64,000 nucleotides of DNA from an uncultured Flavobacteriaceae bacterium. GTDB lineage: Bacteria > Bacteroidota > Bacteroidia > Flavobacteriales > Flavobacteriaceae. The notes under the pieces were generated by a model. That model was not told the origin of the DNA. It worked only from the letters and a program-made list of their open reading frames with translations, and did no database searches. Numbering within the stretch: position 1 is the first letter of the stretch; every line of letters starts with the position of its first letter. Where the stretch lies: positions 1 to 64,000 of the forward strand of contig CANNAC010000014.1 in NCBI GenBank assembly GCA_947502495.1, in the 5' to 3' direction. Of this stretch, positions 1 through 64,000 are shown in pieces. The position numbers and the translations under genes were made by a program.

Positions 1-83
1 AGAAAAAACATACATTCCTATAAGACTTTTGTAATGAAAAAAGGGAATGGACTTCGTCGAGTCCCAGTTTTCAACATCTTGAG

Positions 84-120
84 AAAAGCCAATCCAAAAG
101 ATTGGATTGCTTTTTTGTTT
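84..120 (+). terminator. Terminator hairpin in repeat copy 1
   Basis: The eight-base stem CAATCCAA/TTGGATTG with an AAGA loop is flanked by pairing A and T runs and ends in a T-rich tract. It would stop rightward transcription entering from the left of the window. Confidence 0.6.
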
Positions 121-245
121 TAAAAATATACTTGAAATTAAAATTATATACGTTTTTAAAACAGAAAAAACATACATTCCTATAAGACTTTTGTAATGAA
201 AAAAGGGAATGGACTTCGTCGAGTCCCAGTTTTCAACATGTTGAG

Positions 246-282
246 AAAAGCCAATCCAAAAGATTGGATTGCTTTTTTGTTT
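246..282 (+). terminator. Terminator hairpin in repeat copy 2
   Basis: Identical hairpin and T tract to the one in copy 1, 162 bases further on. It reads rightward and faces the leftward terminator at 328-355. Confidence 0.6.
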
Positions 283-327
283 TAAAAATATACTTGAAAG
301 CGAGCTTTCCGAATATTTTTAAAACAA

Positions 328-355
328 AAAAGCCGAAACTTTCGTTTCGGCTTTT
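328..355 (-). terminator. Displaced native terminator of the tRNA operon
   Basis: A 12-bp perfect stem (AAAAGCCGAAAC/GTTTCGGCTTTT) has a four-base loop. On the minus strand it is followed by a T-rich tract. It lies five bases beyond attL. Before insertion of the element it would have sat just downstream of the leftward tRNA-Gly/tRNA-Leu pair, so it is most simply their original terminator, now about 7.7 kb away. Confidence 0.7.
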
Positions 356-360
356 CATCT

Positions 361-381
361 GTACTGAAGACGGGACTTGAA
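361..381. repeat. attL, tRNA-Leu 3'-end duplicate
   Basis: These 21 bases match 8014-8034 exactly and diverge on both sides. They correspond to the T-loop through the discriminator base of the tRNA-Leu gene, read on the minus strand. This is the partial tRNA copy left at the integrase-proximal end. Confidence 0.9.
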
Positions 382-515
382 ACTATCTAATTGTATATGT
401 TTTCAACCTCAACAAAATATACTAAAACAGTATCAACTTCTCAAAAACAAACAATAACAAGTAATAACAAGCACTCTAAATAAATGCAATGATATTGATG
501 CAATTGCAAATCCAC

Positions 516-543
516 CGTACAAATATCGTACAACACCGTACAA
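516..543 (+). repeat. Three phased CGTACAA repeats (left arm sites)
   Basis: CGTACAA occurs at 516-522, 527-533 and 537-543, spaced 11 and 10 bp apart, so all three face the same side of the helix. Two more copies with 11-bp spacing and the same orientation lie at 7939-7956 near the right end. Such placement fits arm-type binding sites of the element's tyrosine recombinase or directionality factor. The left set also lies just upstream of the integrase -7 element and could autoregulate it. The role is inferred. Confidence 0.6.
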
Positions 544-559
544 GTATATAAAAATTGAT

Positions 560-567
560 TATATTTG
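560..567 (+). promoter_or_regulatory. Integrase promoter, -7 element
   Basis: TATATTTG matches the Bacteroidota -7 consensus TAnnTTTG. No good -33 TTG is visible; the CGTACAA repeats occupy that region. Transcription would begin at about 574, which supports ATG 589 over the upstream TTG 565 as the integrase start. Confidence 0.45.
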
Positions 568-588
568 ATTGTTCAAAACGTTCAAATT

Positions 589-1923
589 ATGGCAACTATC
601 AATTTTTTACACCGTTCTACAAAAGAAGTAGCACCTTTAACACTTCGTCTATTATTTAGAGATAATACCAAAGACAAAGATTTTGTTTACAGCACTAAAA
701 CAAATTACCGAATAGACAAAACATACTGGAGAAGTCACAAATCCAATAAAAAAGATGCCGACTTTAAAAACAAACAACTTGAAGTAAAAAATGATTTACA
801 AGAGATTGAAAATTTCATACTTGAAGCATTCAACAACACACCATTAACAGAAATTTCAAAAGAATGGTTAAGCAATCAAATGCACTTATTCTACAACCCT
901 ATAACAGAAAACAAACAAAGTGATTTATTAGTTGATGCAATTCAAGATATAATAGACAATGCAGACACTCGCAAAAATGCTAAAGGAGGTTTAGGAATAT
1001 CAAAAAGCAGAATTAATTCCTATAAATCCTTAAAAGATTTCATTACTAAATATCAAGAAAGCAGAAGTTACAAGGTTAAAGATGTTAATATAAAATTCGC
1101 GAAGGATTTTTTAAAATACCTTATCCACAAAGAAAAATACGGAATTGGTTACGCTACTAAAAAAATAGCAGATTTAAAAACGGTTTGTTTTGACGCGGAA
1201 ACGAATGGCGTTGAGGTACATTTTCAACTAAAAAAAATAGACAGTACAAAACCAACAAACGACAATATTATATATCTAAATGAAACAGAATTAAAAACCA
1301 TTGCAGATGCAGAACTACCAACCGAAGCACTTAAAAACGTTCGTAAATGGTTATTATTAGGCTGTAACATTGGTCAACGTGGTGGCGACTTACTGAATAT
1401 TAATGAAAGCAATTTTATCAATAGAAACGGTTTACAAGTAATAGAGTTAAGACAACAGAAAACAAATAAAAACGTAACCATACCAGTACTAGATACAACA
1501 AAACAAATACTAGAAACTGGACTACCTTATAAAATATCAATTCAAAAATTTAACAAGCAAGTTAAAGAAGTATGCAAACTATCAGGAATAAACGAAGTAA
1601 TAAAAGGTGGCATTATTGAAGTTACCGAAAAAGGAAAAGGAAACAAACAAAAAAGAAAAATAGAAGGCAACTATATGAAATGGCAACTTATTGGCTCGCA
1701 TGTTTGTAGACGTTCCTTCGCTTCCAATCTATATGGTTTATTACCAACACCCTTAATAATGCAAATAACTGCACATAGCACCGAAAAAATGCTATTAAAC
1801 TACATAGGAAAACAAGGTTTAGACTACGCACAACAAATAGCAGATTTCTACACGTTGCAAGCACAAAAAGAAAAAAAAGAAAGCAAACTAACATTAATAA
1901 AAAAGGCTTCTAATCAAAACTAG
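589..1923 (+). CDS. Tyrosine-type site-specific integrase
   Basis: A 444-residue recombinase that would catalyse integration and excision of the element at the tRNA-Leu site. The N-terminal third resembles the arm-binding domain of Bacteroidota integrases, followed by a SAM-like core-binding domain at about residues 120-220. The catalytic domain shows the full set of residues: Arg264 in GQRGGD, His371-x-x-Arg374 in HVCRR, His396 in TAHST, and the nucleophile Tyr405 in LNYIG. I chose ATG 589 because a promoter-like TATATTTG overlaps the upstream TTG at 565. It lies next to attL and reads inward, as usual for tRNA-targeted elements. The gene looks intact. Confidence 0.93.
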   Translation: MATINFLHRSTKEVAPLTLRLLFRDNTKDKDFVYSTKTNYRIDKTYWRSHKSNKKDADFKNKQLEVKNDLQEIENFILEAFNNTPLTEISKEWLSNQMHLFYNPITENKQSDLLVDAIQDIIDNADTRKNAKGGLGISKSRINSYKSLKDFITKYQESRSYKVKDVNIKFAKDFLKYLIHKEKYGIGYATKKIADLKTVCFDAETNGVEVHFQLKKIDSTKPTNDNIIYLNETELKTIADAELPTEALKNVRKWLLLGCNIGQRGGDLLNINESNFINRNGLQVIELRQQKTNKNVTIPVLDTTKQILETGLPYKISIQKFNKQVKEVCKLSGINEVIKGGIIEVTEKGKGNKQKRKIEGNYMKWQLIGSHVCRRSFASNLYGLLPTPLIMQITAHSTEKMLLNYIGKQGLDYAQQIADFYTLQAQKEKKESKLTLIKKASNQN

Positions 1924-2048
1924 AAGCACCAATCTCAACATCTTAAATCAAAACAATAAGAGTTTTGTATATTTATAATAATAATCATGAAAACAAAAAC
2001 ACCCACAATTATATTTTAAAATTTGTTTTTTTATAACAACAACTCATA

Positions 2049-2729
2049 ATGATTGATAAAAGATATACTATTGCAATATCCGAAGAACAAGACAATTTAC
2101 TGCCGATAGATACAATTCTAAAGAATGATAAGTGTAGAGAAATCGTTTACGAATACACAATGCTAGTAAAAGATTCTGAAGAGGACTTCATACTAAAATA
2201 TAACGTTTACTCAAGTAAGTTTATGAGATATTTAGACGAAGAAAGCAACCTTCTGTTATGTGAGAGAAATTTCATTTATGTATGCATATACGTTCTTGGA
2301 GAATTTAGTCAATTTATTAAATCAGAAGAAATAAAATCAGAAGTAGACTACCTAGGAAATACGCAACATGCAATATTTTTTTTATACCGTAAACTTGCTG
2401 ATGTTTTTACTTTTACAAACCTAGAGGATGAAGAAGACATCAATCTATTCAATACAAATTCTTCAAAAGGAACAGAAAAAATAATTATGCTTGAAAAGTT
2501 AGGCATTATTGACTTACTAAAAAATCAAGAACCGTTTAACACCTCTATTAATTCACTTGCAAAAGCAATTAGTTTAATTACAGGAGAAAAACTAACGACC
2601 ATACAATCATACATAAACCCTATCATTAGTGATGGTGTAAACCAAAAAAACAACCCTTTAAATTCACAAAAAACAGTAGACAAAGTAACCCGAAAACTAA
2701 TATCAATCGGCTATAATCCATTAAAATAA
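2049..2729 (+). CDS. Hypothetical protein of mobile element
   Basis: A 226-residue soluble protein with no signal peptide or membrane segment. The C-terminal 70 residues (helical, with the segment SLAKAISLITGEKLTTIQSY followed by a KNNP motif) resemble a segment I associate with uncharacterised proteins next to Bacteroidota integrases; I cannot attach a function to it. It lies 125 bp after the integrase and before the helix-turn-helix gene, so a role in maintenance or regulation of the element is possible but unproven. Start ATG 2049 is the first in frame. Confidence 0.6.
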   Translation: MIDKRYTIAISEEQDNLLPIDTILKNDKCREIVYEYTMLVKDSEEDFILKYNVYSSKFMRYLDEESNLLLCERNFIYVCIYVLGEFSQFIKSEEIKSEVDYLGNTQHAIFFLYRKLADVFTFTNLEDEEDINLFNTNSSKGTEKIIMLEKLGIIDLLKNQEPFNTSINSLAKAISLITGEKLTTIQSYINPIISDGVNQKNNPLNSQKTVDKVTRKLISIGYNPLK

Positions 2730-2741
2730 ACACAATGCATA

Positions 2742-2772
2742 TTTTTTAGGGAAAACCTAAAAAAAACCTAAA
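2742..2772. promoter_or_regulatory. Inverted repeat TTTTTTAGG/CCTAAAAAA, candidate operator
   Basis: A perfect 9-bp inverted repeat (2742-2750 and 2756-2764) with a GAAAA loop is followed by a further CCTAAA half-site at 2767-2772. It lies about 40 bp before the helix-turn-helix gene. A related palindrome, CCTAAAGATTTAGG, lies at 4681-4694. This could be autoregulation by the adjacent DNA-binding protein. There is no T tract on the plus strand, so a simple rightward terminator is less likely. Confidence 0.4.
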
Positions 2773-2807
2773 CTCTATTTGTTGAATAACATTTAAACAA
2801 TAGAGTT

Positions 2808-3092
2808 ATGCAAAACGCAATTACACAATTACACAATTTAAGTCCTGAACAATTAGGCAATCTTTTCGAGAAAGTGGTAACAGATAAGTTTAACGACTTA
2901 TTAAAGTATTACGAACCACGAACACCAACAGAATACTTAACACGTCGTGAAGTCGCTGAATTACTTTCAGTCGACTTATCAAGTGTACACAATTACACCA
3001 AAAGAAAACTTCTTACTTCTTATGGTATTGGAGCACGTGTATATTACAAACGTACGGAAGTAGAGAACGCTTTAGTAAAACTTAATAAATAG
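2808..3092 (+). CDS. Helix-turn-helix protein, excisionase-like
   Basis: A 94-residue protein. The C-terminal half (about residues 43-94) has the excisionase/MerR-type winged-helix pattern: LTRREVAELLSVD, then SVHNYTKR, a short wing, and VYYKRTEVENAL. The N-terminal half is probably a short helical dimerisation segment. Proteins of this class act either as recombination directionality factors for tyrosine integrases or as small regulators. Its size and its position three genes from the integrase favour excisionase. It is three bases upstream of the next gene, so the two are probably co-transcribed. Confidence 0.75.
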   Translation: MQNAITQLHNLSPEQLGNLFEKVVTDKFNDLLKYYEPRTPTEYLTRREVAELLSVDLSSVHNYTKRKLLTSYGIGARVYYKRTEVENALVKLNK

Positions 3093-3095
3093 GTT

Positions 3096-3482
3096 ATGAC
3101 TACAGCAACAGCAACACCAATAATTCACGTATTCAAGGAATACAATATTGGAAAGTTCAAATCTACTAAGCACTATGAAATTAAGACGGTTACAAATGGA
3201 ACTAACCAATTAACCGATATAATTAACATTTCTAAAGATAGAGATTGCGCACAGTCTATGCCTGAATACTGGATTCAGATACGCGAGGATAACAAATGGA
3301 AAAAACCGCGTCTAACTGGCTTATTTAAAACAAGCGAAAACCTCATCTTTAAAGGCGACACCGAAAAGAAAAAAAACCTTTTACTATTTAGGTTTTCTAA
3401 AGATGCCGAAACCTTAACAATTTACTTTTACAGTAATTTCTACACTAAGGATTTAAGAACACTATTACAGACAATTAACTAG
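3096..3482 (+). CDS. Hypothetical protein of mobile element
   Basis: A 128-residue soluble protein rich in Lys, Thr and aromatic residues. It has a Thr/Ala-rich N-terminus, no signal sequence, and a basic, beta-rich middle (KWKKPRLTGLF). I do not recognise a family. It starts three bases after the helix-turn-helix gene stop and is followed directly by a terminator, so these two genes form one small unit. The position just upstream of the replication initiator would fit a DNA-binding or single-strand-binding accessory role; that is speculation. Confidence 0.55.
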   Translation: MTTATATPIIHVFKEYNIGKFKSTKHYEIKTVTNGTNQLTDIINISKDRDCAQSMPEYWIQIREDNKWKKPRLTGLFKTSENLIFKGDTEKKKNLLLFRFSKDAETLTIYFYSNFYTKDLRTLLQTIN

Positions 3483-3496
3483 CAACAAAGGAGCAT

Positions 3497-3527
3497 AAAA
3501 AAGAGGGCGTTCAAAACCCTCTTTTTA
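3497..3527 (+). terminator. Terminator after the HTH gene pair
   Basis: Stem AAGAGGG/CCCTCTT (3501-3507 and 3517-3523), extended by A/T pairing, ends in TTTTT. It separates the helix-turn-helix unit from the replication gene. Confidence 0.75.
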
Positions 3528-3587
3528 TTGTTCAAATGTTAGGACTACAGCAACGTAATACCCATAAACAAATATACATTTTTCTAA

Positions 3588-4667
3588 TTGATTGACTTCT
3601 TAAAATACTACCTAATTAACACAGACTACGAGAACATCGAAGGAAGTATATATTTAGATTTTATTGCGAAGGTCAACAAAAACACTGGCGAAATTGGAGC
3701 GTACATATACGCCTTTTATAGAGGTTTAGAATTTAGAATATATGAAACTACGGAAAAAACAAATTACAGACGTATTACAGTAGAAGGAAGCCTTCATAAA
3801 TATTGGAATGAAGGCACACACAATTTTAACGATTTCGGGATTAATGGAATTACAGAAGCATTAAAAGACTTAAAAAACAAATTTAACATACTACCTGAAA
3901 ATTGCATTCTTAGACAGTTAGAAATTGGAGTTAACTTAACACCTCCATATAAGACAAAAATACTTCTACAATCGTGCATAATGCATAAAACAAAACCCTT
4001 CAAATGGATTTACACAAAAGACGAAGGCAATTACATTCAACTAAAAAACCAAAGACATTTTATAAAACTATACGACAAGAAAACCCACTATCAAAATAAA
4101 GGTTTTCAAATTGACAATGAGATTATGAGATTAGAAAAAAAATGGTGCAAAATGATCGAGTTAAACAATAAAGGCATTTATACTTTAGAAGATTTAATAA
4201 AGTACGATTTAAGGAATTTTAAAAGCGATTTACTGAAGTTATGGCAAGATGTATTGTATTGCGACCTTAAAACAATTAAAGGCACTAAAAACGACAACAA
4301 ATACAACAATGTTAATTGGTGGAATCAACTTAAATATGAAAACTTTAAGTACCACAGAAACCAACTAAACAACTTACTAGAATTAAACCCAAACAACACA
4401 AAGAAAACAATTGCAAATCTTATTGAAAAAAAGGTAGATTTTCTAAACACAAAAACTACCGAAATTAACCCTTTAGATATACTGTTAAAAACGGTAGTTT
4501 CTACTTCAGAAAACACATACATAAATTGCTATTACAACCCGATAAATTTTGATAGATATAAAAACAGTAATCCTCTATCATTAAACACTGAAGTAAAAGA
4601 GTACTGCAAACAAACACCTTCAATTCTAATAAAACCAAGATTAAACCCTTATATCCGATTAAATTAA
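3588..4667 (+). CDS. Putative replication initiator, phage gene II-like
   Basis: A 359-residue protein. The order of motifs resembles rolling-circle initiators of the filamentous-phage gene II/CRI family: an N-terminal MID start, a SLHKYWN segment followed by NDF at about residue 68, a short conserved RQLEIGVN strand at about residue 109, and an IKLYDKKTHY then IMRLEKKW segment at about residues 158-185. In that family the last segment is where the Lys-Tyr-Asp-Lys and Arg-x-Glu residues lie. I do not see a canonical HUH metal motif, and no coat or Zot-type gene is present. The start is a TTG at 3588; the first ATG is well inside the conserved region. It would replicate the excised circle. A different nuclease family remains possible. 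Confidence 0.5.
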   Translation: MIDFLKYYLINTDYENIEGSIYLDFIAKVNKNTGEIGAYIYAFYRGLEFRIYETTEKTNYRRITVEGSLHKYWNEGTHNFNDFGINGITEALKDLKNKFNILPENCILRQLEIGVNLTPPYKTKILLQSCIMHKTKPFKWIYTKDEGNYIQLKNQRHFIKLYDKKTHYQNKGFQIDNEIMRLEKKWCKMIELNNKGIYTLEDLIKYDLRNFKSDLLKLWQDVLYCDLKTIKGTKNDNKYNNVNWWNQLKYENFKYHRNQLNNLLELNPNNTKKTIANLIEKKVDFLNTKTTEINPLDILLKTVVSTSENTYINCYYNPINFDRYKNSNPLSLNTEVKEYCKQTPSILIKPRLNPYIRLN

Positions 4668-4680
4668 TAATAACAAGTTT

Positions 4681-4694
4681 CCTAAAGATTTAGG
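4681..4694. promoter_or_regulatory. Palindrome CCTAAAGATTTAGG, candidate operator
   Basis: A perfect 6-bp inverted repeat with a two-base centre lies 20 bp before the next start codon. It shares CCTAAA with the inverted repeat at 2742-2764, so both could be sites for the element's helix-turn-helix protein. Confidence 0.35.
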
Positions 4695-4713
4695 TTATAC
4701 AAATTCTTACACT

Positions 4714-5304
4714 ATGCCAAAACCATACACATTCCCTTGCTTATTTGATGAACTGAAAAACATTAGTATTTCTAAACTCATAGAATGGAATTACTTAAAA
4801 GAAAACTCACACAAGCAAGGAGTTATTTCTTGGAGTAATAGATACAACGAAGTAACAAGCAGAATAAACATAGAAGTTAATGTAAATCAGCAATACGTTA
4901 ATCTTAGTTATACAAGTAACGAAACCGTCTATAATTATAATGTAGATTTAGTTACTGTTCCATCTAATTTAGGCAAGGGCAAAATATGGTATTTTATTTG
5001 CGCCTACACTGGAAAAAGATGCAGAATACTTCATTTAATAGACGGCAAGTTTTTGCATCGTTCGGCTTTAAAAAGTGGAATGTACTCGAAGCAAACAAGT
5101 AGTAAGAAATGGCGACAAATAGAAAGGGTTTACGGTTCTTATTTTGATTCTGAAAAGTACTATAAACAACTTTACAAAAAACACTTTAAAAAGTTCTATA
5201 ACGGCAAACCAACGAAACGTTATTTAAAACTTTTAAGAGAAATTAATAAAGCCGAAAAAATTTCAGTTAAAGACATTGAACGCCTTATGATATTTGGAAG
5301 TTAA
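4714..5304 (+). CDS. Conserved hypothetical protein
   Basis: A 196-residue soluble protein. The centre (about residues 85-135) reads WYFICAYTGKRCRILHL, then a FLHR motif, SGMYSKQT and SKKWR. I recognise this as a pattern shared by uncharacterised proteins of bacterial mobile elements, where paired cysteines often suggest a zinc-ribbon-like fold; only two cysteines are seen here (CAYTGKRC). The C-terminus is very basic, which would suit nucleic-acid binding. It follows the replication initiator by 46 bp and may be its partner. Function unknown. Confidence 0.6.
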   Translation: MPKPYTFPCLFDELKNISISKLIEWNYLKENSHKQGVISWSNRYNEVTSRINIEVNVNQQYVNLSYTSNETVYNYNVDLVTVPSNLGKGKIWYFICAYTGKRCRILHLIDGKFLHRSALKSGMYSKQTSSKKWRQIERVYGSYFDSEKYYKQLYKKHFKKFYNGKPTKRYLKLLREINKAEKISVKDIERLMIFGS

Positions 5305-5320
5305 TTTTTAATAATAAATC

Positions 5321-5401
5321 ATGAATACAAAGAGAGATAAAAAATATTATTTACTACTGATTATTGATATACTATTAATTGGCTTACTATTTATATCATA
5401 A
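5321..5401 (+). CDS. Putative 26-residue single-span membrane peptide
   Basis: ATG 5321 to TAA 5401 encodes a lysine- and arginine-rich N-terminus of eight residues (MNTKRDKK) and then an almost uninterrupted hydrophobic stretch of Leu, Ile, Phe and Gly. It follows the preceding stop codon by 16 bp. A similar design recurs at 6860-6958. Such peptides can be type I toxin-like, small coat-like, or chance products of AT-rich DNA. No ribosome binding site is obvious, which is normal in this phylum. Confidence 0.35.
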   Translation: MNTKRDKKYYLLLIIDILLIGLLFIS

Positions 5402-5676
5402 TTTACAAATACAACTAATTAAAACACTTAGAATATCTTAGATAAAAACAGACGGAATAATACTAACTATTACTAACATTTAGAATAATAACAATTGAAT
5501 AATCAATACTTTTTTCAATTAGCAATTATTTTAATAGTTAGAGTAAAATTACACTCTTTCTGAATTTATGAGGATAACCGTAATTCATACTCAATAAAAT
5601 ACTATACATTTACTCAACACACTAACAATCAAATGTTTTACACACCCATAGTTCTAACTATTAAAATCAATTAATT

Positions 5677-6216
5677 ATGAAAAATATTTTCATCCGCTTA
5701 TTTACAACACTTTTTTTAACAACGATATACGCACAAGATATTCCAAAACTAAAATTGACTAGAATTGGAGTTGAACCAATTGTCGTAAACGTTGATAGTT
5801 TAACAGCAAAAAATATTTACAAAAATGCTTTAAACTGGGTTCAAGAAACATATAAAAATCCCGATGAGGTATTAAAAGCAAACATTGAAAATGAAAAAAT
5901 AAGAATTAACGGATATTCGCGCGATGCATGGTGGTATAAATCAATAGGAATTATACTATACTATAATATTGATTATACTATTGAGATATCCTTTAAAGAT
6001 GGTAAATACCGATTTGAATATATTGTTGGACAATTTTACCTTAAGACTGGTCAGAGAGCACAGTATGGTTATAGTTCCTTCTTTAAAAAAAGTGGAGAAG
6101 TTAGAAAAGTTTATATAAGTGGTGTTTCAAGTTTAGAAGAAACAATGAATGATTTATCTCTTTCTTTTTATAATTACGTTACTGGAAAAACAAAAAAATC
6201 TAATGATGATTGGTAA
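5677..6216 (+). CDS. Exported DUF4468-like protein
   Basis: A 179-residue protein with a signal peptide ending near TIYAQ (about residue 20), so exported to the periplasm or surface. Residues of about 45-130 follow the DUF4468 (TBP-like fold) pattern: an N-terminal helix with NALNWVQETYKNPDEVLKA, an ENEKIRINGYSRD strand, and YTIEISFKDGKYRFEY. Function of this family is unknown; it is common in Bacteroidota. It is the first gene after a gene-free stretch (5402-5676) in which I see only AT-rich DNA, and begins the cargo half of the element. Confidence 0.6.
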   Translation: MKNIFIRLFTTLFLTTIYAQDIPKLKLTRIGVEPIVVNVDSLTAKNIYKNALNWVQETYKNPDEVLKANIENEKIRINGYSRDAWWYKSIGIILYYNIDYTIEISFKDGKYRFEYIVGQFYLKTGQRAQYGYSSFFKKSGEVRKVYISGVSSLEETMNDLSLSFYNYVTGKTKKSNDDW

Positions 6217-6258
6217 AATAAATCAATAAGAAACACTAGAAGTTAAAATTAATAAACT

Positions 6259-6738
6259 ATGAAAAAGTTCATATTTATATTCTTAATGTTTTGTTCAATA
6301 TCATATTCTCAAAACAACGAGATACAAAACAACGAAGAACAAACCATTGAAGACACTAAAGAGTTAATAATAAAACTTTTTAATGAATACGCATACCCTA
6401 GAGGATCTTTTCAATTAAAGCATGGTTACAACGCTTCATTTGAAGACAACTACATAAGATTAAGAATTTTTAAAAGTGACAATAAGAGTTTTATTAATAA
6501 CGGAAAACTTTACGACTTCTCAAAATCAACCCAATTTCATGCAGTATCCTACAGAAGTAATGATGTCGCATTTATAAATGTTTTTGTTTCATATTTGATT
6601 AATGAGAAAAAAAATAAATGGATTAAGGATAAATTGGTTATTAGAATAAATGGTCATGACAACGCGGAACTACTTCAAAATGCATTAAAGCAATATGGCG
6701 ACTTAATTCTAAAGAAAAGATTTAAAACTCAAATTTAA
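6259..6738 (+). CDS. Exported hypothetical protein
   Basis: A 159-residue protein with a clear N-terminal signal peptide (MKKFIFIFLMFCSISYSQ, cleavage near residue 18). The mature part has alternating charged and aromatic residues with no cysteines or family motif I recognise. It follows the DUF4468-like gene by 42 bp in the same direction, so the two are probably co-transcribed. Its size and make-up resemble the DUF4468-like neighbour's mature region, but I cannot show homology. Confidence 0.6.
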   Translation: MKKFIFIFLMFCSISYSQNNEIQNNEEQTIEDTKELIIKLFNEYAYPRGSFQLKHGYNASFEDNYIRLRIFKSDNKSFINNGKLYDFSKSTQFHAVSYRSNDVAFINVFVSYLINEKKNKWIKDKLVIRINGHDNAELLQNALKQYGDLILKKRFKTQI

Positions 6739-6859
6739 GTTCATTAAAACAAACAAAATCAATAATTGATTTCTATTAATTATTAGCACTTCCATACGAA
6801 TACTTCTAAATAATTTTATTCAGATTAATAAACTAGAAAACACTTTATTATCTTTAAGT

Positions 6860-6958
6860 ATGGATTCAGAAAAAAATGGTTTAGACAAAAAGGAATTTCT
6901 TATTGGTTTTATAATAGTCATCATAATTACAATAATAGAGATAATTACTCTTTTGTAA
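6860..6958 (+). CDS. Putative 32-residue single-span membrane peptide
   Basis: ATG 6860 to TAA 6956-6958 encodes a charged N-terminal third (MDSEKNGLDKK) followed by a run of about 20 Ile, Val, Leu, Phe, Thr residues with one Glu. It is like the 26-residue peptide at 5321. It lies alone in the 336-bp gap between two exported-protein genes. It could be a small membrane effector or a chance open frame. Confidence 0.33.
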   Translation: MDSEKNGLDKKEFLIGFIIVIIITIIEIITLL

Positions 6959-7074
6959 TTCTACAACAACACCATAGCAGAAGTTAAAAATTTTAAAACT
7001 CGTGCTTTGCTGGACAAGTATTCTATAGACTAAAACAAAGGACTTTAAAAAAATCACAATAAATAGAAACTAAA

Positions 7075-7599
7075 ATGAAAAAAATATTTTTCCTTACCTC
7101 AATATTAATGGTGTTATCGTGCAAAAATAATGATATTGAAAAAATACTATTATCAAAAATTGATGTTACAATAAAAGCAAATATGAATGACCCTAACTCT
7201 TTTGAATTTGGAGAATACGTTTTAGATTCAATATCAAACAAGGATTTTTATAAAGAAAAAATTCGTGAATTAGAATCTAGTGTTAACGTTTTTGTTTATA
7301 ACAAAACATTAGAATCTCAAAATTTGTATGAAAAAAAATATAAATCAACAAAAAAGAAAGTAGATAGCATGGGCATACTTCTATACAGTAGGATAGCAAA
7401 TGAATTGCTACCCAAAATATCCGATACTTTAAACTTAATAGATAAATACAAGGATAGTATTATTATTAATGGCGATAATGATTATGGATATAAAGTATAT
7501 TTTCAGTATCGAGGTAAAAACGGTTTTGGAGGTGTAATCACAAAGGATGGAACTGCTACATTTGACTTAGATAAAAAAATAATGGACATAGATTATTAA
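7075..7599 (+). CDS. Putative lipoprotein
   Basis: A 174-residue protein with a lipoprotein signal peptide; the lipobox ends VLSC with the lipidated Cys at residue 16. The mature part has a helical, Lys-rich middle (about residues 60-125) and a C-terminal strand pattern, YGYKVYFQYRGKNGFGGVI. A similar MNDPNSFEFGEY plus YRGKNGFG layout occurs in uncharacterised Bacteroidota lipoproteins. It is the last gene of the element before attR and probably acts in the envelope. Function unknown. Confidence 0.65.
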   Translation: MKKIFFLTSILMVLSCKNNDIEKILLSKIDVTIKANMNDPNSFEFGEYVLDSISNKDFYKEKIRELESSVNVFVYNKTLESQNLYEKKYKSTKKKVDSMGILLYSRIANELLPKISDTLNLIDKYKDSIIINGDNDYGYKVYFQYRGKNGFGGVITKDGTATFDLDKKIMDIDY

Positions 7600-7966
7600 T
7601 TTAAAAATCGCAGTATTAAGATTTTATTGAGGTCACACGCGCGCGTATAGTTTTACTTTAATCCAACGAATACGACTACTTTAAAAAGTTATATCAACAT
7701 TTTAATTGTTTTCATAATGGTAAAAAGGCAATAGTTAATCAATTATTGATTTATATTGATTATCCGAATAACAATAAATATCTATCTAATCTTAGGAATT
7801 TAACTACTTAAAAGATAAATTACTTATTACAAGTTAATCTGTTTTGCAAACCGTAATAAAAACAATTGATTTTCGCACGCTAAAAAGAGTTAATCCATAT
7901 TGCTTTTCGAACGGTAAAAAGACCACAAAAACAACAATCGTACAAAAACCGTACAAATCAAGGCAT
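7600..7966. repeat. Gene-free right end of element with short repeats
   Basis: I see no credible gene here. AGTTAATC occurs at 7733-7740, 7832-7839 and 7888-7895, and GGTAAAAAG at 7719-7727 and 7913-7921. Two phased CGTACAA copies lie at 7939-7945 and 7950-7956. A CGCGCGCG run lies near 7640 in otherwise AT-rich DNA. The layout suits an integrase/excisionase binding region or a replication origin. Confidence 0.5.
7939..7956 (+). repeat. Two phased CGTACAA repeats (right arm sites)
   Basis: Copies at 7939-7945 and 7950-7956 are 11 bp apart and in the same orientation as the three at 516-543. They lie 58 bp inside attR. The matching placement at both ends points to recombinase arm sites. Confidence 0.6.
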
Positions 7967-8007
7967 AAAAAAAACCGTAAACATTGAAAATCAACATATT
8001 ACGGTTT
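7967..8007 (-). terminator. Terminator inside the right end of the element
   Basis: Stem AAACCGTAA/TTACGGTTT (7972-7980 and 7999-8007) with an 18-base loop is followed on the minus strand by a run of eight T. It lies six bases inside attR, immediately downstream of the leftward tRNA-Leu gene, and would end its transcript. Confidence 0.7.
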
Positions 8008-8013
8008 AATTAA

Positions 8014-8034
8014 GTACTGAAGACGGGACTTGAA
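8014..8034. repeat. attR, within tRNA-Leu 3' end
   Basis: This is the second copy of the 21-bp repeat, overlapping the T-loop and acceptor 3' strand of the intact tRNA-Leu gene. Because the element supplies this copy, the tRNA stays whole after integration. Confidence 0.9.
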
Positions 8035-8098
8035 CCCGTACGTCCTAATGGACATTGGATTTTAAGTCCAACGTGTCTACCAATTCCACCACTTCAGC
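8015..8098 (-). tRNA. tRNA-Leu (anticodon UAA)
   Basis: The minus strand folds into a class II tRNA: acceptor GCTGAAG, D arm, anticodon stem TTGGA/TCCAA with loop CTTAAAA (anticodon TAA), a long variable arm GTCC-ATTA-GGAC, and T arm ACGGG/CCCGT. The first acceptor pair is G-U, and no CCA is encoded. Its 3' end is the integration site of the element. It is co-directional with tRNA-Gly 50 bp upstream. Confidence 0.95.
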
Positions 8099-8148
8099 AG
8101 GAAACGATATTTAAAATATCGCTTGGTATATTTTTTTGAAAGTATCAG

Positions 8149-8220
8149 AGCGAAAGACGGGATTTGAACCCGCGACCCCCACCTTGGCAAGGTGATGCTC
8201 TACCCCTGAGCTACTTTCGC
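8149..8220 (-). tRNA. tRNA-Gly (anticodon GCC)
   Basis: The minus strand gives a standard cloverleaf: acceptor GCGAAAG/CTTTCGC, anticodon arm CACCTTGCCAAGGTG with anticodon GCC, T loop TTCAAAT, and discriminator T. CCA is not encoded. It is probably co-transcribed with tRNA-Leu. Confidence 0.96.
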
Positions 8221-8319
8221 AGTCTTTTGTATGAACGTGCAATATTGCTATTGCGGTTGCAAATTTAAAATAAATCTCTTAATTGCAAAGCTTTTTTTGA
8301 AAAAATATTATTTTTTTTT

Positions 8320-10932
8320 TCAAACCTCCTTTTTCTTGACCAACATTCGCTTTATTTCGTTGAGTTTCATCAAGGCTTCTACCGGCGTAAGTGTATCAAT
8401 ATCAATATGTAATATTTCTTCCTTTATGTTTTCTAATAACGGATCGTCTAGATTAAAGAAACTCAGCTGCATTTCATCTTTTAAAGATTTTACTTTATCG
8501 GTAAGTTCTTCGCTAGAATGCGATTTTTCTAATTTCTTCAAGATCTTATTCGCGCGATGTATTACCTGCTGTGGCATTCCGGCCATTTTAGCAACGTGAA
8601 TTCCAAAACTATGCTCACTTCCGCCAGGAACTAGCTTACGTATAAATAAAACGTTATCTTTTAATTCTTTTACAGAAACATTGTAGTTTTTAATCCGAAC
8701 AAACGTTTCGGTCATTTCATTAAGTTCATGATAATGGGTTGCAAAAAGCGTTTTTGGTTTTGCTGGATGCTCATGTAAATATTCACTAATTGCCCAAGCG
8801 ATAGAAATACCATCATAGGTACTTGTTCCTCTTCCTATTTCATCTAAAATCACTAAACTTCGATTGCTAATATTATTTAATATGGAAGCTGTCTCATTCA
8901 TTTCTACCATAAAAGTAGATTCCCCCATCGATATATTATCACTCGCTCCCACTCTAGTAAATATTTTATCTACTAAACCAATTCTAGCAGCCTTTGCAGG
9001 AACAAAACTTCCCATCTGTGCTAATAACACTATTAATGCTGTTTGGCGTAAAATAGCAGACTTACCAGACATATTTGGCCCCGTAATCATAATCATCTGT
9101 TGGGTATCTCTATCTAAAAAGACATCATTAGCAATATACGGTTCGCCAATTGGCAATTGCTTTTCAATTACAGGATGGCGACCATCTTTTATTTCTAAGT
9201 CATGTGTATCATCAATAATTGGATAGATATACTTATTATCTTTTGCTAACTGTGCAAAACCAGCCAAACAATCTAATTGACCAATTAAATACGCATTTTG
9301 TTGTACCGGTTTAATGTATTGATTCATCCAAGTAACCAACTCTGTAAACAGCTTTTGTTCTATCGCTAGAATCTTTTCTTCCGCACCTAAAATTTTTGTT
9401 TCGTACTCTTTAAGTTCTTCCGTAATATATCTTTCTGCATTTACTAAGGTTTGCTTTCTAACCCATTCTTCTGGAACTTTATCTTTATGCGTATTTCGTA
9501 CTTCTATATAATAACCAAATACATTGTTTGAAGCTATTTTAAGTGAAGTGATTCCGGTACGTTCACTTTCACGTTGTAACATTTTATTCAGATAATCTTT
9601 TCCAGAAGTAGACAAAGCGCGCAGCTCATCTAATTCTTCAGAAAACCCTTGCGCGATACTATTCCCTTTTAAGACATTCACTGGTGCTTCTTCATTAAGC
9701 ATCGTTTTTATCTTCTCTCGAAGGATATCACAGCTTTGTAATTTATCTCCTATTATTTTAAGAGATTCATTATCGCAATTAGACGATAATACTTTTATTG
9801 GAAGGATTGCTTCTAAAGAATTTTTAAGTTGAATAACCTCTCGCGGATTCACCTTTGCAGTAGCCACCTTAGAGATTAGTCTTTCTATATCACCAATATG
9901 TTTTATATGATTCTGTATTTTTTGAAGCGTCGTTTTATCTTTCGTAAAGAAATCTACTACTTCATGACGCTCTTTTATTTTCTCTACATTCTTTAACGGC
10001 AACGCTAACCAACGCTTTAATAAACGCCCTCCCATTGGAGAAATCGTTTTATCAATAACATTTAAAAGCGTCACTGCATTATTATTGGTAGAGTTATAAA
10101 GTTCTAAATTTCGGATAGTAAATCGATCCATCCAAACATAATCATCTTCGGCAATTCTAGAAACAGAAGTAATATGTTGTAATTTGTTATGTTGTGTTTC
10201 TCCCAAATAATGCAAAACAGATCCGGAAGCGATAATACCTTCCTGTAAATCTGCAATACCAAAACCTTTTAGCGTTTTAGTGTTAAAATGCTTAATTAAA
10301 GTTTCGTTTGCATAATCGGTTTGATATACCCAATCTTCTAAGTAAAATGTATGAAAATCGGTTCCAAATGTTTCATTAAAAAGCGTTCGTTTTTGTTTGG
10401 ACACTAATACTTCACTCGGACTAAAATTTTGAAGTAACTTATCTATATATTCCGCGTTTCCTTGCGAGGTTAAAAACTCACCAGTAGATACATCTAAAAA
10501 GGAAATTCCTATTTTGTTTTTTTCGAAATAAACCGAACATAAAAAGTTGTTGGATTTAGAAACCAAAACCTCATCATTAAGAGCAACTCCAGGAGTTACA
10601 AGCTCGGTAACACCGCGTTTCACGATATTCTTAGTCAGTTTAGGATCTTCTAACTGATCGCAAATAGCAACACGTTCTCCAGCTTTTACCAATTTTGGCA
10701 AATAGGTATTTAAAGAATGATGCGGAAAACCAGCAAGCTCAATTTCACTTTCGCTTCCCGCGCCTCGCTTGGTTAAGATTATTCCTAGAATCCCAGCCGT
10801 TTTAATAGCATCTGCACCAAAGGTTTCGTAAAAATCGCCAACTCGAAATAACAATAAAGCATCTGGATACTTTACTTTTATCGCGTTGTACTGCTTCATT
10901 AAAGGGGTTACTTTCTTTTCTTTTTTTGCCAA
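8320..10932 (-). CDS. mutS: DNA mismatch repair protein MutS
   Basis: An 870-residue MutS that recognises base mismatches and small loops and starts methyl-independent repair with MutL. The mismatch-binding motif GDFYETFG puts the Phe and Glu at residues 34 and 36. The ATPase domain has Walker A G618PNMSGKS and, about 75 residues on, Walker [16 protein letters not shown]; the THYHEL motif follows. Length is usual for Bacteroidota. The chosen start is TTG at 10930-10932 because it gives the conserved [15 protein letters not shown]-terminus; ATG at codon 12 is the fallback. It is a single gene, divergent from the DUF1573 gene. Confidence 0.97.
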
Positions 10933-11088
10933 GGGTAGATGTGCTTTTTAGTGAAAATTTATCTCCTTGCGAATTTAGTCAAATTAATAGTTGTTATAAA
11001 ATAAAGTTAAAAACTAAATTGTAGTACTAGGAATATAATGTTTTAGTAAATTTGGTATAGATATTTTTAAATCAAACCATTATAAATT

Positions 11089-11532
11089 ATGAAAAAAGCA
11101 ATTTTATTAAGTTTTGCTATGCTAGCAATGACGACAGTAGGAATAGCTCAAAACACCACAGAAGCTAGTGAGGTAAAGACAGTAGCTAATGAAGATGGCG
11201 CACAAATTGAGTTTGAATCGGAAACCATCGATTATGGTACCATTGAAAACAGTTCGGATGGAAATAGAGAGTTTACATTTACAAATACAGGAAGCACACC
11301 TTTAGTAATCACAAACGCCAAAGGTTCTTGCGGATGCACGGTTCCTACATGGCCAAAACAAGCTATTGCTCCTGGCGAATCTGCTGTTATTGGCGTACGT
11401 TATGCAACAGACAGAACAGGAACTTTTTCTAAAAGCATCACGCTAACTTCTAATGCGGTAAATGCTCCTAAAAAAGTAATACACATTAAAGGAAAAGTGA
11501 AACCAAAACCAGCAGAAGACAAGAATATTTAA
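11089..11532 (+). CDS. Exported DUF1573 protein
   Basis: A 147-residue exported protein with a signal peptide ending near GIAQ (residue 21). The mature part is a DUF1573 domain: TIDYGTIENSSDGNREFTFTN, then SCGCTVP with two Cys, and GTFSKSITLTSNA. The family has an immunoglobulin-like fold related to Hydin/ASPM domains and no established function. It ends with a Lys-rich tail, KGKVKPKPAEDK. It is followed by its own terminator, so it is probably monocistronic. Confidence 0.85.
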   Translation: MKKAILLSFAMLAMTTVGIAQNTTEASEVKTVANEDGAQIEFESETIDYGTIENSSDGNREFTFTNTGSTPLVITNAKGSCGCTVPTWPKQAIAPGESAVIGVRYATDRTGTFSKSITLTSNAVNAPKKVIHIKGKVKPKPAEDKNI

Positions 11533-11552
11533 TTTCTTTTTTTTGATAACTT

Positions 11553-11587
11553 TAAAGCTTCCTCTTCAAAAAGGAAGCTTTTTTTTT
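11553..11587 (+). terminator. Terminator after DUF1573 gene
   Basis: Stem AAAGCTTCCT/AGGAAGCTTT with an eight-base loop is followed by seven or more T. It lies directly before the start codon of the methyltransferase gene. Confidence 0.85.
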
Positions 11588-11600
11588 GAATATTTGCAGT

Positions 11601-12146
11601 ATGAGAAAACTAAAAAACAACGAACTAGATCGATTAACTGTAGAAGATTTTAAAACTTCTACCAAGACTCCTATTATAATCATTTTAGATAATATTAGAA
11701 GCTTAAACAATATCGGTTCTGTGTTTAGAACTAGTGACGCTTTTTTAGTTGAAAAAATTTACCTCTGCGGAATTACCGCTACGCCACCGCACAAAGACAT
11801 TCATAAAACAGCTCTTGGAAGCACAGATACTGTTGCTTGGGAATATGCAGAAAACACCATTTCTTTAGTGGAAAAGCTAAAAGCTGAAAACGTAAAAATA
11901 TGCGCTATTGAGCAAGCAGAAAACGCAACCATGCTGAATGATTTTTCACCAGAAGCAAATACAAAATACGCTTTCATTTTTGGCAATGAAGTAAAAGGCG
12001 TTGCCCAAAACGTAGTAAGCGCAAGTGATGTGGTTATTGAAATCCCTCAATTTGGAACCAAGCATTCCCTTAATATTTCGGTAAGTTGTGGTGTTGTAGT
12101 TTGGGATGTGTTTAGTAAAATGAAAAACACTACTCTTCAACAATAA
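11601..12146 (+). CDS. RNA methyltransferase, SpoU/TrmH family
   Basis: A 181-residue SPOUT-class methyltransferase expected to 2'-O-methylate a tRNA or rRNA ribose using S-adenosylmethionine. The three family motifs are present: NIRSLNNIGSVFRTSDAF (motif 1), FIFGNEVKGV (motif 2), and IPQFGTKHSLNISVSCGVV (motif 3, the knot). It lacks the extra N-terminal substrate-binding domain of TrmH or RlmB, so the target is uncertain. I chose ATG 11601 rather than TTG 11586, which lies in the preceding terminator's T tract. Its last 17 bases overlap the convergent gene. Confidence 0.88.
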   Translation: MRKLKNNELDRLTVEDFKTSTKTPIIIILDNIRSLNNIGSVFRTSDAFLVEKIYLCGITATPPHKDIHKTALGSTDTVAWEYAENTISLVEKLKAENVKICAIEQAENATMLNDFSPEANTKYAFIFGNEVKGVAQNVVSASDVVIEIPQFGTKHSLNISVSCGVVVWDVFSKMKNTTLQQ

Positions 12147-14430
12147 TTTCACTAATCAATTTTCCTGACTTGGTAAACCCCTGAATGGAAAAAGTATATC
12201 CTGAAAAATTATTTTTAACTTTAAAAACAACTTCCCCATTCGTATTGGTTTCCAGTATTGGTTTCCAATCTATTTCTGTTGCTTCATTTTGTAAATTAAA
12301 ATCATGAATTGGTGTGTAATACTTTTTAGCAGAATTGTAACCATAGTCAAAAACATAGTTCTGGTATAATTCTACAATTCCTTTTTTGTAATTATCTGTT
12401 GTAAAAACTTGATATGCCCTAAACCCTTTTCCAAGAGGTTGCACCATTACATTTTCAACATCTTTCATTTCTAATTTTAAACCTCCTAAATCTTCAGACT
12501 CCATTCTTTTCCCATCAATAAACAGAAAAGCTTCTTTTTCTACACCCAACTCCAAATACCATTCTAAACCTTTCCAATTTACCAACCTAGCACCTTCTGC
12601 TCTTTCTAAATAACCCAACAACAATTCTTTTTTATAACGATCGGCTACTTCTAACGGCATGTATTTTCCAATATCAAAAGTTGTTTTCTTGTATTTACGC
12701 ACCAATTTTGTTTTTTCTAAAAGTGCCTTCGTTTTTATTCTTCCGGACACATTAACGGTATCTAACCTGGTAGCATCGGCCTCATAAAACACGAAGTCAT
12801 GTTCTTTTTCTATGGCTACAGATGTATAATTTGACTTTAGAACTATAGGCTTAAATTCCATTTTAGAATATACTACAGAATCTAAAGTCATATTTTCTGG
12901 TTTTGCCAATTCGTTATCAGGTTTTACAAAAGATAATTTTACAGCATCACCTTTATATATCAACAGGTTTTTAAAGGTAAAATCCAACTTATTATTCAAA
13001 AATATCTTATCTATTACCTTATTATCTTCACTAATTAACGCAAGGTTATTAGACCCTAATGGCGTAGCGTGACCAGACAATTTAAACCCTAATTCAAAGT
13101 CGTATTTATATTCTGGGTTTACATTATTAACAAATTGATAAGCAGCATACTGCGTCCAACCTTGCGTTAATAATAACAAGTCTATATGTTGCAATCGATC
13201 TGCATTCTTTTTATTTAAGTAATAGGAAGGCTTCTCTATATATCCTTTTACATACGGCGTTAGCAAAAAAGCAGACTCTATATTAGTCTCTTCTGCTATT
13301 TGTGTTTTCCCCGACATCACAGAAGCACTTAAATTAGCTCGTTCTGAACCAGCTATCATTTTCAATTTAAAAACACTAGAATCTTTTTCTTTTAGTTGCT
13401 TTTCAATTTTTATATCGATTTTAGTATGGTCTTTATACACAAAAAACTTTCTTTCCAGAATTGGTGTATTCTTTTTAAATACCGTCACCGTATTTACACC
13501 ATTAAAAAAATCATCCTTATTTATTTGTAGCACTACTTTAGAAGTATCGCTAAGCACGATATCGGTATAATTAACCACTTTATTGTTTTGATGAAACAGC
13601 ACAAAATAATTCTCCTTTTGCCTTTGTAAAGTTTCTTTATTGGTTTGTAATTGCACATCCACAAAATCATTGCGATCTACAACCTTAAGAGACAACCCTT
13701 CTTTTTTAGCCAATGGAACTTCCATTTTTAGAACCGTATCTTTTACCCTAATAATTACTTGATATTTTTCTGATTTATCATAGAAAAACGCACCAGTAGC
13801 CATTCCCAAATACGGATTTTCAAAATGCGTGATTACTTTATTTTTAGAATCAATAATTTCTCCAGTAAAATCCAATCCTTTTCCATTTACCAAAGCTTTA
13901 ACAGCAATTACATTTTCGACATTTTCGAGTAAATAACCTCCTTCTGGAAAAAGCTGTACATCATATAAATCATCACTGTCTTTGTTATTCTTTGTAGTAG
14001 TATCACCAATACTTATTTTAGAGACAAAGGTATTTTCTTCTCCAAAATTTTTCATAAAATTAGTATGTGCCTGAATATAATAATCCCCATATTCCAAAGT
14101 ATCGAATAGTTCCAATTGCCCACTTCCTACTCCTTTATTAATTAAAATATTTTGTACTTCTATTAACTGACCTGTTTCAGAAAACAAGCTAACATAAAGC
14201 AAAGTCGTCTTTAACGAAGGCTTGTTTGTACTGGAAGCAACATAGGCCTTAAACCAAATAGTATCGTCTTTATCATATTTGGTTTTATTGGTATGAATAA
14301 ATACTTTTTCGAAAAATAACTGATTTTTTTGTAATGCAGTAACTAAAGAATCTGCAGATGTATCTTGCGCTATTGTAGTTGCACTAAAAAGAAGAAGAAA
14401 ATAAAATAGTATATAACGGGCTTGCTTCAT
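12130..14430 (-). CDS. Large exported MG2-domain protein
   Basis: A 766-residue exported protein with a signal peptide ending near TIAQ (residue 22). The N-terminus has an alpha-2-macroglobulin MG2-like segment (VFIHTNKTKYDKDDTIWFKAYV pattern, about residues 42-63), followed by more beta-sandwich-like regions. After about residue 540 it resembles the plug-like end (VSGRIKTK, then a helical part) of Bacteroidota proteins annotated as TonB-dependent receptor plug proteins. There is no outer-membrane barrel. It is probably a periplasmic or surface protein; the substrate is unknown. It is a single gene, 40 bp upstream of the folK-dNK start in the same direction. Confidence 0.7.
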   Translation of the reverse strand: MKQARYILFYFLLLFSATTIAQDTSADSLVTALQKNQLFFEKVFIHTNKTKYDKDDTIWFKAYVASSTNKPSLKTTLLYVSLFSETGQLIEVQNILINKGVGSGQLELFDTLEYGDYYIQAHTNFMKNFGEENTFVSKISIGDTTTKNNKDSDDLYDVQLFPEGGYLLENVENVIAVKALVNGKGLDFTGEIIDSKNKVITHFENPYLGMATGAFFYDKSEKYQVIIRVKDTVLKMEVPLAKKEGLSLKVVDRNDFVDVQLQTNKETLQRQKENYFVLFHQNNKVVNYTDIVLSDTSKVVLQINKDDFFNGVNTVTVFKKNTPILERKFFVYKDHTKIDIKIEKQLKEKDSSVFKLKMIAGSERANLSASVMSGKTQIAEETNIESAFLLTPYVKGYIEKPSYYLNKKNADRLQHIDLLLLTQGWTQYAAYQFVNNVNPEYKYDFELGFKLSGHATPLGSNNLALISEDNKVIDKIFLNNKLDFTFKNLLIYKGDAVKLSFVKPDNELAKPENMTLDSVVYSKMEFKPIVLKSNYTSVAIEKEHDFVFYEADATRLDTVNVSGRIKTKALLEKTKLVRKYKKTTFDIGKYMPLEVADRYKKELLLGYLERAEGARLVNWKGLEWYLELGVEKEAFLFIDGKRMESEDLGGLKLEMKDVENVMVQPLGKGFRAYQVFTTDNYKKGIVELYQNYVFDYGYNSAKKYYTPIHDFNLQNEATEIDWKPILETNTNGEVVFKVKNNFSGYTFSIQGFTKSGKLISEIIVEE

Positions 14431-14470
14431 AAATTCTAAATATCTAGAAATTTACAAAAAACTTAAACAA

Positions 14471-15598
14471 CTATTCACAAATTCTATCCAACAACCAAAG
14501 ATAGTCTGCTCGATTTTTCACAAAGTCCTTTTCAGAAATATCAATAATTTTGACATTCAATTCGGTTTGCTCTTTTAAAAAATCTAAATAACCAGAATTA
14601 ATTTTATCTAAATAATCGTTTTCAATATCCTTCTCGTAGCTTCTACCTCTTTTTTTAATATTCGCCTGAAGTCTTTCGGTATTTTGATATAAATACACAT
14701 ACAAATCTGGTTTTGCGATGTCTTTATATACCTGATAAAAGAGTTTTCTATACAGTTTAAACTCATCTTCGGGTAAGGTAATCTTAGAGAATATTAAGGA
14801 TTTAAACACATCATAATCACTAACAATAAAATCCTTAAATAAATCTAGTTGCGATAAATCATCACTAATTTGCTGGTAGCGATCTGCTAGAAAAGACATT
14901 TCTAAAGTAAACGCATAGCGTTTTGGTTCTTTATAAAATTTAGGTAAAAACGGATTATCGGCAAAACGCTCAAGAATGAGCTTCGCATTAAAATCGTGTG
15001 CCATTTTATTGGTAAAACTCGTTTTTCCTGCACCTATATTACCTTCAATTGCAATAAAATTATATTTAGAAAAATCATATTGCTTACTTGTATTTTTCAA
15101 CCAAAGATTTATTGGTTCTAAAACACTAGAATCTTCACACTCCTCTAACAAAACACCAACCTCTTTATTTAATATGGGATGCTTCATTTGAGAAGCAATA
15201 TTATATAAAGGTTGCAATACAAATTTGCGCTTATGCATTTCTGGATGCGGAATTTGCAAGGATTTAGAATCGACAATTTCGTCTTCATAAAAAACAATAT
15301 CTAAATCTATAATTCTAGATTCATATCCTTCCTTTTTAGAGCGCACTCGTCCTAATTGTTTTTCAATATCTAACAGAGTCTTTAAAAGCTTACTCGCTTT
15401 AAATTCGGTTTCTAAAATTAAACACGTATTTAAAAAAGATTCGCCTTCAAAACCAAAAGCTGGTGTTTTATACACCTTAGATATTATTTTAATATGACCA
15501 ACTTGTTCGTGAATGCAATCAATAGCATTTTGCAAATTTTTAAATTTGTCGCCTTGATTGCTTCCTAAAGAAATGTATGCTTTTTTTGGTTGGTTCAT
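14471..15598 (-). CDS. folK: FolK-deoxynucleoside kinase fusion
   Basis: A 375-residue protein joining two enzymes. Residues 7-135 are HPPK (FolK), which pyrophosphorylates 6-hydroxymethyl-dihydropterin in folate synthesis: SLGSNQGDK, RIIDLDIVFY (95-104), and P-HPEMHKRKFVLQPL (117-131). Residues 175-375 are a deoxynucleoside kinase that salvages deoxynucleosides: P-loop GNIGAGKTS (186-194), ERF (210-212), and ADRY. A linker joins them near residues 155-175. The fusion is known in Bacteroidota. The gene is intact, with ATG start. Which deoxynucleoside is used cannot be told from the sequence. Confidence 0.93.
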   Translation of the reverse strand: MNQPKKAYISLGSNQGDKFKNLQNAIDCIHEQVGHIKIISKVYKTPAFGFEGESFLNTCLILETEFKASKLLKTLLDIEKQLGRVRSKKEGYESRIIDLDIVFYEDEIVDSKSLQIPHPEMHKRKFVLQPLYNIASQMKHPILNKEVGVLLEECEDSSVLEPINLWLKNTSKQYDFSKYNFIAIEGNIGAGKTSFTNKMAHDFNAKLILERFADNPFLPKFYKEPKRYAFTLEMSFLADRYQQISDDLSQLDLFKDFIVSDYDVFKSLIFSKITLPEDEFKLYRKLFYQVYKDIAKPDLYVYLYQNTERLQANIKKRGRSYEKDIENDYLDKINSGYLDFLKEQTELNVKIIDISEKDFVKNRADYLWLLDRICE

Positions 15599-15850
15599 AA
15601 GTAAATTAACACATCTTCCTTTTTTCTATTTCCCACAAATAGTAAAAACAAAAAGCGAAGACGAATTCCTGCAAAATAACTAAAACAATTTTTAATGCTT
15701 TATATTTATCTTAGCTATTTATTCACAATTTAATCTCAAAAGTTTTTGAGAGGAAACTTGTCTAATCTGAATACGCTAAATATACCAGATGGAAAATTAA
15801 TAAAGAATAAAGAGAACCAAATTTAGATTCCTGCTTTGGAAGTATATATT

Positions 15851-16555
15851 ATGACATTAAAAGATAAACTTGCCGCACAACGTATTTACCTATTTCTAGG
15901 TGCTTTATTTATAACTTCATTAGTGGTTTCTAATTTAATATTTCAGAAGTTTTTTTATTGGCATCCTATTGATGTAGAGATTTTTGGATCTAAACTCTTT
16001 GAGATTTCTGTTGGTATTTTACCATATCCTATCACCTTTTTAATCACCGATTTAATCAGTGAAATCTATGGCAAGAAACGAGCTAACGATATTGTCATTG
16101 CCGGTATTTTCGCTTCTTTTTTTTCTATGCTAATTGTTTATGTTGCCAATGTAACACCTGCTACAAGCTGGTCGCCAGTGAACAACAAATTATTCACTAC
16201 TGTTTTTGGCAGCACAGCAATTGCCGTTTTTGCTAGTATGATGGCTTACTTATTTGCCCAGTTAATAGATATTCAAATTTACCATTTCTGGAAACGCACA
16301 ACTAAAGGAAAACATTTATGGTTGCGAAATAATTTCTCCACGTTTTTCTCTCAGTTTGTAGATACGTTTACCATCTTAATATTATTATGCTCTTTTCATA
16401 TTATAGCTTGGGATAAATTTGCAGGACTGCTAGCGGCCGGATTTATTTTCAAAGTATTAATCGCTCTTTTTGACACGCCTTTTTTGTATTTAGGCGTCTA
16501 TATTTTTAGAAAACGATTTAACCTTAAAATTAACGAAGAAATAGATTTGCTTTAA
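15851..16555 (+). CDS. Queuosine precursor transporter, YhhQ/VUT family
   Basis: A 234-residue inner-membrane protein with about six transmembrane segments. The family signature FLITDLISEIYGKKRA at about residue 57 and the later NNFSTFFSQFVDTF helix are visible. The family imports queuosine precursors (queuine, preQ0 or preQ1); some are annotated VUT. Which precursor is used is not seen. I chose ATG 15851, five codons into the longer frame, since it opens directly with MTLKDKLAAQRIYLF. There is a 250-bp gene-free gap before it. Confidence 0.85.
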   Translation: MTLKDKLAAQRIYLFLGALFITSLVVSNLIFQKFFYWHPIDVEIFGSKLFEISVGILPYPITFLITDLISEIYGKKRANDIVIAGIFASFFSMLIVYVANVTPATSWSPVNNKLFTTVFGSTAIAVFASMMAYLFAQLIDIQIYHFWKRTTKGKHLWLRNNFSTFFSQFVDTFTILILLCSFHIIAWDKFAGLLAAGFIFKVLIALFDTPFLYLGVYIFRKRFNLKINEEIDLL

Positions 16556-16646
16556 ACGCTAAACTTTTGCTAAAGTCTCGCTTTACAACATCTAAACCGC
16601 GTATTATTACGTAAATACTTACACAAACAAATTTGTATTATTTCTT

Positions 16647-19367
16647 ATGAAGAAAGCATTAAAAATTATTGGTATTACCTTACTTATTATTGTGGCACTT
16701 TTAGTTGCCATCCCTTTTATGTTTAAATCGCAAATCAAGGACATGGTAAAACGTTTTATTAACGAAAACATGAATGCTAAAGTAGCATTTAGCGACGTAA
16801 GCTTAAGCTTTTTAAGCAGCTTTCCGCAAGCACATGTTAGCGTAAACGACTTAGTGATCACCAACTTTGAACCTTTTAAAGACGAAACTTTTGCCACCGC
16901 AAAGTCTATTACTTTTGATATGTCTATAATGGAATTATTTAAAAAAGCTGACGAAGGACCAATTGTTGTAAACGCCATAAACGTAAACGAAGCTTTATTA
17001 ACATTAAAGACCAACAAATTTGGAGATGTAAACTACGATATCACCAAAAAAGAGGAAAATGAAACAGAAAGCACCAATACAGAGAACACTTCTAGCTTTA
17101 GTTTTGATATTAAGGATTATGCCATCAACAATAGTGCTTTCACGTATTTAGACGAAAAATCAAACATTACTTTTTATATCACCGAATTAAACCACTCTGG
17201 AAAAGGAACTTTTTCAGGTGAGGTTTCAGAACTAGACACCAATACAGAAGCAAGAGTAAGTTTAAAACTAGATAGCACAGAATACCTTAGCAACAACACT
17301 ATTAAATTAGATGCTTTAATAGATTTGGATTTAGAAAACAACAAATACACGTTTAAAGAAAACAAAGCTATAATCAATCAATTACCATTAGCATTTCAAG
17401 GATTTGTACAAATGGTAGACGAAGGTCAAAATATAGATATTTCTTTTGAAAACGCTGGTTCCGATTTCAAAGATTTCTTAGCTGTTGTACCTAAGGAATA
17501 TTCTAAAAACATAGAAAATGTAGCAACCACTGGAACCTTTAAAGTAATAGGGATCATAAAAGGATTGAGCAGCGATACCACTATTCCGCATTTAGATATC
17601 AATATAGCATCTAATAATGCTTCGTTTAAATATCCCGACTTACCAAAAAGTATAAAAAACATCATCATAAATGCATCGGTAAAAAACGATGACGGAAATG
17701 TAGATAACACATATGTAGATATTAAAACGTTAAACTTTAAAATAGATGAAGATAGCTTTAAGTCTTCAGCAACCTTAAAAAACATCACTAAAAACATGTT
17801 TGTAAACGCCGATATTGATGGTGTTTTAAATCTAGCAAACATCACCAAAGCGTATCCTGTAACTTTAGAAAAAGAATTAAGCGGAATTTTAAAAGCAAAG
17901 CTACATACTTCTTTTGATATGAATGCGTTAGAAACCAATGCATACCAACGCATTAAAAATAATGGAACAGTAAGCATTACTGATTTTATCTTTTCTGGAG
18001 AAGATATTGTAAATCCGATTCATATAAGCAAAGCAGATATTACTTTTCATCCTGGAACCGTTTCCCTAAACAGTTTTGATGCACGAACAGGAACTAGCGA
18101 CATAAACGCAACTGGAACAATTAACAACCTATTAGGATTCTTACTTAGTGATGGTAAGTTAAAAGGAGACTTTAATGTAAAGTCAAATACTTTTGCAGTA
18201 CATGATTTTATGGTTGCTGAAACAGAAGTAGCTTCCAACAACAAAACAACTACGAATGAAGAATCGCTTAAAATTCCAGCATTTTTAGACTGTAGTATTA
18301 AAGCAGATGCTAAAACCGTTTTATACGATAACTTAACCCTTAAAAATGTAAAAGGAAATCTAAAAATAAAAGACGAGCAAGCAACTTTAGAAAATCTAAC
18401 CTCGAACCTTTTTGATGGTGACATTGCCGTTTCTGGTTTAGTAGACACAAAAAGTAAGACGCCCCTTTTCAATATGAATCTTGGTATTGCTAATTTTGAT
18501 ATTTCTCAATCCTTTAAAGCTTTAGAGTTATTAAAAAGCTTAGCGCCTATTGCTAAAGTTTTACAAGGAAAACTAAATACAACCATTAATCTTTCTGGTG
18601 CTTTAGATGAGAGTTTTTCTCCAGATTTAGCTTCTGTTTCAGGTAATGCACTTGCCGAATTATTAACCACAGATATTTCTTCGGAAACCGCTCCTTTATT
18701 AAGCAAACTAAATGGAGCATTTCAATTTATAGATTTTGATAAGTTGGATTTAAAAGACTTAAAAACAAAATTAGAATTTAAAGACGGAAAAGTAAATGTC
18801 AAACCTTTCGATATTAAATACAAAGACATTAACATTACTGTAGATGGTTCACATGGTTTTGATAAAAGCATGGCATACAATTTGGTTTTACAAGTTCCTG
18901 CTACATACCTAGGAAGCGAAATCAACCAACTCATTGGTAAAATAAACGATCCTGCGGCAGATAAAATAACGATTCCTGTAACGGCCATAATTGGTGGTAC
19001 ATTTAGCGCTCCAACCGTTAAAACAGATTTAACAAGTGGTATTACTAATCTTACCAAGCAGCTAATTGAAATCGAAAAACAAAAACTTCTAAATCAAGGG
19101 ACACAACAATTACAAAACTTAATTGGAGACGCTTTAGGAGGAACAAAACCTAAAACCGATTCTACAAAAACACAAAATAGCAATCCAATTAAAAATGTAC
19201 TTAATGATATTATAGGAGGAAATACCACAAACACAAATACCTCAGATTCCACAAATACAGAAGCAACACCTACAAAGCCAACCGTTGAGGATGGTGTCAA
19301 GGACATTTTAGGTGGTCTTTTTGGAGGAAAAAAGAAGAAAGAAACCGTAAAAGACTCGATAGAGTAA
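16647..19367 (+). CDS. AsmA-family protein
   Basis: A 906-residue protein with one N-terminal membrane anchor (residues 5-27) and a long extracytoplasmic region. The start, MKKALKIIGITLLIIVALL, and the later DVSLSFLSSFPQAHVSVNDL are typical of AsmA/TamB-like proteins, which form long beta-groove bridges thought to carry phospholipids between inner and outer membranes. An AsmA-like C-terminal domain spans about residues 560-770. The last 80 residues are Asn/Thr/Lys-rich and low in complexity. It is a single gene ahead of rpsU. Function is assigned by family only. Confidence 0.85.
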   Translation: MKKALKIIGITLLIIVALLVAIPFMFKSQIKDMVKRFINENMNAKVAFSDVSLSFLSSFPQAHVSVNDLVITNFEPFKDETFATAKSITFDMSIMELFKKADEGPIVVNAINVNEALLTLKTNKFGDVNYDITKKEENETESTNTENTSSFSFDIKDYAINNSAFTYLDEKSNITFYITELNHSGKGTFSGEVSELDTNTEARVSLKLDSTEYLSNNTIKLDALIDLDLENNKYTFKENKAIINQLPLAFQGFVQMVDEGQNIDISFENAGSDFKDFLAVVPKEYSKNIENVATTGTFKVIGIIKGLSSDTTIPHLDINIASNNASFKYPDLPKSIKNIIINASVKNDDGNVDNTYVDIKTLNFKIDEDSFKSSATLKNITKNMFVNADIDGVLNLANITKAYPVTLEKELSGILKAKLHTSFDMNALETNAYQRIKNNGTVSITDFIFSGEDIVNPIHISKADITFHPGTVSLNSFDARTGTSDINATGTINNLLGFLLSDGKLKGDFNVKSNTFAVHDFMVAETEVASNNKTTTNEESLKIPAFLDCSIKADAKTVLYDNLTLKNVKGNLKIKDEQATLENLTSNLFDGDIAVSGLVDTKSKTPLFNMNLGIANFDISQSFKALELLKSLAPIAKVLQGKLNTTINLSGALDESFSPDLASVSGNALAELLTTDISSETAPLLSKLNGAFQFIDFDKLDLKDLKTKLEFKDGKVNVKPFDIKYKDINITVDGSHGFDKSMAYNLVLQVPATYLGSEINQLIGKINDPAADKITIPVTAIIGGTFSAPTVKTDLTSGITNLTKQLIEIEKQKLLNQGTQQLQNLIGDALGGTKPKTDSTKTQNSNPIKNVLNDIIGGNTTNTNTSDSTNTEATPTKPTVEDGVKDILGGLFGGKKKKETVKDSIE

Positions 19368-19447
19368 AAAAGAAGAAAAAAAAAGTAAATAAATATTATA
19401 AAATAAGAATAATTAATTACTTTTGCATCCACAATTAAAGATTCATT

Positions 19448-19642
19448 ATGTTAAGAATAGAAATAAAAGAAGGAGAAAATATAGAACGTGCTTTAAAACG
19501 TTACAAGCGTAAACACAGAAATGTGAAAGTTATGCAGAACTTAAGAGAAAACCAGTTTTTCACTAAACCATCTGTAAAACGTAGACGTCAAGTACAAAAA
19601 GCATCTTATATCCAAGGATTAAGAGACGCTGAAGATATTTAG
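19448..19642 (+). CDS. rpsU: Small ribosomal subunit protein bS21
   Basis: A 64-residue, very basic protein that starts MLRIEIKEGENIERALKRYK and continues with FTKPSVKRRRQVQKASY, the bS21 signature of Bacteroidota. It binds the 30S subunit near the anti-Shine-Dalgarno region of 16S rRNA. In this phylum it has been linked to the poor use of Shine-Dalgarno sequences. A -7-like TACTTTTG lies at 19418-19425. It is followed by its own terminator. Confidence 0.97.
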   Translation: MLRIEIKEGENIERALKRYKRKHRNVKVMQNLRENQFFTKPSVKRRRQVQKASYIQGLRDAEDI

Positions 19643-19670
19643 TAGTTACTCCTTTTTACATATATACAAG

Positions 19671-19702
19671 AACACGCTTTTTAATAAAAGCGTGTTTTTT
19701 TG
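19671..19702. terminator. Bidirectional terminator, rpsU and DUF2797 genes
   Basis: A perfect stem AACACGCTTTT/AAAAGCGTGTT is followed by a run of seven T. It lies between the convergent rpsU and DUF2797 genes and can serve both strands, although the plus-strand T tract is better. Confidence 0.8.
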
Positions 19703-19708
19703 TTTGCC

Positions 19709-20503
19709 TTAATCTACACTTATTTCGACAACCAAACCTTCATTAGATCTCACATTAAAAACGGTTTGATCTTCAAAAATGAGGTATTGTCCTTTTATAC
19801 CAACCAATTTACCAGAATAACTTCCTTGTTTTTTAATATTTAAGCTTTTTGGCTTTAAAGGATATTGTAACACAGGAAATTCTATATTGGTTTCTGTATT
19901 GCTTTCAATAAAATACTGTTTTGCTTCGTCTGGTATGTATTGTTTTAAACGTTCGCGCCAAACTACTAAATCTTCATCTGCAATTTCATTTTTCAACATG
20001 GTTCGCCAATTGGTTTTGTCGGCAACATGATCTTTTAAAGCAACCTCGGTAATTCCTGCTAAATACCTATTTGGCACTTCTACTATTTCAATAGCCTCAT
20101 GCGCACCTTGATCTATCCAACGTGTTGGCACTTGTCCTTTTCTGGTAACACCAACTTTTACATTACTAGAATTAGCCAAGTATACAATATGTGGCTGTAG
20201 CTGCACTTTCTTTTCGTAAGCTAAATCTCGATCTTCTTTATCTAAATGTGCTGTACTTAATTCTGGACGTATAATCCAATCTGCTGCTTGTGGAATATCG
20301 AAAAAACAGCTTTTACAAAAACCTTGTCTATAAATTTCTTTGTTCAAACCACAGCTTAAACATTGGTATTTTATAAACTTAATATCTATTGTCTTATCTA
20401 TCAATTGATTCATATTCAAGAAATCGCTCTCAAATATTAAATAATATTGAATCGGTTTTGCAAATTCGGTTGCCATTTTTGTTAAAACACCTTGGTAGAA
20501 CAT
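19709..20503 (-). CDS. DUF2797 protein with zinc-binding cysteines
   Basis: A 264-residue cytoplasmic protein of the DUF2797 family, whose function is unknown. Residues 48-66 hold two CxxC pairs (C48xxC51 and C63xxC66), a likely zinc site. Residues 107-160 read IVYLANSSNVKVGVTRKGQVPTRW and then GAHEAIEIVEVPNRYLAGITE, a region that looks like a GIY-YIG-like fold: IVYLA strand, R within QVPTRW, and the E in the following helix. I do not claim nuclease activity. It is convergent with rpsU. Confidence 0.85.
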   Translation of the reverse strand: MFYQGVLTKMATEFAKPIQYYLIFESDFLNMNQLIDKTIDIKFIKYQCLSCGLNKEIYRQGFCKSCFFDIPQAADWIIRPELSTAHLDKEDRDLAYEKKVQLQPHIVYLANSSNVKVGVTRKGQVPTRWIDQGAHEAIEIVEVPNRYLAGITEVALKDHVADKTNWRTMLKNEIADEDLVVWRERLKQYIPDEAKQYFIESNTETNIEFPVLQYPLKPKSLNIKKQGSYSGKLVGIKGQYLIFEDQTVFNVRSNEGLVVEISVD

Positions 20504-20638
20504 AAAAAAAAGTCTTATTTTTATCGTTGAAGATACTTATAAAGAATAAAGGTACTTCGAGAATATTTCAGCGTGAAATTAGTATCGAAAACGCAATTCG
20601 TATAAGCAAATCTAATTAAGAATAAAGATAGTATAAAT

Positions 20639-22153
20639 ATGGCAATTCCTATAGTCAATTCTATTGCTTCGTGGTTTTTAAAAAAGCGATTTCACCAAAT
20701 CGAATTATTTTTAAAATACCCAAACGAAGTCCAAACCGAATTACTGTTAGAGCTTATAGACACTGCTAAAGATACCGAGATTGGTAAACAATACGATTTT
20801 GCATCTATTAAAAACTACACGCAATTTGCAGCACGTGTTCCTATTTCTTGTTACGAAGATTTACAACCTAGTATTGAGCGTTCTAGAAAAGGAGAAAACA
20901 ATATCTTTTGGCCAACCCCTATTAAATGGTTTGCAAAATCTAGCGGAACTACAAACGCAAAAAGTAAATTTATTCCGGTTAGCACAGACTCTTTAGAAGA
21001 TTGTCATTATGCAGCAAGTAAAGATTTACTATGCATGTATTTAAATAACAATGAAGATTCACAGCTCTTTACTGGAAAAAGTTTACGTCTTGGTGGTAGT
21101 AAAGAACTTTATAAAGAAAACGGAACTGCTTTTGGAGATTTAAGCGCTATTTTGATTGATAATATGCCTTTTTGGGCCGAATTTAGTAGCACGCCAAGCA
21201 ACAAAGTTTCGCTAATGAGCGATTGGGAACATAAAATGCAAGCTATTGTAAATGAAACTATAAATGAAAACGTAACTAGTCTTGCCGGTGTACCTTCTTG
21301 GATGTTGGTATTACTAAACAATGTTTTAGAAACAACAGGAAAAGGAAATTTACACGAAATCTGGCCAAATTTAGAAGTTTATTTTCATGGTGGTGTGAGC
21401 TTTACGCCGTACCAACAGCAATACAAAAACATTTTACCAAACAGTAATTTTAAGTATTATGAAATTTATAATGCTTCGGAAGGATTCTTTGCGATTCAAG
21501 ATCGTAATAATTCCAACGAGTTACTACTCATGTTAGATTATGGTATTTTTTATGAATTTATCCCCATGGAAACCTATGGCGGTACTAACGAAAAAATAAT
21601 TCCGCTTGCCGAAGTAGAAATGGGCAAAAACTACGCGGTTCTTATCTCTACAAATGCTGGATTATGGCGTTACAAAATTGGAGATACTGTTAGATTTACT
21701 TCTACCAAACCATATAGAATAAAGGTTTCCGGACGCACAAAACACCATATTAATGTATTTGGAGAAGAACTGATTATTGAAAATGCAGAAGACGCACTAA
21801 AAACTGTTTGTAAAAAAACAAAAGCAGAAATTGTAGATTATACCGCTGCTCCAATTTTTATGCAAGGCAAAGAAAAAGGCGCCCATGAGTGGTTAATAGA
21901 ATTTAAAAAACCACCAAAAGACATACACATGTTTAACGAATTGTTTGACAATGCGTTAAAGTCTTTAAATTCGGACTACGAAGCAAAACGCTACAACAAC
22001 CTGACGCTTAATAAACCAACCGTTCATATTGCTAGAGAAAAACTATTTTACGATTGGCTAAAACAAAACAACAAACTTGGTGGGCAACACAAAATACCTA
22101 GACTTTCTAACACTAGAGATTATATCGAAGAGTTATTAAAACTAAATGGTTAA
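20639..22153 (+). CDS. GH3-family acyl-adenylating protein
   Basis: A 504-residue member of the GH3 branch of the ANL superfamily. In plants GH3 enzymes adenylate acyl acids and transfer them to amino acids; the bacterial substrates are unknown. The ATP loop AKSSGTTNAKSKFIPVS (about residues 102-118), the YNASEGFF motif (about 278), LWRYKIGDTVRF (about 342), and SGRTKHHINVFGEE (about 364) are seen. Length matches the family. It is a single gene, start ATG 20639, with no operon partner. Confidence 0.88.
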   Translation: MAIPIVNSIASWFLKKRFHQIELFLKYPNEVQTELLLELIDTAKDTEIGKQYDFASIKNYTQFAARVPISCYEDLQPSIERSRKGENNIFWPTPIKWFAKSSGTTNAKSKFIPVSTDSLEDCHYAASKDLLCMYLNNNEDSQLFTGKSLRLGGSKELYKENGTAFGDLSAILIDNMPFWAEFSSTPSNKVSLMSDWEHKMQAIVNETINENVTSLAGVPSWMLVLLNNVLETTGKGNLHEIWPNLEVYFHGGVSFTPYQQQYKNILPNSNFKYYEIYNASEGFFAIQDRNNSNELLLMLDYGIFYEFIPMETYGGTNEKIIPLAEVEMGKNYAVLISTNAGLWRYKIGDTVRFTSTKPYRIKVSGRTKHHINVFGEELIIENAEDALKTVCKKTKAEIVDYTAAPIFMQGKEKGAHEWLIEFKKPPKDIHMFNELFDNALKSLNSDYEAKRYNNLTLNKPTVHIAREKLFYDWLKQNNKLGGQHKIPRLSNTRDYIEELLKLNG

Positions 22154-22339
22154 CGCTGAATGCTTTTATACTGAAAGTAGTTAATCGAAGAAAAAAACAA
22201 TCTATTTTCTTACAACGAGTATAACTCATACTTTGTCTAAAAGAGTTAATTATTTAGGAAATTAAAACTACTTTAGCCTTGCTATTAATCGATTATCATA
22301 TACTAATGTAGTATTAATTATCGTCCAAAAACAATAAAA

Positions 22340-22371
22340 AAACCAAGCAAATTGCTTGGTTTTTTTTTTAT
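22340..22371. terminator. Bidirectional terminator between GH3 and MerR-type genes
   Basis: Stem AAACCAAGCA/TGCTTGGTTT is flanked by A and T runs on both sides, so it can end both the rightward GH3 gene and the leftward regulator gene. Confidence 0.85.
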
Positions 22372-22381
22372 TATTCCAATT

Positions 22382-23248
22382 TTATCTTTTTAAGAGATGT
22401 ATTAGTTCTTCGGGATGCGTTAAGTATTTCACCCTTTTATCTTGGTCAACATTATCTAGAATAGTTGGGTTTCCGGAAACCAAAAGTGGAATATTTCCTT
22501 GGGCTAATATCGTATCCATTTTACTAGAAACAGATTCTTCAGTTGGTGTCACAAACATAGACAGCATTAATTCTGGTTTAATTTCCTCTATAACTTGTTT
22601 GATATTTTCCGTAGGCACATTTTGTCCTAAGTAATACACTTTCCAACCCATTTCTCTTGCTATATAATACGCGAGTAAAAGTCCTATTTCATGATGTTCT
22701 CCTTCTGTCAAAAACATCAATATACTAGGAGATTCCTTATGAGGATAAGCAAGTAAATCAATCGCTGCAAACATTTTTTTCTTAACTAAATTAGAAATAA
22801 AATGTTCTTGAGCAGGCATTACTTTATTAATACCCCAAAGCACTCCTACTTGGTTTAGAAAAGGATAAACAAGTTCTGAAGTAGTAGCTAATAATCCTTT
22901 TTTAACAATTTGAGCTCTTAATATTTCATTAAACGTTACTTCATCCATATCTAGCATACTAATCACTAGTGCGCTAATTTCATCTTCATAATTTCCCGAA
23001 ATAAATTTATCTGAAATCGCTTGGTGAATTTCGGTATCCGACATCTTATCTATTTTAGAGATCCGATAACCATTCCTTGTTAACACCGCAATATTCAACA
23101 ATTTTTTCAATTGTAAATCCGAATAATACCTAATGTTAGTATCTGTTCTTTCCGGATTTAGAAAATTATATCTGGTTTCCCATTTCCTTAAAGTGTGCGC
23201 TTTGATCCCTGTTAAAGTCACAATTTGGGCCATTGTATATTTACTCAT
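22382..23248 (-). CDS. MerR-type regulator with CarH-like B12 domain
   Basis: A 288-residue transcription factor. Residues 1-70 form a MerR winged helix (YTMAQIVTLTGIKAHTLRKWE). Residues 85-165 form the four-helix domain, with W138-x9-E148-H149, the same W-x9-EH layout that caps adenosylcobalamin in CarH. Residues 170-285 are the B12-binding Rossmann domain, with GEHHEIG placing His186 at the cobalt-ligand position. CarH/LitR proteins repress carotenoid genes in the dark and release DNA when light breaks the Co-C bond. It is divergent from the FAS1-crt operon and separated by 151 bp with several TGTCTA half-sites. I infer a B12-dependent photoreceptor; cobalamin binding is not proven. Confidence 0.85.
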   Translation of the reverse strand: MSKYTMAQIVTLTGIKAHTLRKWETRYNFLNPERTDTNIRYYSDLQLKKLLNIAVLTRNGYRISKIDKMSDTEIHQAISDKFISGNYEDEISALVISMLDMDEVTFNEILRAQIVKKGLLATTSELVYPFLNQVGVLWGINKVMPAQEHFISNLVKKKMFAAIDLLAYPHKESPSILMFLTEGEHHEIGLLLAYYIAREMGWKVYYLGQNVPTENIKQVIEEIKPELMLSMFVTPTEESVSSKMDTILAQGNIPLLVSGNPTILDNVDQDKRVKYLTHPEELIHLLKR

Positions 23249-23397
23249 GTCTAATTATTTACTAGACAAAGTTAAACAAAAAAACAGGAAATCCATATTT
23301 CAAGTAAAAAATTTTTGTCTAACTTTTTATTTTATTTATTTGACAAACTAAATAAATTTTATATATTTGTCCAAATAATAACAAAAAACATTAGACA
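23248..23397. promoter_or_regulatory. TGTCTA/TAGACA half-sites in divergent promoter region
   Basis: TGTCTA-N9-TAGACA forms an inverted repeat at 23248-23268, overlapping the first base of the regulator's start codon. Further half-sites are TGTCTA 23316-23321, TTGACA 23340-23345 (overlapping the -33 element), TGTCCA 23368-23373 (overlapping the end of the -7 element) and TAGACA 23392-23397. The spacing fits binding of several MerR-type dimers that would block both genes. Confidence 0.5.
23340..23369 (+). promoter_or_regulatory. Promoter of the FAS1-crt transcription unit
   Basis: TTG (23340-23342), 19 bases, and TATATTTG (23362-23369) match the Bacteroidota -33/-7 promoter exactly. The start of transcription would be near 23376, 24 bases before the FAS1 start codon. 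Confidence 0.7.
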
Positions 23398-23399
23398 TT

Positions 23400-24818
23400 A
23401 TGAAAACGAAATTCTTTTTTATCGCACTTTTTAGTCTATCCTTATTAACAACATCTTGCAGTAATGATGATGATAGTTCTAATACCCCAACTACTCCTAC
23501 TCCAAATATTGTAGAATTAGCGCAAGCAACACCAGATTTAAGTTCTTTAGTAACTGCTTTATCTAGAGCAGACGGAAACTTAGTTTCTGTTTTAAGCGGA
23601 ACCGGACCTTTTACTGTTCTTGCTCCAACGAATGCCGCATTTTCAGCATTCTTATCTGCTAACGGCTTTGCGTCTTTAGAAGATGTACCAACAGATGTAT
23701 TATCTCAAGTACTTTTAAATCATGTAATTATGGCAGATGTTTCATCAAGTGATTTAGCCACTATGGGTTCTGGATACACTTCGGGAAGTGCTAGTGGTCC
23801 TGATGGTTTAAACATTAGTATCTATTTTGATGCATCAGGAAGTGTGATGTTTAATAACGTTGCAACAGTTACTACCGCAGATGCAGATGCTTCTAACGGA
23901 ACTGTACATATTATAGATGCTGTACTGGCACTACCAAGCGTAGTAGATCATGCAGTTGTAAATCCAGCTTTCTCCAATTTAGTTGCTGCCTTGGGTGCCG
24001 CAGATGGAGATTTAGTAAACGTGCTTAGTGGTACTGGGCCATTTACTGTTTTAGCTCCAGATGATGCTGCATTTAGCACATTTTTAAATGGTACTCCTTT
24101 AGCTAATGTAGATACTGCTGTGCTTTCTCAAATATTATTGAATCATGTTATAATTGGTTCCACAGTAACTTCAACTGCTTTAGTAGATGCTGGGGCTGGA
24201 TATGAAAACACAGGCGCTAGCGGTCCTGGAGGGAATGCTTTAAGTTTGTATTATAATACTTCAAATGGTGTAATGTTTAATGGAATATCTACAGTGACAC
24301 AAGCAGATGTAGTAGGTACTAACGGAATTATTCACGCAGTAGATACCGTAATTGACATACCAACGGTAGTTACTTTTGCGGTTGCAGATCCAAATTTTTC
24401 AACGCTTGTTACTGCTTTAACAACTTTAACGCCTGCAACAGATTTTGCTGGTATATTATCTAGAACAGCAACAGGAAACGCAGACACTTTAGATCCTGAT
24501 TTCACTGTATTTGCACCAACAAATGATGCCTTTGCTGCTTTAGCTGCAATTCCTACGGAAGGACCTTTAACACAAATATTATTACATCACGTAATTAAAG
24601 AAGCTAACATAACTTCTAGTATGTTAAATAATCCAGGAGATACTACTGCTGCAACATTAGAAGGTGATAATATCACGATTACACTACCAGGATCTGGAAG
24701 CAACATTGCAGACATTACTGATGGATCTGGAGCTACAGATATTGGTATCGTAGCAGTGGATGTGCAAGCTGGAAATGGTGTAATACACGTTATCAATAAA
24801 GTAATGATTAACAACTAA
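23400..24818 (+). CDS. Lipoprotein with three FAS1 (fasciclin) domains
   Basis: A 472-residue lipoprotein with signal peptide and lipobox LTTSC (Cys20). Three FAS1 repeats span about residues 38-183, 184-322 and 325-470; each has the H1 and H2 signatures (TVLAPTNAAFSAFL, TVLAPDDAAFSTFL and TVFAPTNDAFAAL, then VHIIDAVLALP, IHAVDTVIDIP and IHVINKVMI). FAS1 domains mediate adhesion or cell-surface contacts. It is the first gene after the divergent promoter and probably shares regulation with crtIBZ and the cyclase. Some FAS1-domain proteins bind carotenoids (for example algal AstaP-type proteins), so carotenoid binding deserves a test, but I only infer this from position. Confidence 0.88.
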   Translation: MKTKFFFIALFSLSLLTTSCSNDDDSSNTPTTPTPNIVELAQATPDLSSLVTALSRADGNLVSVLSGTGPFTVLAPTNAAFSAFLSANGFASLEDVPTDVLSQVLLNHVIMADVSSSDLATMGSGYTSGSASGPDGLNISIYFDASGSVMFNNVATVTTADADASNGTVHIIDAVLALPSVVDHAVVNPAFSNLVAALGAADGDLVNVLSGTGPFTVLAPDDAAFSTFLNGTPLANVDTAVLSQILLNHVIIGSTVTSTALVDAGAGYENTGASGPGGNALSLYYNTSNGVMFNGISTVTQADVVGTNGIIHAVDTVIDIPTVVTFAVADPNFSTLVTALTTLTPATDFAGILSRTATGNADTLDPDFTVFAPTNDAFAALAAIPTEGPLTQILLHHVIKEANITSSMLNNPGDTTAATLEGDNITITLPGSGSNIADITDGSGATDIGIVAVDVQAGNGVIHVINKVMINN

Positions 24819-24852
24819 AATATATCAATTCCCTTAAATTGATTATCTTAAT

Positions 24853-24889
24853 AAACCGACAACGCAATTATGTTGTCGGTTTATTTAAT
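24853..24889 (+). terminator. Hairpin between FAS1 gene and crtI
   Basis: An 11-bp perfect stem AAACCGACAAC/GTTGTCGGTTT is followed by TTATTTAATT, only 20 bp before crtI. With such a weak T tract and no promoter in the gap, it may be a partial terminator or an mRNA-stabilising hairpin that sets the ratio of FAS1 to crt transcripts. Confidence 0.6.
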
Positions 24890-24901
24890 TAGAAACACAA
24901 A

Positions 24902-26368
24902 ATGAGTTCAAAAAAAATTATAATCGTTGGTTCTGGATTTTCATCCTTATCTGCTTCCTGTTATTTAGCAAGCAAAGGGTTTGATGTAACTATTTTAGAG
25001 AAAAACAAAACGGTTGGCGGAAGAGCAAGACAACTAAAAAGAGATGGTTTTGTTTTCGATATTGGACCAACCTTTTACTGGATGCCCGATGTTTTTGAAC
25101 GATTTTTTAATGATTTTAATACTTCAACTAAAGACTACTACAACCTCAACAAGTTAAATCCTGCCTATCAAATTTACTTTGGAAAGAAAGATTCGATTAG
25201 TATTTCGGACAATTTTGAAGATATAAAAACAACTTTTGAAGGTATTGAAAAAGGCAGCGCTAATAAACTTCAGAAATTTATTGACAAAGCCCAAAGAAAC
25301 TACAACATTGCAATTAAAGATTTAGTGTATAAACCCGGAGTGCATGTGTTTGAAATTATAAACAGTAAAACTATTTTAAAGTTATACGAGTTTATTTTGA
25401 CTATCAAAAAACAGGTTACGGGATATGTAAAAAACAAAAAATTACAGAAAATATTAGAATTCCCGGTGCTATTTCTTGGAGCAAAACCAAGCAATACACC
25501 ATCCTTTTATAATTTTATGAATTATGCCGATTTCAAATTAGGAACTTGGCATCCGGAAGGTGGCATGTACGAAGTTGTTAAAGCGATGACATCCTTATCT
25601 GAAAGTCTTGGTGTAAAAACAATAACAGATTGCGCGGTTGACAACATAAATATTGAAAACAAAAAAGTAGTAAGCGTTAGTACTAAACAAGGCGTAATGC
25701 CATGTGATGTACTATTAAGTGGTGCAGATTATCATCATACAGAAACCTTACTTCCAAAAGAACTAAGACAATATTCGGAATCGTATTGGAATAAAAAAAC
25801 CTTTGCTCCTTCTGCCTTATTATTCTATGTTGGATTTAACAAAAAGCTAAAAGACGTTTCGCATCACACCTTATTTTTTGACACCGATTTTGATGCACAC
25901 GCCAAAACCATTTACGACACCAAAGAATGGGCCGAGAAACCTTTGTTTTATGCAAGTTTCCCAAGTATTACAGATGCATCCACTGCTCCTGACGGAAAAG
26001 AAGCTGGGATATTTTTAATTCCTATTGCGCCAGATGTAGAAGACACGCCAGAAATTAGAGAACACTATTTTAAGCAACTTATAGATAGAGTAGAAAAAAT
26101 CACTGGAGAAGATCTTCAAAACAACATTTTATTTAAAGAATCGTATTGCGTGCAAGACTTTAAAGACGATTATAATTCGTACAAAGGTAACGCCTATGGC
26201 TTAGCGAATACATTGACACAAACACATGTTTTAAGACCAAAATTAAAAAGCAAGAAAGTAGATAATTTATATTTCTGCGGACAACTAACGGTTCCAGGAC
26301 CAGGCGTTCCTCCTTCTTTAATTTCGGGTAAAATAGTAAGTGATTTAATTATAAAAAACATCGCATAA
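24902..26368 (+). CDS. crtI: Phytoene desaturase CrtI
   Basis: A 488-residue FAD-dependent desaturase that converts phytoene to lycopene in four steps at the membrane. The N-terminal dinucleotide-binding motif IIIVGSGFSSLSASCYLASKG and the following VGGRARQ are seen, and the C-terminal GQLTVPGPGVPPSLISGK (about residues 461-478) is the bacterial-type phytoene dehydrogenase signature. It is followed by crtB with one base between. It could instead be a related CrtN-like enzyme, but the crtB/crtZ/cyclase context supports CrtI. Confidence 0.94.
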   Translation: MSSKKIIIVGSGFSSLSASCYLASKGFDVTILEKNKTVGGRARQLKRDGFVFDIGPTFYWMPDVFERFFNDFNTSTKDYYNLNKLNPAYQIYFGKKDSISISDNFEDIKTTFEGIEKGSANKLQKFIDKAQRNYNIAIKDLVYKPGVHVFEIINSKTILKLYEFILTIKKQVTGYVKNKKLQKILEFPVLFLGAKPSNTPSFYNFMNYADFKLGTWHPEGGMYEVVKAMTSLSESLGVKTITDCAVDNINIENKKVVSVSTKQGVMPCDVLLSGADYHHTETLLPKELRQYSESYWNKKTFAPSALLFYVGFNKKLKDVSHHTLFFDTDFDAHAKTIYDTKEWAEKPLFYASFPSITDASTAPDGKEAGIFLIPIAPDVEDTPEIREHYFKQLIDRVEKITGEDLQNNILFKESYCVQDFKDDYNSYKGNAYGLANTLTQTHVLRPKLKSKKVDNLYFCGQLTVPGPGVPPSLISGKIVSDLIIKNIA

Positions 26369-26369
26369 C

Positions 26370-27206
26370 ATGAAAGCATTATTTGATACATCGAGTTTAA
26401 AATGTAGCAAGATTGTTACGAACAGCTACAGCACCTCATTTTCACTAGGCATAAAACTATTTGCTCCTTCTATACGCCCTTCTATTTATGCGATTTATGG
26501 ATTTGTGCGCTATGCCGATGAAATTGTGGACTCTTTTGAAGATTACCCACAAGAAGATTTATTTAATGATTTTGTTGCAGACTATAAGAAATCCTTAGAC
26601 AGAAAGATTAGTTTAAATCCTATTGTAAATTCGTTTCAAGAAGTAGCTCGAAAGTATCATCTACAAAGCTATGCGGATGATTTTTTAAAGCGAATGGAGT
26701 CTGATTTATTGGTAACAGATTACACCACTAAAAAAGCGTATGAAAATTACATCTATGGATCTGCAGATGTTGTTGGTTTAATGTGCTTACGAGTATTTGT
26801 AAATAATGATGATAAAAAATTTGAAGCACTTAAAGAATCTGCAACCCGTTTAGGTTCTGCGTTTCAAAAGGTAAATTTCTTGAGAGACATTAAAGAAGAT
26901 ACCGAAAACTTAGGTCGATCGTATTTTCCAAATTTAGATAGCAATTCACTAAACAATTCGAATAAAGAAGAAATAATAAAAGACATTGAAAAGGATTTTC
27001 AAGAAGCATATAAAGGCATCATTCAACTACCTTTAGAAAGTAGACTTGGCGTTTATATCGCGTATCGTTATTATTTAAAATTATTAAAGAAACTTAAAAA
27101 AGCAGATCCTGAAAAGATTTTAAGCGGAAGAATAAGGGTTTCTAATCCACTAAAATTAGTTATACTGACTAAATCGTATATACGATATAAATTAAATGCG
27201 TATTAA
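26370..27206 (+). CDS. crtB: Phytoene synthase CrtB
   Basis: A 278-residue squalene/phytoene synthase-family enzyme that condenses two geranylgeranyl diphosphates to phytoene. The two Asp-rich motifs that bind Mg-diphosphate are D50EIVD54 and D173IKED177, and YIYGSADVVGLM lies at 127-138. It is translationally close to crtI (one base between them) and precedes crtZ by 29 bp. No geranylgeranyl diphosphate synthase (CrtE) is seen in the window, so that must be encoded elsewhere. Confidence 0.94.
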   Translation: MKALFDTSSLKCSKIVTNSYSTSFSLGIKLFAPSIRPSIYAIYGFVRYADEIVDSFEDYPQEDLFNDFVADYKKSLDRKISLNPIVNSFQEVARKYHLQSYADDFLKRMESDLLVTDYTTKKAYENYIYGSADVVGLMCLRVFVNNDDKKFEALKESATRLGSAFQKVNFLRDIKEDTENLGRSYFPNLDSNSLNNSNKEEIIKDIEKDFQEAYKGIIQLPLESRLGVYIAYRYYLKLLKKLKKADPEKILSGRIRVSNPLKLVILTKSYIRYKLNAY

Positions 27207-27235
27207 TTTTAACCGATTAAGTATCTTACAACATC

Positions 27236-27694
27236 ATGAATATTATACTATACATACTAATTACAATAGCCACATTTTCGTGCATGGAAGTGGTTACTTG
27301 GCTTACTCATAAATATATAATGCATGGCTTTTTATGGTATTTACATGCAGATCATCACGAACCAAAATACCCGCATGCTTTTGAAAAGAACGATGCCTTT
27401 TTTGTCATTTTCGCCATTCCTAGCATACTACTATTATACTTTGGTGTACATCCAAATTTAAACTACCAATTCTTTATTGGCTTAGGTATTTTCTTTTATG
27501 GTATGAGTTACTTCTTAATTCACGACGTACTTATTCACCAACGCTTTAAATGGTTTAAAAACACGAAAAACAAATATCTTATCGGCTTAAGAAAAGCACA
27601 TAAAGTACATCATAAACATTTAGGAAAACAGGAAGGAGAATGTTTTGGAATGTTGTTTGTTCCGAAAAAGTACCATAACACGTTTAAAAAATAA
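27236..27694 (+). CDS. crtZ: Beta-carotene hydroxylase CrtZ
   Basis: A 152-residue di-iron membrane hydroxylase that adds 3-OH groups to the beta rings, giving zeaxanthin. All four His clusters of the family are present: H25xxxxH30, H37xxH40H41, H96xxxxH101 and H122xxH125H126. Several hydrophobic segments lie between them. Length is usual for CrtZ. It lies between crtB and the lycopene cyclase, with three bases to the cyclase start. Confidence 0.93.
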   Translation: MNIILYILITIATFSCMEVVTWLTHKYIMHGFLWYLHADHHEPKYPHAFEKNDAFFVIFAIPSILLLYFGVHPNLNYQFFIGLGIFFYGMSYFLIHDVLIHQRFKWFKNTKNKYLIGLRKAHKVHHKHLGKQEGECFGMLFVPKKYHNTFKK

Positions 27695-27697
27695 TCC

Positions 27698-28399
27698 ATG
27701 CAATCATACACCTATCTTATTGTAGATATAGCTTGTATTGCGGTTCCATTTATCGCGAGTTTTTATAAAAAACACGCTTTTTACAAAGAGTGGAGTTCTT
27801 TTTTTAAAGCCAACATTATTGTTGCTTTACTATTTATTATTTGGGATTCTATTTTCACAAACCTAGGTATTTGGGGTTTTAACACCGATTATTTAACAGG
27901 AATTCATTTAGGTAATTTACCAATAGAAGAGGTTCTATTTTTTATCTGCATTCCGTATTGCTGTGTCTTTACCTATTTCGCCTTACAACATATTATTAAC
28001 CATAATCCTTTAGAAAAAACAGCATCGGTTTTAAGTTCTTTCTTCATAATTACCCTTTTTGTAGTTGGCCTTTTTCATTTTGAAAAACTATACACCTCTA
28101 TTACTTTTTTAAGTACGGCTATTTTTCTAACCTATTTAAAGCTTAAGAAAATTAATCTTTCTTACCACTATCTCACGTATTTTTTAATTCTACCTTTCTT
28201 TTTTATTAGTAATGGTATTCTTACTGGAAGCTTTTTAGTAGAACCTATTGTTTGGTACAATGATGCGGAAAATCTAGGAATTAGAATTGGTAATATCCCT
28301 GTGGAAGACTCCATTTACGGATTGCTTCTTATTTTTATGAATATAGAATTATATCGTTATTTTAAAAACAGAAAAACTAAGGTGTTAGGCGAAAAATAA
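27698..28399 (+). CDS. Lycopene beta-cyclase, fused CrtYcd type
   Basis: A 233-residue polytopic membrane protein with two related lycopene-cyclase domains, the arrangement seen in fused CrtYc-CrtYd proteins. The first domain has LGNLPIEEVLFF at residues 71-82, the second IGNIPVEDSIYG at 197-208; the acidic pair in each is characteristic. It closes both ends of lycopene to beta rings and so supplies beta-carotene to CrtZ. It is the last gene of the crt operon, and its last 23 bases overlap the 3' end of the convergent acetyltransferase gene. Confidence 0.9.
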   Translation: MQSYTYLIVDIACIAVPFIASFYKKHAFYKEWSSFFKANIIVALLFIIWDSIFTNLGIWGFNTDYLTGIHLGNLPIEEVLFFICIPYCCVFTYFALQHIINHNPLEKTASVLSSFFIITLFVVGLFHFEKLYTSITFLSTAIFLTYLKLKKINLSYHYLTYFLILPFFFISNGILTGSFLVEPIVWYNDAENLGIRIGNIPVEDSIYGLLLIFMNIELYRYFKNRKTKVLGEK

Positions 28400-28898
28400 T
28401 ATTATTTGGAAATCCTTCATCTTTCCTATCCTGTTCCATATTAAAACTATTCTTTTCTAAAAGTGCTATAGAACCTTTATTGTGTTTACTGGTAAATGCT
28501 TCGATAGCTTCTAATTTAAGTGTATTAAAACCAAAACGCACAACACATTGTAAAGCTTCGTTCATGATTCCTTTATTGTGATATTCTGGCAATAAATCAT
28601 AACCAACCTCCGCTGTTTTTCGGTCTGTACTAAAATTCCATAGGCAAATGCTTCCTATTTGTACAGCTTGATCATTAAGGTTTATAATCCAAGAAATAGA
28701 TTCGTTATTATCTATAAATTTTACTAACTCTTGGGTTTTTTCTTCCGCTTCAGAAAGCAACTTGAAAGGCGCTCTTGCAATGTATTGTACTACTTCTAGA
28801 TTAGAACGAAGTGCAAAAACGATAGCTACATCCTTCCTATTTAAAATGCGTAATGTTAATCTGTCGGTTTGTATTTCTTTAACGTCTTTGAATTGCAT
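28377..28898 (-). CDS. GNAT-family N-acetyltransferase, RimJ/RimL-like
   Basis: A 173-residue acetyltransferase. The N-terminus (TDRLTLRILNRKDV) and the acetyl-CoA segment (EVGYDLLPEYHNKGIMNEALQCVVRFGFNTLKLEAIEAFT, split over motif A and B, about residues 107-146) match RimJ/RimL-type proteins, which acetylate N-termini of ribosomal proteins or, in many cases, unknown amines. The substrate cannot be told. It is transcribed alone between the crt operon and clpX. Confidence 0.85.
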   Translation of the reverse strand: MQFKDVKEIQTDRLTLRILNRKDVAIVFALRSNLEVVQYIARAPFKLLSEAEEKTQELVKFIDNNESISWIINLNDQAVQIGSICLWNFSTDRKTAEVGYDLLPEYHNKGIMNEALQCVVRFGFNTLKLEAIEAFTSKHNKGSIALLEKNSFNMEQDRKDEGFPNNIIFRLTP

Positions 28899-28910
28899 GG
28901 TTTAATATAT

Positions 28911-28949
28911 AAAAAAAGCCATTTATAAATAAATTTATAAATGGCTTTT
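28911..28949 (-). terminator. Terminator after clpX
   Basis: A 17-bp stem (28914-28930 with 28933-28949) has a two-base loop and a run of T on the minus strand. It lies between clpX and the acetyltransferase gene and ends leftward clpX transcription. Confidence 0.8.
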
Positions 28950-28972
28950 ATAGGTATTACAACAAATAAAAA

Positions 28973-30205
28973 TTATGAAACTGCTTTCAATTTTTTTATG
29001 GTTGTCTTAGTCAATTTTTCTTCTGCGTACTCTTGCGTTACATTTAATGCTTTCTCTTTACTACCTGGTAGCTCAAACATAGCATCGGTTAAAATTTCTT
29101 CGCATAGTGCACGTAAACCACGAGCTCCTAACTTATACTCTATTGCTTTACCAACAATAAAATCTAAAGCGCCATCTGCAATACTAAACTCGATATCATC
29201 CATTTCGAATAATTTCTTGTATTGCTTAATAATTGCATTTTTAGGTTCTGTTAAAATCGCTCTTAATGTTTTAGCATCTAAAGGATCCATGTATGTTAAT
29301 ACAGGAAGACGACCAATAATTTCAGGAATTAAACCAAAGTCTTTTAAATCTTTTGGAATAATATATTGTAATAAGTGGTTTTGATCTACAACATTATCAC
29401 TCATAGAAGCAGAATAACCAACGGCTTGCATGTTTAATCTCTTAGAGATTACACGATCAATACCATCAAAAGCTCCACCAGCTATGAATAAAATATTTTC
29501 TGTATTTACTTCTATAAATTTCTGGTCTGGATGTTTACGACCTCCTTTTGGCGGCACATTTACAACAGTACCTTCAAGAAGTTTTAATAATGCTTGTTGT
29601 ACACCTTCACCAGAAACATCACGAGTTATAGATGGATTATCACTCTTACGCGCAATTTTATCTATTTCGTCAATAAAAACAATACCTTTTTCTGCTTTCT
29701 CTAAATTGTAATCTGCAGCCTGAAGTAATCTTGTTAAAATACTTTCAACATCTTCACCAACATAACCTGCTTCTGTTAATACAGTAGCATCTACAATAGC
29801 CAAAGGTACATTAAGCATTTTAGCAATAGTTTTAGCCATTAAGGTTTTACCTGTTCCAGTTTGACCAACCATAATGATATTTGATTTTTGAATCTCAATA
29901 TCATCATCACTTGGTGGTTGCAATAATCTTTTATAGTGATTATATACAGCAACAGACATTACTTTTTTAGTCGCTTCTTGTCCGATGATATACTCATCTA
30001 AAAAGCCCTTAATTTTTTTCGGCTTACGTAATACTAATTCTGCAGAAAGGTCGCTATTATCGGTTTGTTTTGATTCTTCAATAACAATACCATGTGCTTG
30101 CTCAATACATCGATCACAAATATGTGCATCTAATCCTGCAATTAATAAGTTTGTTTCGGGTTTTTTACGTCCACAAAACGAACATTCTAAATCTTCTTTT
30201 GCCAT
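28973..30205 (-). CDS. clpX: ATP-dependent Clp protease ATPase subunit ClpX
   Basis: A 410-residue AAA+ unfoldase. The N-terminal zinc-binding domain has C8xxC11 and C30xxC33. Walker A GQTGTGKT is at 114-121, the pore loop GYVG follows about residue 147, and Walker [13 protein letters not shown] comes at about 175. It unfolds tagged substrates and feeds them to ClpP. It lies downstream of clpP and tig in the order tig-clpP-clpX, with a 90-bp gap after clpP. Length is usual. Confidence 0.97.
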
Positions 30206-30295
30206 TACTTAAATTATATTATCATTCTTGACGTGGTAAAAACCTATTCATATAAGAGGTTTCCACTATGTTAGATATGACAGTTTACTTTTGTT

Positions 30296-30970
30296 TTAGC
30301 TTCTCACTAAAATCTCATCAATCATTCCGTATTCTTTCGCTTTATCCGATTTCATCCAATAATCACGATCTGAATCGTTATATACTTTGTCGTAATCTTG
30401 ACCAGAATGCTTACTAATAATATTATAAAGCTCTTCTTTTAAGATTAAGATTTCACGTGCAGTAATTTCTATATCACTAGCCTGTCCTTGTGCACCACCT
30501 AAAGGTTGGTGAATCATTACACGAGAATGCGTTAAACCACTACGTTTTCCTTTTGTTCCAGCACATAATAAAACAGCTCCCATAGACGCTGCCATTCCTG
30601 TACAAATTGTAGCTACGTCTGGTTTGATAAACTGCATCGTATCATAAATACCAAGACCTGCATATACACTTCCTCCTGGAGAGTTGATGTATATTTGAAT
30701 GTCTTTATTAGCATCTGTACTTTCTAAGAACAATAATTGTGCTTGAATGATATTAGCAACTTGGTCGTTAATACCAGTTCCTAAGAAGATGATTCTATCC
30801 ATCATTAAACGTGAAAACACATCGAATATAGCGATGTTCATTTGACGTTCTTCAATGATATTCGGTGTCAAATTTGTAGGATACATGCTACTAATTATCT
30901 TATTGTAGTATGTACTACTAATTCCTTGGTCTTTTATTGCGAATTTTTCGAATTCTTTTCCGTAATCCAT
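30296..30970 (-). CDS. clpP: ATP-dependent Clp protease proteolytic subunit ClpP
   Basis: A 224-residue serine peptidase subunit of the Clp complex. The catalytic triad is S129 in GMAASMG, H154 in MIHQP and D203 in DRDYWM. The N-terminal 30 residues are longer than in E. coli and would be a propeptide. It forms two stacked seven-member rings that degrade substrates unfolded by ClpX. It lies between tig and clpX, as in many bacteria. Confidence 0.97.
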
Positions 30971-30996
30971 ATGTTGATATAAAAATTATAGTTATT

Positions 30997-31031
30997 AAAA
31001 AAGGCGTTAAAACGTAAAAGTTTCAACGCCT
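30997..31031 (-). terminator. Terminator between tig and clpP
   Basis: On the minus strand the stem AGGCGTTGAAAC/GTTTTAACGCCT (one mismatch) is followed by a run of T. It ends the tig transcript, so clpP probably has its own promoter. Confidence 0.7.
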
Positions 31032-31100
31032 AAATATAAGGATTTATTCTTTAAAATTATGTTAACACTTACATAAGCTAAGTGTAACTATTTTGCCTTC

Positions 31101-32429
31101 TTATTTATCTCCGTAAACTTCTTTTACAAAGTCTTCGTACGTTAATTCTTTTACCTTAACGTTTGCCTTTTCTTTATAGATACTTAATAAACGTTGGCTA
31201 ACGATTTGTTCTGATATTTTACGAGCTTCTTCTTGGTTAGATAAAACACGCGCAGCAATATCGTCTAGTTCTTTTTCTGAAGGATTCATTTGTCCGAACT
31301 GCGCCATTTGTGCTTTAATCATGTTTTTAGCATGCCCTTGAATATCTTCTAAGGTTACTTGAATTTTGTTATCTGTGATTAATTTCCCTTCAATTAATTG
31401 GTAACGTAAGCTTTTTTCCGACTTTTCATATTCGTCTTTTGCTTGGTCTTCACTTAATTGTTGTTCTCCTGCAGTTTGCATCCATTTTTGCAAGAATGCT
31501 GCTGGTAAATCGAATTTAGTGTTCTCTACTAAATACTCTGTAACATCATTTAAAAGTTTTTGATCTCCTTGTTGCACGAATTGTTTTTCGGCATCTTCTT
31601 TAATCTTTTCTTTTAACTCAGAAACAGAAGTTACGCTACCATCTGCAAATAATTTAGTAAATAACTCTTGGTCTAAATCTGCAAGCTCACGTTGGTTAAT
31701 TTCTGTAACGGTAAACGTTACTTCAATTTCTAAACCATGTGCTTCTTCATGTTGTACTTTTAATGCATGCATTAAATCATGATCGTCGCTATATAAACCT
31801 TTTGTTTTTAAAGTAATTACATCACCAACTTTAGCGCCAACAAATTTCTTTGCGTTTGCAGCTCCTTTAAGTTTATCTAAAGTGATGGTAACTGTATTTT
31901 CAATTTCTTTTTCTTCATTCTTAAAAGTTCCAGTTATTTCACTGTCTTTTTCGATTGCTGTTTGCGAAATTAATTTACCGTATTGTTTTTGGATGTTTAC
32001 GATTTGATCGTCAATCATTTTATCTCCAGCAACAATATTATAGTGTGTTATTGCTTTTTTACTTTTTAAATCTACGCTAAATTCTGGTGCTAAACCTAAT
32101 TCAAATTCAAAAGAAAAGCTTTCTGCTTCCCAATTAATTTCGTCTTGTACTTTAGGTAACGGTTGCCCTAAAACATCTAACTTTTCTTCTGTTAAATATT
32201 TATTTAAACCTTCTTGTAAAAGTTTGTTAACCTCATCCACTAAAACGGCTTTACCGTATTGTTTCTTCACCATTCCCATTGGCACGTGACCTTTTCTAAA
32301 TCCAGGAATGTTAGCAGTTTTTCTATAATCAACTAAGATTTTTTCAATTTTGTCGCTATAATCTTCTTTAGCGATTTCTACTTTTACTACTGCATTTAAT
32401 GCATCAATGTTTTCTCTTGTAATATTCAT
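31101..32429 (-). CDS. tig: Trigger factor
   Basis: A 442-residue ribosome-bound chaperone. The ribosome-binding loop GFRKGHVPMGMVKKQYG (about residues 43-59) is clear. The middle is a PPIase/FKBP-like domain that looks degenerate, and the C-terminal helical domain has the long arms that cradle nascent chains. It acts at the polypeptide exit tunnel. A good promoter lies about 110 bp upstream. It precedes clpP and clpX, a usual arrangement. Confidence 0.95.
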   Translation of the reverse strand: MNITRENIDALNAVVKVEIAKEDYSDKIEKILVDYRKTANIPGFRKGHVPMGMVKKQYGKAVLVDEVNKLLQEGLNKYLTEEKLDVLGQPLPKVQDEINWEAESFSFEFELGLAPEFSVDLKSKKAITHYNIVAGDKMIDDQIVNIQKQYGKLISQTAIEKDSEITGTFKNEEKEIENTVTITLDKLKGAANAKKFVGAKVGDVITLKTKGLYSDDHDLMHALKVQHEEAHGLEIEVTFTVTEINQRELADLDQELFTKLFADGSVTSVSELKEKIKEDAEKQFVQQGDQKLLNDVTEYLVENTKFDLPAAFLQKWMQTAGEQQLSEDQAKDEYEKSEKSLRYQLIEGKLITDNKIQVTLEDIQGHAKNMIKAQMAQFGQMNPSEKELDDIAARVLSNQEEARKISEQIVSQRLLSIYKEKANVKVKELTYEDFVKEVYGDK

Positions 32430-32538
32430 TATAAATGATATAAAACCCTAAAAGGGCATTTAACACTAGTTTAGATTCCCATTTTCATGAGAAACACAAT
32501 TTAAAAGAAACGAAAAGCATTTCTATTAAAAAGGAGTG

Positions 32539-32568
32539 CAAAAATACTACTTTTTTACACTACAACAA
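32539..32568 (-). promoter_or_regulatory. Promoter of tig
   Basis: On the minus strand TTG, 19 bases and TATTTTTG match the Bacteroidota -33/-7 consensus. The 5' leader would be about 100 nt. Confidence 0.6.
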
Positions 32569-32593
32569 AGTTTTTAACGTATTGAAAATTAGC

Positions 32594-32941
32594 CTACTTT
32601 TTATCTTGTTTTAAAAAAGATTGCAACAAAGATTGCAGAATACTTAAAAGCACACTAAAAAGCATTGCTGTCCAGAAGCTAGGAATATCAAAACCAGTCA
32701 CAAAATTACTTGCTAAAAGTATAATGCACGTATTAATAACGAACATAAACAAGCCTAAAGTCACTATGGTTATCGGCAAGGTTAGTATCACTAAAATAGG
32801 TTTTACTATAAGGTTTAAAATAGACAGAACTACTGCTACAACAATAGCTGTTGCATAACCATCTAGATGTACACCATTTAAAAAACTAGCTAAAGCAAAT
32901 ACAGCAATAGCATTAAGTAAGAGTCTTATTATTAAGTTCAT
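32594..32941 (-). CDS. Small membrane protein, phage-holin-4-like (YvlD-type)
   Basis: A 115-residue protein with four transmembrane segments. It has the pattern NLIVKPILVILTLPITIVTLGLF typical of the YvlD/phage holin superfamily IV of four-TM proteins, which in most cases are chromosomal proteins and not phage genes. Nothing phage-like is next to it. Function is unknown. It lies 47 bp downstream of the alpha/beta hydrolase gene, in the same direction. Confidence 0.85.
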   Translation of the reverse strand: MNLIIRLLLNAIAVFALASFLNGVHLDGYATAIVVAVVLSILNLIVKPILVILTLPITIVTLGLFMFVINTCIILLASNFVTGFDIPSFWTAMLFSVLLSILQSLLQSFLKQDKK

Positions 32942-32988
32942 TTTTTTGTTTATTAAATTAGTACTTATTATATATGCAACGGCACCAT

Positions 32989-33768
32989 CTAATTTACAAA
33001 ATCTATTACAGCTTTATAGAAATCTTCCGGGTTTTCTGCATGTAACCAATGTCCTGCGTTTGCAATAGTTGTAATATTTGCTAACGGGAAATGTCTTTTA
33101 ATTAACGTTTCGTCATGTAATGCAATGTATTCACTTTTATCGCCACGAAGAAACAAAGTGTCTTTGTCAAATTTGGCATGCATTGGTAATGCTTCGCCAA
33201 CCTCACTCACGCTTTCTTTTAAAGCTTCTAGATTTATTCGAAGTGCTAATTTTCCTTTTTCTATCCAATATAGATTTTTAAGTAAAAACTGTCTCGTTCC
33301 AGGTTCTGAAACATAATTCGCTAATACTTTATCTGCTGCACCTCTAGATTTTAGTTCTTCAAAATTCAGACTACTTAATCCTTCTAAAATAGCATCGTGA
33401 TGAATTGGGTAAAATCTTGGTGAAATATCGGCAATTATTAATTTTGAAACTAGTTCTGGATATTCTGTAGCAAACAACATAGCCGTTTTCCCTCCCATAG
33501 AATGTCCTAACAAAACAATATCTTCTAGTTTATATGCTTCACAATAGTTTTTTAAGTCTTCTACTAAAGCATCATAATTAAAAAGAGCACTATGAAAACT
33601 TCTACCATGATTACGCTGATCTACCAAATGCACTTGAAAACCAGCTTCGCTAAAATGATTACCAAGTGTTTTCCAATTATCGCTCATGCCTAAAAAGCCA
33701 TGAAGAATAATAAATGGTTTTCCTTCTCCTAATATATTAGATTGTAATATTTCTTTATTTGTCAACAA
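32989..33768 (-). CDS. Alpha/beta-fold hydrolase
   Basis: A 259-residue soluble hydrolase. The oxyanion motif HGFLGMSDNW, the nucleophile elbow GHSMGGK (about residues 90-96) with catalytic Ser, the acid (LRGDKSEY at about 207) and the His in NAGHWLHAENP are all present. This layout is typical of YbfF-type esterases. The substrate is unknown. It lies 20 bp downstream of pdxJ, so it is probably in that transcript. Confidence 0.88.
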   Translation of the reverse strand: MLTNKEILQSNILGEGKPFIILHGFLGMSDNWKTLGNHFSEAGFQVHLVDQRNHGRSFHSALFNYDALVEDLKNYCEAYKLEDIVLLGHSMGGKTAMLFATEYPELVSKLIIADISPRFYPIHHDAILEGLSSLNFEELKSRGAADKVLANYVSEPGTRQFLLKNLYWIEKGKLALRINLEALKESVSEVGEALPMHAKFDKDTLFLRGDKSEYIALHDETLIKRHFPLANITTIANAGHWLHAENPEDFYKAVIDFVN

Positions 33769-33788
33769 GCTGCTTGTATTTATAATTC

Positions 33789-34502
33789 TTATTTAAGTCG
33801 TTGTAAATACATTTGTATTACATTTTCTACACCAAGATAAAGGCTTTCCGAAATTAATGCATGCCCGATAGAAACTTCTAATAATCCAGGAATGTTTTCT
33901 TTAAAGAATTTCATATTATCTAAAGACAAATCGTGTCCAGCATTTATACCCAAACCAAGTGTATTACTTAATTCGGCGCAAGCTGCGTATGGCTTAATAG
34001 CGTCGCGATTCCCTAAAGAATACTGATGCGCAAAGGCTTCGGTGTATAATTCTATTCTATCTGCTCCCGTTTCTTTTGCTCCTTCTATTTGTTTTACATC
34101 TGGATCTACAAAAATGGAAGTTCTAATGCCGTTCATTTTAAACTCCTGAATCACTTCCACTAAAAAATCTTTATGTTTAATAGTATCCCAACCAGCGTTA
34201 CTCGTAATGGCACTTATACTATCTGGAACCAAAGTAACTTGGGTTGGTTTTATTGCTAAAACCATTTCTATAAACTTAGGAATTGGGTTTCCTTCTATAT
34301 TGTATTCGGTGTATACTTCTGGCTTTAAATCGTAAGCATCTTGATAGCGAATATGTCTTTCATCTGGTCTTGGATGAATGGTTACTCCTTCTGCTCCAAA
34401 ACGCTGTACATCTTTAGCAAACTGAACTACATTAGGCAAATCTCCACCTCGTGAATTTCTTAAAGTAGCTATCTTATTTATATTTACACTTAGTTTTGTC
34501 AT
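33789..34502 (-). CDS. pdxJ: Pyridoxine 5'-phosphate synthase PdxJ
   Basis: A 237-residue TIM-barrel enzyme that condenses 1-deoxyxylulose 5-phosphate with 3-amino-2-oxopropyl phosphate to pyridoxine 5'-phosphate (DXP-dependent vitamin B6 route). It starts MTKLSVNINKIATLRNSRGG, which includes the NINKIATLRN motif, and has TIHPRPDERHI at about 44-54 and GINAGHDLSLDN near residue 190. ATG 34502 was chosen over a start ten residues upstream, because the conserved N-terminus begins there. It shares a 91-bp divergent gap with the CBS gene. Confidence 0.95.
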   Translation of the reverse strand: MTKLSVNINKIATLRNSRGGDLPNVVQFAKDVQRFGAEGVTIHPRPDERHIRYQDAYDLKPEVYTEYNIEGNPIPKFIEMVLAIKPTQVTLVPDSISAITSNAGWDTIKHKDFLVEVIQEFKMNGIRTSIFVDPDVKQIEGAKETGADRIELYTEAFAHQYSLGNRDAIKPYAACAELSNTLGLGINAGHDLSLDNMKFFKENIPGLLEVSIGHALISESLYLGVENVIQMYLQRLK

Positions 34503-34593
34503 TATATAAAGTATTAAAGTACAAAAATACAAACTAGAACCGCCTTATTGTGCTATTTTTTTGATTAATTTGCAGAAGCAAAAAAGAAGAAAA

Positions 34594-35253
34594 ATGAATC
34601 TTTCTAATTATATAATAAACGACATAAAACCACTTACACTAAATGATAGTGTACGTGATTTGCAGTTGCTATTTAATCAGCTTACCTATTCACATATTCC
34701 TATAAAAAATAATGAAGATGTTTATTTAGGTTGTATTTCTGAAACAGATGTGCATTGCTTTGAAAGTACTGAGCGAATAAGTGAAATCACCTATTCTGCC
34801 GAAGGTTTTTTTGTTAGAGAAAACACCAACTGGTTAGATATACTAGAAGCTTTCGCACAGAACTCGACGAATATTATGCCTGTTTTAAATGAAAGCAATA
34901 ATTATTTAGGCTATTATGAGCTTAAAGATATTATTGGTTTATTTAACGAAACACCTTTCTTCTCGGAAGCTGGAGGTATTTTAATCGTTGAAAAAGGATT
35001 AAACGATTATTCATTTAGTGAAATCAGCCAAATTGTAGAATCTAATGACGGTAAATTACTAGGCGCTTTTATTTCAAAAATGGAAAATGATGTTGTTCAA
35101 ATAACACTTAAAATAGGAAACACAGGATTAAACGATATCATGCAAACGTTTAGACGTTATAGCTATAATGTGGTTTCTGGTCATGAAGAGGATAGTTATA
35201 TTGAAAGTTTAAAAGAACGTTCAGACTACCTTAATAAATATCTAAACATGTAA
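34594..35253 (+). CDS. CBS-domain protein
   Basis: A 219-residue cytoplasmic protein with a pair of CBS motifs at about residues 1-125 (PLTLNDSVRDLQLLFNQLTYSHIPI and NIMPVLNESNNYLGYYELKDI), followed by an ACT-like C-terminal half (residues 130-219). CBS pairs bind adenosyl nucleotides and tune other proteins. Start ATG 34594 was preferred over TTG 34561. It ends two bases before nadK, and together with nadK precedes porG-like, uppS and bamA, a conserved order in Bacteroidota. Confidence 0.85.
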   Translation: MNLSNYIINDIKPLTLNDSVRDLQLLFNQLTYSHIPIKNNEDVYLGCISETDVHCFESTERISEITYSAEGFFVRENTNWLDILEAFAQNSTNIMPVLNESNNYLGYYELKDIIGLFNETPFFSEAGGILIVEKGLNDYSFSEISQIVESNDGKLLGAFISKMENDVVQITLKIGNTGLNDIMQTFRRYSYNVVSGHEEDSYIESLKERSDYLNKYLNM

Positions 35254-35255
35254 TT

Positions 35256-36128
35256 ATGAAGGTAGCGATTTACAGTCAGTACTATTCGGAAAAGACCATT
35301 GATGCATTTCAACTTTTGTTAAAAGTGTTATTAAAGGAAGAAGTAGAGATTCATATAGAACACGAATTTTTAAATCATATAAAAGATTCTATAAACAACA
35401 CTTCTATTACCTCTTTTACCGATTTAGATAAAAGTTTTGAATTATTAATAAGTATTGGTGGTGATGGTACCATTTTACGCGCAATAACCTATGTAAAAGA
35501 TTTAGATATTCCTATTGTTGGAATAAACACAGGTCGTTTAGGATTTTTAGCGACCATACAAACTGACGATATAGAAGAAGCCTTTAAAAACATATTAGCT
35601 GGAGATTACAAAATATCCGAACGTAGTTTGCTAAGTATTGAAACCTCTCCTGAAAACACCGATATTAAAGAAACAAACTTTGCGCTAAATGAAATTGCAG
35701 TAAGCAGAAAGAATACTACTTCTATGATTACGGTAGACACCAAGTTGAATGGGGAGTATTTAACATCGTATTGGAGCGATGGTTTAATAGTATCTACACC
35801 AACAGGATCTACAGGATACTCGTTAAGTTGTGGCGGACCAGTAATAACACCAGACACCAATAGTTTTGTATTAACACCTATTGCACCTCATAATTTAAGC
35901 GCAAGACCATTAGTAATACCAGACTCTACAGAAATAGAATTAATGGTTGAAGGTAGAGAAGATCAGCATTTAGTTTCCTTAGATTCTAGAATAGCCACAC
36001 TAAATAATAATACTATTATAAAAATAAAAAAAGCACCATTTACGGTGAAAATGCTTGAATTAATAGAAGAAAGCTTTCTAGATACACTCCGAAAAAAACT
36101 ACTTTGGGGTGAGGATAAACGGAATTAA
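35256..36128 (+). CDS. nadK: NAD kinase
   Basis: A 290-residue kinase that phosphorylates NAD to NADP with ATP or polyphosphate. The GGDG motif is at residues 68-71, the NE motif in FALNEIAVSR at about 147, and the Gly-rich STPTGSTGYSLSCGGP at about 185. Length is usual for bacterial NadK (PpnK). It is directly behind the CBS gene. A promoter 50 bp further on starts the next block of genes. Confidence 0.95.
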   Translation: MKVAIYSQYYSEKTIDAFQLLLKVLLKEEVEIHIEHEFLNHIKDSINNTSITSFTDLDKSFELLISIGGDGTILRAITYVKDLDIPIVGINTGRLGFLATIQTDDIEEAFKNILAGDYKISERSLLSIETSPENTDIKETNFALNEIAVSRKNTTSMITVDTKLNGEYLTSYWSDGLIVSTPTGSTGYSLSCGGPVITPDTNSFVLTPIAPHNLSARPLVIPDSTEIELMVEGREDQHLVSLDSRIATLNNNTIIKIKKAPFTVKMLELIEESFLDTLRKKLLWGEDKRN

Positions 36129-36178
36129 ACAATATTTTAACCGAAATACTGTTTTATTCCCATACAATTTGTTTCAAA

Positions 36179-36210
36179 TTGCTATAGGCTAATCTTATTT
36201 ATTATATTTG
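36179..36210 (+). promoter_or_regulatory. Promoter of the porG-like/uppS/bamA block
   Basis: TTG (36179-36181), 21 bases, and TATATTTG (36203-36210) match the Bacteroidota promoter. Transcription would begin about 10 bases before the start codon at 36227. Confidence 0.65.
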
Positions 36211-36226
36211 CAAACTTTAATTCTAT

Positions 36227-36919
36227 ATGAGGTATTTTTATATTATTTTAATAACTGCTTTAACTTTTCAGCTATCGCAAGCACAAACTTATGAAATAGG
36301 TGTGTTCGCTGGTGGCAGTAATTTTATTGGTGATGTTGGTGCAACAAAGTACATTTCACCAAACCAGCCAGCAATTGGAGGTATCTTTAAATGGAATAGA
36401 AGTGCAAGACATTCTTTTAGATTCTCATTAATATATACCGAACTAGAAGGAGACGATAGTAAATCTAAAGATCCGAGAAGAAAAGAAAGAGGTTACAAAT
36501 TTAGTAATCCAACCATAGAAGCCTCTTTAGGTTTAGAATTTACTTTCTTTGATTTTAGCTTACATAGTAGAAAAACAAACTCTACTCCATATTTATATAC
36601 CGGAATTGCAGTTGCCAAACATGATAATTATCGTTTTAATTTAAATGGAGAGTTATTAGATGATAACACTTCTAGTATAGCTTTTGGAATACCAATGGTT
36701 TTAGGATACAAGCATCAAATAGCATCAAAATTAATACTAGCAGGAGAAATTGGTGCGCGTTATACTTTTACCGATGAAATTGACGGAAGCGTTCCAGATG
36801 CAGAACAAGCGTTTGACACCTATGCTTTTGGTAACCTAAATAATAACGACTGGTATGTATTTACCGGATTTACATTAACGTATACATTTGGTGAAACACC
36901 ATGTTATTGTTCCTTCTAA
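36227..36919 (+). CDS. Outer-membrane beta-barrel protein, DUF6089/PorG-like
   Basis: A 230-residue outer-membrane protein with a signal peptide ending QAQTYEIG and about eight beta strands rich in aromatic residues, ending in Phe. DUF6089 proteins include PorG of Porphyromonas gingivalis, a type IX secretion component whose gene is also followed by uppS, an omp85 gene and ompH genes. The same gene order here supports that link. Its stop codon abuts the uppS start. Whether it serves type IX secretion in this organism is inferred. Confidence 0.75.
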   Translation: MRYFYIILITALTFQLSQAQTYEIGVFAGGSNFIGDVGATKYISPNQPAIGGIFKWNRSARHSFRFSLIYTELEGDDSKSKDPRRKERGYKFSNPTIEASLGLEFTFFDFSLHSRKTNSTPYLYTGIAVAKHDNYRFNLNGELLDDNTSSIAFGIPMVLGYKHQIASKLILAGEIGARYTFTDEIDGSVPDAEQAFDTYAFGNLNNNDWYVFTGFTLTYTFGETPCYCSF

Positions 36920-37660
36920 ATGGATTTGAAAGAAAAAATAAATACAAATAAATTACCCAAACATCTAGCTATTATAATGGATGGTAATGGTAGATGGGCA
37001 AAACAAAAAGGTATGCTTCGTGCTTTTGGTCATGAAAATGGTACAAAATCGGTACGAGAAACCGTAGAAGCAACCGCCGAACTAGGTATTGAAAACCTAA
37101 CCCTTTATGCTTTTTCTACAGAAAACTGGAACAGACCAAAACTAGAAGTACAAACTTTAATGAAGCTATTAGTTTCTGCTTTAAAGAAAGAAATAAAAAC
37201 ACTTCAAAAGAATAACATCAAATTAGCTGCGATTGGTAATTTAGAAGACTTACCTAAAAAAGCACATCGAGAACTTCTTGAAGTTATTGATAAAACAAAA
37301 ACAAATAATAGAATGACTCTTACTTTAGCTTTAAGCTATGGTTCTAGAGAAGAAATACTAAATACCGTTAAAAAAATAGCAATTAAAGTTAAAAATAATA
37401 TAATTTCGCCCGAAAATATTGATGAATCAGTTATTAATGAGCATCTTTACACGCAAAATTTACCAGATGTAGATTTGCTTATAAGAACGAGCGGTGAACA
37501 GCGTATTAGTAACTTCCTGCTTTGGCAAATTGCCTATGCAGAATTGTATTTTACGGAAACCTTATGGCCTGATTTTACAAAGCAAAATTTATACGAAGCC
37601 ATAATAGAATATCAAAAAAGAGAAAGAAGATTTGGGAAAACAAGTGAACAACTTAGCTAA
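36920..37660 (+). CDS. uppS: Undecaprenyl diphosphate synthase
   Basis: A 246-residue cis-prenyltransferase that adds eight isopentenyl units to farnesyl diphosphate, giving the lipid carrier for peptidoglycan and O-antigen. Catalytic Asp21 lies in MDGNGRWA, His38 in AFGHENG, and the Mg/IPP-binding RTSGEQRISNFLLWQ comes at about 190. It lies directly before bamA with four bases between the uppS stop codon and the bamA start. Confidence 0.95.
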   Translation: MDLKEKINTNKLPKHLAIIMDGNGRWAKQKGMLRAFGHENGTKSVRETVEATAELGIENLTLYAFSTENWNRPKLEVQTLMKLLVSALKKEIKTLQKNNIKLAAIGNLEDLPKKAHRELLEVIDKTKTNNRMTLTLALSYGSREEILNTVKKIAIKVKNNIISPENIDESVINEHLYTQNLPDVDLLIRTSGEQRISNFLLWQIAYAELYFTETLWPDFTKQNLYEAIIEYQKRERRFGKTSEQLS

Positions 37661-37664
37661 GTTA

Positions 37665-40283
37665 ATGCCTTTAAAAGCAATTACTAAACATTTTTTAGCG
37701 CTAACAGTAACCATATTTAGTTTAAGCACATTTGCTCAAGAAACTACATTTACAAAAGGGAACAAATATACCATTGCAGAAATCACTGTAAATGGGAATA
37801 CTTCATTTAGCGAACAAACTATCATTACCTATTCTGGATTAAGAAAAGGAAGTGAAGTGCAAATTCCTGGTGAAGATATTAGTAGCGCCATAAAAAAACT
37901 ATGGAACTCTAATCTTTTCAACGATATAGATATCTACCTATTAAAAATAGAAAACAATAGTGCTTACCTAGAAATCAGACTGTCGGATTTACCAGAACTT
38001 AATGACATTAAAATTACCGGAGTTAAAAAAGGTAAAAAGGAAACTATAATCAAAGAAAACAAACTTCAAAAAGGAGTTAAGGTTACAGAGAACTTAGTAA
38101 CTACTACAAAAAACTATCTACAGAATAAGTACCAAAAAGATGGTTTCTACAATGCTAAAGCAAATATTAATACGGTAGAAGCAAAAGCAACAGACTCTAT
38201 CAACAAAGCTAAAGTCAATATGGTTTTAGCAATAGATAAGGGTAAAAAGGTAAAAATAAAGGAGATTGTATACTCCGGGAATTCTGTTTTAAAAGAAAGT
38301 CAGCTTCGTAGTGCAATGAAAAACACTAAAGAAAGAAACTACCTTAGAGTTTGGAAACGTTCTAAATACATCGAAGAAGATTATAAAGCCGATTTAACAA
38401 GTTTAATAAACAAGTATAAAGAAAACGGATATAGAGATGCCAGAATTCTATCTGACACGCTAATAAAAAATAACGACGATACCGTAACTTTAAATATTAA
38501 TCTAGAAGAAGGAGAAAAATATAGCTTTGGTGATATTACCTTTATTGGTAACACCGTATATACAGACGAGCAATTAAAAAGAGTTTTACGTGTAAATAAA
38601 GGAGAAACATATAACGGTGTTTTATTACAAGAACGTATTGCAGATGACTCCAAACCAGATGCAGACGATTTAACAAATCTATATCAAAATTTTGGTTATT
38701 TATTTTCTACTATCAACCCAGTAGAAGTCAATGCCGAAGGGAATGTTATTGATATGGAAATTAGAATTTCGGAAGGAAAACCTACCTATTTCAATAGCGT
38801 AACCGTACATGGTAATGAAGTTACCAACGATAAGATAATCTATCGTGAGCTTCGTACAAGACCGGGACAATTATACAGTAAATCTAATGTCGTACGTACG
38901 ATTAGAGAGCTTAGTCAATTAGGATTCTTTGATGCGGAGCAAATCAGTACCGATTTTAAAAACCCTAACCCTAATGAAGGAACTATCGATTTACAATATG
39001 GTGTTGTAGAAACAGGTTCGAGCCAAATAGAACTGCAAGGTGGTTATGGTGGTGGAGGTTTCATTGGTACTTTAGGTTTATCTTTTAACAACTTTTCAAT
39101 TAAAAACATTTTAAACAAAAAAGCATACAAACCGGTACCTCGTGGTGATGGTCAAAAACTAGCACTTCGTTTACAAGCAAGTAAATTTTACCAAACCTAT
39201 AGCTTCTCATTTACAGAACCATGGTTAGGTGGTAAAAAGCCAGTTCAGTTTTCTACATCTATTTCACACTCGAAGCAGTTTTTATATAACTCAACTACTG
39301 GAAATGCCGACAAAGACAACCGTTTTAATATTACGGGTTTATCTGTTGGATTAGCAAAAAGACTTTCTGTACCAGATGATTACTTTACCCTTTCTCAAGC
39401 AGTAAGTTACCAACATTACGACTTAAAAAACTACAACACTGGTTTATTTACTTTTGGTGATGGTTACTCTAATAACTTAGCATACACTATTGGTTTAAGT
39501 AGAAATAACACGTATAACGACCCCGTTTTCCCAACAGGTGGTTCTAACTTCAACATTAGCGCAAAACTATCGCTACCTTACTCTTTACTTAATAGTGTAG
39601 ATTACGGTGCACTAGCAGATGAAAGAGATGCAGAGGAAGAAATTTACAATACTACAGATGGTACTTATACCGATGCACAAAGAACAGATGCCTATACAAG
39701 AATGGGTGAAATCGATCAAGAACGTTATAAGTGGTTAGAGTTTTACAAAATAAAATTCAAAGCAGACTGGTATACTAAAGTAGTCGGTAAATTAGTATTA
39801 CGTCCTAGTTTAGAATTTGGTTTCTTAGGTGCATATAACAACGATAGAGGTGTTATTCCTTTCGAACGTTTCTTCGTTGGTGGTGATGGATTAGGAAGTT
39901 ATAGTTTAGATGGTAGAGAGTCTGTAGCATTACGTGGTTACGAAAACCAATCTATTCAACCATTAGATGATGATGGAGTCGTAACTAATGATGGTGGTTC
40001 TATTTATAATAAATTCTCATTAGAATTACGTTACCCAATTACATTAAAACCATCAGCAAAAATTTATATGCTAGGTTTTCTTGAAGGTGGTGTCTCTTAT
40101 AATGACTTTAAAGACTACAACCCTTTTGATCTTAAAAGGTCTGCTGGTTTAGGTTTACGTTTATTTATGCCTGCTTTTGGATTATTAGGAATTGATTTCG
40201 GTTACGGATTTGATAACGTTCCAGGGCAACCAAATCAAATAAGTGGATGGCAAACACACTTTATAATTGGACAACAATTTTAA
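37665..40283 (+). CDS. bamA: Outer-membrane protein assembly factor BamA
   Basis: An 872-residue Omp85-family protein that inserts beta-barrel proteins into the outer membrane. ATG 37665 gives a signal peptide (to FAQ, about residue 24), POTRA domains to about residue 430 and a C-terminal barrel with the L6-loop motif VALRGYE (about 760), ending in an aromatic-rich strand (IIGQQF). A TTG at 37632 would overlap uppS and would not give a signal peptide, so it was rejected. It is followed by two Skp-like genes, its usual partners. Confidence 0.95.
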   Translation: MPLKAITKHFLALTVTIFSLSTFAQETTFTKGNKYTIAEITVNGNTSFSEQTIITYSGLRKGSEVQIPGEDISSAIKKLWNSNLFNDIDIYLLKIENNSAYLEIRLSDLPELNDIKITGVKKGKKETIIKENKLQKGVKVTENLVTTTKNYLQNKYQKDGFYNAKANINTVEAKATDSINKAKVNMVLAIDKGKKVKIKEIVYSGNSVLKESQLRSAMKNTKERNYLRVWKRSKYIEEDYKADLTSLINKYKENGYRDARILSDTLIKNNDDTVTLNINLEEGEKYSFGDITFIGNTVYTDEQLKRVLRVNKGETYNGVLLQERIADDSKPDADDLTNLYQNFGYLFSTINPVEVNAEGNVIDMEIRISEGKPTYFNSVTVHGNEVTNDKIIYRELRTRPGQLYSKSNVVRTIRELSQLGFFDAEQISTDFKNPNPNEGTIDLQYGVVETGSSQIELQGGYGGGGFIGTLGLSFNNFSIKNILNKKAYKPVPRGDGQKLALRLQASKFYQTYSFSFTEPWLGGKKPVQFSTSISHSKQFLYNSTTGNADKDNRFNITGLSVGLAKRLSVPDDYFTLSQAVSYQHYDLKNYNTGLFTFGDGYSNNLAYTIGLSRNNTYNDPVFPTGGSNFNISAKLSLPYSLLNSVDYGALADERDAEEEIYNTTDGTYTDAQRTDAYTRMGEIDQERYKWLEFYKIKFKADWYTKVVGKLVLRPSLEFGFLGAYNNDRGVIPFERFFVGGDGLGSYSLDGRESVALRGYENQSIQPLDDDGVVTNDGGSIYNKFSLELRYPITLKPSAKIYMLGFLEGGVSYNDFKDYNPFDLKRSAGLGLRLFMPAFGLLGIDFGYGFDNVPGQPNQISGWQTHFIIGQQF

Positions 40284-40384
40284 TTATAAAAAATTTTGGC
40301 ACGATATTTTCTATTAACATTTTGATTATTTAAAAGAAGAATTAAAATTTTTAAAGTTAAAATTCGTTAATTTTGAAAAGCTTA

Positions 40385-40437
40385 ATTCTAAAAGTGACAG
40401 AAACCCATAAATAATCATCTGTCCTTTTTTAGAATTT
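40385..40437 (+). promoter_or_regulatory. Long imperfect hairpin in bamA-ompH gap
   Basis: ATTCTAAAA-GTGACAG and CTGTCC-TTTTTTAGAAT can pair over about 15 bases with one mismatch region. It lies 33 bp before the OmpH gene and may be a regulatory hairpin or RNA-processing site. Confidence 0.4.
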
Positions 40438-40469
40438 ATAAGGCCTATAAATTATAAAATATAAAACAG

Positions 40470-41492
40470 ATGAAATTAAAAGTTCTTTTTTTACTGGCAA
40501 TTGTATTCATGCTTAGCATATCTACTTCGCATGCACAACGAGGTGTACGAATAGGTTATATTGATACCGAGTACATTTTAGAAAACATACCAGAATACCA
40601 AGAAGCAACAACGCAATTGGAAGGTAAAGTTCAAAAATGGAAAACAGAAATTGATTCTCGTTTAGGTGCTATAGAACAAAAACGAAAAGATTTAAGTAAC
40701 GAGAAAACACTTTTAACTAGTGAACTTGTTAAGGAACGTGAAGAAGATATTAATTTTGAAGAACTTGAAATATTAGAATACCAACAGAATAGATTTGGTC
40801 CTACTGGAGATTTAATGATTCAGAAAAGACAGTTAATTCAACCAATACAAGATCAAATATTTGCAGCGGTACAAGATATAGCGTCCACTAAAAAGTATGA
40901 TTTTATATTTGACAAGTCTGCAGATGTAGTCATGTTGTATTCGGCGGATAGATTTGATATTAGCGAACAAGTGATACGTGCTATTGTACGTACTTCTAAA
41001 CGGGATCAAGCAAATTCTAAGCAAGAAAGAAAAAGTGCTAAAGACGAAGAAGTTGTGCCAGAAGTAAACGAAACGCTAGATGCTAGAAAACAAGCATTAG
41101 AGGATAAAAAGGCAACTCGTGCTGCAGAGGCAGAACAACGTAGAAAAGAAATACTAGAAGCACGTGAAGCTAAAAAAGAAGCAGCACAAAAAAGAAGAGA
41201 TAGTATTGTTGAAGCTAGAAAGCAATTAAAAGAAGGTACGGTTAATGAAGCAAATGATGCTGGAGATGACAATGAAGAAATAGAAGAATCGGATAGTAAA
41301 AACGATACTAAAACAACAGGTAGTAACGAAGCTACAACAAGAGAAGAAGCAGCTGCCAAAAAACTAAGTGAAAGAGAAGCACGCAAACAAGCACTAGAAG
41401 ATAGAAAAAAGAAAATATTAGAAGCGCGTAAAAAAGCAAAAGAAGAACGCGAAAACAATAATGCCAACGACGGCGAAGAAGAAGATAATTAA
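40470..41492 (+). CDS. OmpH/Skp-family periplasmic protein, long form
   Basis: A 340-residue periplasmic chaperone-like protein with a signal peptide ending SHAQ (about residue 22). Residues 25-170 form an OmpH/Skp domain (VRIGYIDTEYILENIPEYQ, two long helices, then KKYDFIFDKSADV). The extra C-terminal half (about 175-340) is an unusually charged Lys/Glu/Arg/Ala coiled-coil with RKQALED, RRKEILEA and RKKILEARKKAK repeats and an acidic centre and tail. Skp carries unfolded outer-membrane proteins to BamA. It is 30 bp before a second, short ompH. Confidence 0.88.
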   Translation: MKLKVLFLLAIVFMLSISTSHAQRGVRIGYIDTEYILENIPEYQEATTQLEGKVQKWKTEIDSRLGAIEQKRKDLSNEKTLLTSELVKEREEDINFEELEILEYQQNRFGPTGDLMIQKRQLIQPIQDQIFAAVQDIASTKKYDFIFDKSADVVMLYSADRFDISEQVIRAIVRTSKRDQANSKQERKSAKDEEVVPEVNETLDARKQALEDKKATRAAEAEQRRKEILEAREAKKEAAQKRRDSIVEARKQLKEGTVNEANDAGDDNEEIEESDSKNDTKTTGSNEATTREEAAAKKLSEREARKQALEDRKKKILEARKKAKEERENNNANDGEEEDN

Positions 41493-41522
41493 CAATTCAT
41501 AACACACATTAAACTATTACAA

Positions 41523-42032
41523 ATGAAACAAATTAAAACCCTTTTATTAGCAGCAACATTATTTATTGCAGGAACTAGCTTTATGCAAGCTCAAACTAAA
41601 GTTGCACATATAAACACACAAGATCTTATTGCGGCTATGCCGGCAATGAAGACTGCGCAAGGCGAAATGGACAAATTAGGTAAAACCTATGAAGCAGACA
41701 TTAAAGCAATGGCTACAGAGTACCAAAGCAAAATGAAATTGTACGATGCAGAAGCTTCTACTAAAACAGCAGAAGAAAACCAAAAACGTATGGTAGAGGT
41801 GCAAACAATGCAACAAAACATACAACAATACCAAGGTCAAGCACAACAAGACATGCAAGAGAAAGAATTAGCTTTATTAAAGCCAATTACTGAAAAAGCA
41901 AAAGCGGCTATCTTAAAAGTAGCAAGAGCACAAGGTTTTGCTTATGTTTTAGACTCTACTCAAGGTGGTGGTGTTATTATGGCAGATGGTAAAGACTTAC
42001 TTGCAGATGTTAAAAAAGAATTAGGATTCTAA
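41523..42032 (+). CDS. OmpH/Skp-family periplasmic protein, short form
   Basis: A 169-residue Skp-like protein with a signal peptide ending FMQAQ (residue 24) and the family start KVAHINTQDLIAAMP. A long Gln/Lys/Met-rich coiled coil (about residues 45-125) forms the tentacle helices, followed by AKAAILKVARAQGFAYVLDS. Length is usual for Skp. A terminator follows, so it closes the block that began with the porG-like gene. Confidence 0.92.
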   Translation: MKQIKTLLLAATLFIAGTSFMQAQTKVAHINTQDLIAAMPAMKTAQGEMDKLGKTYEADIKAMATEYQSKMKLYDAEASTKTAEENQKRMVEVQTMQQNIQQYQGQAQQDMQEKELALLKPITEKAKAAILKVARAQGFAYVLDSTQGGGVIMADGKDLLADVKKELGF

Positions 42033-42051
42033 TATACATTTACAATAACTA

Positions 42052-42088
42052 AAAAAAAGCTACCTTTAAAAAGGTGGCTTTTTTTATT
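42052..42088 (+). terminator. Terminator after ompH pair
   Basis: Stem AAAAGCTACCTT/AAGGTGGCTTTT (one G-T pair) has a short A-rich loop and is followed by TTTTTT. Confidence 0.8.
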
Positions 42089-42144
42089 TATAAAGCTTTC
42101 CTGAAAATGAAAATTATTTCTTTACTTTTATCATCCATACAAAT

Positions 42145-42930
42145 ATGTCTATGCGTAAACAACCTATTGGTATTTTTGATTCTGGTGTTGGTGGCACTTC
42201 TATATGGAGAGCGCTTCATGCTTTACTTCCGCATGAGCATACTATTTATTTGGCAGATAGTAAATATGCCCCTTATGGAAACAAAAGCAAAGAAGAGATT
42301 CTTGCATTGAGTAAAAAGAACACAGAATTATTACTACATAAAGGTTGTAAACTAATTGTGGTAGCTTGTAATACAGCAACTACAAACGCTATTCACCATT
42401 TACGTGAACATTATAACGTGCCTTTTATTGGTATTGAGCCAGCCATTAAACCCGCTGCTTTAAATACCAAAACAAAAGCGATTGGTATTCTTGCTACTAA
42501 GGGCACCTTATCTAGCGATTTGTTTCATAAAACAACCGATTTATTTACCAATGGCATTCAGGTTATAGAGCAAGTTGGAGAAGGAATTGTTCCTTTAATT
42601 GAAAATGGTAATGTAGATAGTAAAGAAATGAAAGCCCTGCTGCAAGTGTACTTAAAACCGATGCTAGATGCCAATATAGATTATCTGGTTTTAGGCTGTA
42701 CACACTATCCGTATTTAATGCAACAGTTATTAGAAATACTACCGAGCCATGTAAAGATTATTGATTCTGGTGAAGCAGTTGCAAAACAAACAAAAACGGT
42801 TTTAAGACAGCATGATCTTTTAAATAATACGACTAACATACCGAACTTACAATTTTATTCTAACGGAAACCCAAAAGTCATGTCTCAACTTTTAGGAGAA
42901 GGTTTTACTGGTCAATATTTAGATTTTTAA
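42145..42930 (+). CDS. murI: Glutamate racemase
   Basis: A 261-residue racemase that makes D-glutamate for peptidoglycan. The Asp/Glu racemase signatures are complete: IGIFDSGVGGTSIW at 8-21, VVACNTATT with catalytic Cys at about 74, and LGCTHYPYLMQ with the second Cys at about 186. Start ATG 42145 is in a 57-bp gap after the ompH terminator, so it is transcribed alone or from a nearby start. It is the last plus-strand gene of this block. Confidence 0.95.
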   Translation: MSMRKQPIGIFDSGVGGTSIWRALHALLPHEHTIYLADSKYAPYGNKSKEEILALSKKNTELLLHKGCKLIVVACNTATTNAIHHLREHYNVPFIGIEPAIKPAALNTKTKAIGILATKGTLSSDLFHKTTDLFTNGIQVIEQVGEGIVPLIENGNVDSKEMKALLQVYLKPMLDANIDYLVLGCTHYPYLMQQLLEILPSHVKIIDSGEAVAKQTKTVLRQHDLLNNTTNIPNLQFYSNGNPKVMSQLLGEGFTGQYLDF

Positions 42931-43012
42931 ATCTATTCTGTTTTATAATTGAAGTTCTATTTGCGCTAGAGATTACTCCTCGGTCATACTTTTAATAATG
43001 AAATCGTGCATA

Positions 43013-43117
43013 CTATGCATTTGCAGTAGTATCCTTTTTTGTGTTAGCGATAGTAGCGTTATCCTTTTTGGCACAAAAAGATTTAAGCGTATAGCGCGAC
43101 CCTTTGGGTAACACCAT
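43013..43117 (-). CDS. Putative 34-residue peptide behind the TPP riboswitch
   Basis: ATG 43115-43117 follows directly after the T tract of the riboswitch terminator and opens a 34-codon frame rich in Lys, Thr and Ala (start MVLPKGSRYTLKSF), ending at TAG. It has no family that I recognise, no signal peptide and no membrane segment. The position is where a thiamine gene would be expected. It may be a decayed gene end or chance; a small regulated peptide is a further possibility. Confidence 0.25.
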   Translation of the reverse strand: MVLPKGSRYTLKSFCAKKDNATIANTKKDTTANA

Positions 43118-43164
43118 AAAAAAACAAAGGAAACAGCATGACATTTTATCCAGTGTTTCCTTTG
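43118..43164 (-). terminator. Terminator of TPP riboswitch (expression platform)
   Basis: On the minus strand CAAAGGAAACA/TGTTTCCTTTG (11 bp, perfect) is followed by seven T. It begins six bases after the riboswitch P1 stem, the usual place for a transcription-attenuating platform. Confidence 0.8.
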
Positions 43165-43170
43165 CAAGTC

Positions 43171-43250
43171 GTATTCCTACTTTGGCATTATCCAATCCAG
43201 TATTATGAGTATGTTCTCAGCCACTAATGTAAGTTTAGGCACCTCAATAC
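43171..43250 (-). promoter_or_regulatory. TPP riboswitch (THI element)
   Basis: The minus strand shows the TPP aptamer landmarks in order: P1 strand GTATT (43246-43250), GGTGCC, GGCTGAGA (CTGAGA at 43215-43220), CTGGATTGGATAATGCC (GGATAATGCC at 43184-43193), then AGTAGG and the closing P1 strand AATAC (43171-43175). A promoter lies just upstream and a terminator just downstream. TPP riboswitches normally control thiamine synthesis or uptake, but no such gene lies downstream on the minus strand for about 8 kb. Confidence 0.85.
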
Positions 43251-43257
43251 AACAGAT

Positions 43258-43288
43258 TAAATATAGTAATTATTTTTAACTTAAACAA
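43258..43288 (-). promoter_or_regulatory. Promoter of the TPP riboswitch
   Basis: On the minus strand TTG (43286-43288), 20 bases, and TATATTTA (43258-43265) fit the Bacteroidota promoter with one mismatch in the -7 element. Transcription would start at about 43251, exactly at the aptamer's 5' end. Confidence 0.6.
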
Positions 43289-43311
43289 CTGTATTTCTGC
43301 ATTTTAATGAT

Positions 43312-43827
43312 TTATTCTTTAAACCAACTAGAATACTTTACATAGTTTTCTGCAATGCGATTAATCTCCCCATGAATCAATTCTTTGCTAATGTCTTTTA
43401 CTTTTTTGGCTGGAACTCCTGCGTAAATGCTTCCTGCTTCTACTCTAGTGTTTGCTGTTACTACTGCTCCTGCCGCAACGATACTATTGCTTTCTATCAC
43501 GCAATCGTCCATTACAATGCTTCCCATGCCTATTAAAACATTATCGTGAATAGTACAACCATGCACGATGGCATTATGTCCTATAGAAACGTTGTTACCT
43601 ATAGTTGTTGGCGATTTTTGATAGGTTGCATGTATTACTGCCCCATCTTGTATGTTTACCTTATTTCCCATTTTAATAAAGTGTACATCGCCACGAATAA
43701 CGGCGTTAAACCACACGCTACATTGGCTTCCAAAACTTACTTCTCCAACGATGGTTGCATTTTCTGCTACGAAGCAGTCTTCTGGTATTTGTGGGTGTTT
43801 GTTGTTTACTGGTAGTATTACTGGCAT
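43312..43827 (-). CDS. Gamma-carbonic anhydrase-family protein
   Basis: A 171-residue left-handed beta-helix protein built of hexapeptide repeats. Likely zinc ligands are in VIHAT, SIGHNAIVHG (three His across about residues 67-89), which match the gamma-carbonic anhydrase family (CamH/YrdA/PaaY). The family's activity varies; YrdA-type proteins have unclear roles. It is a single gene, divergent from nothing closer than the 234-bp gap on its left and right sides, and its promoter region is AT-rich. Confidence 0.9.
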   Translation of the reverse strand: MPVILPVNNKHPQIPEDCFVAENATIVGEVSFGSQCSVWFNAVIRGDVHFIKMGNKVNIQDGAVIHATYQKSPTTIGNNVSIGHNAIVHGCTIHDNVLIGMGSIVMDDCVIESNSIVAAGAVVTANTRVEAGSIYAGVPAKKVKDISKELIHGEINRIAENYVKYSSWFKE

Positions 43828-43862
43828 CTTAAATTGGTTTATGTTAGTTTCAATTTAGTATT

Positions 43863-43956
43863 AGAGATTTCTCGACACGCTCGAAATAACAATACTTGTG
43901 TTCGTTTTATATGCTTTTACTCTTTTAAGATTTCTAGTCAAGATCGAAATGACAAT
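43863..43956. repeat. Two imperfect-palindrome intergenic repeats
   Basis: AGATTTCT followed 10 bases later by TCGAAAT and then (A/G)ACAA occurs at 43863-43892 and 43928-43955. Each unit can fold partly on itself. Related units (GGAATCAAGTTCCG with TATGACAA near 44875, and CTTCGACTGCGCTCCG with TGACATT near 63157) lie in other gaps. I see no gene in the 44796-44930 gap, only the short repeat TTAGGCAAAAG. Confidence 0.5.
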
Positions 43957-44060
43957 GGCTGTGTTATATCATTTCTTGCTTCGCCCGAATTCTTAAGACC
44001 TTCTTAATCTATTACAACATCATTCTTATTCGTGAGATTGCTACTTAACGCAGGAATGCA

Positions 44061-44795
44061 TTACTTAAAATATGAAAGTAAATCTGCTTTTCTAGATGCA
44101 GAAACCAGGATTTCTTTTCCGCTACTTAATACCACATGTCCGCCTTTTCCTTTTACATATTTGGTTATTTCGTTGACGTTTACCAAATAGCTTTTATGCA
44201 CTCTAGCAAAACCAGAACCGTTTAATGCCTCTTCAAAGTATTTTAAAGTTTTGCTTACTAGTTTCTTTTTATTGGTGTTTAAATATATTTCGGTGTAATT
44301 ATCATCTGCTTTGCAATACAAAATGTTTGCGGTTTCTAACACTTCAAACCCATCTTGTTGCGGAATGGTTATTTTTCCGTTTACCGTATTTGTTTTGGGT
44401 ACTAGAATAGCATCTTGTAAAGCATCTTCTTTGGTTTTAATTTCAACGACATAGTCTACGGCTTTAATAAGTTCATCAATAGAAATTGGTTTCATCAAAT
44501 AATAGCTTGCATGTGCATTTAACGCATCTATGGCATAATGATTATATGCAGTCACAAAAACGGTTTCAAAAGTTCTATCGCCCACTTTATCTAGCAAATC
44601 GAATGCATTACCATAAGGCATTTCTACATCTAAAAAAACAAGATCTAAATCGTTGTTTCGTATCAACACCAAAGCTTCTTCTACATTTGCAGCTTCGCCT
44701 AGAATATTTACATTCGGACAATATTTACCTAGATAGTTTTTTAAAATATCTCTGCTCGTTTTTTCGTCTTCGACTAGTATAGCGTTTAGTTTCAT
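44061..44795 (-). CDS. LytTR-family response regulator
   Basis: A 244-residue DNA-binding response regulator. The receiver domain (1-120) has the acidic pair E9-D10, phospho-acceptor Asp56 in VFLDVEMP, and Lys102. The LytTR DNA-binding domain (about 145-244) has YCKADDNYTEIYL and GFARVHKSYLVN. Start ATG 44795 gives the standard MKLNAILVEDE N-terminus; a longer reading adds 16 unconserved residues. It is 135 bp downstream of the LytS-like kinase gene, its likely partner. Confidence 0.93.
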   Translation of the reverse strand: MKLNAILVEDEKTSRDILKNYLGKYCPNVNILGEAANVEEALVLIRNNDLDLVFLDVEMPYGNAFDLLDKVGDRTFETVFVTAYNHYAIDALNAHASYYLMKPISIDELIKAVDYVVEIKTKEDALQDAILVPKTNTVNGKITIPQQDGFEVLETANILYCKADDNYTEIYLNTNKKKLVSKTLKYFEEALNGSGFARVHKSYLVNVNEITKYVKGKGGHVVLSSGKEILVSASRKADLLSYFK

Positions 44796-44930
44796 ATTAA
44801 TTAGGCAAAAGGTTTTAGGCGTTAGGCAAAAGCTGCCATTCATGCACTTCTTTTAGTAAATTTCTTTAGATAAGGAATCAAGTTCCGTATGACAAATATT
44901 GTTGCATCAGCAATTGCAAATCTTTCATCG

Positions 44931-47105
44931 CTAATCTTTTTTCAGAGTAACTTCTACTCTAGTTCCCTTGTCTCCTTCGGCTTGATAATCGGCAATAAAA
45001 ACATCGACTTTGTCTTTATACATCTCGTTTAAAATGGCAACACGTTTTTTAATGTTATTCATCCCTTGCGAGTTTTGTTTTTTCTGATTTTCCGTTTTTA
45101 GACTTTTCGACTTTTCTCTTCCTATTCCGTCATCTATAATGGCAATGATAATTTCATCGGTACTCCTTTGAGATATATTAATTTCTAGCTTTCCTTTTTC
45201 TTCTTTATAGCGTAAGCCATGCCAAACCGCGTTTTCTATATATGGTTGCAAAAGCATTGGAGGAATTTGAAAGGCATTAACAGCAACATTTTCATCTACA
45301 GTAATGCTATAATCAAACTTATCTTTAAATCTAAAATGTTCTAACTGTGTATAAAGTTCTAATAGATCTATTTCTTTTTGAAGCGGGATAAAATCCTGTT
45401 CGCTATTTTCTAGAACTGCTCGCATGAGTTGCGAAAAATCGGAAAGATATCTATTTGCTGTACGCTCATCATTGGATGCTATAAAACTATTTACAGAGTT
45501 TAATGCATTAAAAATAAAATGCGGATTCATTTGACTTCGCAGTGATTTTAAAGCCAGCAGGTTGTTTGCAAATTTTTGTTGCTTGATATATTTATACATT
45601 AAATATGCTGCAACCAATAACAAAACCACGCCTCCAAAAAGAGAGTAAATAATAAGCTTTTGTCGTTTACTTTGTTCTATAGAAAGCTGGTAATTACTCT
45701 GTGTTAATGCGCGATCACTCTCTAAACTTGTAATTCTATTTTGTTTTTCGGTAATGTTTTTATTAAATCTTGCGGCTTGCGTTATTTCCTGTTCCATTTT
45801 AACATATAAAGCATCCACCGTTTCTTGGTAGGTTTTATAAGCTTCTAATGCGTCCACGAAATTACCAGCATCTCTATAGGTTTCCGACAATTTACGTACC
45901 GCATCCTTTTTCACTAATAAGTCTTCTTTGCTTTCTGCCTCGGCAATACTTTTTTCTAAATAAGGAACCGCATTTACATAATCTTTTTGTTGGTAATATG
46001 CATTTCCAATTTTATAGTTTTGCTTTTGTAAAGTTAAAGCGCTTTCATTATCTAGGATAGTATCGGTTTGTAATTCTGAGATTTCTTCAATGGCTTCTTT
46101 ACGTAACTGAATTTCATCTTCATAAGCCATATTATCATTCTGAAAATCGGCAACCTTCACTTTCTCTTCTACCGCTCTTTTTTTATTCTCTTGCGAAGCT
46201 AAGTCCAAAGAATTTTTAAAATACGTATTTGCTTCCGTTAGCTTTCCACTTTCATTATAGGCTTCACCAATTTTTGAATTTAAGTCCGTAATTTTCGGTT
46301 TAATAAGATGTTTTTCGGCGATAGCAAGTCCTTTTTTGTAGTTAGAAATTGCAGTATCTAATTGTACAATTTTCTTGTATACATCTCCTAAACCTTCATA
46401 ATAAAGCGTTTTTTGATAGTTAGAAAGGCTTTTGTCATTTATACTTTGATAAGCCTGTAAACTTTCTTGGTAGTCTTTATTCTTAAAATATGCTTTTGCT
46501 AATTTTAAATGTACTTCGTTTAAGGTATTATTCTGAAGGCTAATTTTGTAATTCGAAATCGCTAAATCATACTGTTTCCAATGCATATATACATCGGCAA
46601 GAATCTCGTACGCTTCTGCATTTTGTTTGGTCGAATTACTTTGGGATAATGCTTCGGTTATAAACTGAATACTTTTTTCTGCATCCGTTTTTAAATACGT
46701 ATCTGCTGAATCTATAATACTATGAAACGGCATAATAGCAGTTTTCCGTTTATAAACACCTTTATCTTGATTGGTTTCTGGGTTTACCTCAACGGTTATT
46801 CTTTCATCATCCTTAATGGTATAATATACCGTTTTAATGCCTTTATGCGCAATGGTTAGCTCATCTCCTTTTTTTGCTTGAATTCTAAAATCCCCAGAAA
46901 GATTGGTCGTTGTGTATGCGCCACCATTTACAGAAATTTGCACATTAGTAATTGGTTTACGTGTTTCACTTTCTACTACCGAACCTTTTACTACAAAACT
47001 AGCGTCTTCTTCATCTCGCTCTAATTCGGCATTTTGTTGTGCCAATAAACCGCCTGTAAAAAACAGAAAGCTTAAAACGAGCATATATTTTATGATGTGT
47101 TTCAT
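44931..47105 (-). CDS. LytS-like sensor histidine kinase with TPR and CarboxypepD domains
   Basis: A 724-residue membrane kinase. It has a signal peptide (to LLAQ), a carboxypeptidase-like beta-sandwich at about residues 37-110 (VVKGSVVESETRKPITNVQISV), tetratricopeptide repeats at about 130-430, a coiled coil, and one membrane span at about 480-503. The cytoplasmic His-kinase segment has QMNPHFIFNALN with His529, followed by a HATPase domain with NAVWHGLRYKEEKG and DDGIGREKS. It is a sensor with a large periplasmic part that phosphorylates the LytTR regulator downstream. The signal is unknown. Confidence 0.9.
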   Translation of the reverse strand: MKHIIKYMLVLSFLFFTGGLLAQQNAELERDEEDASFVVKGSVVESETRKPITNVQISVNGGAYTTTNLSGDFRIQAKKGDELTIAHKGIKTVYYTIKDDERITVEVNPETNQDKGVYKRKTAIMPFHSIIDSADTYLKTDAEKSIQFITEALSQSNSTKQNAEAYEILADVYMHWKQYDLAISNYKISLQNNTLNEVHLKLAKAYFKNKDYQESLQAYQSINDKSLSNYQKTLYYEGLGDVYKKIVQLDTAISNYKKGLAIAEKHLIKPKITDLNSKIGEAYNESGKLTEANTYFKNSLDLASQENKKRAVEEKVKVADFQNDNMAYEDEIQLRKEAIEEISELQTDTILDNESALTLQKQNYKIGNAYYQQKDYVNAVPYLEKSIAEAESKEDLLVKKDAVRKLSETYRDAGNFVDALEAYKTYQETVDALYVKMEQEITQAARFNKNITEKQNRITSLESDRALTQSNYQLSIEQSKRQKLIIYSLFGGVVLLLVAAYLMYKYIKQQKFANNLLALKSLRSQMNPHFIFNALNSVNSFIASNDERTANRYLSDFSQLMRAVLENSEQDFIPLQKEIDLLELYTQLEHFRFKDKFDYSITVDENVAVNAFQIPPMLLQPYIENAVWHGLRYKEEKGKLEINISQRSTDEIIIAIIDDGIGREKSKSLKTENQKKQNSQGMNNIKKRVAILNEMYKDKVDVFIADYQAEGDKGTRVEVTLKKD

Positions 47106-47310
47106 TGGATATGGTTACAAAGTATAAACTTACATACTTTAATTTACACTTAAAAACTACATCTAGTGTCTTTTCGGTTTTTTTACCCTTCAAAAGTTGC
47201 GTTCCCTAAGTATAAAAAAGGCTTTACGCATGCATTTAGCCATTTCACGCATTGGTGGTTTTTCTTTAAAAACTTTGGTAATAAGTTTACTAAGAATTTA
47301 AAAACAACCC

Positions 47311-48324
47311 ATGAAAAAGCACATACTTACTTCTTTAATTATTTTATACACGATCTCCAACTTTGCACAAATAAAAGGAAATGCCATTTCGATTTCTAGA
47401 CAAAACATTGCATCCAAAAATTTAGGAAATGGGTATACCTACGGAAATAATAGCAATGCATTTCAACATCAAAACTTAATACCAAATCCAACAATAACTT
47501 TAGATGTAAAAGCCTTAAGTAATATTGTTGCGAGTTCCTACACGGCTGTTTTCAATATTACACAAATAGGAGAAACGTCGGAAGAAACCAATAACTTAAT
47601 AAAAGAACGAACGCAAAAACTGAGAAACGACTTAGCTTCTAAAGGGATTACTGCAAATGACTTTGTTATCGACGTTATCTCTTTTGTGCCTGTTTACGAG
47701 ACGATTGTTGAAAAAAAATTATTCAGCAAAACCTATGTCGAAGTACCTAAAGGATTTGAATTACAGCAAAATATTCATATTCAGTTTACTAAAGTCGAGC
47801 AATTTGAAAACATTCTAGCGGCTTGTGCAAACAACGAAATCTACAACCTGGTAAAAGTAGATTACTTTATAGATAACCTTCAGGAAGTATATAAAAACCT
47901 TCGTATAGAAATCTTAAAAGAATTAAAAGAAAAACAAGAATTCTACAAAAACTTGGGCTTCGACTTAACGCTATACACACCAACTATTGCAGACAATAAG
48001 TATTGTTATTTCCCTAGAGACTTCTATAAAAACTACCAAGCATTTAATAGTATTTCGATGGAAGCTTTAAAGAAAAACAAAGGTGTTTATGAGGTAAAAA
48101 AGCAAACGTCTTATTACTATGATCCTATTTCTTATAGCCATTACGATGTGGTTATAAACCCTTCGATTGTAGAACCAGTTATACAAATAGGAATGGAAAT
48201 TAAACTACAATATACACCAAAACCAAAAGAAGAAAAACCAACCGAAAAAGAAGTAATTAAAAATAAATACTACATCATTTCTCCAGACGGAAGCATCGAT
48301 ATAAAAGAAATAAAAACAACATAA
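47311..48324 (+). CDS. Exported SIMPL (DUF541)-like protein
   Basis: A 337-residue exported protein with a signal peptide ending NFAQIKG (about residue 19). The region of about 65-265 has the SIMPL-domain pattern: a strand ITLDVKALSNIVASSYTAVF, a helix rich in TNNLIKERTQKLRNDLASKGI, and GITANDFVIDVISFVPVYE. The C-terminus is Pro/Glu/Lys-rich. SIMPL proteins are periplasmic with unknown roles. A von Willebrand-A lipoprotein gene follows by 18 bp in the same direction. Confidence 0.7.
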   Translation: MKKHILTSLIILYTISNFAQIKGNAISISRQNIASKNLGNGYTYGNNSNAFQHQNLIPNPTITLDVKALSNIVASSYTAVFNITQIGETSEETNNLIKERTQKLRNDLASKGITANDFVIDVISFVPVYETIVEKKLFSKTYVEVPKGFELQQNIHIQFTKVEQFENILAACANNEIYNLVKVDYFIDNLQEVYKNLRIEILKELKEKQEFYKNLGFDLTLYTPTIADNKYCYFPRDFYKNYQAFNSISMEALKKNKGVYEVKKQTSYYYDPISYSHYDVVINPSIVEPVIQIGMEIKLQYTPKPKEEKPTEKEVIKNKYYIISPDGSIDIKEIKTT

Positions 48325-48342
48325 CAATTAAAAACAAAAACT

Positions 48343-49503
48343 ATGAAAACAATATTCAAAATGAGTTTACTAACATTCATTTTTGTTAGTATAACCGCAT
48401 GTCAAGCAAAAGAAAAAAAACAACAAACAGCATTGGCTGTAGTACATCAACCTAAAACAGATAAGCCAAGCAAACAGTTTATTAAAGTCGCATTATTATT
48501 AGATACTAGTAATAGTATGGATGGATTAATAGATCAAGCAAAAGCGCAACTTTGGGAAATTGTAAATGAACTTTCGTATGCAAAATGTGAAGATGCCAAA
48601 CCAAACCTTCAAATTGCATTGTACGAATATGGCAACGATAATTTAAATGGAGACGAAGGCTTTATACGTCAGGTATTAGCTTTTAGTCAAGATTTAGATG
48701 AAATATCTAAGGAATTATTTTCACTAACTACAAGAGGCGGCAATGAGTTTTGTGGTCAGGTAATTCAAACATCTATAGACCAATTACAATGGGGAACGAA
48801 TCCAGACGATTTAAAACTTATTTTTATTGCCGGAAATGAGGCATTTACACAAGGAAGCGTAAATTATAAAGACGCTAGTAAATTAGCACACACGAAAGAT
48901 GTTACTGTAAACACTATTTTTTGTGGCGACTACAACCAAGGTATTTCTAGTTCCTGGAAAGATGGCGCAGATTTAACACATGGTAATTATATGGCAATAA
49001 ACCACAATCATGCAACCGTGCATATCGCTTCGCCTTATGATGATAGTATTTTACAACTAAATAGAAAGCTTAACAAAACCTATGTTGCTTATGGAAGTTC
49101 TGGAAAAGACAAAATGAAAAACCAATCGGAACAAGATGATAATGCACAAGGTTATAGTGAAGCAAACGCGGTGAGTAGAGCAGTGAGTAAAAGTTCTCAT
49201 TTATATAAGAATGCTTCTTGGGATTTAATTGATGCTAGTGAAGACGAATCTTTTGCATATGAAGAATTAAAAGAAAACCAATTACCTCAAGAGCTTAAAG
49301 GTAAAACGGAAGCAGAAATGAAAACCTATTTAGATACCAAACGAAAAGAGCGTGAAGCGATACAAACACAAATTCAAGATTTAAACTTAAAGCGTAAGCA
49401 ACATCTTGCTAAGCAACAAAAAGGAGACAATGACAATTTAGAAAACGCAATGCTTGGTGCTATTAAAACACAAGCGAAAAAGAAAAATTACAAATGGGAA
49501 TAG
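48343..49503 (+). CDS. Von Willebrand factor A-domain lipoprotein
   Basis: A 386-residue lipoprotein; the lipobox ends ITAC with Cys20. Residues 48-230 form a VWA domain with the metal-ion-dependent adhesion motif D54-T-S56-N-S58, and the Thr/Asp needed for MIDAS may follow in TTRGGNEFCG and FIAGNEAF. The C-terminal third is a Lys/Glu/Gln-rich coiled coil. VWA domains bind proteins. It lies 18 bp behind the SIMPL gene, and a terminator follows. Confidence 0.88.
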   Translation: MKTIFKMSLLTFIFVSITACQAKEKKQQTALAVVHQPKTDKPSKQFIKVALLLDTSNSMDGLIDQAKAQLWEIVNELSYAKCEDAKPNLQIALYEYGNDNLNGDEGFIRQVLAFSQDLDEISKELFSLTTRGGNEFCGQVIQTSIDQLQWGTNPDDLKLIFIAGNEAFTQGSVNYKDASKLAHTKDVTVNTIFCGDYNQGISSSWKDGADLTHGNYMAINHNHATVHIASPYDDSILQLNRKLNKTYVAYGSSGKDKMKNQSEQDDNAQGYSEANAVSRAVSKSSHLYKNASWDLIDASEDESFAYEELKENQLPQELKGKTEAEMKTYLDTKRKEREAIQTQIQDLNLKRKQHLAKQQKGDNDNLENAMLGAIKTQAKKKNYKWE

Positions 49504-49526
49504 TTTTAGATTCTAGAATAAACCCA

Positions 49527-49565
49527 ATAAAAAAGCCTTCATAATGTATGAAGGCTTTTTTTATA
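49527..49565. terminator. Bidirectional terminator, VWA and PorP/SprF genes
   Basis: Stem AAAAGCCTTCAT/ATGAAGGCTTTT has a five-base loop and flanking A and T runs. It lies between convergent genes. Confidence 0.85.
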
Positions 49566-49579
49566 TTATTATAATATCA

Positions 49580-50581
49580 TTAGTTAATTGCAGGACAATT
49601 ACAATGGTATCTCTCTTTTCTACAGTTAAAGTTTAATCCAAGTGTTACTTGGTGAAAACCTCCATTATTAAAAACTACAGAATTCGCTTGATATGCATAG
49701 GTATACGCAAACATGAAGTTATTGTAGTTAATACCTAATATAGGAGAAACGTATTGTAATTTCTGACTATTAATACTACTACCATCAATATACTCCGCAC
49801 CATCTAAACTACGTCTGTAAGATAACCCGGCCCATACTTGACCAAAGTCCATTTTCTTATATGCTTTAAGGTTTAAATCAAAAGAAGACTCTTTTGTTCC
49901 ATCTTTATATTGAAACAAGATAGAAGGCTCATAAGACCAATCGCTACCAAACTTACCAAAACCATAACCGGCAGAAAGTAAATAGCGTCTTAAGTTACTT
50001 GTAATTTCAATATCGTTATTAATTCCTTTATTATTCAACACATTCTTTACTGTTGCATGTGCGTAGAAATTATATAGGTTATAAGAAAAACCTAAATCCA
50101 TATTGAAATTCGTAGAGCTTTGCTCTATTCCCGCAATAATAGGATCAAAAGGCTCATTTAAGAAAGCCGTTTCATCTAATTTATATTGTATCATTCCAAT
50201 ACTTAATCCAAAAGAAAGCTGATTTAAATCTACTTCACTTCTAGAAAACATTAAATGGTGTGCATAGGTTAAATACATACCGTTTTGAGAATGGTACCCA
50301 TTTTTATCTGAATATACAATGGCTCCAATACCAGATTGGGTTTCACCAATTCTGCTGTTTACACTTACAGTTGCAAGTTGTGGCGCATCATCTTGACCAA
50401 ACCATTGTTGTCTACCTGTAATTCTTAACTTCGCACAATTTGCAGCTCCAGCCATTGAAGGATGGATTAAATAGTAGTTATCAGTTAAGTAATCGGTATA
50501 AATAGGAAGTCCTTCTTGAGCTTTTACAAACTGCGAGCAAAAGACTACAACAGCTAAAAGGGATAACTTTTTTAAATTCAT
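49580..50581 (-). CDS. PorP/SprF-family type IX secretion membrane protein
   Basis: A 333-residue outer-membrane protein with a signal peptide ending VKAQ, followed by the family signature PIYTDYLTDNYYLIHPSMAGAANCAKLRITGRQQWFG, and about 14 beta strands. PorP/SprF proteins anchor or help secrete type IX substrates at the surface; they usually lie next to a large adhesin gene, which is absent here. Start ATG 50581 was preferred over TTG 50596. It is transcribed alone. Confidence 0.9.
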   Translation of the reverse strand: MNLKKLSLLAVVVFCSQFVKAQEGLPIYTDYLTDNYYLIHPSMAGAANCAKLRITGRQQWFGQDDAPQLATVSVNSRIGETQSGIGAIVYSDKNGYHSQNGMYLTYAHHLMFSRSEVDLNQLSFGLSIGMIQYKLDETAFLNEPFDPIIAGIEQSSTNFNMDLGFSYNLYNFYAHATVKNVLNNKGINNDIEITSNLRRYLLSAGYGFGKFGSDWSYEPSILFQYKDGTKESSFDLNLKAYKKMDFGQVWAGLSYRRSLDGAEYIDGSSINSQKLQYVSPILGINYNNFMFAYTYAYQANSVVFNNGGFHQVTLGLNFNCRKERYHCNCPAIN

Positions 50582-50826
50582 AGTTTTGGTTTTCAAGGCA
50601 AATTGGTTAAAAATGCACTTTCTTACATATGTTACAACTTAATATTTTGTATTAAATTATATTATTAGTCACCAAATATATAAAATTTAGTCTTTATAAA
50701 TAATGTTATAAAAGTTAAAGATTTAAGTTCTTCGTCGTAAATCGATAATAACACACATAAGAAAAGCTAAATATATAGATAACTGTTGAGTTCTTTTAGT
50801 ATTTTTGCAAAAAAAATTGATAGACA

Positions 50827-51729
50827 ATGAATACGTTTAAAGTCTCTATACAAGAAACCAACAATCCTACTATAATTAAGTTTGAGTTAAATCAATTTGT
50901 AACGAAGCACCAAAGCTTTGAGTTTAACAACATTGACGAAGCAAAAAACTCTCCTTTAGCACAGCAATTATTCTACCTTCCTTTTGTAAAGAAGGTCTAT
51001 ATAACTAGTAATTTTATCGCTGTAGAGCGTTTTAACATTGTAGAATGGAAAGATGTACAAGCAGAAGTTGCCGAACAAATAGAAAGTTATTTAAATAATG
51101 ATGGTATTGTAGTTGAAGAAGAAGCTACTCCAAAAAAAGTTCCTGTAACCGTTTATGCAGAAAGCACACCTAATCCTTCTGTTATAAAATTTGTAGCTAA
51201 CAAAAAATTAGTTGCTGCTACTTTTGAGTTTACTTCTATTGATGAAGCAAAAGCTTCTCCTCTAGCTTCTGAATTATTTCACTTTCCTTTTGTAAAAAGT
51301 GTTTTTCTTGATGAAAACTATGTTTCTATTACCAAGTATGAAGTTGCAGATTGGAATGATATTACTATGGAACTTCGTGAGTTTATTAGAACATTTATAG
51401 AAAACGGAAAAGAAGTAGTGATTGCTAATGCACCAGAAGTAGTTAAAAAATCTACGGAAGCATTAGATAAAACCTATGAAAATCTAGACGATACCTCTAA
51501 AGAAATAATCAATATTCTAGAAGAATATGTAAAGCCAGCTGTTGCTAGTGATGGTGGAAACATTCAGTTTGAATCGTATGATCCAACGACCAAAACAGTA
51601 AAAGTTATCTTACAAGGAGCTTGTAGTGGTTGTCCATCTTCTACCTATACTTTAAAAAGTGGTATTGAGAATATGCTTAGAGAAATGATGAAAGGTAGAG
51701 TCGAGATTGTGGAAGCTATAAATGGATAA
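50827..51729 (+). CDS. Nfu-type iron-sulfur carrier with duplicated N domain
   Basis: A 300-residue protein of the NifU/Nfu family. Two N-terminal Nfu_N domains (about 1-95 and 112-205) repeat the pattern NPTIIKFELNQ and NPSVIKFVANK, with SPLAQQLFYLPFVKKVYI and SPLASELFHFPFVKSVFL. The C-terminal NifU domain (about 220-300) has the cluster-binding C266xxC269 in GACSGCPSS. It would carry 4Fe-4S clusters to apo-proteins. Two N domains instead of one is notable but seen in this phylum. It is transcribed alone. Confidence 0.93.
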   Translation: MNTFKVSIQETNNPTIIKFELNQFVTKHQSFEFNNIDEAKNSPLAQQLFYLPFVKKVYITSNFIAVERFNIVEWKDVQAEVAEQIESYLNNDGIVVEEEATPKKVPVTVYAESTPNPSVIKFVANKKLVAATFEFTSIDEAKASPLASELFHFPFVKSVFLDENYVSITKYEVADWNDITMELREFIRTFIENGKEVVIANAPEVVKKSTEALDKTYENLDDTSKEIINILEEYVKPAVASDGGNIQFESYDPTTKTVKVILQGACSGCPSSTYTLKSGIENMLREMMKGRVEIVEAING

Positions 51730-51858
51730 GACTCTTTTTATCTGTTAAAACCGCATTTTATCTAATAGTTCAATCCATACTAATTACATTTCCCTTTTGC
51801 TCTAATTATTTGTAAATTTAGGTTTCAAAACAATGTTTAACTTAAAACAATACATATT

Positions 51859-52059
51859 ATGGCAATAATGAAAGTAATTGAAGTATTAGCAAATTCTGAC
51901 AAAAGTTGGGAAGATGCAACTAAGAAAGCAGTAAAACATGCTTCTAAAAGTGTAAAAAACATTAAATCTGTTTTTGTACAATCGCAAAGTGCAGTAGTTA
52001 ATGATGATGAAGTTACCGAGTTTAGAGTAAACTTAAAACTAACTTTTGAAGTGAAATAA
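51859..52059 (+). CDS. Dodecin
   Basis: A 66-residue dodecin-family protein. It has the compact beta-alpha-beta-beta pattern: MKVIEVLANSDKSWEDATKKAV, the SVKNIKSVFVQSQSAVV segment with Gln at about 48, and FRVNLKLTFEV. Dodecamers bind riboflavin or FMN and may store or buffer flavins. Flavin-pocket residues in this variant look partly changed, for example W19 kept. A terminator follows. Confidence 0.93.
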   Translation: MAIMKVIEVLANSDKSWEDATKKAVKHASKSVKNIKSVFVQSQSAVVNDDEVTEFRVNLKLTFEVK

Positions 52060-52079
52060 TTTCAAAAGTATATAATCTT

Positions 52080-52114
52080 ATAAGCGTTCTATTCATAGAG
52101 CGCTTTTTTTTTGC
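52080..52114 (+). terminator. Terminator after dodecin
   Basis: Stem AAGCGTTCTAT/ATAGAGCGCTT (one mismatch) has a two-base loop and a run of eight T. Confidence 0.8.
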
Positions 52115-52166
52115 TTTAATTTAGCTAACTTTGGTTATAATTTTTTAAAACAACTAATTTATAGAT

Positions 52167-52526
52167 ATGACAATATTAGCAACCGTATTAGTAGCCTTTG
52201 TAGCTTTTGAACATTTTTACTTTTTAGTACTAGAAATGTTTTTATGGACAACACCTAAAGCAATTAAAGCCTTTGGTCTTGAAAGTGTAGATTTTGCAGA
52301 AAAAACAAAAGTATTAGCCGCAAACCAAGGCTTGTACAATGGTTTTTTAGCGGCAGGATTAGTATATGGTTTGGTTTTTAATAACAGCAGTATGATCCTC
52401 TTTTTATTAAGCTGTATTGTAGTTGCTGGAATCTACGGAGCGTATTCTACAAAGAAAATTAAATTATTTTACTTTCAATCTGTTCCCGCAATATTAGCAT
52501 TACTATCTTTCTTCTTATTTTACTAA
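52167..52526 (+). CDS. DUF1304 membrane protein
   Basis: A 119-residue inner-membrane protein with four transmembrane segments. The motif FEHFYFLVLEMFLWTTPKAIKAFGL and ANQGLYNGFLAAGLVYGL identify DUF1304, a family without known function. It is transcribed alone, with a TAACTTTG -7-like element 35 bp before the start. Confidence 0.88.
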   Translation: MTILATVLVAFVAFEHFYFLVLEMFLWTTPKAIKAFGLESVDFAEKTKVLAANQGLYNGFLAAGLVYGLVFNNSSMILFLLSCIVVAGIYGAYSTKKIKLFYFQSVPAILALLSFFLFY

Positions 52527-52647
52527 TTATAGCGATGAAATAAGAATTTCAAAGAATACCTTTTTAAATAGTATTTGTTTAACACTACTATTTATTTAAG
52601 TACTTATTTTTGCAAAATAAATTATTAATTAATCACAAAATAAAATT

Positions 52648-53460
52648 ATGGAAATACAAAAATGGACAGACATGGGCATAGAGTTCTTAAGTACTTACGG
52701 TATTAAAGTTCTTGGAGCGATTGCAATATGGATTATTGGTTCTTGGGTTATTAAAAAAATAATGAAGGCTGTTAGTAAAATAATGGATAAAAGAGACTAC
52801 GATTTAAGTCTTAAAAAATTTCTATTAAACTTAATTGGCTGGATTTTAAAAATACTATTAGTAATAACTATTCTTGGTAATTTAGGAGTAGAAACTACTT
52901 CTTTCGCTGCACTTTTAGCTGCTGCTGGTTTAGCAATAGGTATGGCTTTACAAGGATCTCTTGGTAATTTTGCTGGAGGTGTTTTACTTATGATTTTTAA
53001 ACCAATTAAAATTGGTGATTTAATTGAAGCGCAAGGCGAAGTTGGTGTTGTAAAAGAAATTGAAATTTTTACTACTAAATTAACTGGTCTTTCTAATCGT
53101 GAAATTATTATTCCTAATGGATCTTTATCTAACGGAAATATAATTAATTACAGTACAGAAGGTACACGTCGTGTAGATTTAACTTTTGGTGTTGGTTATG
53201 ATTCCGATATCAAAAAGACCAAAGAAGTTTTAATGCAAGTTTTAACTGCTAATCCAAAAGTACTTAAAGATCCTGCTCCTACTGTAAATGTTTCCGAATT
53301 GGCAGATAGTTCTATTAATTTTGCGGTAAGACCTTGGTGTAAAGCAGAACACTATTGGGATGTTTACTTTGAAACTACAGAAAATGTTAAAGAAGCTCTT
53401 GATGCTGCTGGAATAGAAATTCCGTATCCACATCAAGTTGAAATACACAAAGAATCTTAA
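52648..53460 (+). CDS. Small-conductance mechanosensitive channel, MscS family
   Basis: A 270-residue inner-membrane channel with three transmembrane segments (about residues 15-35, 60-82 and 90-115). The pore helix AALLAAAGLAIGMALQGSLGNFAGG and the following FKPIKIGDLIE are typical of MscS, as is the C-terminal beta and alpha-beta part ending NVKEALDAAGIEIPYPH. It opens on sudden osmotic downshift to release solutes. Length is near E. coli MscS. It is transcribed alone. Confidence 0.95.
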   Translation: MEIQKWTDMGIEFLSTYGIKVLGAIAIWIIGSWVIKKIMKAVSKIMDKRDYDLSLKKFLLNLIGWILKILLVITILGNLGVETTSFAALLAAAGLAIGMALQGSLGNFAGGVLLMIFKPIKIGDLIEAQGEVGVVKEIEIFTTKLTGLSNREIIIPNGSLSNGNIINYSTEGTRRVDLTFGVGYDSDIKKTKEVLMQVLTANPKVLKDPAPTVNVSELADSSINFAVRPWCKAEHYWDVYFETTENVKEALDAAGIEIPYPHQVEIHKES

Positions 53461-53484
53461 TCGTTTTTTTGTTATTCTACAAAG

Positions 53485-53521
53485 AAAAACCTTTCTACTT
53501 TTAAAGTGGAAAGGTTTTTTT
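53485..53521. terminator. Bidirectional terminator, mscS and tsaB operon
   Basis: Stem AAAACCTTTC paired with GGAAAGGTTTT, plus an inner ACTTT/AAAGT pair, is followed by six T. It ends mscS and the convergent efflux-tsaB operon. Confidence 0.8.
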
Positions 53522-53543
53522 ATGTTTTATACTTCTTTATGTT

Positions 53544-54221
53544 TTAGACTTTAGGCTTAGGTTTTAAAGCGACAAAATCTTTTAAATAATAAGGTTCAAA
53601 ATAAGCGACATCTTCTATGTCGTTTTTTTTGTACTTGTTATTAGCAATCACAGACATTTCATTTGCAGATGGCAATTTATCTTCGATAAAAACAGCATTT
53701 TCATGTGTAATTAGCGTTTTGGTTTTTTCTACGCCATTACCAATAAAATAGACTTTTCCTTTTTCTAAATAACTAGCAAAGGATTGGGCATCTAAAATCT
53801 GAGCTTCAATTTCTCTCACGGTATTAAAACTAGCGTCAAATACTGCAGAATAGACTTCCATACGTCTTGCATCTAGCATCGGTACAATTAGTCCGTCCTC
53901 GGCTTTAACCTGTCTAGCAAGTGCCTCTAAAGTAGAAACCGATATTAAAGGTTTATCTAATGAGAAACATAATCCTTTTGCTGCCGAAACACCTATGCGT
54001 AATCCGGTATAAGATCCAGGACCTTTGCTTACCGCAATAGCATCTAGTTCTGTAGGTTTTATGTTATTCTGTTTTAACAAGTCGTCAATATACAGATGCA
54101 AACGTTCTGCATGCGAATACTGCTTACTGTTATCTTCTTGTAAAGCAAAAGTCTCTCCTTCTTTAGAAAGAGAGACTGAGCAGTTTGTTGTTGCTGTTTC
54201 TATGTTAAGTATTATAGCCAA
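53544..54221 (-). CDS. tsaB: tRNA threonylcarbamoyladenosine synthesis protein TsaB
   Basis: A 225-residue ASKHA-fold protein of the TsaB family. It starts ILNIETATTNCSVSLSKEG and has DAIAVSKGPGSYTGLRIGVSAAKGLCF (about 60-86). TsaB forms the TsaBDE complex that adds threonylcarbamoyl to A37 of ANN-decoding tRNAs. It lies eight bases behind the second adaptor gene, so it is the last gene of the efflux operon although the functions are unrelated. Confidence 0.94.
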   Translation of the reverse strand: MAIILNIETATTNCSVSLSKEGETFALQEDNSKQYSHAERLHLYIDDLLKQNNIKPTELDAIAVSKGPGSYTGLRIGVSAAKGLCFSLDKPLISVSTLEALARQVKAEDGLIVPMLDARRMEVYSAVFDASFNTVREIEAQILDAQSFASYLEKGKVYFIGNGVEKTKTLITHENAVFIEDKLPSANEMSVIANNKYKKNDIEDVAYFEPYYLKDFVALKPKPKV

Positions 54222-54229
54222 AATATGTT

Positions 54230-55519
54230 TTAATCTTCTTCGTTTTTATCTTTAGAGATTACCTTTTTGATTTCTACATCATCTCCATTTTTCAACGATT
54301 TGGTTACGGTGTTATATGGTCCAGTAATAATTTCTTCGTCTTCCTGTAATCCTTCTAAAATTTCAATATTAGAATTATCTTGAACACCCGTTTTTACCAC
54401 TCGAAGTTTCGCTTTGCTTCCATCTTTAATAAAAACGCATTCAAATTTTTCTTCACTTTCGCTTTCTATAGCATCTTTCTTTAATGCTTTTTTAGTCGAA
54501 GAGGTATCTGTTTTAATTACAATAGCACTAATTGGTACACCAACAACGTTTTCACGTTTGTTAGTAATAATATCTACAGTCGCTGTCATTCCTGGTCTAA
54601 ACGGAGAATAACTTTCGTCCTTTCCTTCTAATAAATCTTTGTAAGATTCTTCAATAATTCTAACTTTTACTTTAAAGTTAGTTACTTGATCTGCTGTTAA
54701 AACACCATCTGCGGAGTTTGCTATTTCTGTAACTAAACCTTTAAATTGCTTTTTTAAATACGCATCTACTTCCACAATAGTGGAATCGCCAATATTTACT
54801 TTTACAATATCATTCTCGTTTACGTCTACCTCTACTTCCATATTCGTCAAGTTGGCAACACGCATAATTTCTGTTCCAGCCATTTGCTGTGTACCTACAA
54901 CACGTTCTCCTAATTCTACATCTAGTTTAGAAATAGTCCCAGACATTGGTGCATAAATATTAGTTCTGTTCAAGTTATCACGAGCTTCATTTACTGTCGC
55001 TGCAGAACTTTGCACATTGTAATATGCAGATTGTTTACTTGCTTGTGCAATTTCATAAGAAGAAATTACTTTATCCCAATCTGCTTTAGAGATAATACCT
55101 TTATCAAATAGTTGTTGATTTCTATCGTAATTAGACTTTGCCTCTTTAAGAGAAGCTTCGGCTTGATTTAAGCCAGAACGCACATTTTGTAAAGATGCTT
55201 GTGTTCTGTTTAAACTAGATTGATAAATATCTGGGTTTACACGAACTAATAAGTCTCCTTTTTTTACTTGCTGTCCTTCTACAATAGGAAGTTCAATAAT
55301 TTCACCAGATACTTCACTAGAAAGTTTCACTTCTATTTCTGGTTGAATTTTTCCAGTAGCAGAAACAGTTTCAATAATATCAATTTTAGAAATATTTTTG
55401 GTTTCTACTTCTTTAAAATTACCTTGTTTACCAAACCATCCTGCTTTTTTTCCTCCAATTAAAAGGGCTAGTAATGCAATTACTACAATTACAATTATGG
55501 TTACTGTTTTCTTACTCAT
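54230..55519 (-). CDS. Efflux periplasmic adaptor, HlyD/MFP family (second)
   Basis: A 429-residue membrane-fusion protein. It has an N-terminal membrane anchor (residues 5-22), then lipoyl/barrel-sandwich halves (VSGEIIELPIVEGQQVKKGDLLVRVN), a helical hairpin at about 100-170, and the second lipoyl half with YAPMSGTISKLDVELGERV. It ends with a Lys/Glu-rich tail. It joins an inner-membrane transporter to the TolC-family channel whose gene lies five bases upstream. A second adaptor gene is present in the same operon. Confidence 0.9.
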   Translation of the reverse strand: MSKKTVTIIVIVVIALLALLIGGKKAGWFGKQGNFKEVETKNISKIDIIETVSATGKIQPEIEVKLSSEVSGEIIELPIVEGQQVKKGDLLVRVNPDIYQSSLNRTQASLQNVRSGLNQAEASLKEAKSNYDRNQQLFDKGIISKADWDKVISSYEIAQASKQSAYYNVQSSAATVNEARDNLNRTNIYAPMSGTISKLDVELGERVVGTQQMAGTEIMRVANLTNMEVEVDVNENDIVKVNIGDSTIVEVDAYLKKQFKGLVTEIANSADGVLTADQVTNFKVKVRIIEESYKDLLEGKDESYSPFRPGMTATVDIITNKRENVVGVPISAIVIKTDTSSTKKALKKDAIESESEEKFECVFIKDGSKAKLRVVKTGVQDNSNIEILEGLQEDEEIITGPYNTVTKSLKNGDDVEIKKVISKDKNEED

Positions 55520-55524
55520 GGTTG

Positions 55525-56853
55525 TTAGTTTAATGCTGTAATAGGAATTCCGAAATAGAATTCTAATACTTTAAGTTTAAATATATAATCGTATTTGGTT
55601 CTTACTACTTCGCTTTCCGCGTTTTCAAGTCTGTTTTTAGATTGGCTAAAATCGAAAGCATTTAGCATACCAACATTATATCTTTCTTGCGAATAATTAA
55701 ATGCTTCTCTTCTTGCTGCTTCCGTTTTTAAAGCAGCTTCGTACGCTTTTAAAGCGCCTTTAGCATCATTATATGCCTGATACACATTCGTTTCTAAATC
55801 TAAATTCGCCTGTTTTAATTGGTATTGTGTACTTAAAACATTTATTTCGCTACGTTTCACATTATTTCTTACTGAAAATCCATTGAAAACAGGAATGCTT
55901 AAACTTAGTGAAAATCCGTGACTTTTATTGTCTGAAACCTGATCTGTAAATTCAGGGGTATCAAATAATTGAGATTTGAAGTAATTGGTACCAAAACTGT
56001 ACGAACCTCTTAAAGTTGGTTGTAAAGCACCTTTAGCAATTTTAAGGTTATATGCTGCTATTTCACTATTGTTTTCAGCAATCTTAATATCATAACGTGC
56101 TTCTTTCGCTTTTGCGATAATAGTCTTAGGAGACTCGTTTAAAATAGTAGTTGGAGGTACTTCGTAATCATTATCTACTATATCAAAAGTTTCATAATCT
56201 TCTAACAAAAGTAATTGTGCTAAACTTATTTTAGATAATGAAATTGCATTTTCTGCCACTACCACTTGTTGTTCTTGTGTTGCAATGGTTGCTTGAATTT
56301 CTAACAAATCTCCTCTTGGTAAGGATCCAGCCTCTACCAAATCATTAGTACGTTGTAATTCTTGTTGCGTAATTTCTTGTTGCGCTTGTAATACTTTTAA
56401 CTGCTCTTTATTAAATAGTATTTGAAGAAAAGCATTTGCTACGTTTAGCGACATGTTATCTTTTATATTATCTAATTGGTATTGACCAGCTAAAATTTCA
56501 AGATTAGAACGACGTAACTGATTTAAGTTTCTTAAACCATTATAAATATTTACTCCAGAACTAACACCTCCACTAAGATTTCTTGTTGTAGAATTTACGG
56601 CATCAAAAGTAACTGGATCTTGATTTAAACCTATATTCCAAGAATGCGTAGTACTTGCATTAAGTGTTGGTAAAAAATTACCAAAAGCATCTTTTTTATT
56701 AAGATCTGCATTTTGCAAATCTAACTCACTTTGTTTTACAGAGATATTGTTATCTAATGCATAGTTTACGCACTCTTGAAGCGTCCACTTTTTATCTTGG
56801 GCCTGTGTTGTTATGCTTAAAAAAGCAAACACTATAAAAATAAGTTTTTTCAT
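55525..56853 (-). CDS. TolC-family outer-membrane efflux channel
   Basis: A 442-residue outer-membrane protein with a signal peptide ending TTQAQ (residue 19), then two repeated TolC-type halves rich in helices (WTLQECVNYALDNNISVKQSELDLQNADLNKKDAFGNFLP pattern at the start, ERYNVGMLNAFDFSQSKNRL near the end). It forms the outer exit of the efflux system encoded around it. It lies between two HlyD-type adaptors, five bases from the second. Confidence 0.92.
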   Translation of the reverse strand: MKKLIFIVFAFLSITTQAQDKKWTLQECVNYALDNNISVKQSELDLQNADLNKKDAFGNFLPTLNASTTHSWNIGLNQDPVTFDAVNSTTRNLSGGVSSGVNIYNGLRNLNQLRRSNLEILAGQYQLDNIKDNMSLNVANAFLQILFNKEQLKVLQAQQEITQQELQRTNDLVEAGSLPRGDLLEIQATIATQEQQVVVAENAISLSKISLAQLLLLEDYETFDIVDNDYEVPPTTILNESPKTIIAKAKEARYDIKIAENNSEIAAYNLKIAKGALQPTLRGSYSFGTNYFKSQLFDTPEFTDQVSDNKSHGFSLSLSIPVFNGFSVRNNVKRSEINVLSTQYQLKQANLDLETNVYQAYNDAKGALKAYEAALKTEAARREAFNYSQERYNVGMLNAFDFSQSKNRLENAESEVVRTKYDYIFKLKVLEFYFGIPITALN

Positions 56854-56903
56854 AATTACGGTATAAGTCTATATAAATGTAAATGTGTTACAGTTATTTT
56901 AAA

Positions 56904-58067
56904 TTAATTCTCTTGTGCGTATTTAGGAATACCTTGTACTTGATTCCACACCTTTATTTTATCGTCTTTAGAAACGCCACTTTTTACTTCTACAAAAATA
57001 CCATCACTAATTCCTAGCTCAACATCTCTCTTCTCAAAAGTTTGATCACTAGATTCAATTTCTACAAAAGGCTTTTTTGTTTCTTCATCATATTGCACTA
57101 ATGCTTCTTTTATAGCTAATACATTTTCCACTTTTTCTAAAATAATAGATGCATTTGCACTTAAACCAGCTCTAATAAAAGTAGAATCTATTTTTTGAAG
57201 TGTTCCTTTTATTTCAAATTGAATCGCTCCATTTTCGGCAACTCCTTTTGGTGCTATATAATCTAGAACCGCATCGAATTTTTTATCTTCAATGGCTCCA
57301 ACCGTAATTTCTAATGGTAAACCTTCATTAATTTTACCAACTTCACTTTCATCGACTTTACCTTCAAAAATCATTTTCTTCACATCGGCAAGTGATGCAA
57401 TAGAAGTCCCTTCATTAAAGTTATTTGCTTCAATTACTTGGTTCCCTTCTTTTACAGGAACATCTAAAACCATTCCTGAAACTGTTGCTCTTACTTGTGT
57501 TTGTGCAATATTACCCAAACCAGTAGTCGTTCCTGTTTTTACAATATCATAATTTTGTCTAGCCGTATTGACATTGATTCTTGCTTGCTCCACACTTTGT
57601 TTTGCCTGTAAGTACGTGTTATTAATCGCTTCAAAATCATTTGCAGAGATTACACCTTTGTCAAACAATGCTTTTTGGCGATTATAACTAGCTTCTTGAG
57701 TTTGCAGGTTTATTTGCGAAGTTTGTAATGCTGTTTGATTAATAGCAATACTACCTTTTGCATTGGTTAAAGAAGACACATTAGGAATTACTCTAATTTT
57801 AGCAATTAAATCTCCAGCTTTAACATATTCACCAGCTTCAATAAAGATTTCTTCTACCACTCCCGAAATATTCGATTTAATTAAAACTTCGTCTTTTGGT
57901 ACAATACTTCCAGTTGCTACCGTTTTTACGGTTATGGTTTGTTCACTAGCAGTATCTGTGGTATAAGTAACTGGATCTTCTTGATTTTTTTGCCATAAGT
58001 AATATAGCGATCCACCAAAAACAGCAATAATAATTGCTAGTAAGATTATAGTTTTGGTTCTTTTCAT
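56904..58067 (-). CDS. Efflux periplasmic adaptor, HlyD/MacA-like (first)
   Basis: A 387-residue membrane-fusion protein with an N-terminal anchor (residues 7-24), a barrel-sandwich start (VLIKSNISGVVEEIFIEAGEYVKAGDLIAKI), a helical hairpin at about 105-170, and the closing RATVSGMVLDVPVKEGNQV. MacA-type adaptors work with MacB-type ABC permeases, two of which lie upstream, and with the TolC-family protein downstream. The gap to the permease gene is 109 bp, longer than others in the operon. Confidence 0.9.
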   Translation of the reverse strand: MKRTKTIILLAIIIAVFGGSLYYLWQKNQEDPVTYTTDTASEQTITVKTVATGSIVPKDEVLIKSNISGVVEEIFIEAGEYVKAGDLIAKIRVIPNVSSLTNAKGSIAINQTALQTSQINLQTQEASYNRQKALFDKGVISANDFEAINNTYLQAKQSVEQARINVNTARQNYDIVKTGTTTGLGNIAQTQVRATVSGMVLDVPVKEGNQVIEANNFNEGTSIASLADVKKMIFEGKVDESEVGKINEGLPLEITVGAIEDKKFDAVLDYIAPKGVAENGAIQFEIKGTLQKIDSTFIRAGLSANASIILEKVENVLAIKEALVQYDEETKKPFVEIESSDQTFEKRDVELGISDGIFVEVKSGVSKDDKIKVWNQVQGIPKYAQEN

Positions 58068-58176
58068 GAGTTTGAATTTATTGTTTTTTGATTGTAACGT
58101 ATAACATCCTTCTTATTCTTGCAGGATGGTTTTTTAATTATTTGATTTCTTCTTTTTTTGTTTACGGAATACCTTT

Positions 58177-59433
58177 TTACTCCATACGTAAAGCGTCTAC
58201 TGGTTTCATTTTGGTTGCACTATTTGCCGGAATTAATCCTGCTAATAAACCAGATACTACTAATATGAATAGCGCTATAAATATTACCGACATACTTACA
58301 CTCGGATTTGCAAAGTTATCTACAGGACCACTTTGGTCTAGAATATAATTCATTATAAAAATTACAAAGGCAGCAAAGGATATTCCTACCATTCCTGAAA
58401 TAATAGTTAATAATAAACTTTCCTGTAATACCTGTGATTTGATCGTCCAAGGTGAAGCACCTAAAGCGCGTCTTACGCCAATTTCTCTTGTGCGTTCTTT
58501 CACTACAATAAGCATGATGTTACTAATACCAATGATTCCAGACATTAATACCAAAGCACCTACAAAATAACCAACAAATCCTAGTATAGAAAACAGGCCA
58601 TTAACACGTCCGAATGCTTCCGATAAATCGAAATTACCAATAGCACGTTCATCTTCTGGATGTACTTTATGGCTCGCTCGCATTAACTCTAAAATCTTCG
58701 CTTTCACAGAAGTTACGCTAGTACCGTCTTTAGCAGTAATTGCCATCCAACCTACACTATCTCCTCTATTAAAAGCTTGTCCGAAAGTAGTAAAAGGCAT
58801 AAAAATAGTATTGGCATCTTCCTCTTGATCGCCGCTATTGGAAGCTTTAAAAGTTCCGATAACTAAAAAGTTCACACCATTTATTTTTACGTAGGTACCA
58901 AGGGCATCTTCGCCTTTATCATACATCGCTTTAACGACATCTTCACCAATAACACATACTTTACGTTTGCTGTCTATATCTGAATAACTTAAAAAACGAC
59001 CTTGAATAATATCCATAGGTTGTTGTTTTATATACTCTGGATAGTCACCATAAATAGTAAATGCTCCTGTTTTTGTTCCTCTAACTACATTATTTGCGCC
59101 ATTATAACCACCTAATTGATGTCTAGGAGAAACATATCGCAATGCAGGAATCTCCCGTTTAAGTGTTTCTACATCTTCTAACTTAAAATTAAAACGTCTC
59201 CCTTTTGGTAAACCTTTGTATGCTTTTGTGGTTCCTTGCGTCCACATAAACATCGAGTTTGTAGCAAAGTTTCCAAAATCTGCTGTTACCCCATTTCTTA
59301 ATCCATTTGTTAATGCAAGAAGTAACACCAGAATGGTAATTCCCCAAAACACACCAAAAGCAGTCAAAAAAGTTCTAAACTTATTTGCTGTAAGTGCTTG
59401 TAATATTTCGTCCCAACGATCTCTGCTAAACAT
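58177..59433 (-). CDS. MacB-like ABC transporter permease (second)
   Basis: A 418-residue permease with an N-terminal membrane span (about 18-40), a large periplasmic MacB_PCD domain (about 45-250), and three C-terminal spans in the FtsX domain, with VKERTREIGVRRALGASPWTI (about 310-330) as coupling motif. It resembles the neighbouring permease and would form a heterodimer with it. It uses the ATPase encoded two genes upstream. It starts one base after the previous stop. Confidence 0.92.
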   Translation of the reverse strand: MFSRDRWDEILQALTANKFRTFLTAFGVFWGITILVLLLALTNGLRNGVTADFGNFATNSMFMWTQGTTKAYKGLPKGRRFNFKLEDVETLKREIPALRYVSPRHQLGGYNGANNVVRGTKTGAFTIYGDYPEYIKQQPMDIIQGRFLSYSDIDSKRKVCVIGEDVVKAMYDKGEDALGTYVKINGVNFLVIGTFKASNSGDQEEDANTIFMPFTTFGQAFNRGDSVGWMAITAKDGTSVTSVKAKILELMRASHKVHPEDERAIGNFDLSEAFGRVNGLFSILGFVGYFVGALVLMSGIIGISNIMLIVVKERTREIGVRRALGASPWTIKSQVLQESLLLTIISGMVGISFAAFVIFIMNYILDQSGPVDNFANPSVSMSVIFIALFILVVSGLLAGLIPANSATKMKPVDALRME

Positions 59434-59434
59434 A

Positions 59435-60679
59435 TTATTCGTCTCTAAGTGCTACAATTGGTCTAATTTTAGCGGCTCTATATGCTGGAATAAATCCTGC
59501 TAAAGCGCCTGCAAATACTAAAATAAAAACGGTAGCTATTGCGGTATTAAAATCTACTTGTGGATATTTTATAAAATCACTTTCTATGAGTGGGCCTACT
59601 AGTTCTAGTAAACCTAAACCAAGAATTAGTCCGAATAAACCAGAAAACATCGTTACAAACACAGACTCTTGCAAAATCATACCTACAATAGACCAAGGTT
59701 GTGCGCCAAGTGCTTTGCGTATACCAATTTCTTTGGTACGTTCTTTAACGATAATAAGCATGATGTTACCAACACCAACGACTCCTGCTATAATAGTACC
59801 TATACCTACAAACCAAAAAACGGCTGCAATGGTATCTACTAAAGAGTATATTTTTTTTGCCTCTTCAAGCGTGTTATTCACTCGTACTGCATTGGTATCG
59901 TCTGGAGCAACCGTTTGTCTTAACTTTATTTCGTTTTCTATGGCAGCAGAAACTGCTTGAGATTCTGCAACTGCTTGATCAAAATCATCTGCCATTTTTA
60001 GCGTGAACATCATGTTACGAATATTGTCTGCGCCATTAAAAGCTAGTTGTGCTGTTGGTAATGGTAAGAATACTTTACTTTCATCTCGTTCTCCTCCCGG
60101 ATCATAAAAAACACCTACTACTTTAAAGCTAATACCATAAAGCGTTATGTTTTTATCGATAGGATCTTCGCCTTTAAACAAGTCTTCAGCTACTTTATTT
60201 CCAATTACTGCTACCTTCTTTAGGTTATCAATATCCGAAATATTAATAAAGCGTCCTTGGCTTACATCGGCATTTTCAATAAATTGATTTCCTGGTAAAA
60301 TTCCTTGAATTCTATAATTTCCAGATTCATTTTTGTAGTTTACCAATCCGCCCCAAATGGTATAGAAAGAAGATTCATGTTCTATATTATCTGCATACTT
60401 ATTCGAGATTGCGTTAAAATCTGCATTTTTTAACTGAATACGTCTTCCTGGATTTAGTCCTTTATATTCCTTTGTAGTTGTTCCAGCCCAAATACTCACC
60501 AAATTGGTTGCATCTCTTTGAAATTGCGATCTAACTCCATTTTGAATTCCTGTACTAAAACCCAAAAGTATTACTAATATAAAAATACCAGAAGCCACAG
60601 AAAGCCCGGTTAAAAAAGTACGAAGCTTATTTTTACTTAAGGTATCAAATATTTCTTGCCAACGTTCCAGATCAAACAT
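59435..60679 (-). CDS. MacB-like ABC transporter permease (first)
   Basis: A 414-residue permease with the same layout as its neighbour: an N-terminal span, MacB_PCD domain, FtsX domain, and the coupling motif VKERTKEIGIRKALGAQPWSI (about 308-328). The first eight bases overlap the ATPase gene, showing translational coupling. Unlike E. coli MacB the ATPase is a separate polypeptide. The substrate is unknown; relatives export peptides or lipid-linked molecules. Confidence 0.92.
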   Translation of the reverse strand: MFDLERWQEIFDTLSKNKLRTFLTGLSVASGIFILVILLGFSTGIQNGVRSQFQRDATNLVSIWAGTTTKEYKGLNPGRRIQLKNADFNAISNKYADNIEHESSFYTIWGGLVNYKNESGNYRIQGILPGNQFIENADVSQGRFINISDIDNLKKVAVIGNKVAEDLFKGEDPIDKNITLYGISFKVVGVFYDPGGERDESKVFLPLPTAQLAFNGADNIRNMMFTLKMADDFDQAVAESQAVSAAIENEIKLRQTVAPDDTNAVRVNNTLEEAKKIYSLVDTIAAVFWFVGIGTIIAGVVGVGNIMLIIVKERTKEIGIRKALGAQPWSIVGMILQESVFVTMFSGLFGLILGLGLLELVGPLIESDFIKYPQVDFNTAIATVFILVFAGALAGFIPAYRAAKIRPIVALRDE

Positions 60680-61373
60680 GTGCTGAAGCTCTTATTTGTT
60701 CTACTTTACTATCGTCTATAATTAAACCATCTTTTAGGTTTACAATACGCTTTGTCATTTGCGCAATATCTGGCTCATGCGTAACGATAAGTATGGTTTT
60801 ACCTTCATCATTAATCCCTTGAATAAGGTCCATAACCTCATACGAGGTTTTCGTATCTAACGCACCTGTTGGTTCATCTGCTAATAAAACTTTAGGATCA
60901 CTTGCTAGCGCTCTAGCTATTGCAACACGTTGTTTTTGTCCACCAGAAAGTTCGCTTGGTAAATGGTGAGACCATTCTGCCAAACCTACTTTTTCTAAAT
61001 AGTGCATTGCTTTTTCTGCTCTTTCTTTTCGTTTTACACCTTGGTAGTATAATGGCAAGGCAACATTATCTAATGCCGATTTGTAGTTGATTAAGTTGAA
61101 GGATTGAAAGATGAATCCTAAAAACTTATTTCTATAATTTGCTGCTATTTTTTCGTTCAGATTTTTAATCGAAACGTTACCTAGCGTGTAGGATCCTTCG
61201 TCTGCTTCGTCCAACATACCTAAAATATTAAGTAAGGTAGATTTTCCAGATCCTGAAGACCCCATTATAGATACCAATTCTCCTTCTTTCACATTAAAAT
61301 TAATACCTTTTAAAACGTGTAGAGAATTGCTCCCCATATGATAAGACTTGTGTAAATCTTTGATTTCTATCAT
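60672..61373 (-). CDS. ABC transporter ATP-binding protein, MacB/LolD type
   Basis: A 233-residue ATPase. Walker A GSSGSGKST is at about residues 38-46, the Q loop is in FIFQSFNL, the signature LSGGQKQRVAIARAL at about 141-155, Walker B LLADEPTGALD, and the switch His in THEP. It powers the two permeases downstream. It is the first gene of the operon, and its end overlaps the first permease by eight bases. Confidence 0.95.
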   Translation of the reverse strand: MIEIKDLHKSYHMGSNSLHVLKGINFNVKEGELVSIMGSSGSGKSTLLNILGMLDEADEGSYTLGNVSIKNLNEKIAANYRNKFLGFIFQSFNLINYKSALDNVALPLYYQGVKRKERAEKAMHYLEKVGLAEWSHHLPSELSGGQKQRVAIARALASDPKVLLADEPTGALDTKTSYEVMDLIQGINDEGKTILIVTHEPDIAQMTKRIVNLKDGLIIDDSKVEQIRASAHV

Positions 61374-61509
61374 GATGATTGATTGATGATTGATTAGCGC
61401 TACAATATTACATAAACCTTGATATGATTTATCCTAACAAACTGTTAAGAAATACGAACGCTATAGTAGTAAGACTGCTAAAAAAAGGAAATGTTACAGA
61501 AAAACGAAA

Positions 61510-61731
61510 TTATTCTGCTTTTGTACTAGAAAACTTTCGGTAGATAAAAAAAGCAATACCACCAACCATGATATAGGGAATAGCCATAAGATAAACGATA
61601 CCATCATTTACACCTTCAGCGGTTACTAAACCATCTTCGCTTTCTAAAACGGCTCTACACATGGCACATTGTGCGTTTGTCTCCAGAAAAAAGAGAATAG
61701 AAAAAATAAAAAAGAATACTTTTTGTTTCAT
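61510..61731 (-). CDS. Small membrane protein with CAMC motif
   Basis: A 73-residue protein with a signal-like N-terminus ending NAQ, then CAMCRAVLE with two Cys three residues apart, and a single transmembrane span (about 46-66) near the C-terminus. It is conserved next to DUF420 genes in this phylum as far as I recall, but has no known function. The Cys pair could bind metal or act in thiol exchange. It is the last gene of the SCO-DUF420 cluster. Confidence 0.72.
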   Translation of the reverse strand: MKQKVFFFIFSILFFLETNAQCAMCRAVLESEDGLVTAEGVNDGIVYLMAIPYIMVGGIAFFIYRKFSSTKAE

Positions 61732-61779
61732 AACTATTGTAATAAAAGCTCCTTTATAAAAAGCAGCAGGACGCCCAAT

Positions 61780-62316
61780 TTAAATATAATAAGGTGAAAT
61801 CATAAGATACACAATAACTCCTGTAACGGCAACATATAACCATAATGGAAAAGTGATGCGCGCTATTTTCTTATGTCTTTCAAAATTTTCAGTAATTGCT
61901 CTAACAAAAGTAATTAATACAAACGGAATGATAATAATAGATAATAAGATGTGCGTTATAAGTATAAAATAATACACATATTTAACGATTCCTTCACCAC
62001 CAAATTTAGTAGAATCACTAGTCATATGATATGCAACATACAGTACTAAAAACACTGCAGAACAAAGTACAGCGGTAGTCATTAGATTTTCATGAAGGAC
62101 AACGTTTTTCTTTTTAATAGCTAAAAATGCACACACTAAAATTACGGCAGTGAATCCGTTTATTGTAGCATAAATAGGTGGTAAAAAGGATAGTGGTTCT
62201 ACATTTGGTATTTTAACTCCAAATAGAATGGCAACCACAATAGGAATGGCAATGGATAAAACAACAATCCACTTGTTATACTTTTTTTCTGCCTCTAATT
62301 TTTCTTGTTCATTCAT
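61780..62316 (-). CDS. DUF420 membrane protein
   Basis: A 178-residue inner-membrane protein with five transmembrane segments. The DUF420 features include the TINGFTAVILVCAFLAIK segment, HENLMTTAVLCSAVFLVLYV and HILLSIIIIPFVLITF. His residues at these helices may bind heme or copper. DUF420 relatives (CtaM-like) help assemble heme-copper oxidases in Gram-positive bacteria. It lies between SCO and the CAMC protein gene. Confidence 0.85.
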   Translation of the reverse strand: MNEQEKLEAEKKYNKWIVVLSIAIPIVVAILFGVKIPNVEPLSFLPPIYATINGFTAVILVCAFLAIKKKNVVLHENLMTTAVLCSAVFLVLYVAYHMTSDSTKFGGEGIVKYVYYFILITHILLSIIIIPFVLITFVRAITENFERHKKIARITFPLWLYVAVTGVIVYLMISPYYI

Positions 62317-62396
62317 ATTCTAACCTTATCGTCTTTATTTCTAAAAAAGAACTAAATCTACCTTCTCTAAATTAGGAAGGTGTTTTATTAATACTA

Positions 62397-63146
62397 TTAT
62401 TCGTTTAGTAGTTTGTTGATGTCTTGCTTAAGCATGGTTATTTGCTGTTCTTGGCCATCGTCATCTATACCTTCTTCTTCAGAGATCATTCCATTATAAT
62501 AAATCACTGGATTTCCGTTTACTATTCTAGAACGAATAAAACCATTCTTATCTACAAGCGCAAAGTTTCCGGAGTGTTCAAAACCGCCTTCTGCTGTTTC
62601 CTCTTCTGCGGTATATAAATTAAATCCTTGATTTGCTAGTTTATAGATTGCTTCTTGATCTCCTGTCATTAAATGCCAATTCGGGTTTGTCATTTTATAT
62701 TTTTCGGCGTACGCCTTTAACACTTCCGAAGTATCATGTGCAGGATTAATAGTAAACGAGGCTACACCAAAGTTTCTATTGTCTGGAAAAGTATTTTGAA
62801 TCTCCACCAAATTACTACTCATTCTTGGGCAAATAGTAGGACAAGTTGTAAAGAAGAATTCGATTACATATACCTTACCAAGATAATCTTCGTTTGTAAT
62901 TATTCTACCATCTTGATTTGCAAAACTAAAGCTAGGGACTTTTTTCGCTTCGCCATTTATCTCTAGAAAAGCCAAATCGGAAGTTCGTATCGTTCGGTCT
63001 TCATTAGACACACTAACACTTCTACTTTCCTCTCTAGTGATGTCGTCACTTGTAATTCGATCTACTATTTTAGGAACAAAAATAATTCCGAAGACTAAAA
63101 CAGTTAGTGCGATACCTATATATGAATAATTTGATTTTTTGCTCAT
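62397..63146 (-). CDS. SCO1/SenC-family copper chaperone
   Basis: A 249-residue protein with an N-terminal membrane anchor (about residues 9-25) and an extracytoplasmic thioredoxin fold. The copper-binding C102xxxC106 lies in TTCPTICPRM, and the partner His191 in GGFEHSGNF, so all three SCO copper ligands are kept. SCO proteins deliver copper to the CuA site of cytochrome c oxidase. It is upstream of DUF420, 80 bp away. Confidence 0.92.
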   Translation of the reverse strand: MSKKSNYSYIGIALTVLVFGIIFVPKIVDRITSDDITREESRSVSVSNEDRTIRTSDLAFLEINGEAKKVPSFSFANQDGRIITNEDYLGKVYVIEFFFTTCPTICPRMSSNLVEIQNTFPDNRNFGVASFTINPAHDTSEVLKAYAEKYKMTNPNWHLMTGDQEAIYKLANQGFNLYTAEEETAEGGFEHSGNFALVDKNGFIRSRIVNGNPVIYYNGMISEEEGIDDDGQEQQITMLKQDINKLLNE

Positions 63147-63199
63147 GTTATTTATTTTAAATGCACTTCGACTGCGCTCCGTGTGACATTTTCAAGTAT

Positions 63200-63916
63200 T
63201 TAATCGGTTACGTTTTTTAAATCGTTTGCTCTTCTGGTTTCCGAATTAAAGTTTCCTTTTCGTTTTTGTCTATATTCTGTAAAAAGGATTCTTACATCTT
63301 CACTCATTTTATTTTTCAACTCGGCAACCTCAATACAATCGTAAGACTTCATTTGATAGGCAGGCTTATTCTTTTGCTTTTCACTATCGGATCTATCGTC
63401 TATTCTTCCTCTTAAGTTTAATTCCTTATCAATAATAACGACATCATCTGTAGCTAGATTTGCATCTAGATCTTTAATTAAATGTAGGCTACTATATAAT
63501 TTTTGAATTTCTTTATCTGAGGCAGAAACGTATTTCCAGTATTCTAAATAGTCGTATTTACTAAGTTCGCTTTTTAGTTGTTCTACTTCCGCTATAGCGT
63601 TATCTGGAACCACCATAACAATCTGAAACTTTTTAAAACCTTTAAACTTATCGTACATCAACTCTTTCAAGTTAGACATTGCCGTAAGTTTATCTATTGG
63701 GTTGTTTCCTAGAAATCCTAAAATAGTAATATGCTCTTTAAGTAAGATTTTTTCGTTTTCTGAGGAAGTAAAAGAAGTAATGTCTAAAACATTTTCTTCG
63801 AGAATATCTAAAGCAACATAATTGTGTTTTGCAGGATATAAAAATAGGAGAAATACTACTGGAAGGAAGAATAAAATTCCAAGAATTACATTTCTTTTAA
63901 TCAGCTTTTTGTTCAT
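63200..63916 (-). CDS. Membrane-anchored thioredoxin-fold-like protein
   Basis: A 238-residue protein with one N-terminal membrane anchor (about 9-28) and a soluble region of alternating strands and helices: ITILGFLGNNPIDKL, FQIVMVVPDNAIAEVEQL and DVVIIDKELNLRGRIDDR. The order is like that of thioredoxin-fold SCO proteins, but the CxxxC pair is absent. It is 53 bp upstream of the SCO gene, so both are probably expressed together as oxidase-assembly-type proteins. It may be an inactive paralogue. Confidence 0.65.
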   Translation of the reverse strand: MNKKLIKRNVILGILFFLPVVFLLFLYPAKHNYVALDILEENVLDITSFTSSENEKILLKEHITILGFLGNNPIDKLTAMSNLKELMYDKFKGFKKFQIVMVVPDNAIAEVEQLKSELSKYDYLEYWKYVSASDKEIQKLYSSLHLIKDLDANLATDDVVIIDKELNLRGRIDDRSDSEKQKNKPAYQMKSYDCIEVAELKNKMSEDVRILFTEYRQKRKGNFNSETRRANDLKNVTD

Positions 63917-63927
63917 AGTACAAAAAT

Positions 63928-63958
63928 AAAAAAAGACGGTTTAAAAACCGCCTTTTAT
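63928..63958 (-). terminator. Terminator upstream of the SCO-like cluster
   Basis: On the minus strand AAGGCGGTTT/AAACCGTCTT (one mismatch) is followed by a run of seven T and then ATTTTT. It ends a minus-strand transcript whose gene lies outside the window, 12 bases before the next start codon. Confidence 0.75.
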
Positions 63959-64000
63959 ATATAATTTAACTGAAATATTACGATTTAAAAATCTCTTTTC

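Follow-up and report, generated by a model that had tools for sequence, protein, structure and literature searches.

A terminated TPP-like aptamer as a candidate freestanding small RNA in the Flavobacteriaceae

Introduction

A riboswitch is normally identified through the gene under its control, and a TPP-like aptamer with no such gene raises the question of what it could be regulating. One is found in the stretch of 64,000 nucleotides from an uncultured Flavobacteriaceae bacterium that we analysed (the window), where a minus-strand TPP-like unit, running from 43288 to 43118, sits between murI and a gamma-carbonic-anhydrase-like gene. It is composed of a promoter of flavobacterial type followed by a TPP-like aptamer and a strong intrinsic terminator. 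A preliminary description of this DNA had read the same parts from the letters, saw no thiamine gene following on that strand, and offered three explanations: a remnant of a lost thiamine or TonB-receptor gene, a small RNA, or regulation of murI by antisense read-through. Here we weigh these and other readings by comparison across the family.

Organisation of the unit

All parts that had been described (P1, CTGAGA, GGATAATGCC, promoter and terminator) could be located on the minus strand between the two genes. The promoter (43258..43288) has a -7-like box, TATATTTA, at 43265-43258 and a TTG at 43288-43286, with a spacing of 20 nt. The aptamer (43158..43256), identified by its RF00059 match and by covariation over 60 distinct rows, includes a P1 of GUUGUAUU (43253-43246) with AAUACGAC (43175-43168), the CTGAGA at 43220-43215 and GGATAATGCC at 43193-43184. 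In the terminator (43118..43164), the stem pairs CAAAGGAAACA (43164-43154) with TGTTTCCTTTG (43135-43125) and a tract of seven U (43124-43118) forms the 3′ end. R1, a covariance model built from 10 units to cover aptamer and terminator together, places the whole unit at 43119..43257 and scores it at 152.6 bits, the window sequence being one of those used to build it; the predicted RNA of ~140 nt has no long ORF. Likewise, the longest ATG ORF has a median of 6 aa and a maximum of 20 across 58 units, and a peptide-coding role was rejected on these lengths. Counts over 58 units omit L087 and L187 (incomplete match), while those over 59 include L087.

The upstream neighbour (43312..43827, minus strand) encodes the gamma-carbonic-anhydrase-like hexapeptide protein (NCBIfam NF050158, 3.1e-47, below its cut-off) and its stop codon is 55 nt from the unit. 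On the other side lies the glutamate racemase gene murI (42145..42930, plus strand; TIGR00067, 218 bits, above its cut-off), with its stop 189 nt past the terminator end. The next gene is this convergent murI, and no thiamine gene follows the unit on its own strand. A match to Flavo-1 RNA (RF01705; 43039-43105, plus strand; 42.3 bits against a cut-off of 42) is also found in the interval separating the unit from murI, on the strand opposite the unit, and Flavo-1 matches are reported without a clear function in the accessible text of PMC9723704.

A scan for sigma-70 promoters and simple terminators listed neither signal at the window unit and was uninformative here. According to the same portion of PMC9723704, flavobacterial promoters follow TAnnTTTG, and of 58 distinct units, 54 had TAnnTTT no more than 20 nt from their start, compared with a mean of 12.7 and a maximum of 22 in 500 shuffles. 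However, only 14 of those 54 box-bearing units have a TTG at the upstream distance, which counts against the reading we favour below.

Support for the aptamer

RF00059 matched 43158-43256 with 41.9 bits (E 6.4e-7 for 501 bases and 1.2e-6 for the whole genome). This is under the curated gathering cut-off of 54.3 bits, and a gathering-threshold scan therefore misses the element. The preliminary description had named a score below threshold as grounds for giving the element up, and formally the window element falls on that side, although its E value is low; we overrule this objection because eight homologous units exceed the RF00059 cut-off. Two other TPP elements are present in the same genome; the first precedes thiC (65.4 bits) and the second a gene judged by eye to be TonB-receptor-like (30.2 bits).

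Plain folding of the window element was only moderately unusual (z -1.94, with 10 of 200 shuffles equally good), so the case for the element rests on conservation. Over 60 distinct rows, 93.4% of cells were paired and double changes occurred in 26 of 34 pairs; neither value was reached in any of 500 shuffles, and sliding the partners by 1 to 3 columns left 42 to 53% paired. That alignment was fitted to the covariance model, whereas a MAFFT alignment of 10 units, independent of the model, had double changes in 10 of the 34 pairs. In P1, pairing is kept more than sequence, the mean majority base being 75%.

Distribution within the family

Searching 397 family genomes with R1 at a threshold of 55 bits gave at least 40 places, 37 of which were counted as units, amounting to at least 37 units in at least 35 genomes and 25 genera. 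These are lower bounds, since 8 candidates were scored per genome under strict filters. Not counted were L088 and L089, which by eye start a receptor-like gene, and L087, with a gene 26 nt downstream. Carriers found by DNA pattern include Aequorivita, Gelidibacter, Altibacter, Marinirhabdus, Oceanihabitans, Lacinutrix and further Flavobacteriaceae. Outside the family, there was no match above 49.5 bits among 39 genomes representing 15 further families of the order, whose five weaker matches scored 40.3-49.5 bits, and in a phylum sample that included family genomes, 3 of 395 matched at E 1e-9 or better, namely the window's own genome and two of its family. Two genomes have a pair of units each, in different places (L055 and L081 in G253; L079 and L082 in G310).

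Of the 35 genomes with a unit, 4 had a thiC match, as did 79 of the 362 others (p 0.19). As this frequency is no different from the rest of the family, a link between the unit and thiamine synthesis was rejected. Genome G438 has two thiC matches, and at both of its loci L101 and L127 a thiC-like gene is preceded by a TPP element.

Neighbouring genes and termination

Downstream genes, taken as ATG ORFs of at least 80 aa rather than gene-finder calls, were tabulated for 39 units (the 37 survey units plus those of G003 and G006). The next gene was convergent in 29, the window unit included; the other 10 had a same-strand gene at a distance of 195-637 nt, which counts against a freestanding RNA. 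By comparison, the next gene was on the same strand, and never convergent, in all 42 ordinary TPP elements, of which unit-bearing genomes supplied 39 and G001, G004 and G267 the rest (Fisher p 8e-14, relatedness ignored). A Pfam scan of 29 downstream proteins found no thiamine family, with nine lacking a match and the others spread over many families. A set of 30 named loci, from which five were dropped as duplicate genomes and 24 tabulated (some of these also repeat genomes of the survey), had a convergent next gene in 18 cases, a same-strand gene in five and a contig edge in one. The unit thus recurs beside many different genes and looks like an independent thiamine-compound-sensing RNA rather than a leftover.

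Three Gelidibacter units count against a strict gene-less rule, since each lies 76-86 nt ahead of a same-strand gene (L184, 4921-5057, followed by nicotinate phosphoribosyltransferase, in G. gilvus; L185, 4120-4257; and L195, 1517-1654). This arrangement is a possible recruitment of the unit as a leader. In G267, L087 (2001-2130) is unit-like with a diverged terminator, 26 nt before an SMP-30/MRJP-like gene, and may represent a genuine attenuator that arose from the unit.

The lower terminator stem is conserved in pairing and in sequence alike, with the majority base in 94% and 96% of rows compared with 55% in the apical part and 75% in P1. When the terminator pattern alone was searched in 299 family genomes it gave seven matches, all preceded by a TPP-like aptamer, and no control matches. 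In predicted ensembles of 59 units the terminator formed in all 59 and P1 in 51, while P2 exceeded 0.5 in only 10; its weakness without ligand (median 0.24) also counts against the favoured reading. An antiterminator, with the 5′ arm held upstream, was predicted in only 2 of 59 when transcripts stopped short of the terminator's 3′ arm. It is therefore unlikely that the units generally work by switching termination, and a small RNA of ~140 nt is the expected product.

The same observations bear on controlled read-through in cis, by which the RNA would, without ligand, extend as an antisense transcript over the convergent gene or enter a same-strand gene. AspocR, a B12 riboswitch of Listeria described in the accessible text of PMC8079631, is a precedent, and the ten units with a same-strand gene, the Gelidibacter loci and L087, which was set aside from those counts, would all fit. 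Against this, the downstream gene is not conserved and varies by lineage, an antiterminator is all but absent from the predictions, and the window terminator stops short of the murI stop by the full 189 nt. We therefore consider read-through unlikely, and the antisense control of murI suggested earlier finds no support.

The ligand pocket

The pyrimidine-binding loop UGAGA (J3-2) is kept in 57 of 59 units, the window having CTGAGA. The C77-G78 motif of the pyrophosphate pocket, with positions taken from the accessible part of PMC3764141, was found in just 1 of 59 by a test with fixed spacing, which units longer by one base fail by length; the window has A77 and retains G78. This too counts against the favoured reading. 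Among ordinary TPP elements, labelled by eye from N-termini, the motif was present in 10 of 10 thiC, PnuT-type and other elements and in none of 32 of receptor type.

One explanation is that the aptamer fold has been retained without sensing of a thiamine compound, leaving a ligand-free structured RNA such as a protein decoy. Both the loss of C77-G78 and the window's score under the RF00059 cut-off speak for it, but the pyrimidine-binding loop is nearly always kept, covariation in the aptamer is strong, and eight units pass the cut-off. Moreover, since receptor-type TPP elements lack C77-G78 as well, its loss need not mean that sensing is lost. We regard a ligand-free RNA as improbable.

Receptor-type elements themselves may differ in ligand preference from those of thiC and PnuT type, as all 32 are without the motif (L003, L037, L038, L041, L042, L043, L114, L126, L128, L129, L131-L151 and L164, mostly near 1501-1630).

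Upstream context and gene order in the genus

The unit could also belong to the upstream gene, as its 3′-UTR element or terminator, and not be a separate RNA, given that this gene shares the strand of 26 of 39 units and in the window ends only 55 nt away. However, it is divergent in the other 13, and the promoter-like box intervenes in 54 of 58 units, which makes this explanation very doubtful.

Within the window's genus the unit is present in four of seven genomes, always between the carbonic anhydrase gene and murI. Aptamer and terminator are nearly identical in the four carriers, and the DNA between terminator and murI is unalignable in two of them. In the three congeners without it (G001, G002 and G004), the carbonic anhydrase gene adjoins murI across a clean gap with no other gene, despite carbonic anhydrase proteins that are 95-99% identical. 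The synteny comparison proposed in the preliminary description therefore gave no candidate for a gene that once followed, and the unit is either there in full or missing altogether, with no sign of a lost thiamine gene. A gene lost through assembly error, which had also been raised, is not the explanation because eight carriers in the family survey are single-contig genomes. That the unit is a relic in decay, left behind when a riboswitch lost its gene, as the missing gene and the window's low score might suggest, is scarcely credible when conservation with compensatory change extends over 25 genera, which refutes a relic for the family as a whole, and unit-less congeners have no extra gene at the site.

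Discussion

Comparison across the family shows a conserved unit with a TPP-like aptamer fold, a promoter-like box at the P1 base, a terminator immediately following P1, and no gene regularly placed in cis. On this basis the small RNA suggested for the single locus emerges as the best of the explanations and can be widened to a family: we think it reasonably probable that the unit encodes a non-coding RNA of ~140 nt that stands on its own, belongs to a Flavobacteriaceae family, senses a thiamine compound and probably acts in trans. Transcription would start from the box at the base of P1, the RNA would bind TPP or a relative, and occupancy would change its fold, stability or availability and thereby its action in trans. 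A partner RNA or protein would most likely be contacted through the conserved terminator-stem sequence, CAAAGGGAA / UUCCCUUUG; we infer this because terminators need pairing and yet here the sequence itself is conserved.

Two limited pairing searches, in seven genomes and against receptor leaders, found no RNA target, which counts against this small-RNA reading. In the seven genomes the terminator 3′ arm had 44 pairing sites with mRNAs, a count that takes in the sites of the units themselves, whereas the reversed pattern had 55; 24 of 25 sites inspected were within ORFs and there was no conserved start-region site. With receptor leaders, 18% of permutations were as good as native pairing when this was set against non-native pairing. 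AAAGGRAA/TTYCCTTT occurred in 3 of 42 ordinary TPP elements and their following 500 nt.

More tentatively, the altered pyrophosphate pocket might, in place of TPP or in addition to it, sense thiamine, its monophosphate or a breakdown product, in a gene-less dedicated aptamer RNA of the Flavobacteriaceae that acts in trans via its sequence-conserved terminator stem, mostly in thiC-lacking strains that presumably take up thiamine; we hold this fuller version to be possible but doubtful. A conserved aptamer RNA with no gene to control would move metabolite sensing into a free small RNA, encourage the search of Bacteroidota for targets acted on in trans, and provide a natural variant for probing the purpose of the pyrophosphate pocket in a well-studied riboswitch. 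The unit may be relevant to vitamin B1 exchange too, as 31 of 35 carriers have no match to thiC, though this is no more than in the rest of the family.

In the literature on orphan or trans-acting TPP riboswitches, flavobacterial riboswitches and variant TPP aptamers, in which subscription papers were thinly covered, no title or abstract describes the unit. It resembles the TPP riboswitch (THI element, RF00059) in its aptamer fold, CUGAGA loop and GG.UAAU.CC loop region, but as a rule lacks a controlled gene, has a fixed terminator sequence and has all but lost C77-G78. Nor is it placed as the cis leader of a controlled gene, the next gene being mostly convergent, as in the window. The TPP riboswitches of Bacteroides thetaiotaomicron share its phylum and aptamer class, but the three reported in the accessible parts of PMC5613172 and PMC7366714 precede thiamine synthesis or transport genes and none is freestanding. 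Its nearest precedents appear to be the Listeria RNAs SreA, Rli55 and AspocR, as portrayed in the available text of PMC8079631. Rli55 and AspocR are B12 riboswitches controlling non-coding or antisense RNA, and likewise tie an aptamer to a non-coding RNA, but their ligand chooses between a short and a long RNA, whereas the unit has no predicted long form or antiterminator as a rule. A ligand-switched terminator before the antisense region of a fixed gene, as for AspocR, does not describe it either, since an antiterminator is predicted so rarely and the convergent gene varies. SreA, a SAM riboswitch with activity in trans, also controls an operon in cis, and trans action of the unit is putative, but the two are alike in that a terminated aptamer RNA may serve as a regulator in trans.
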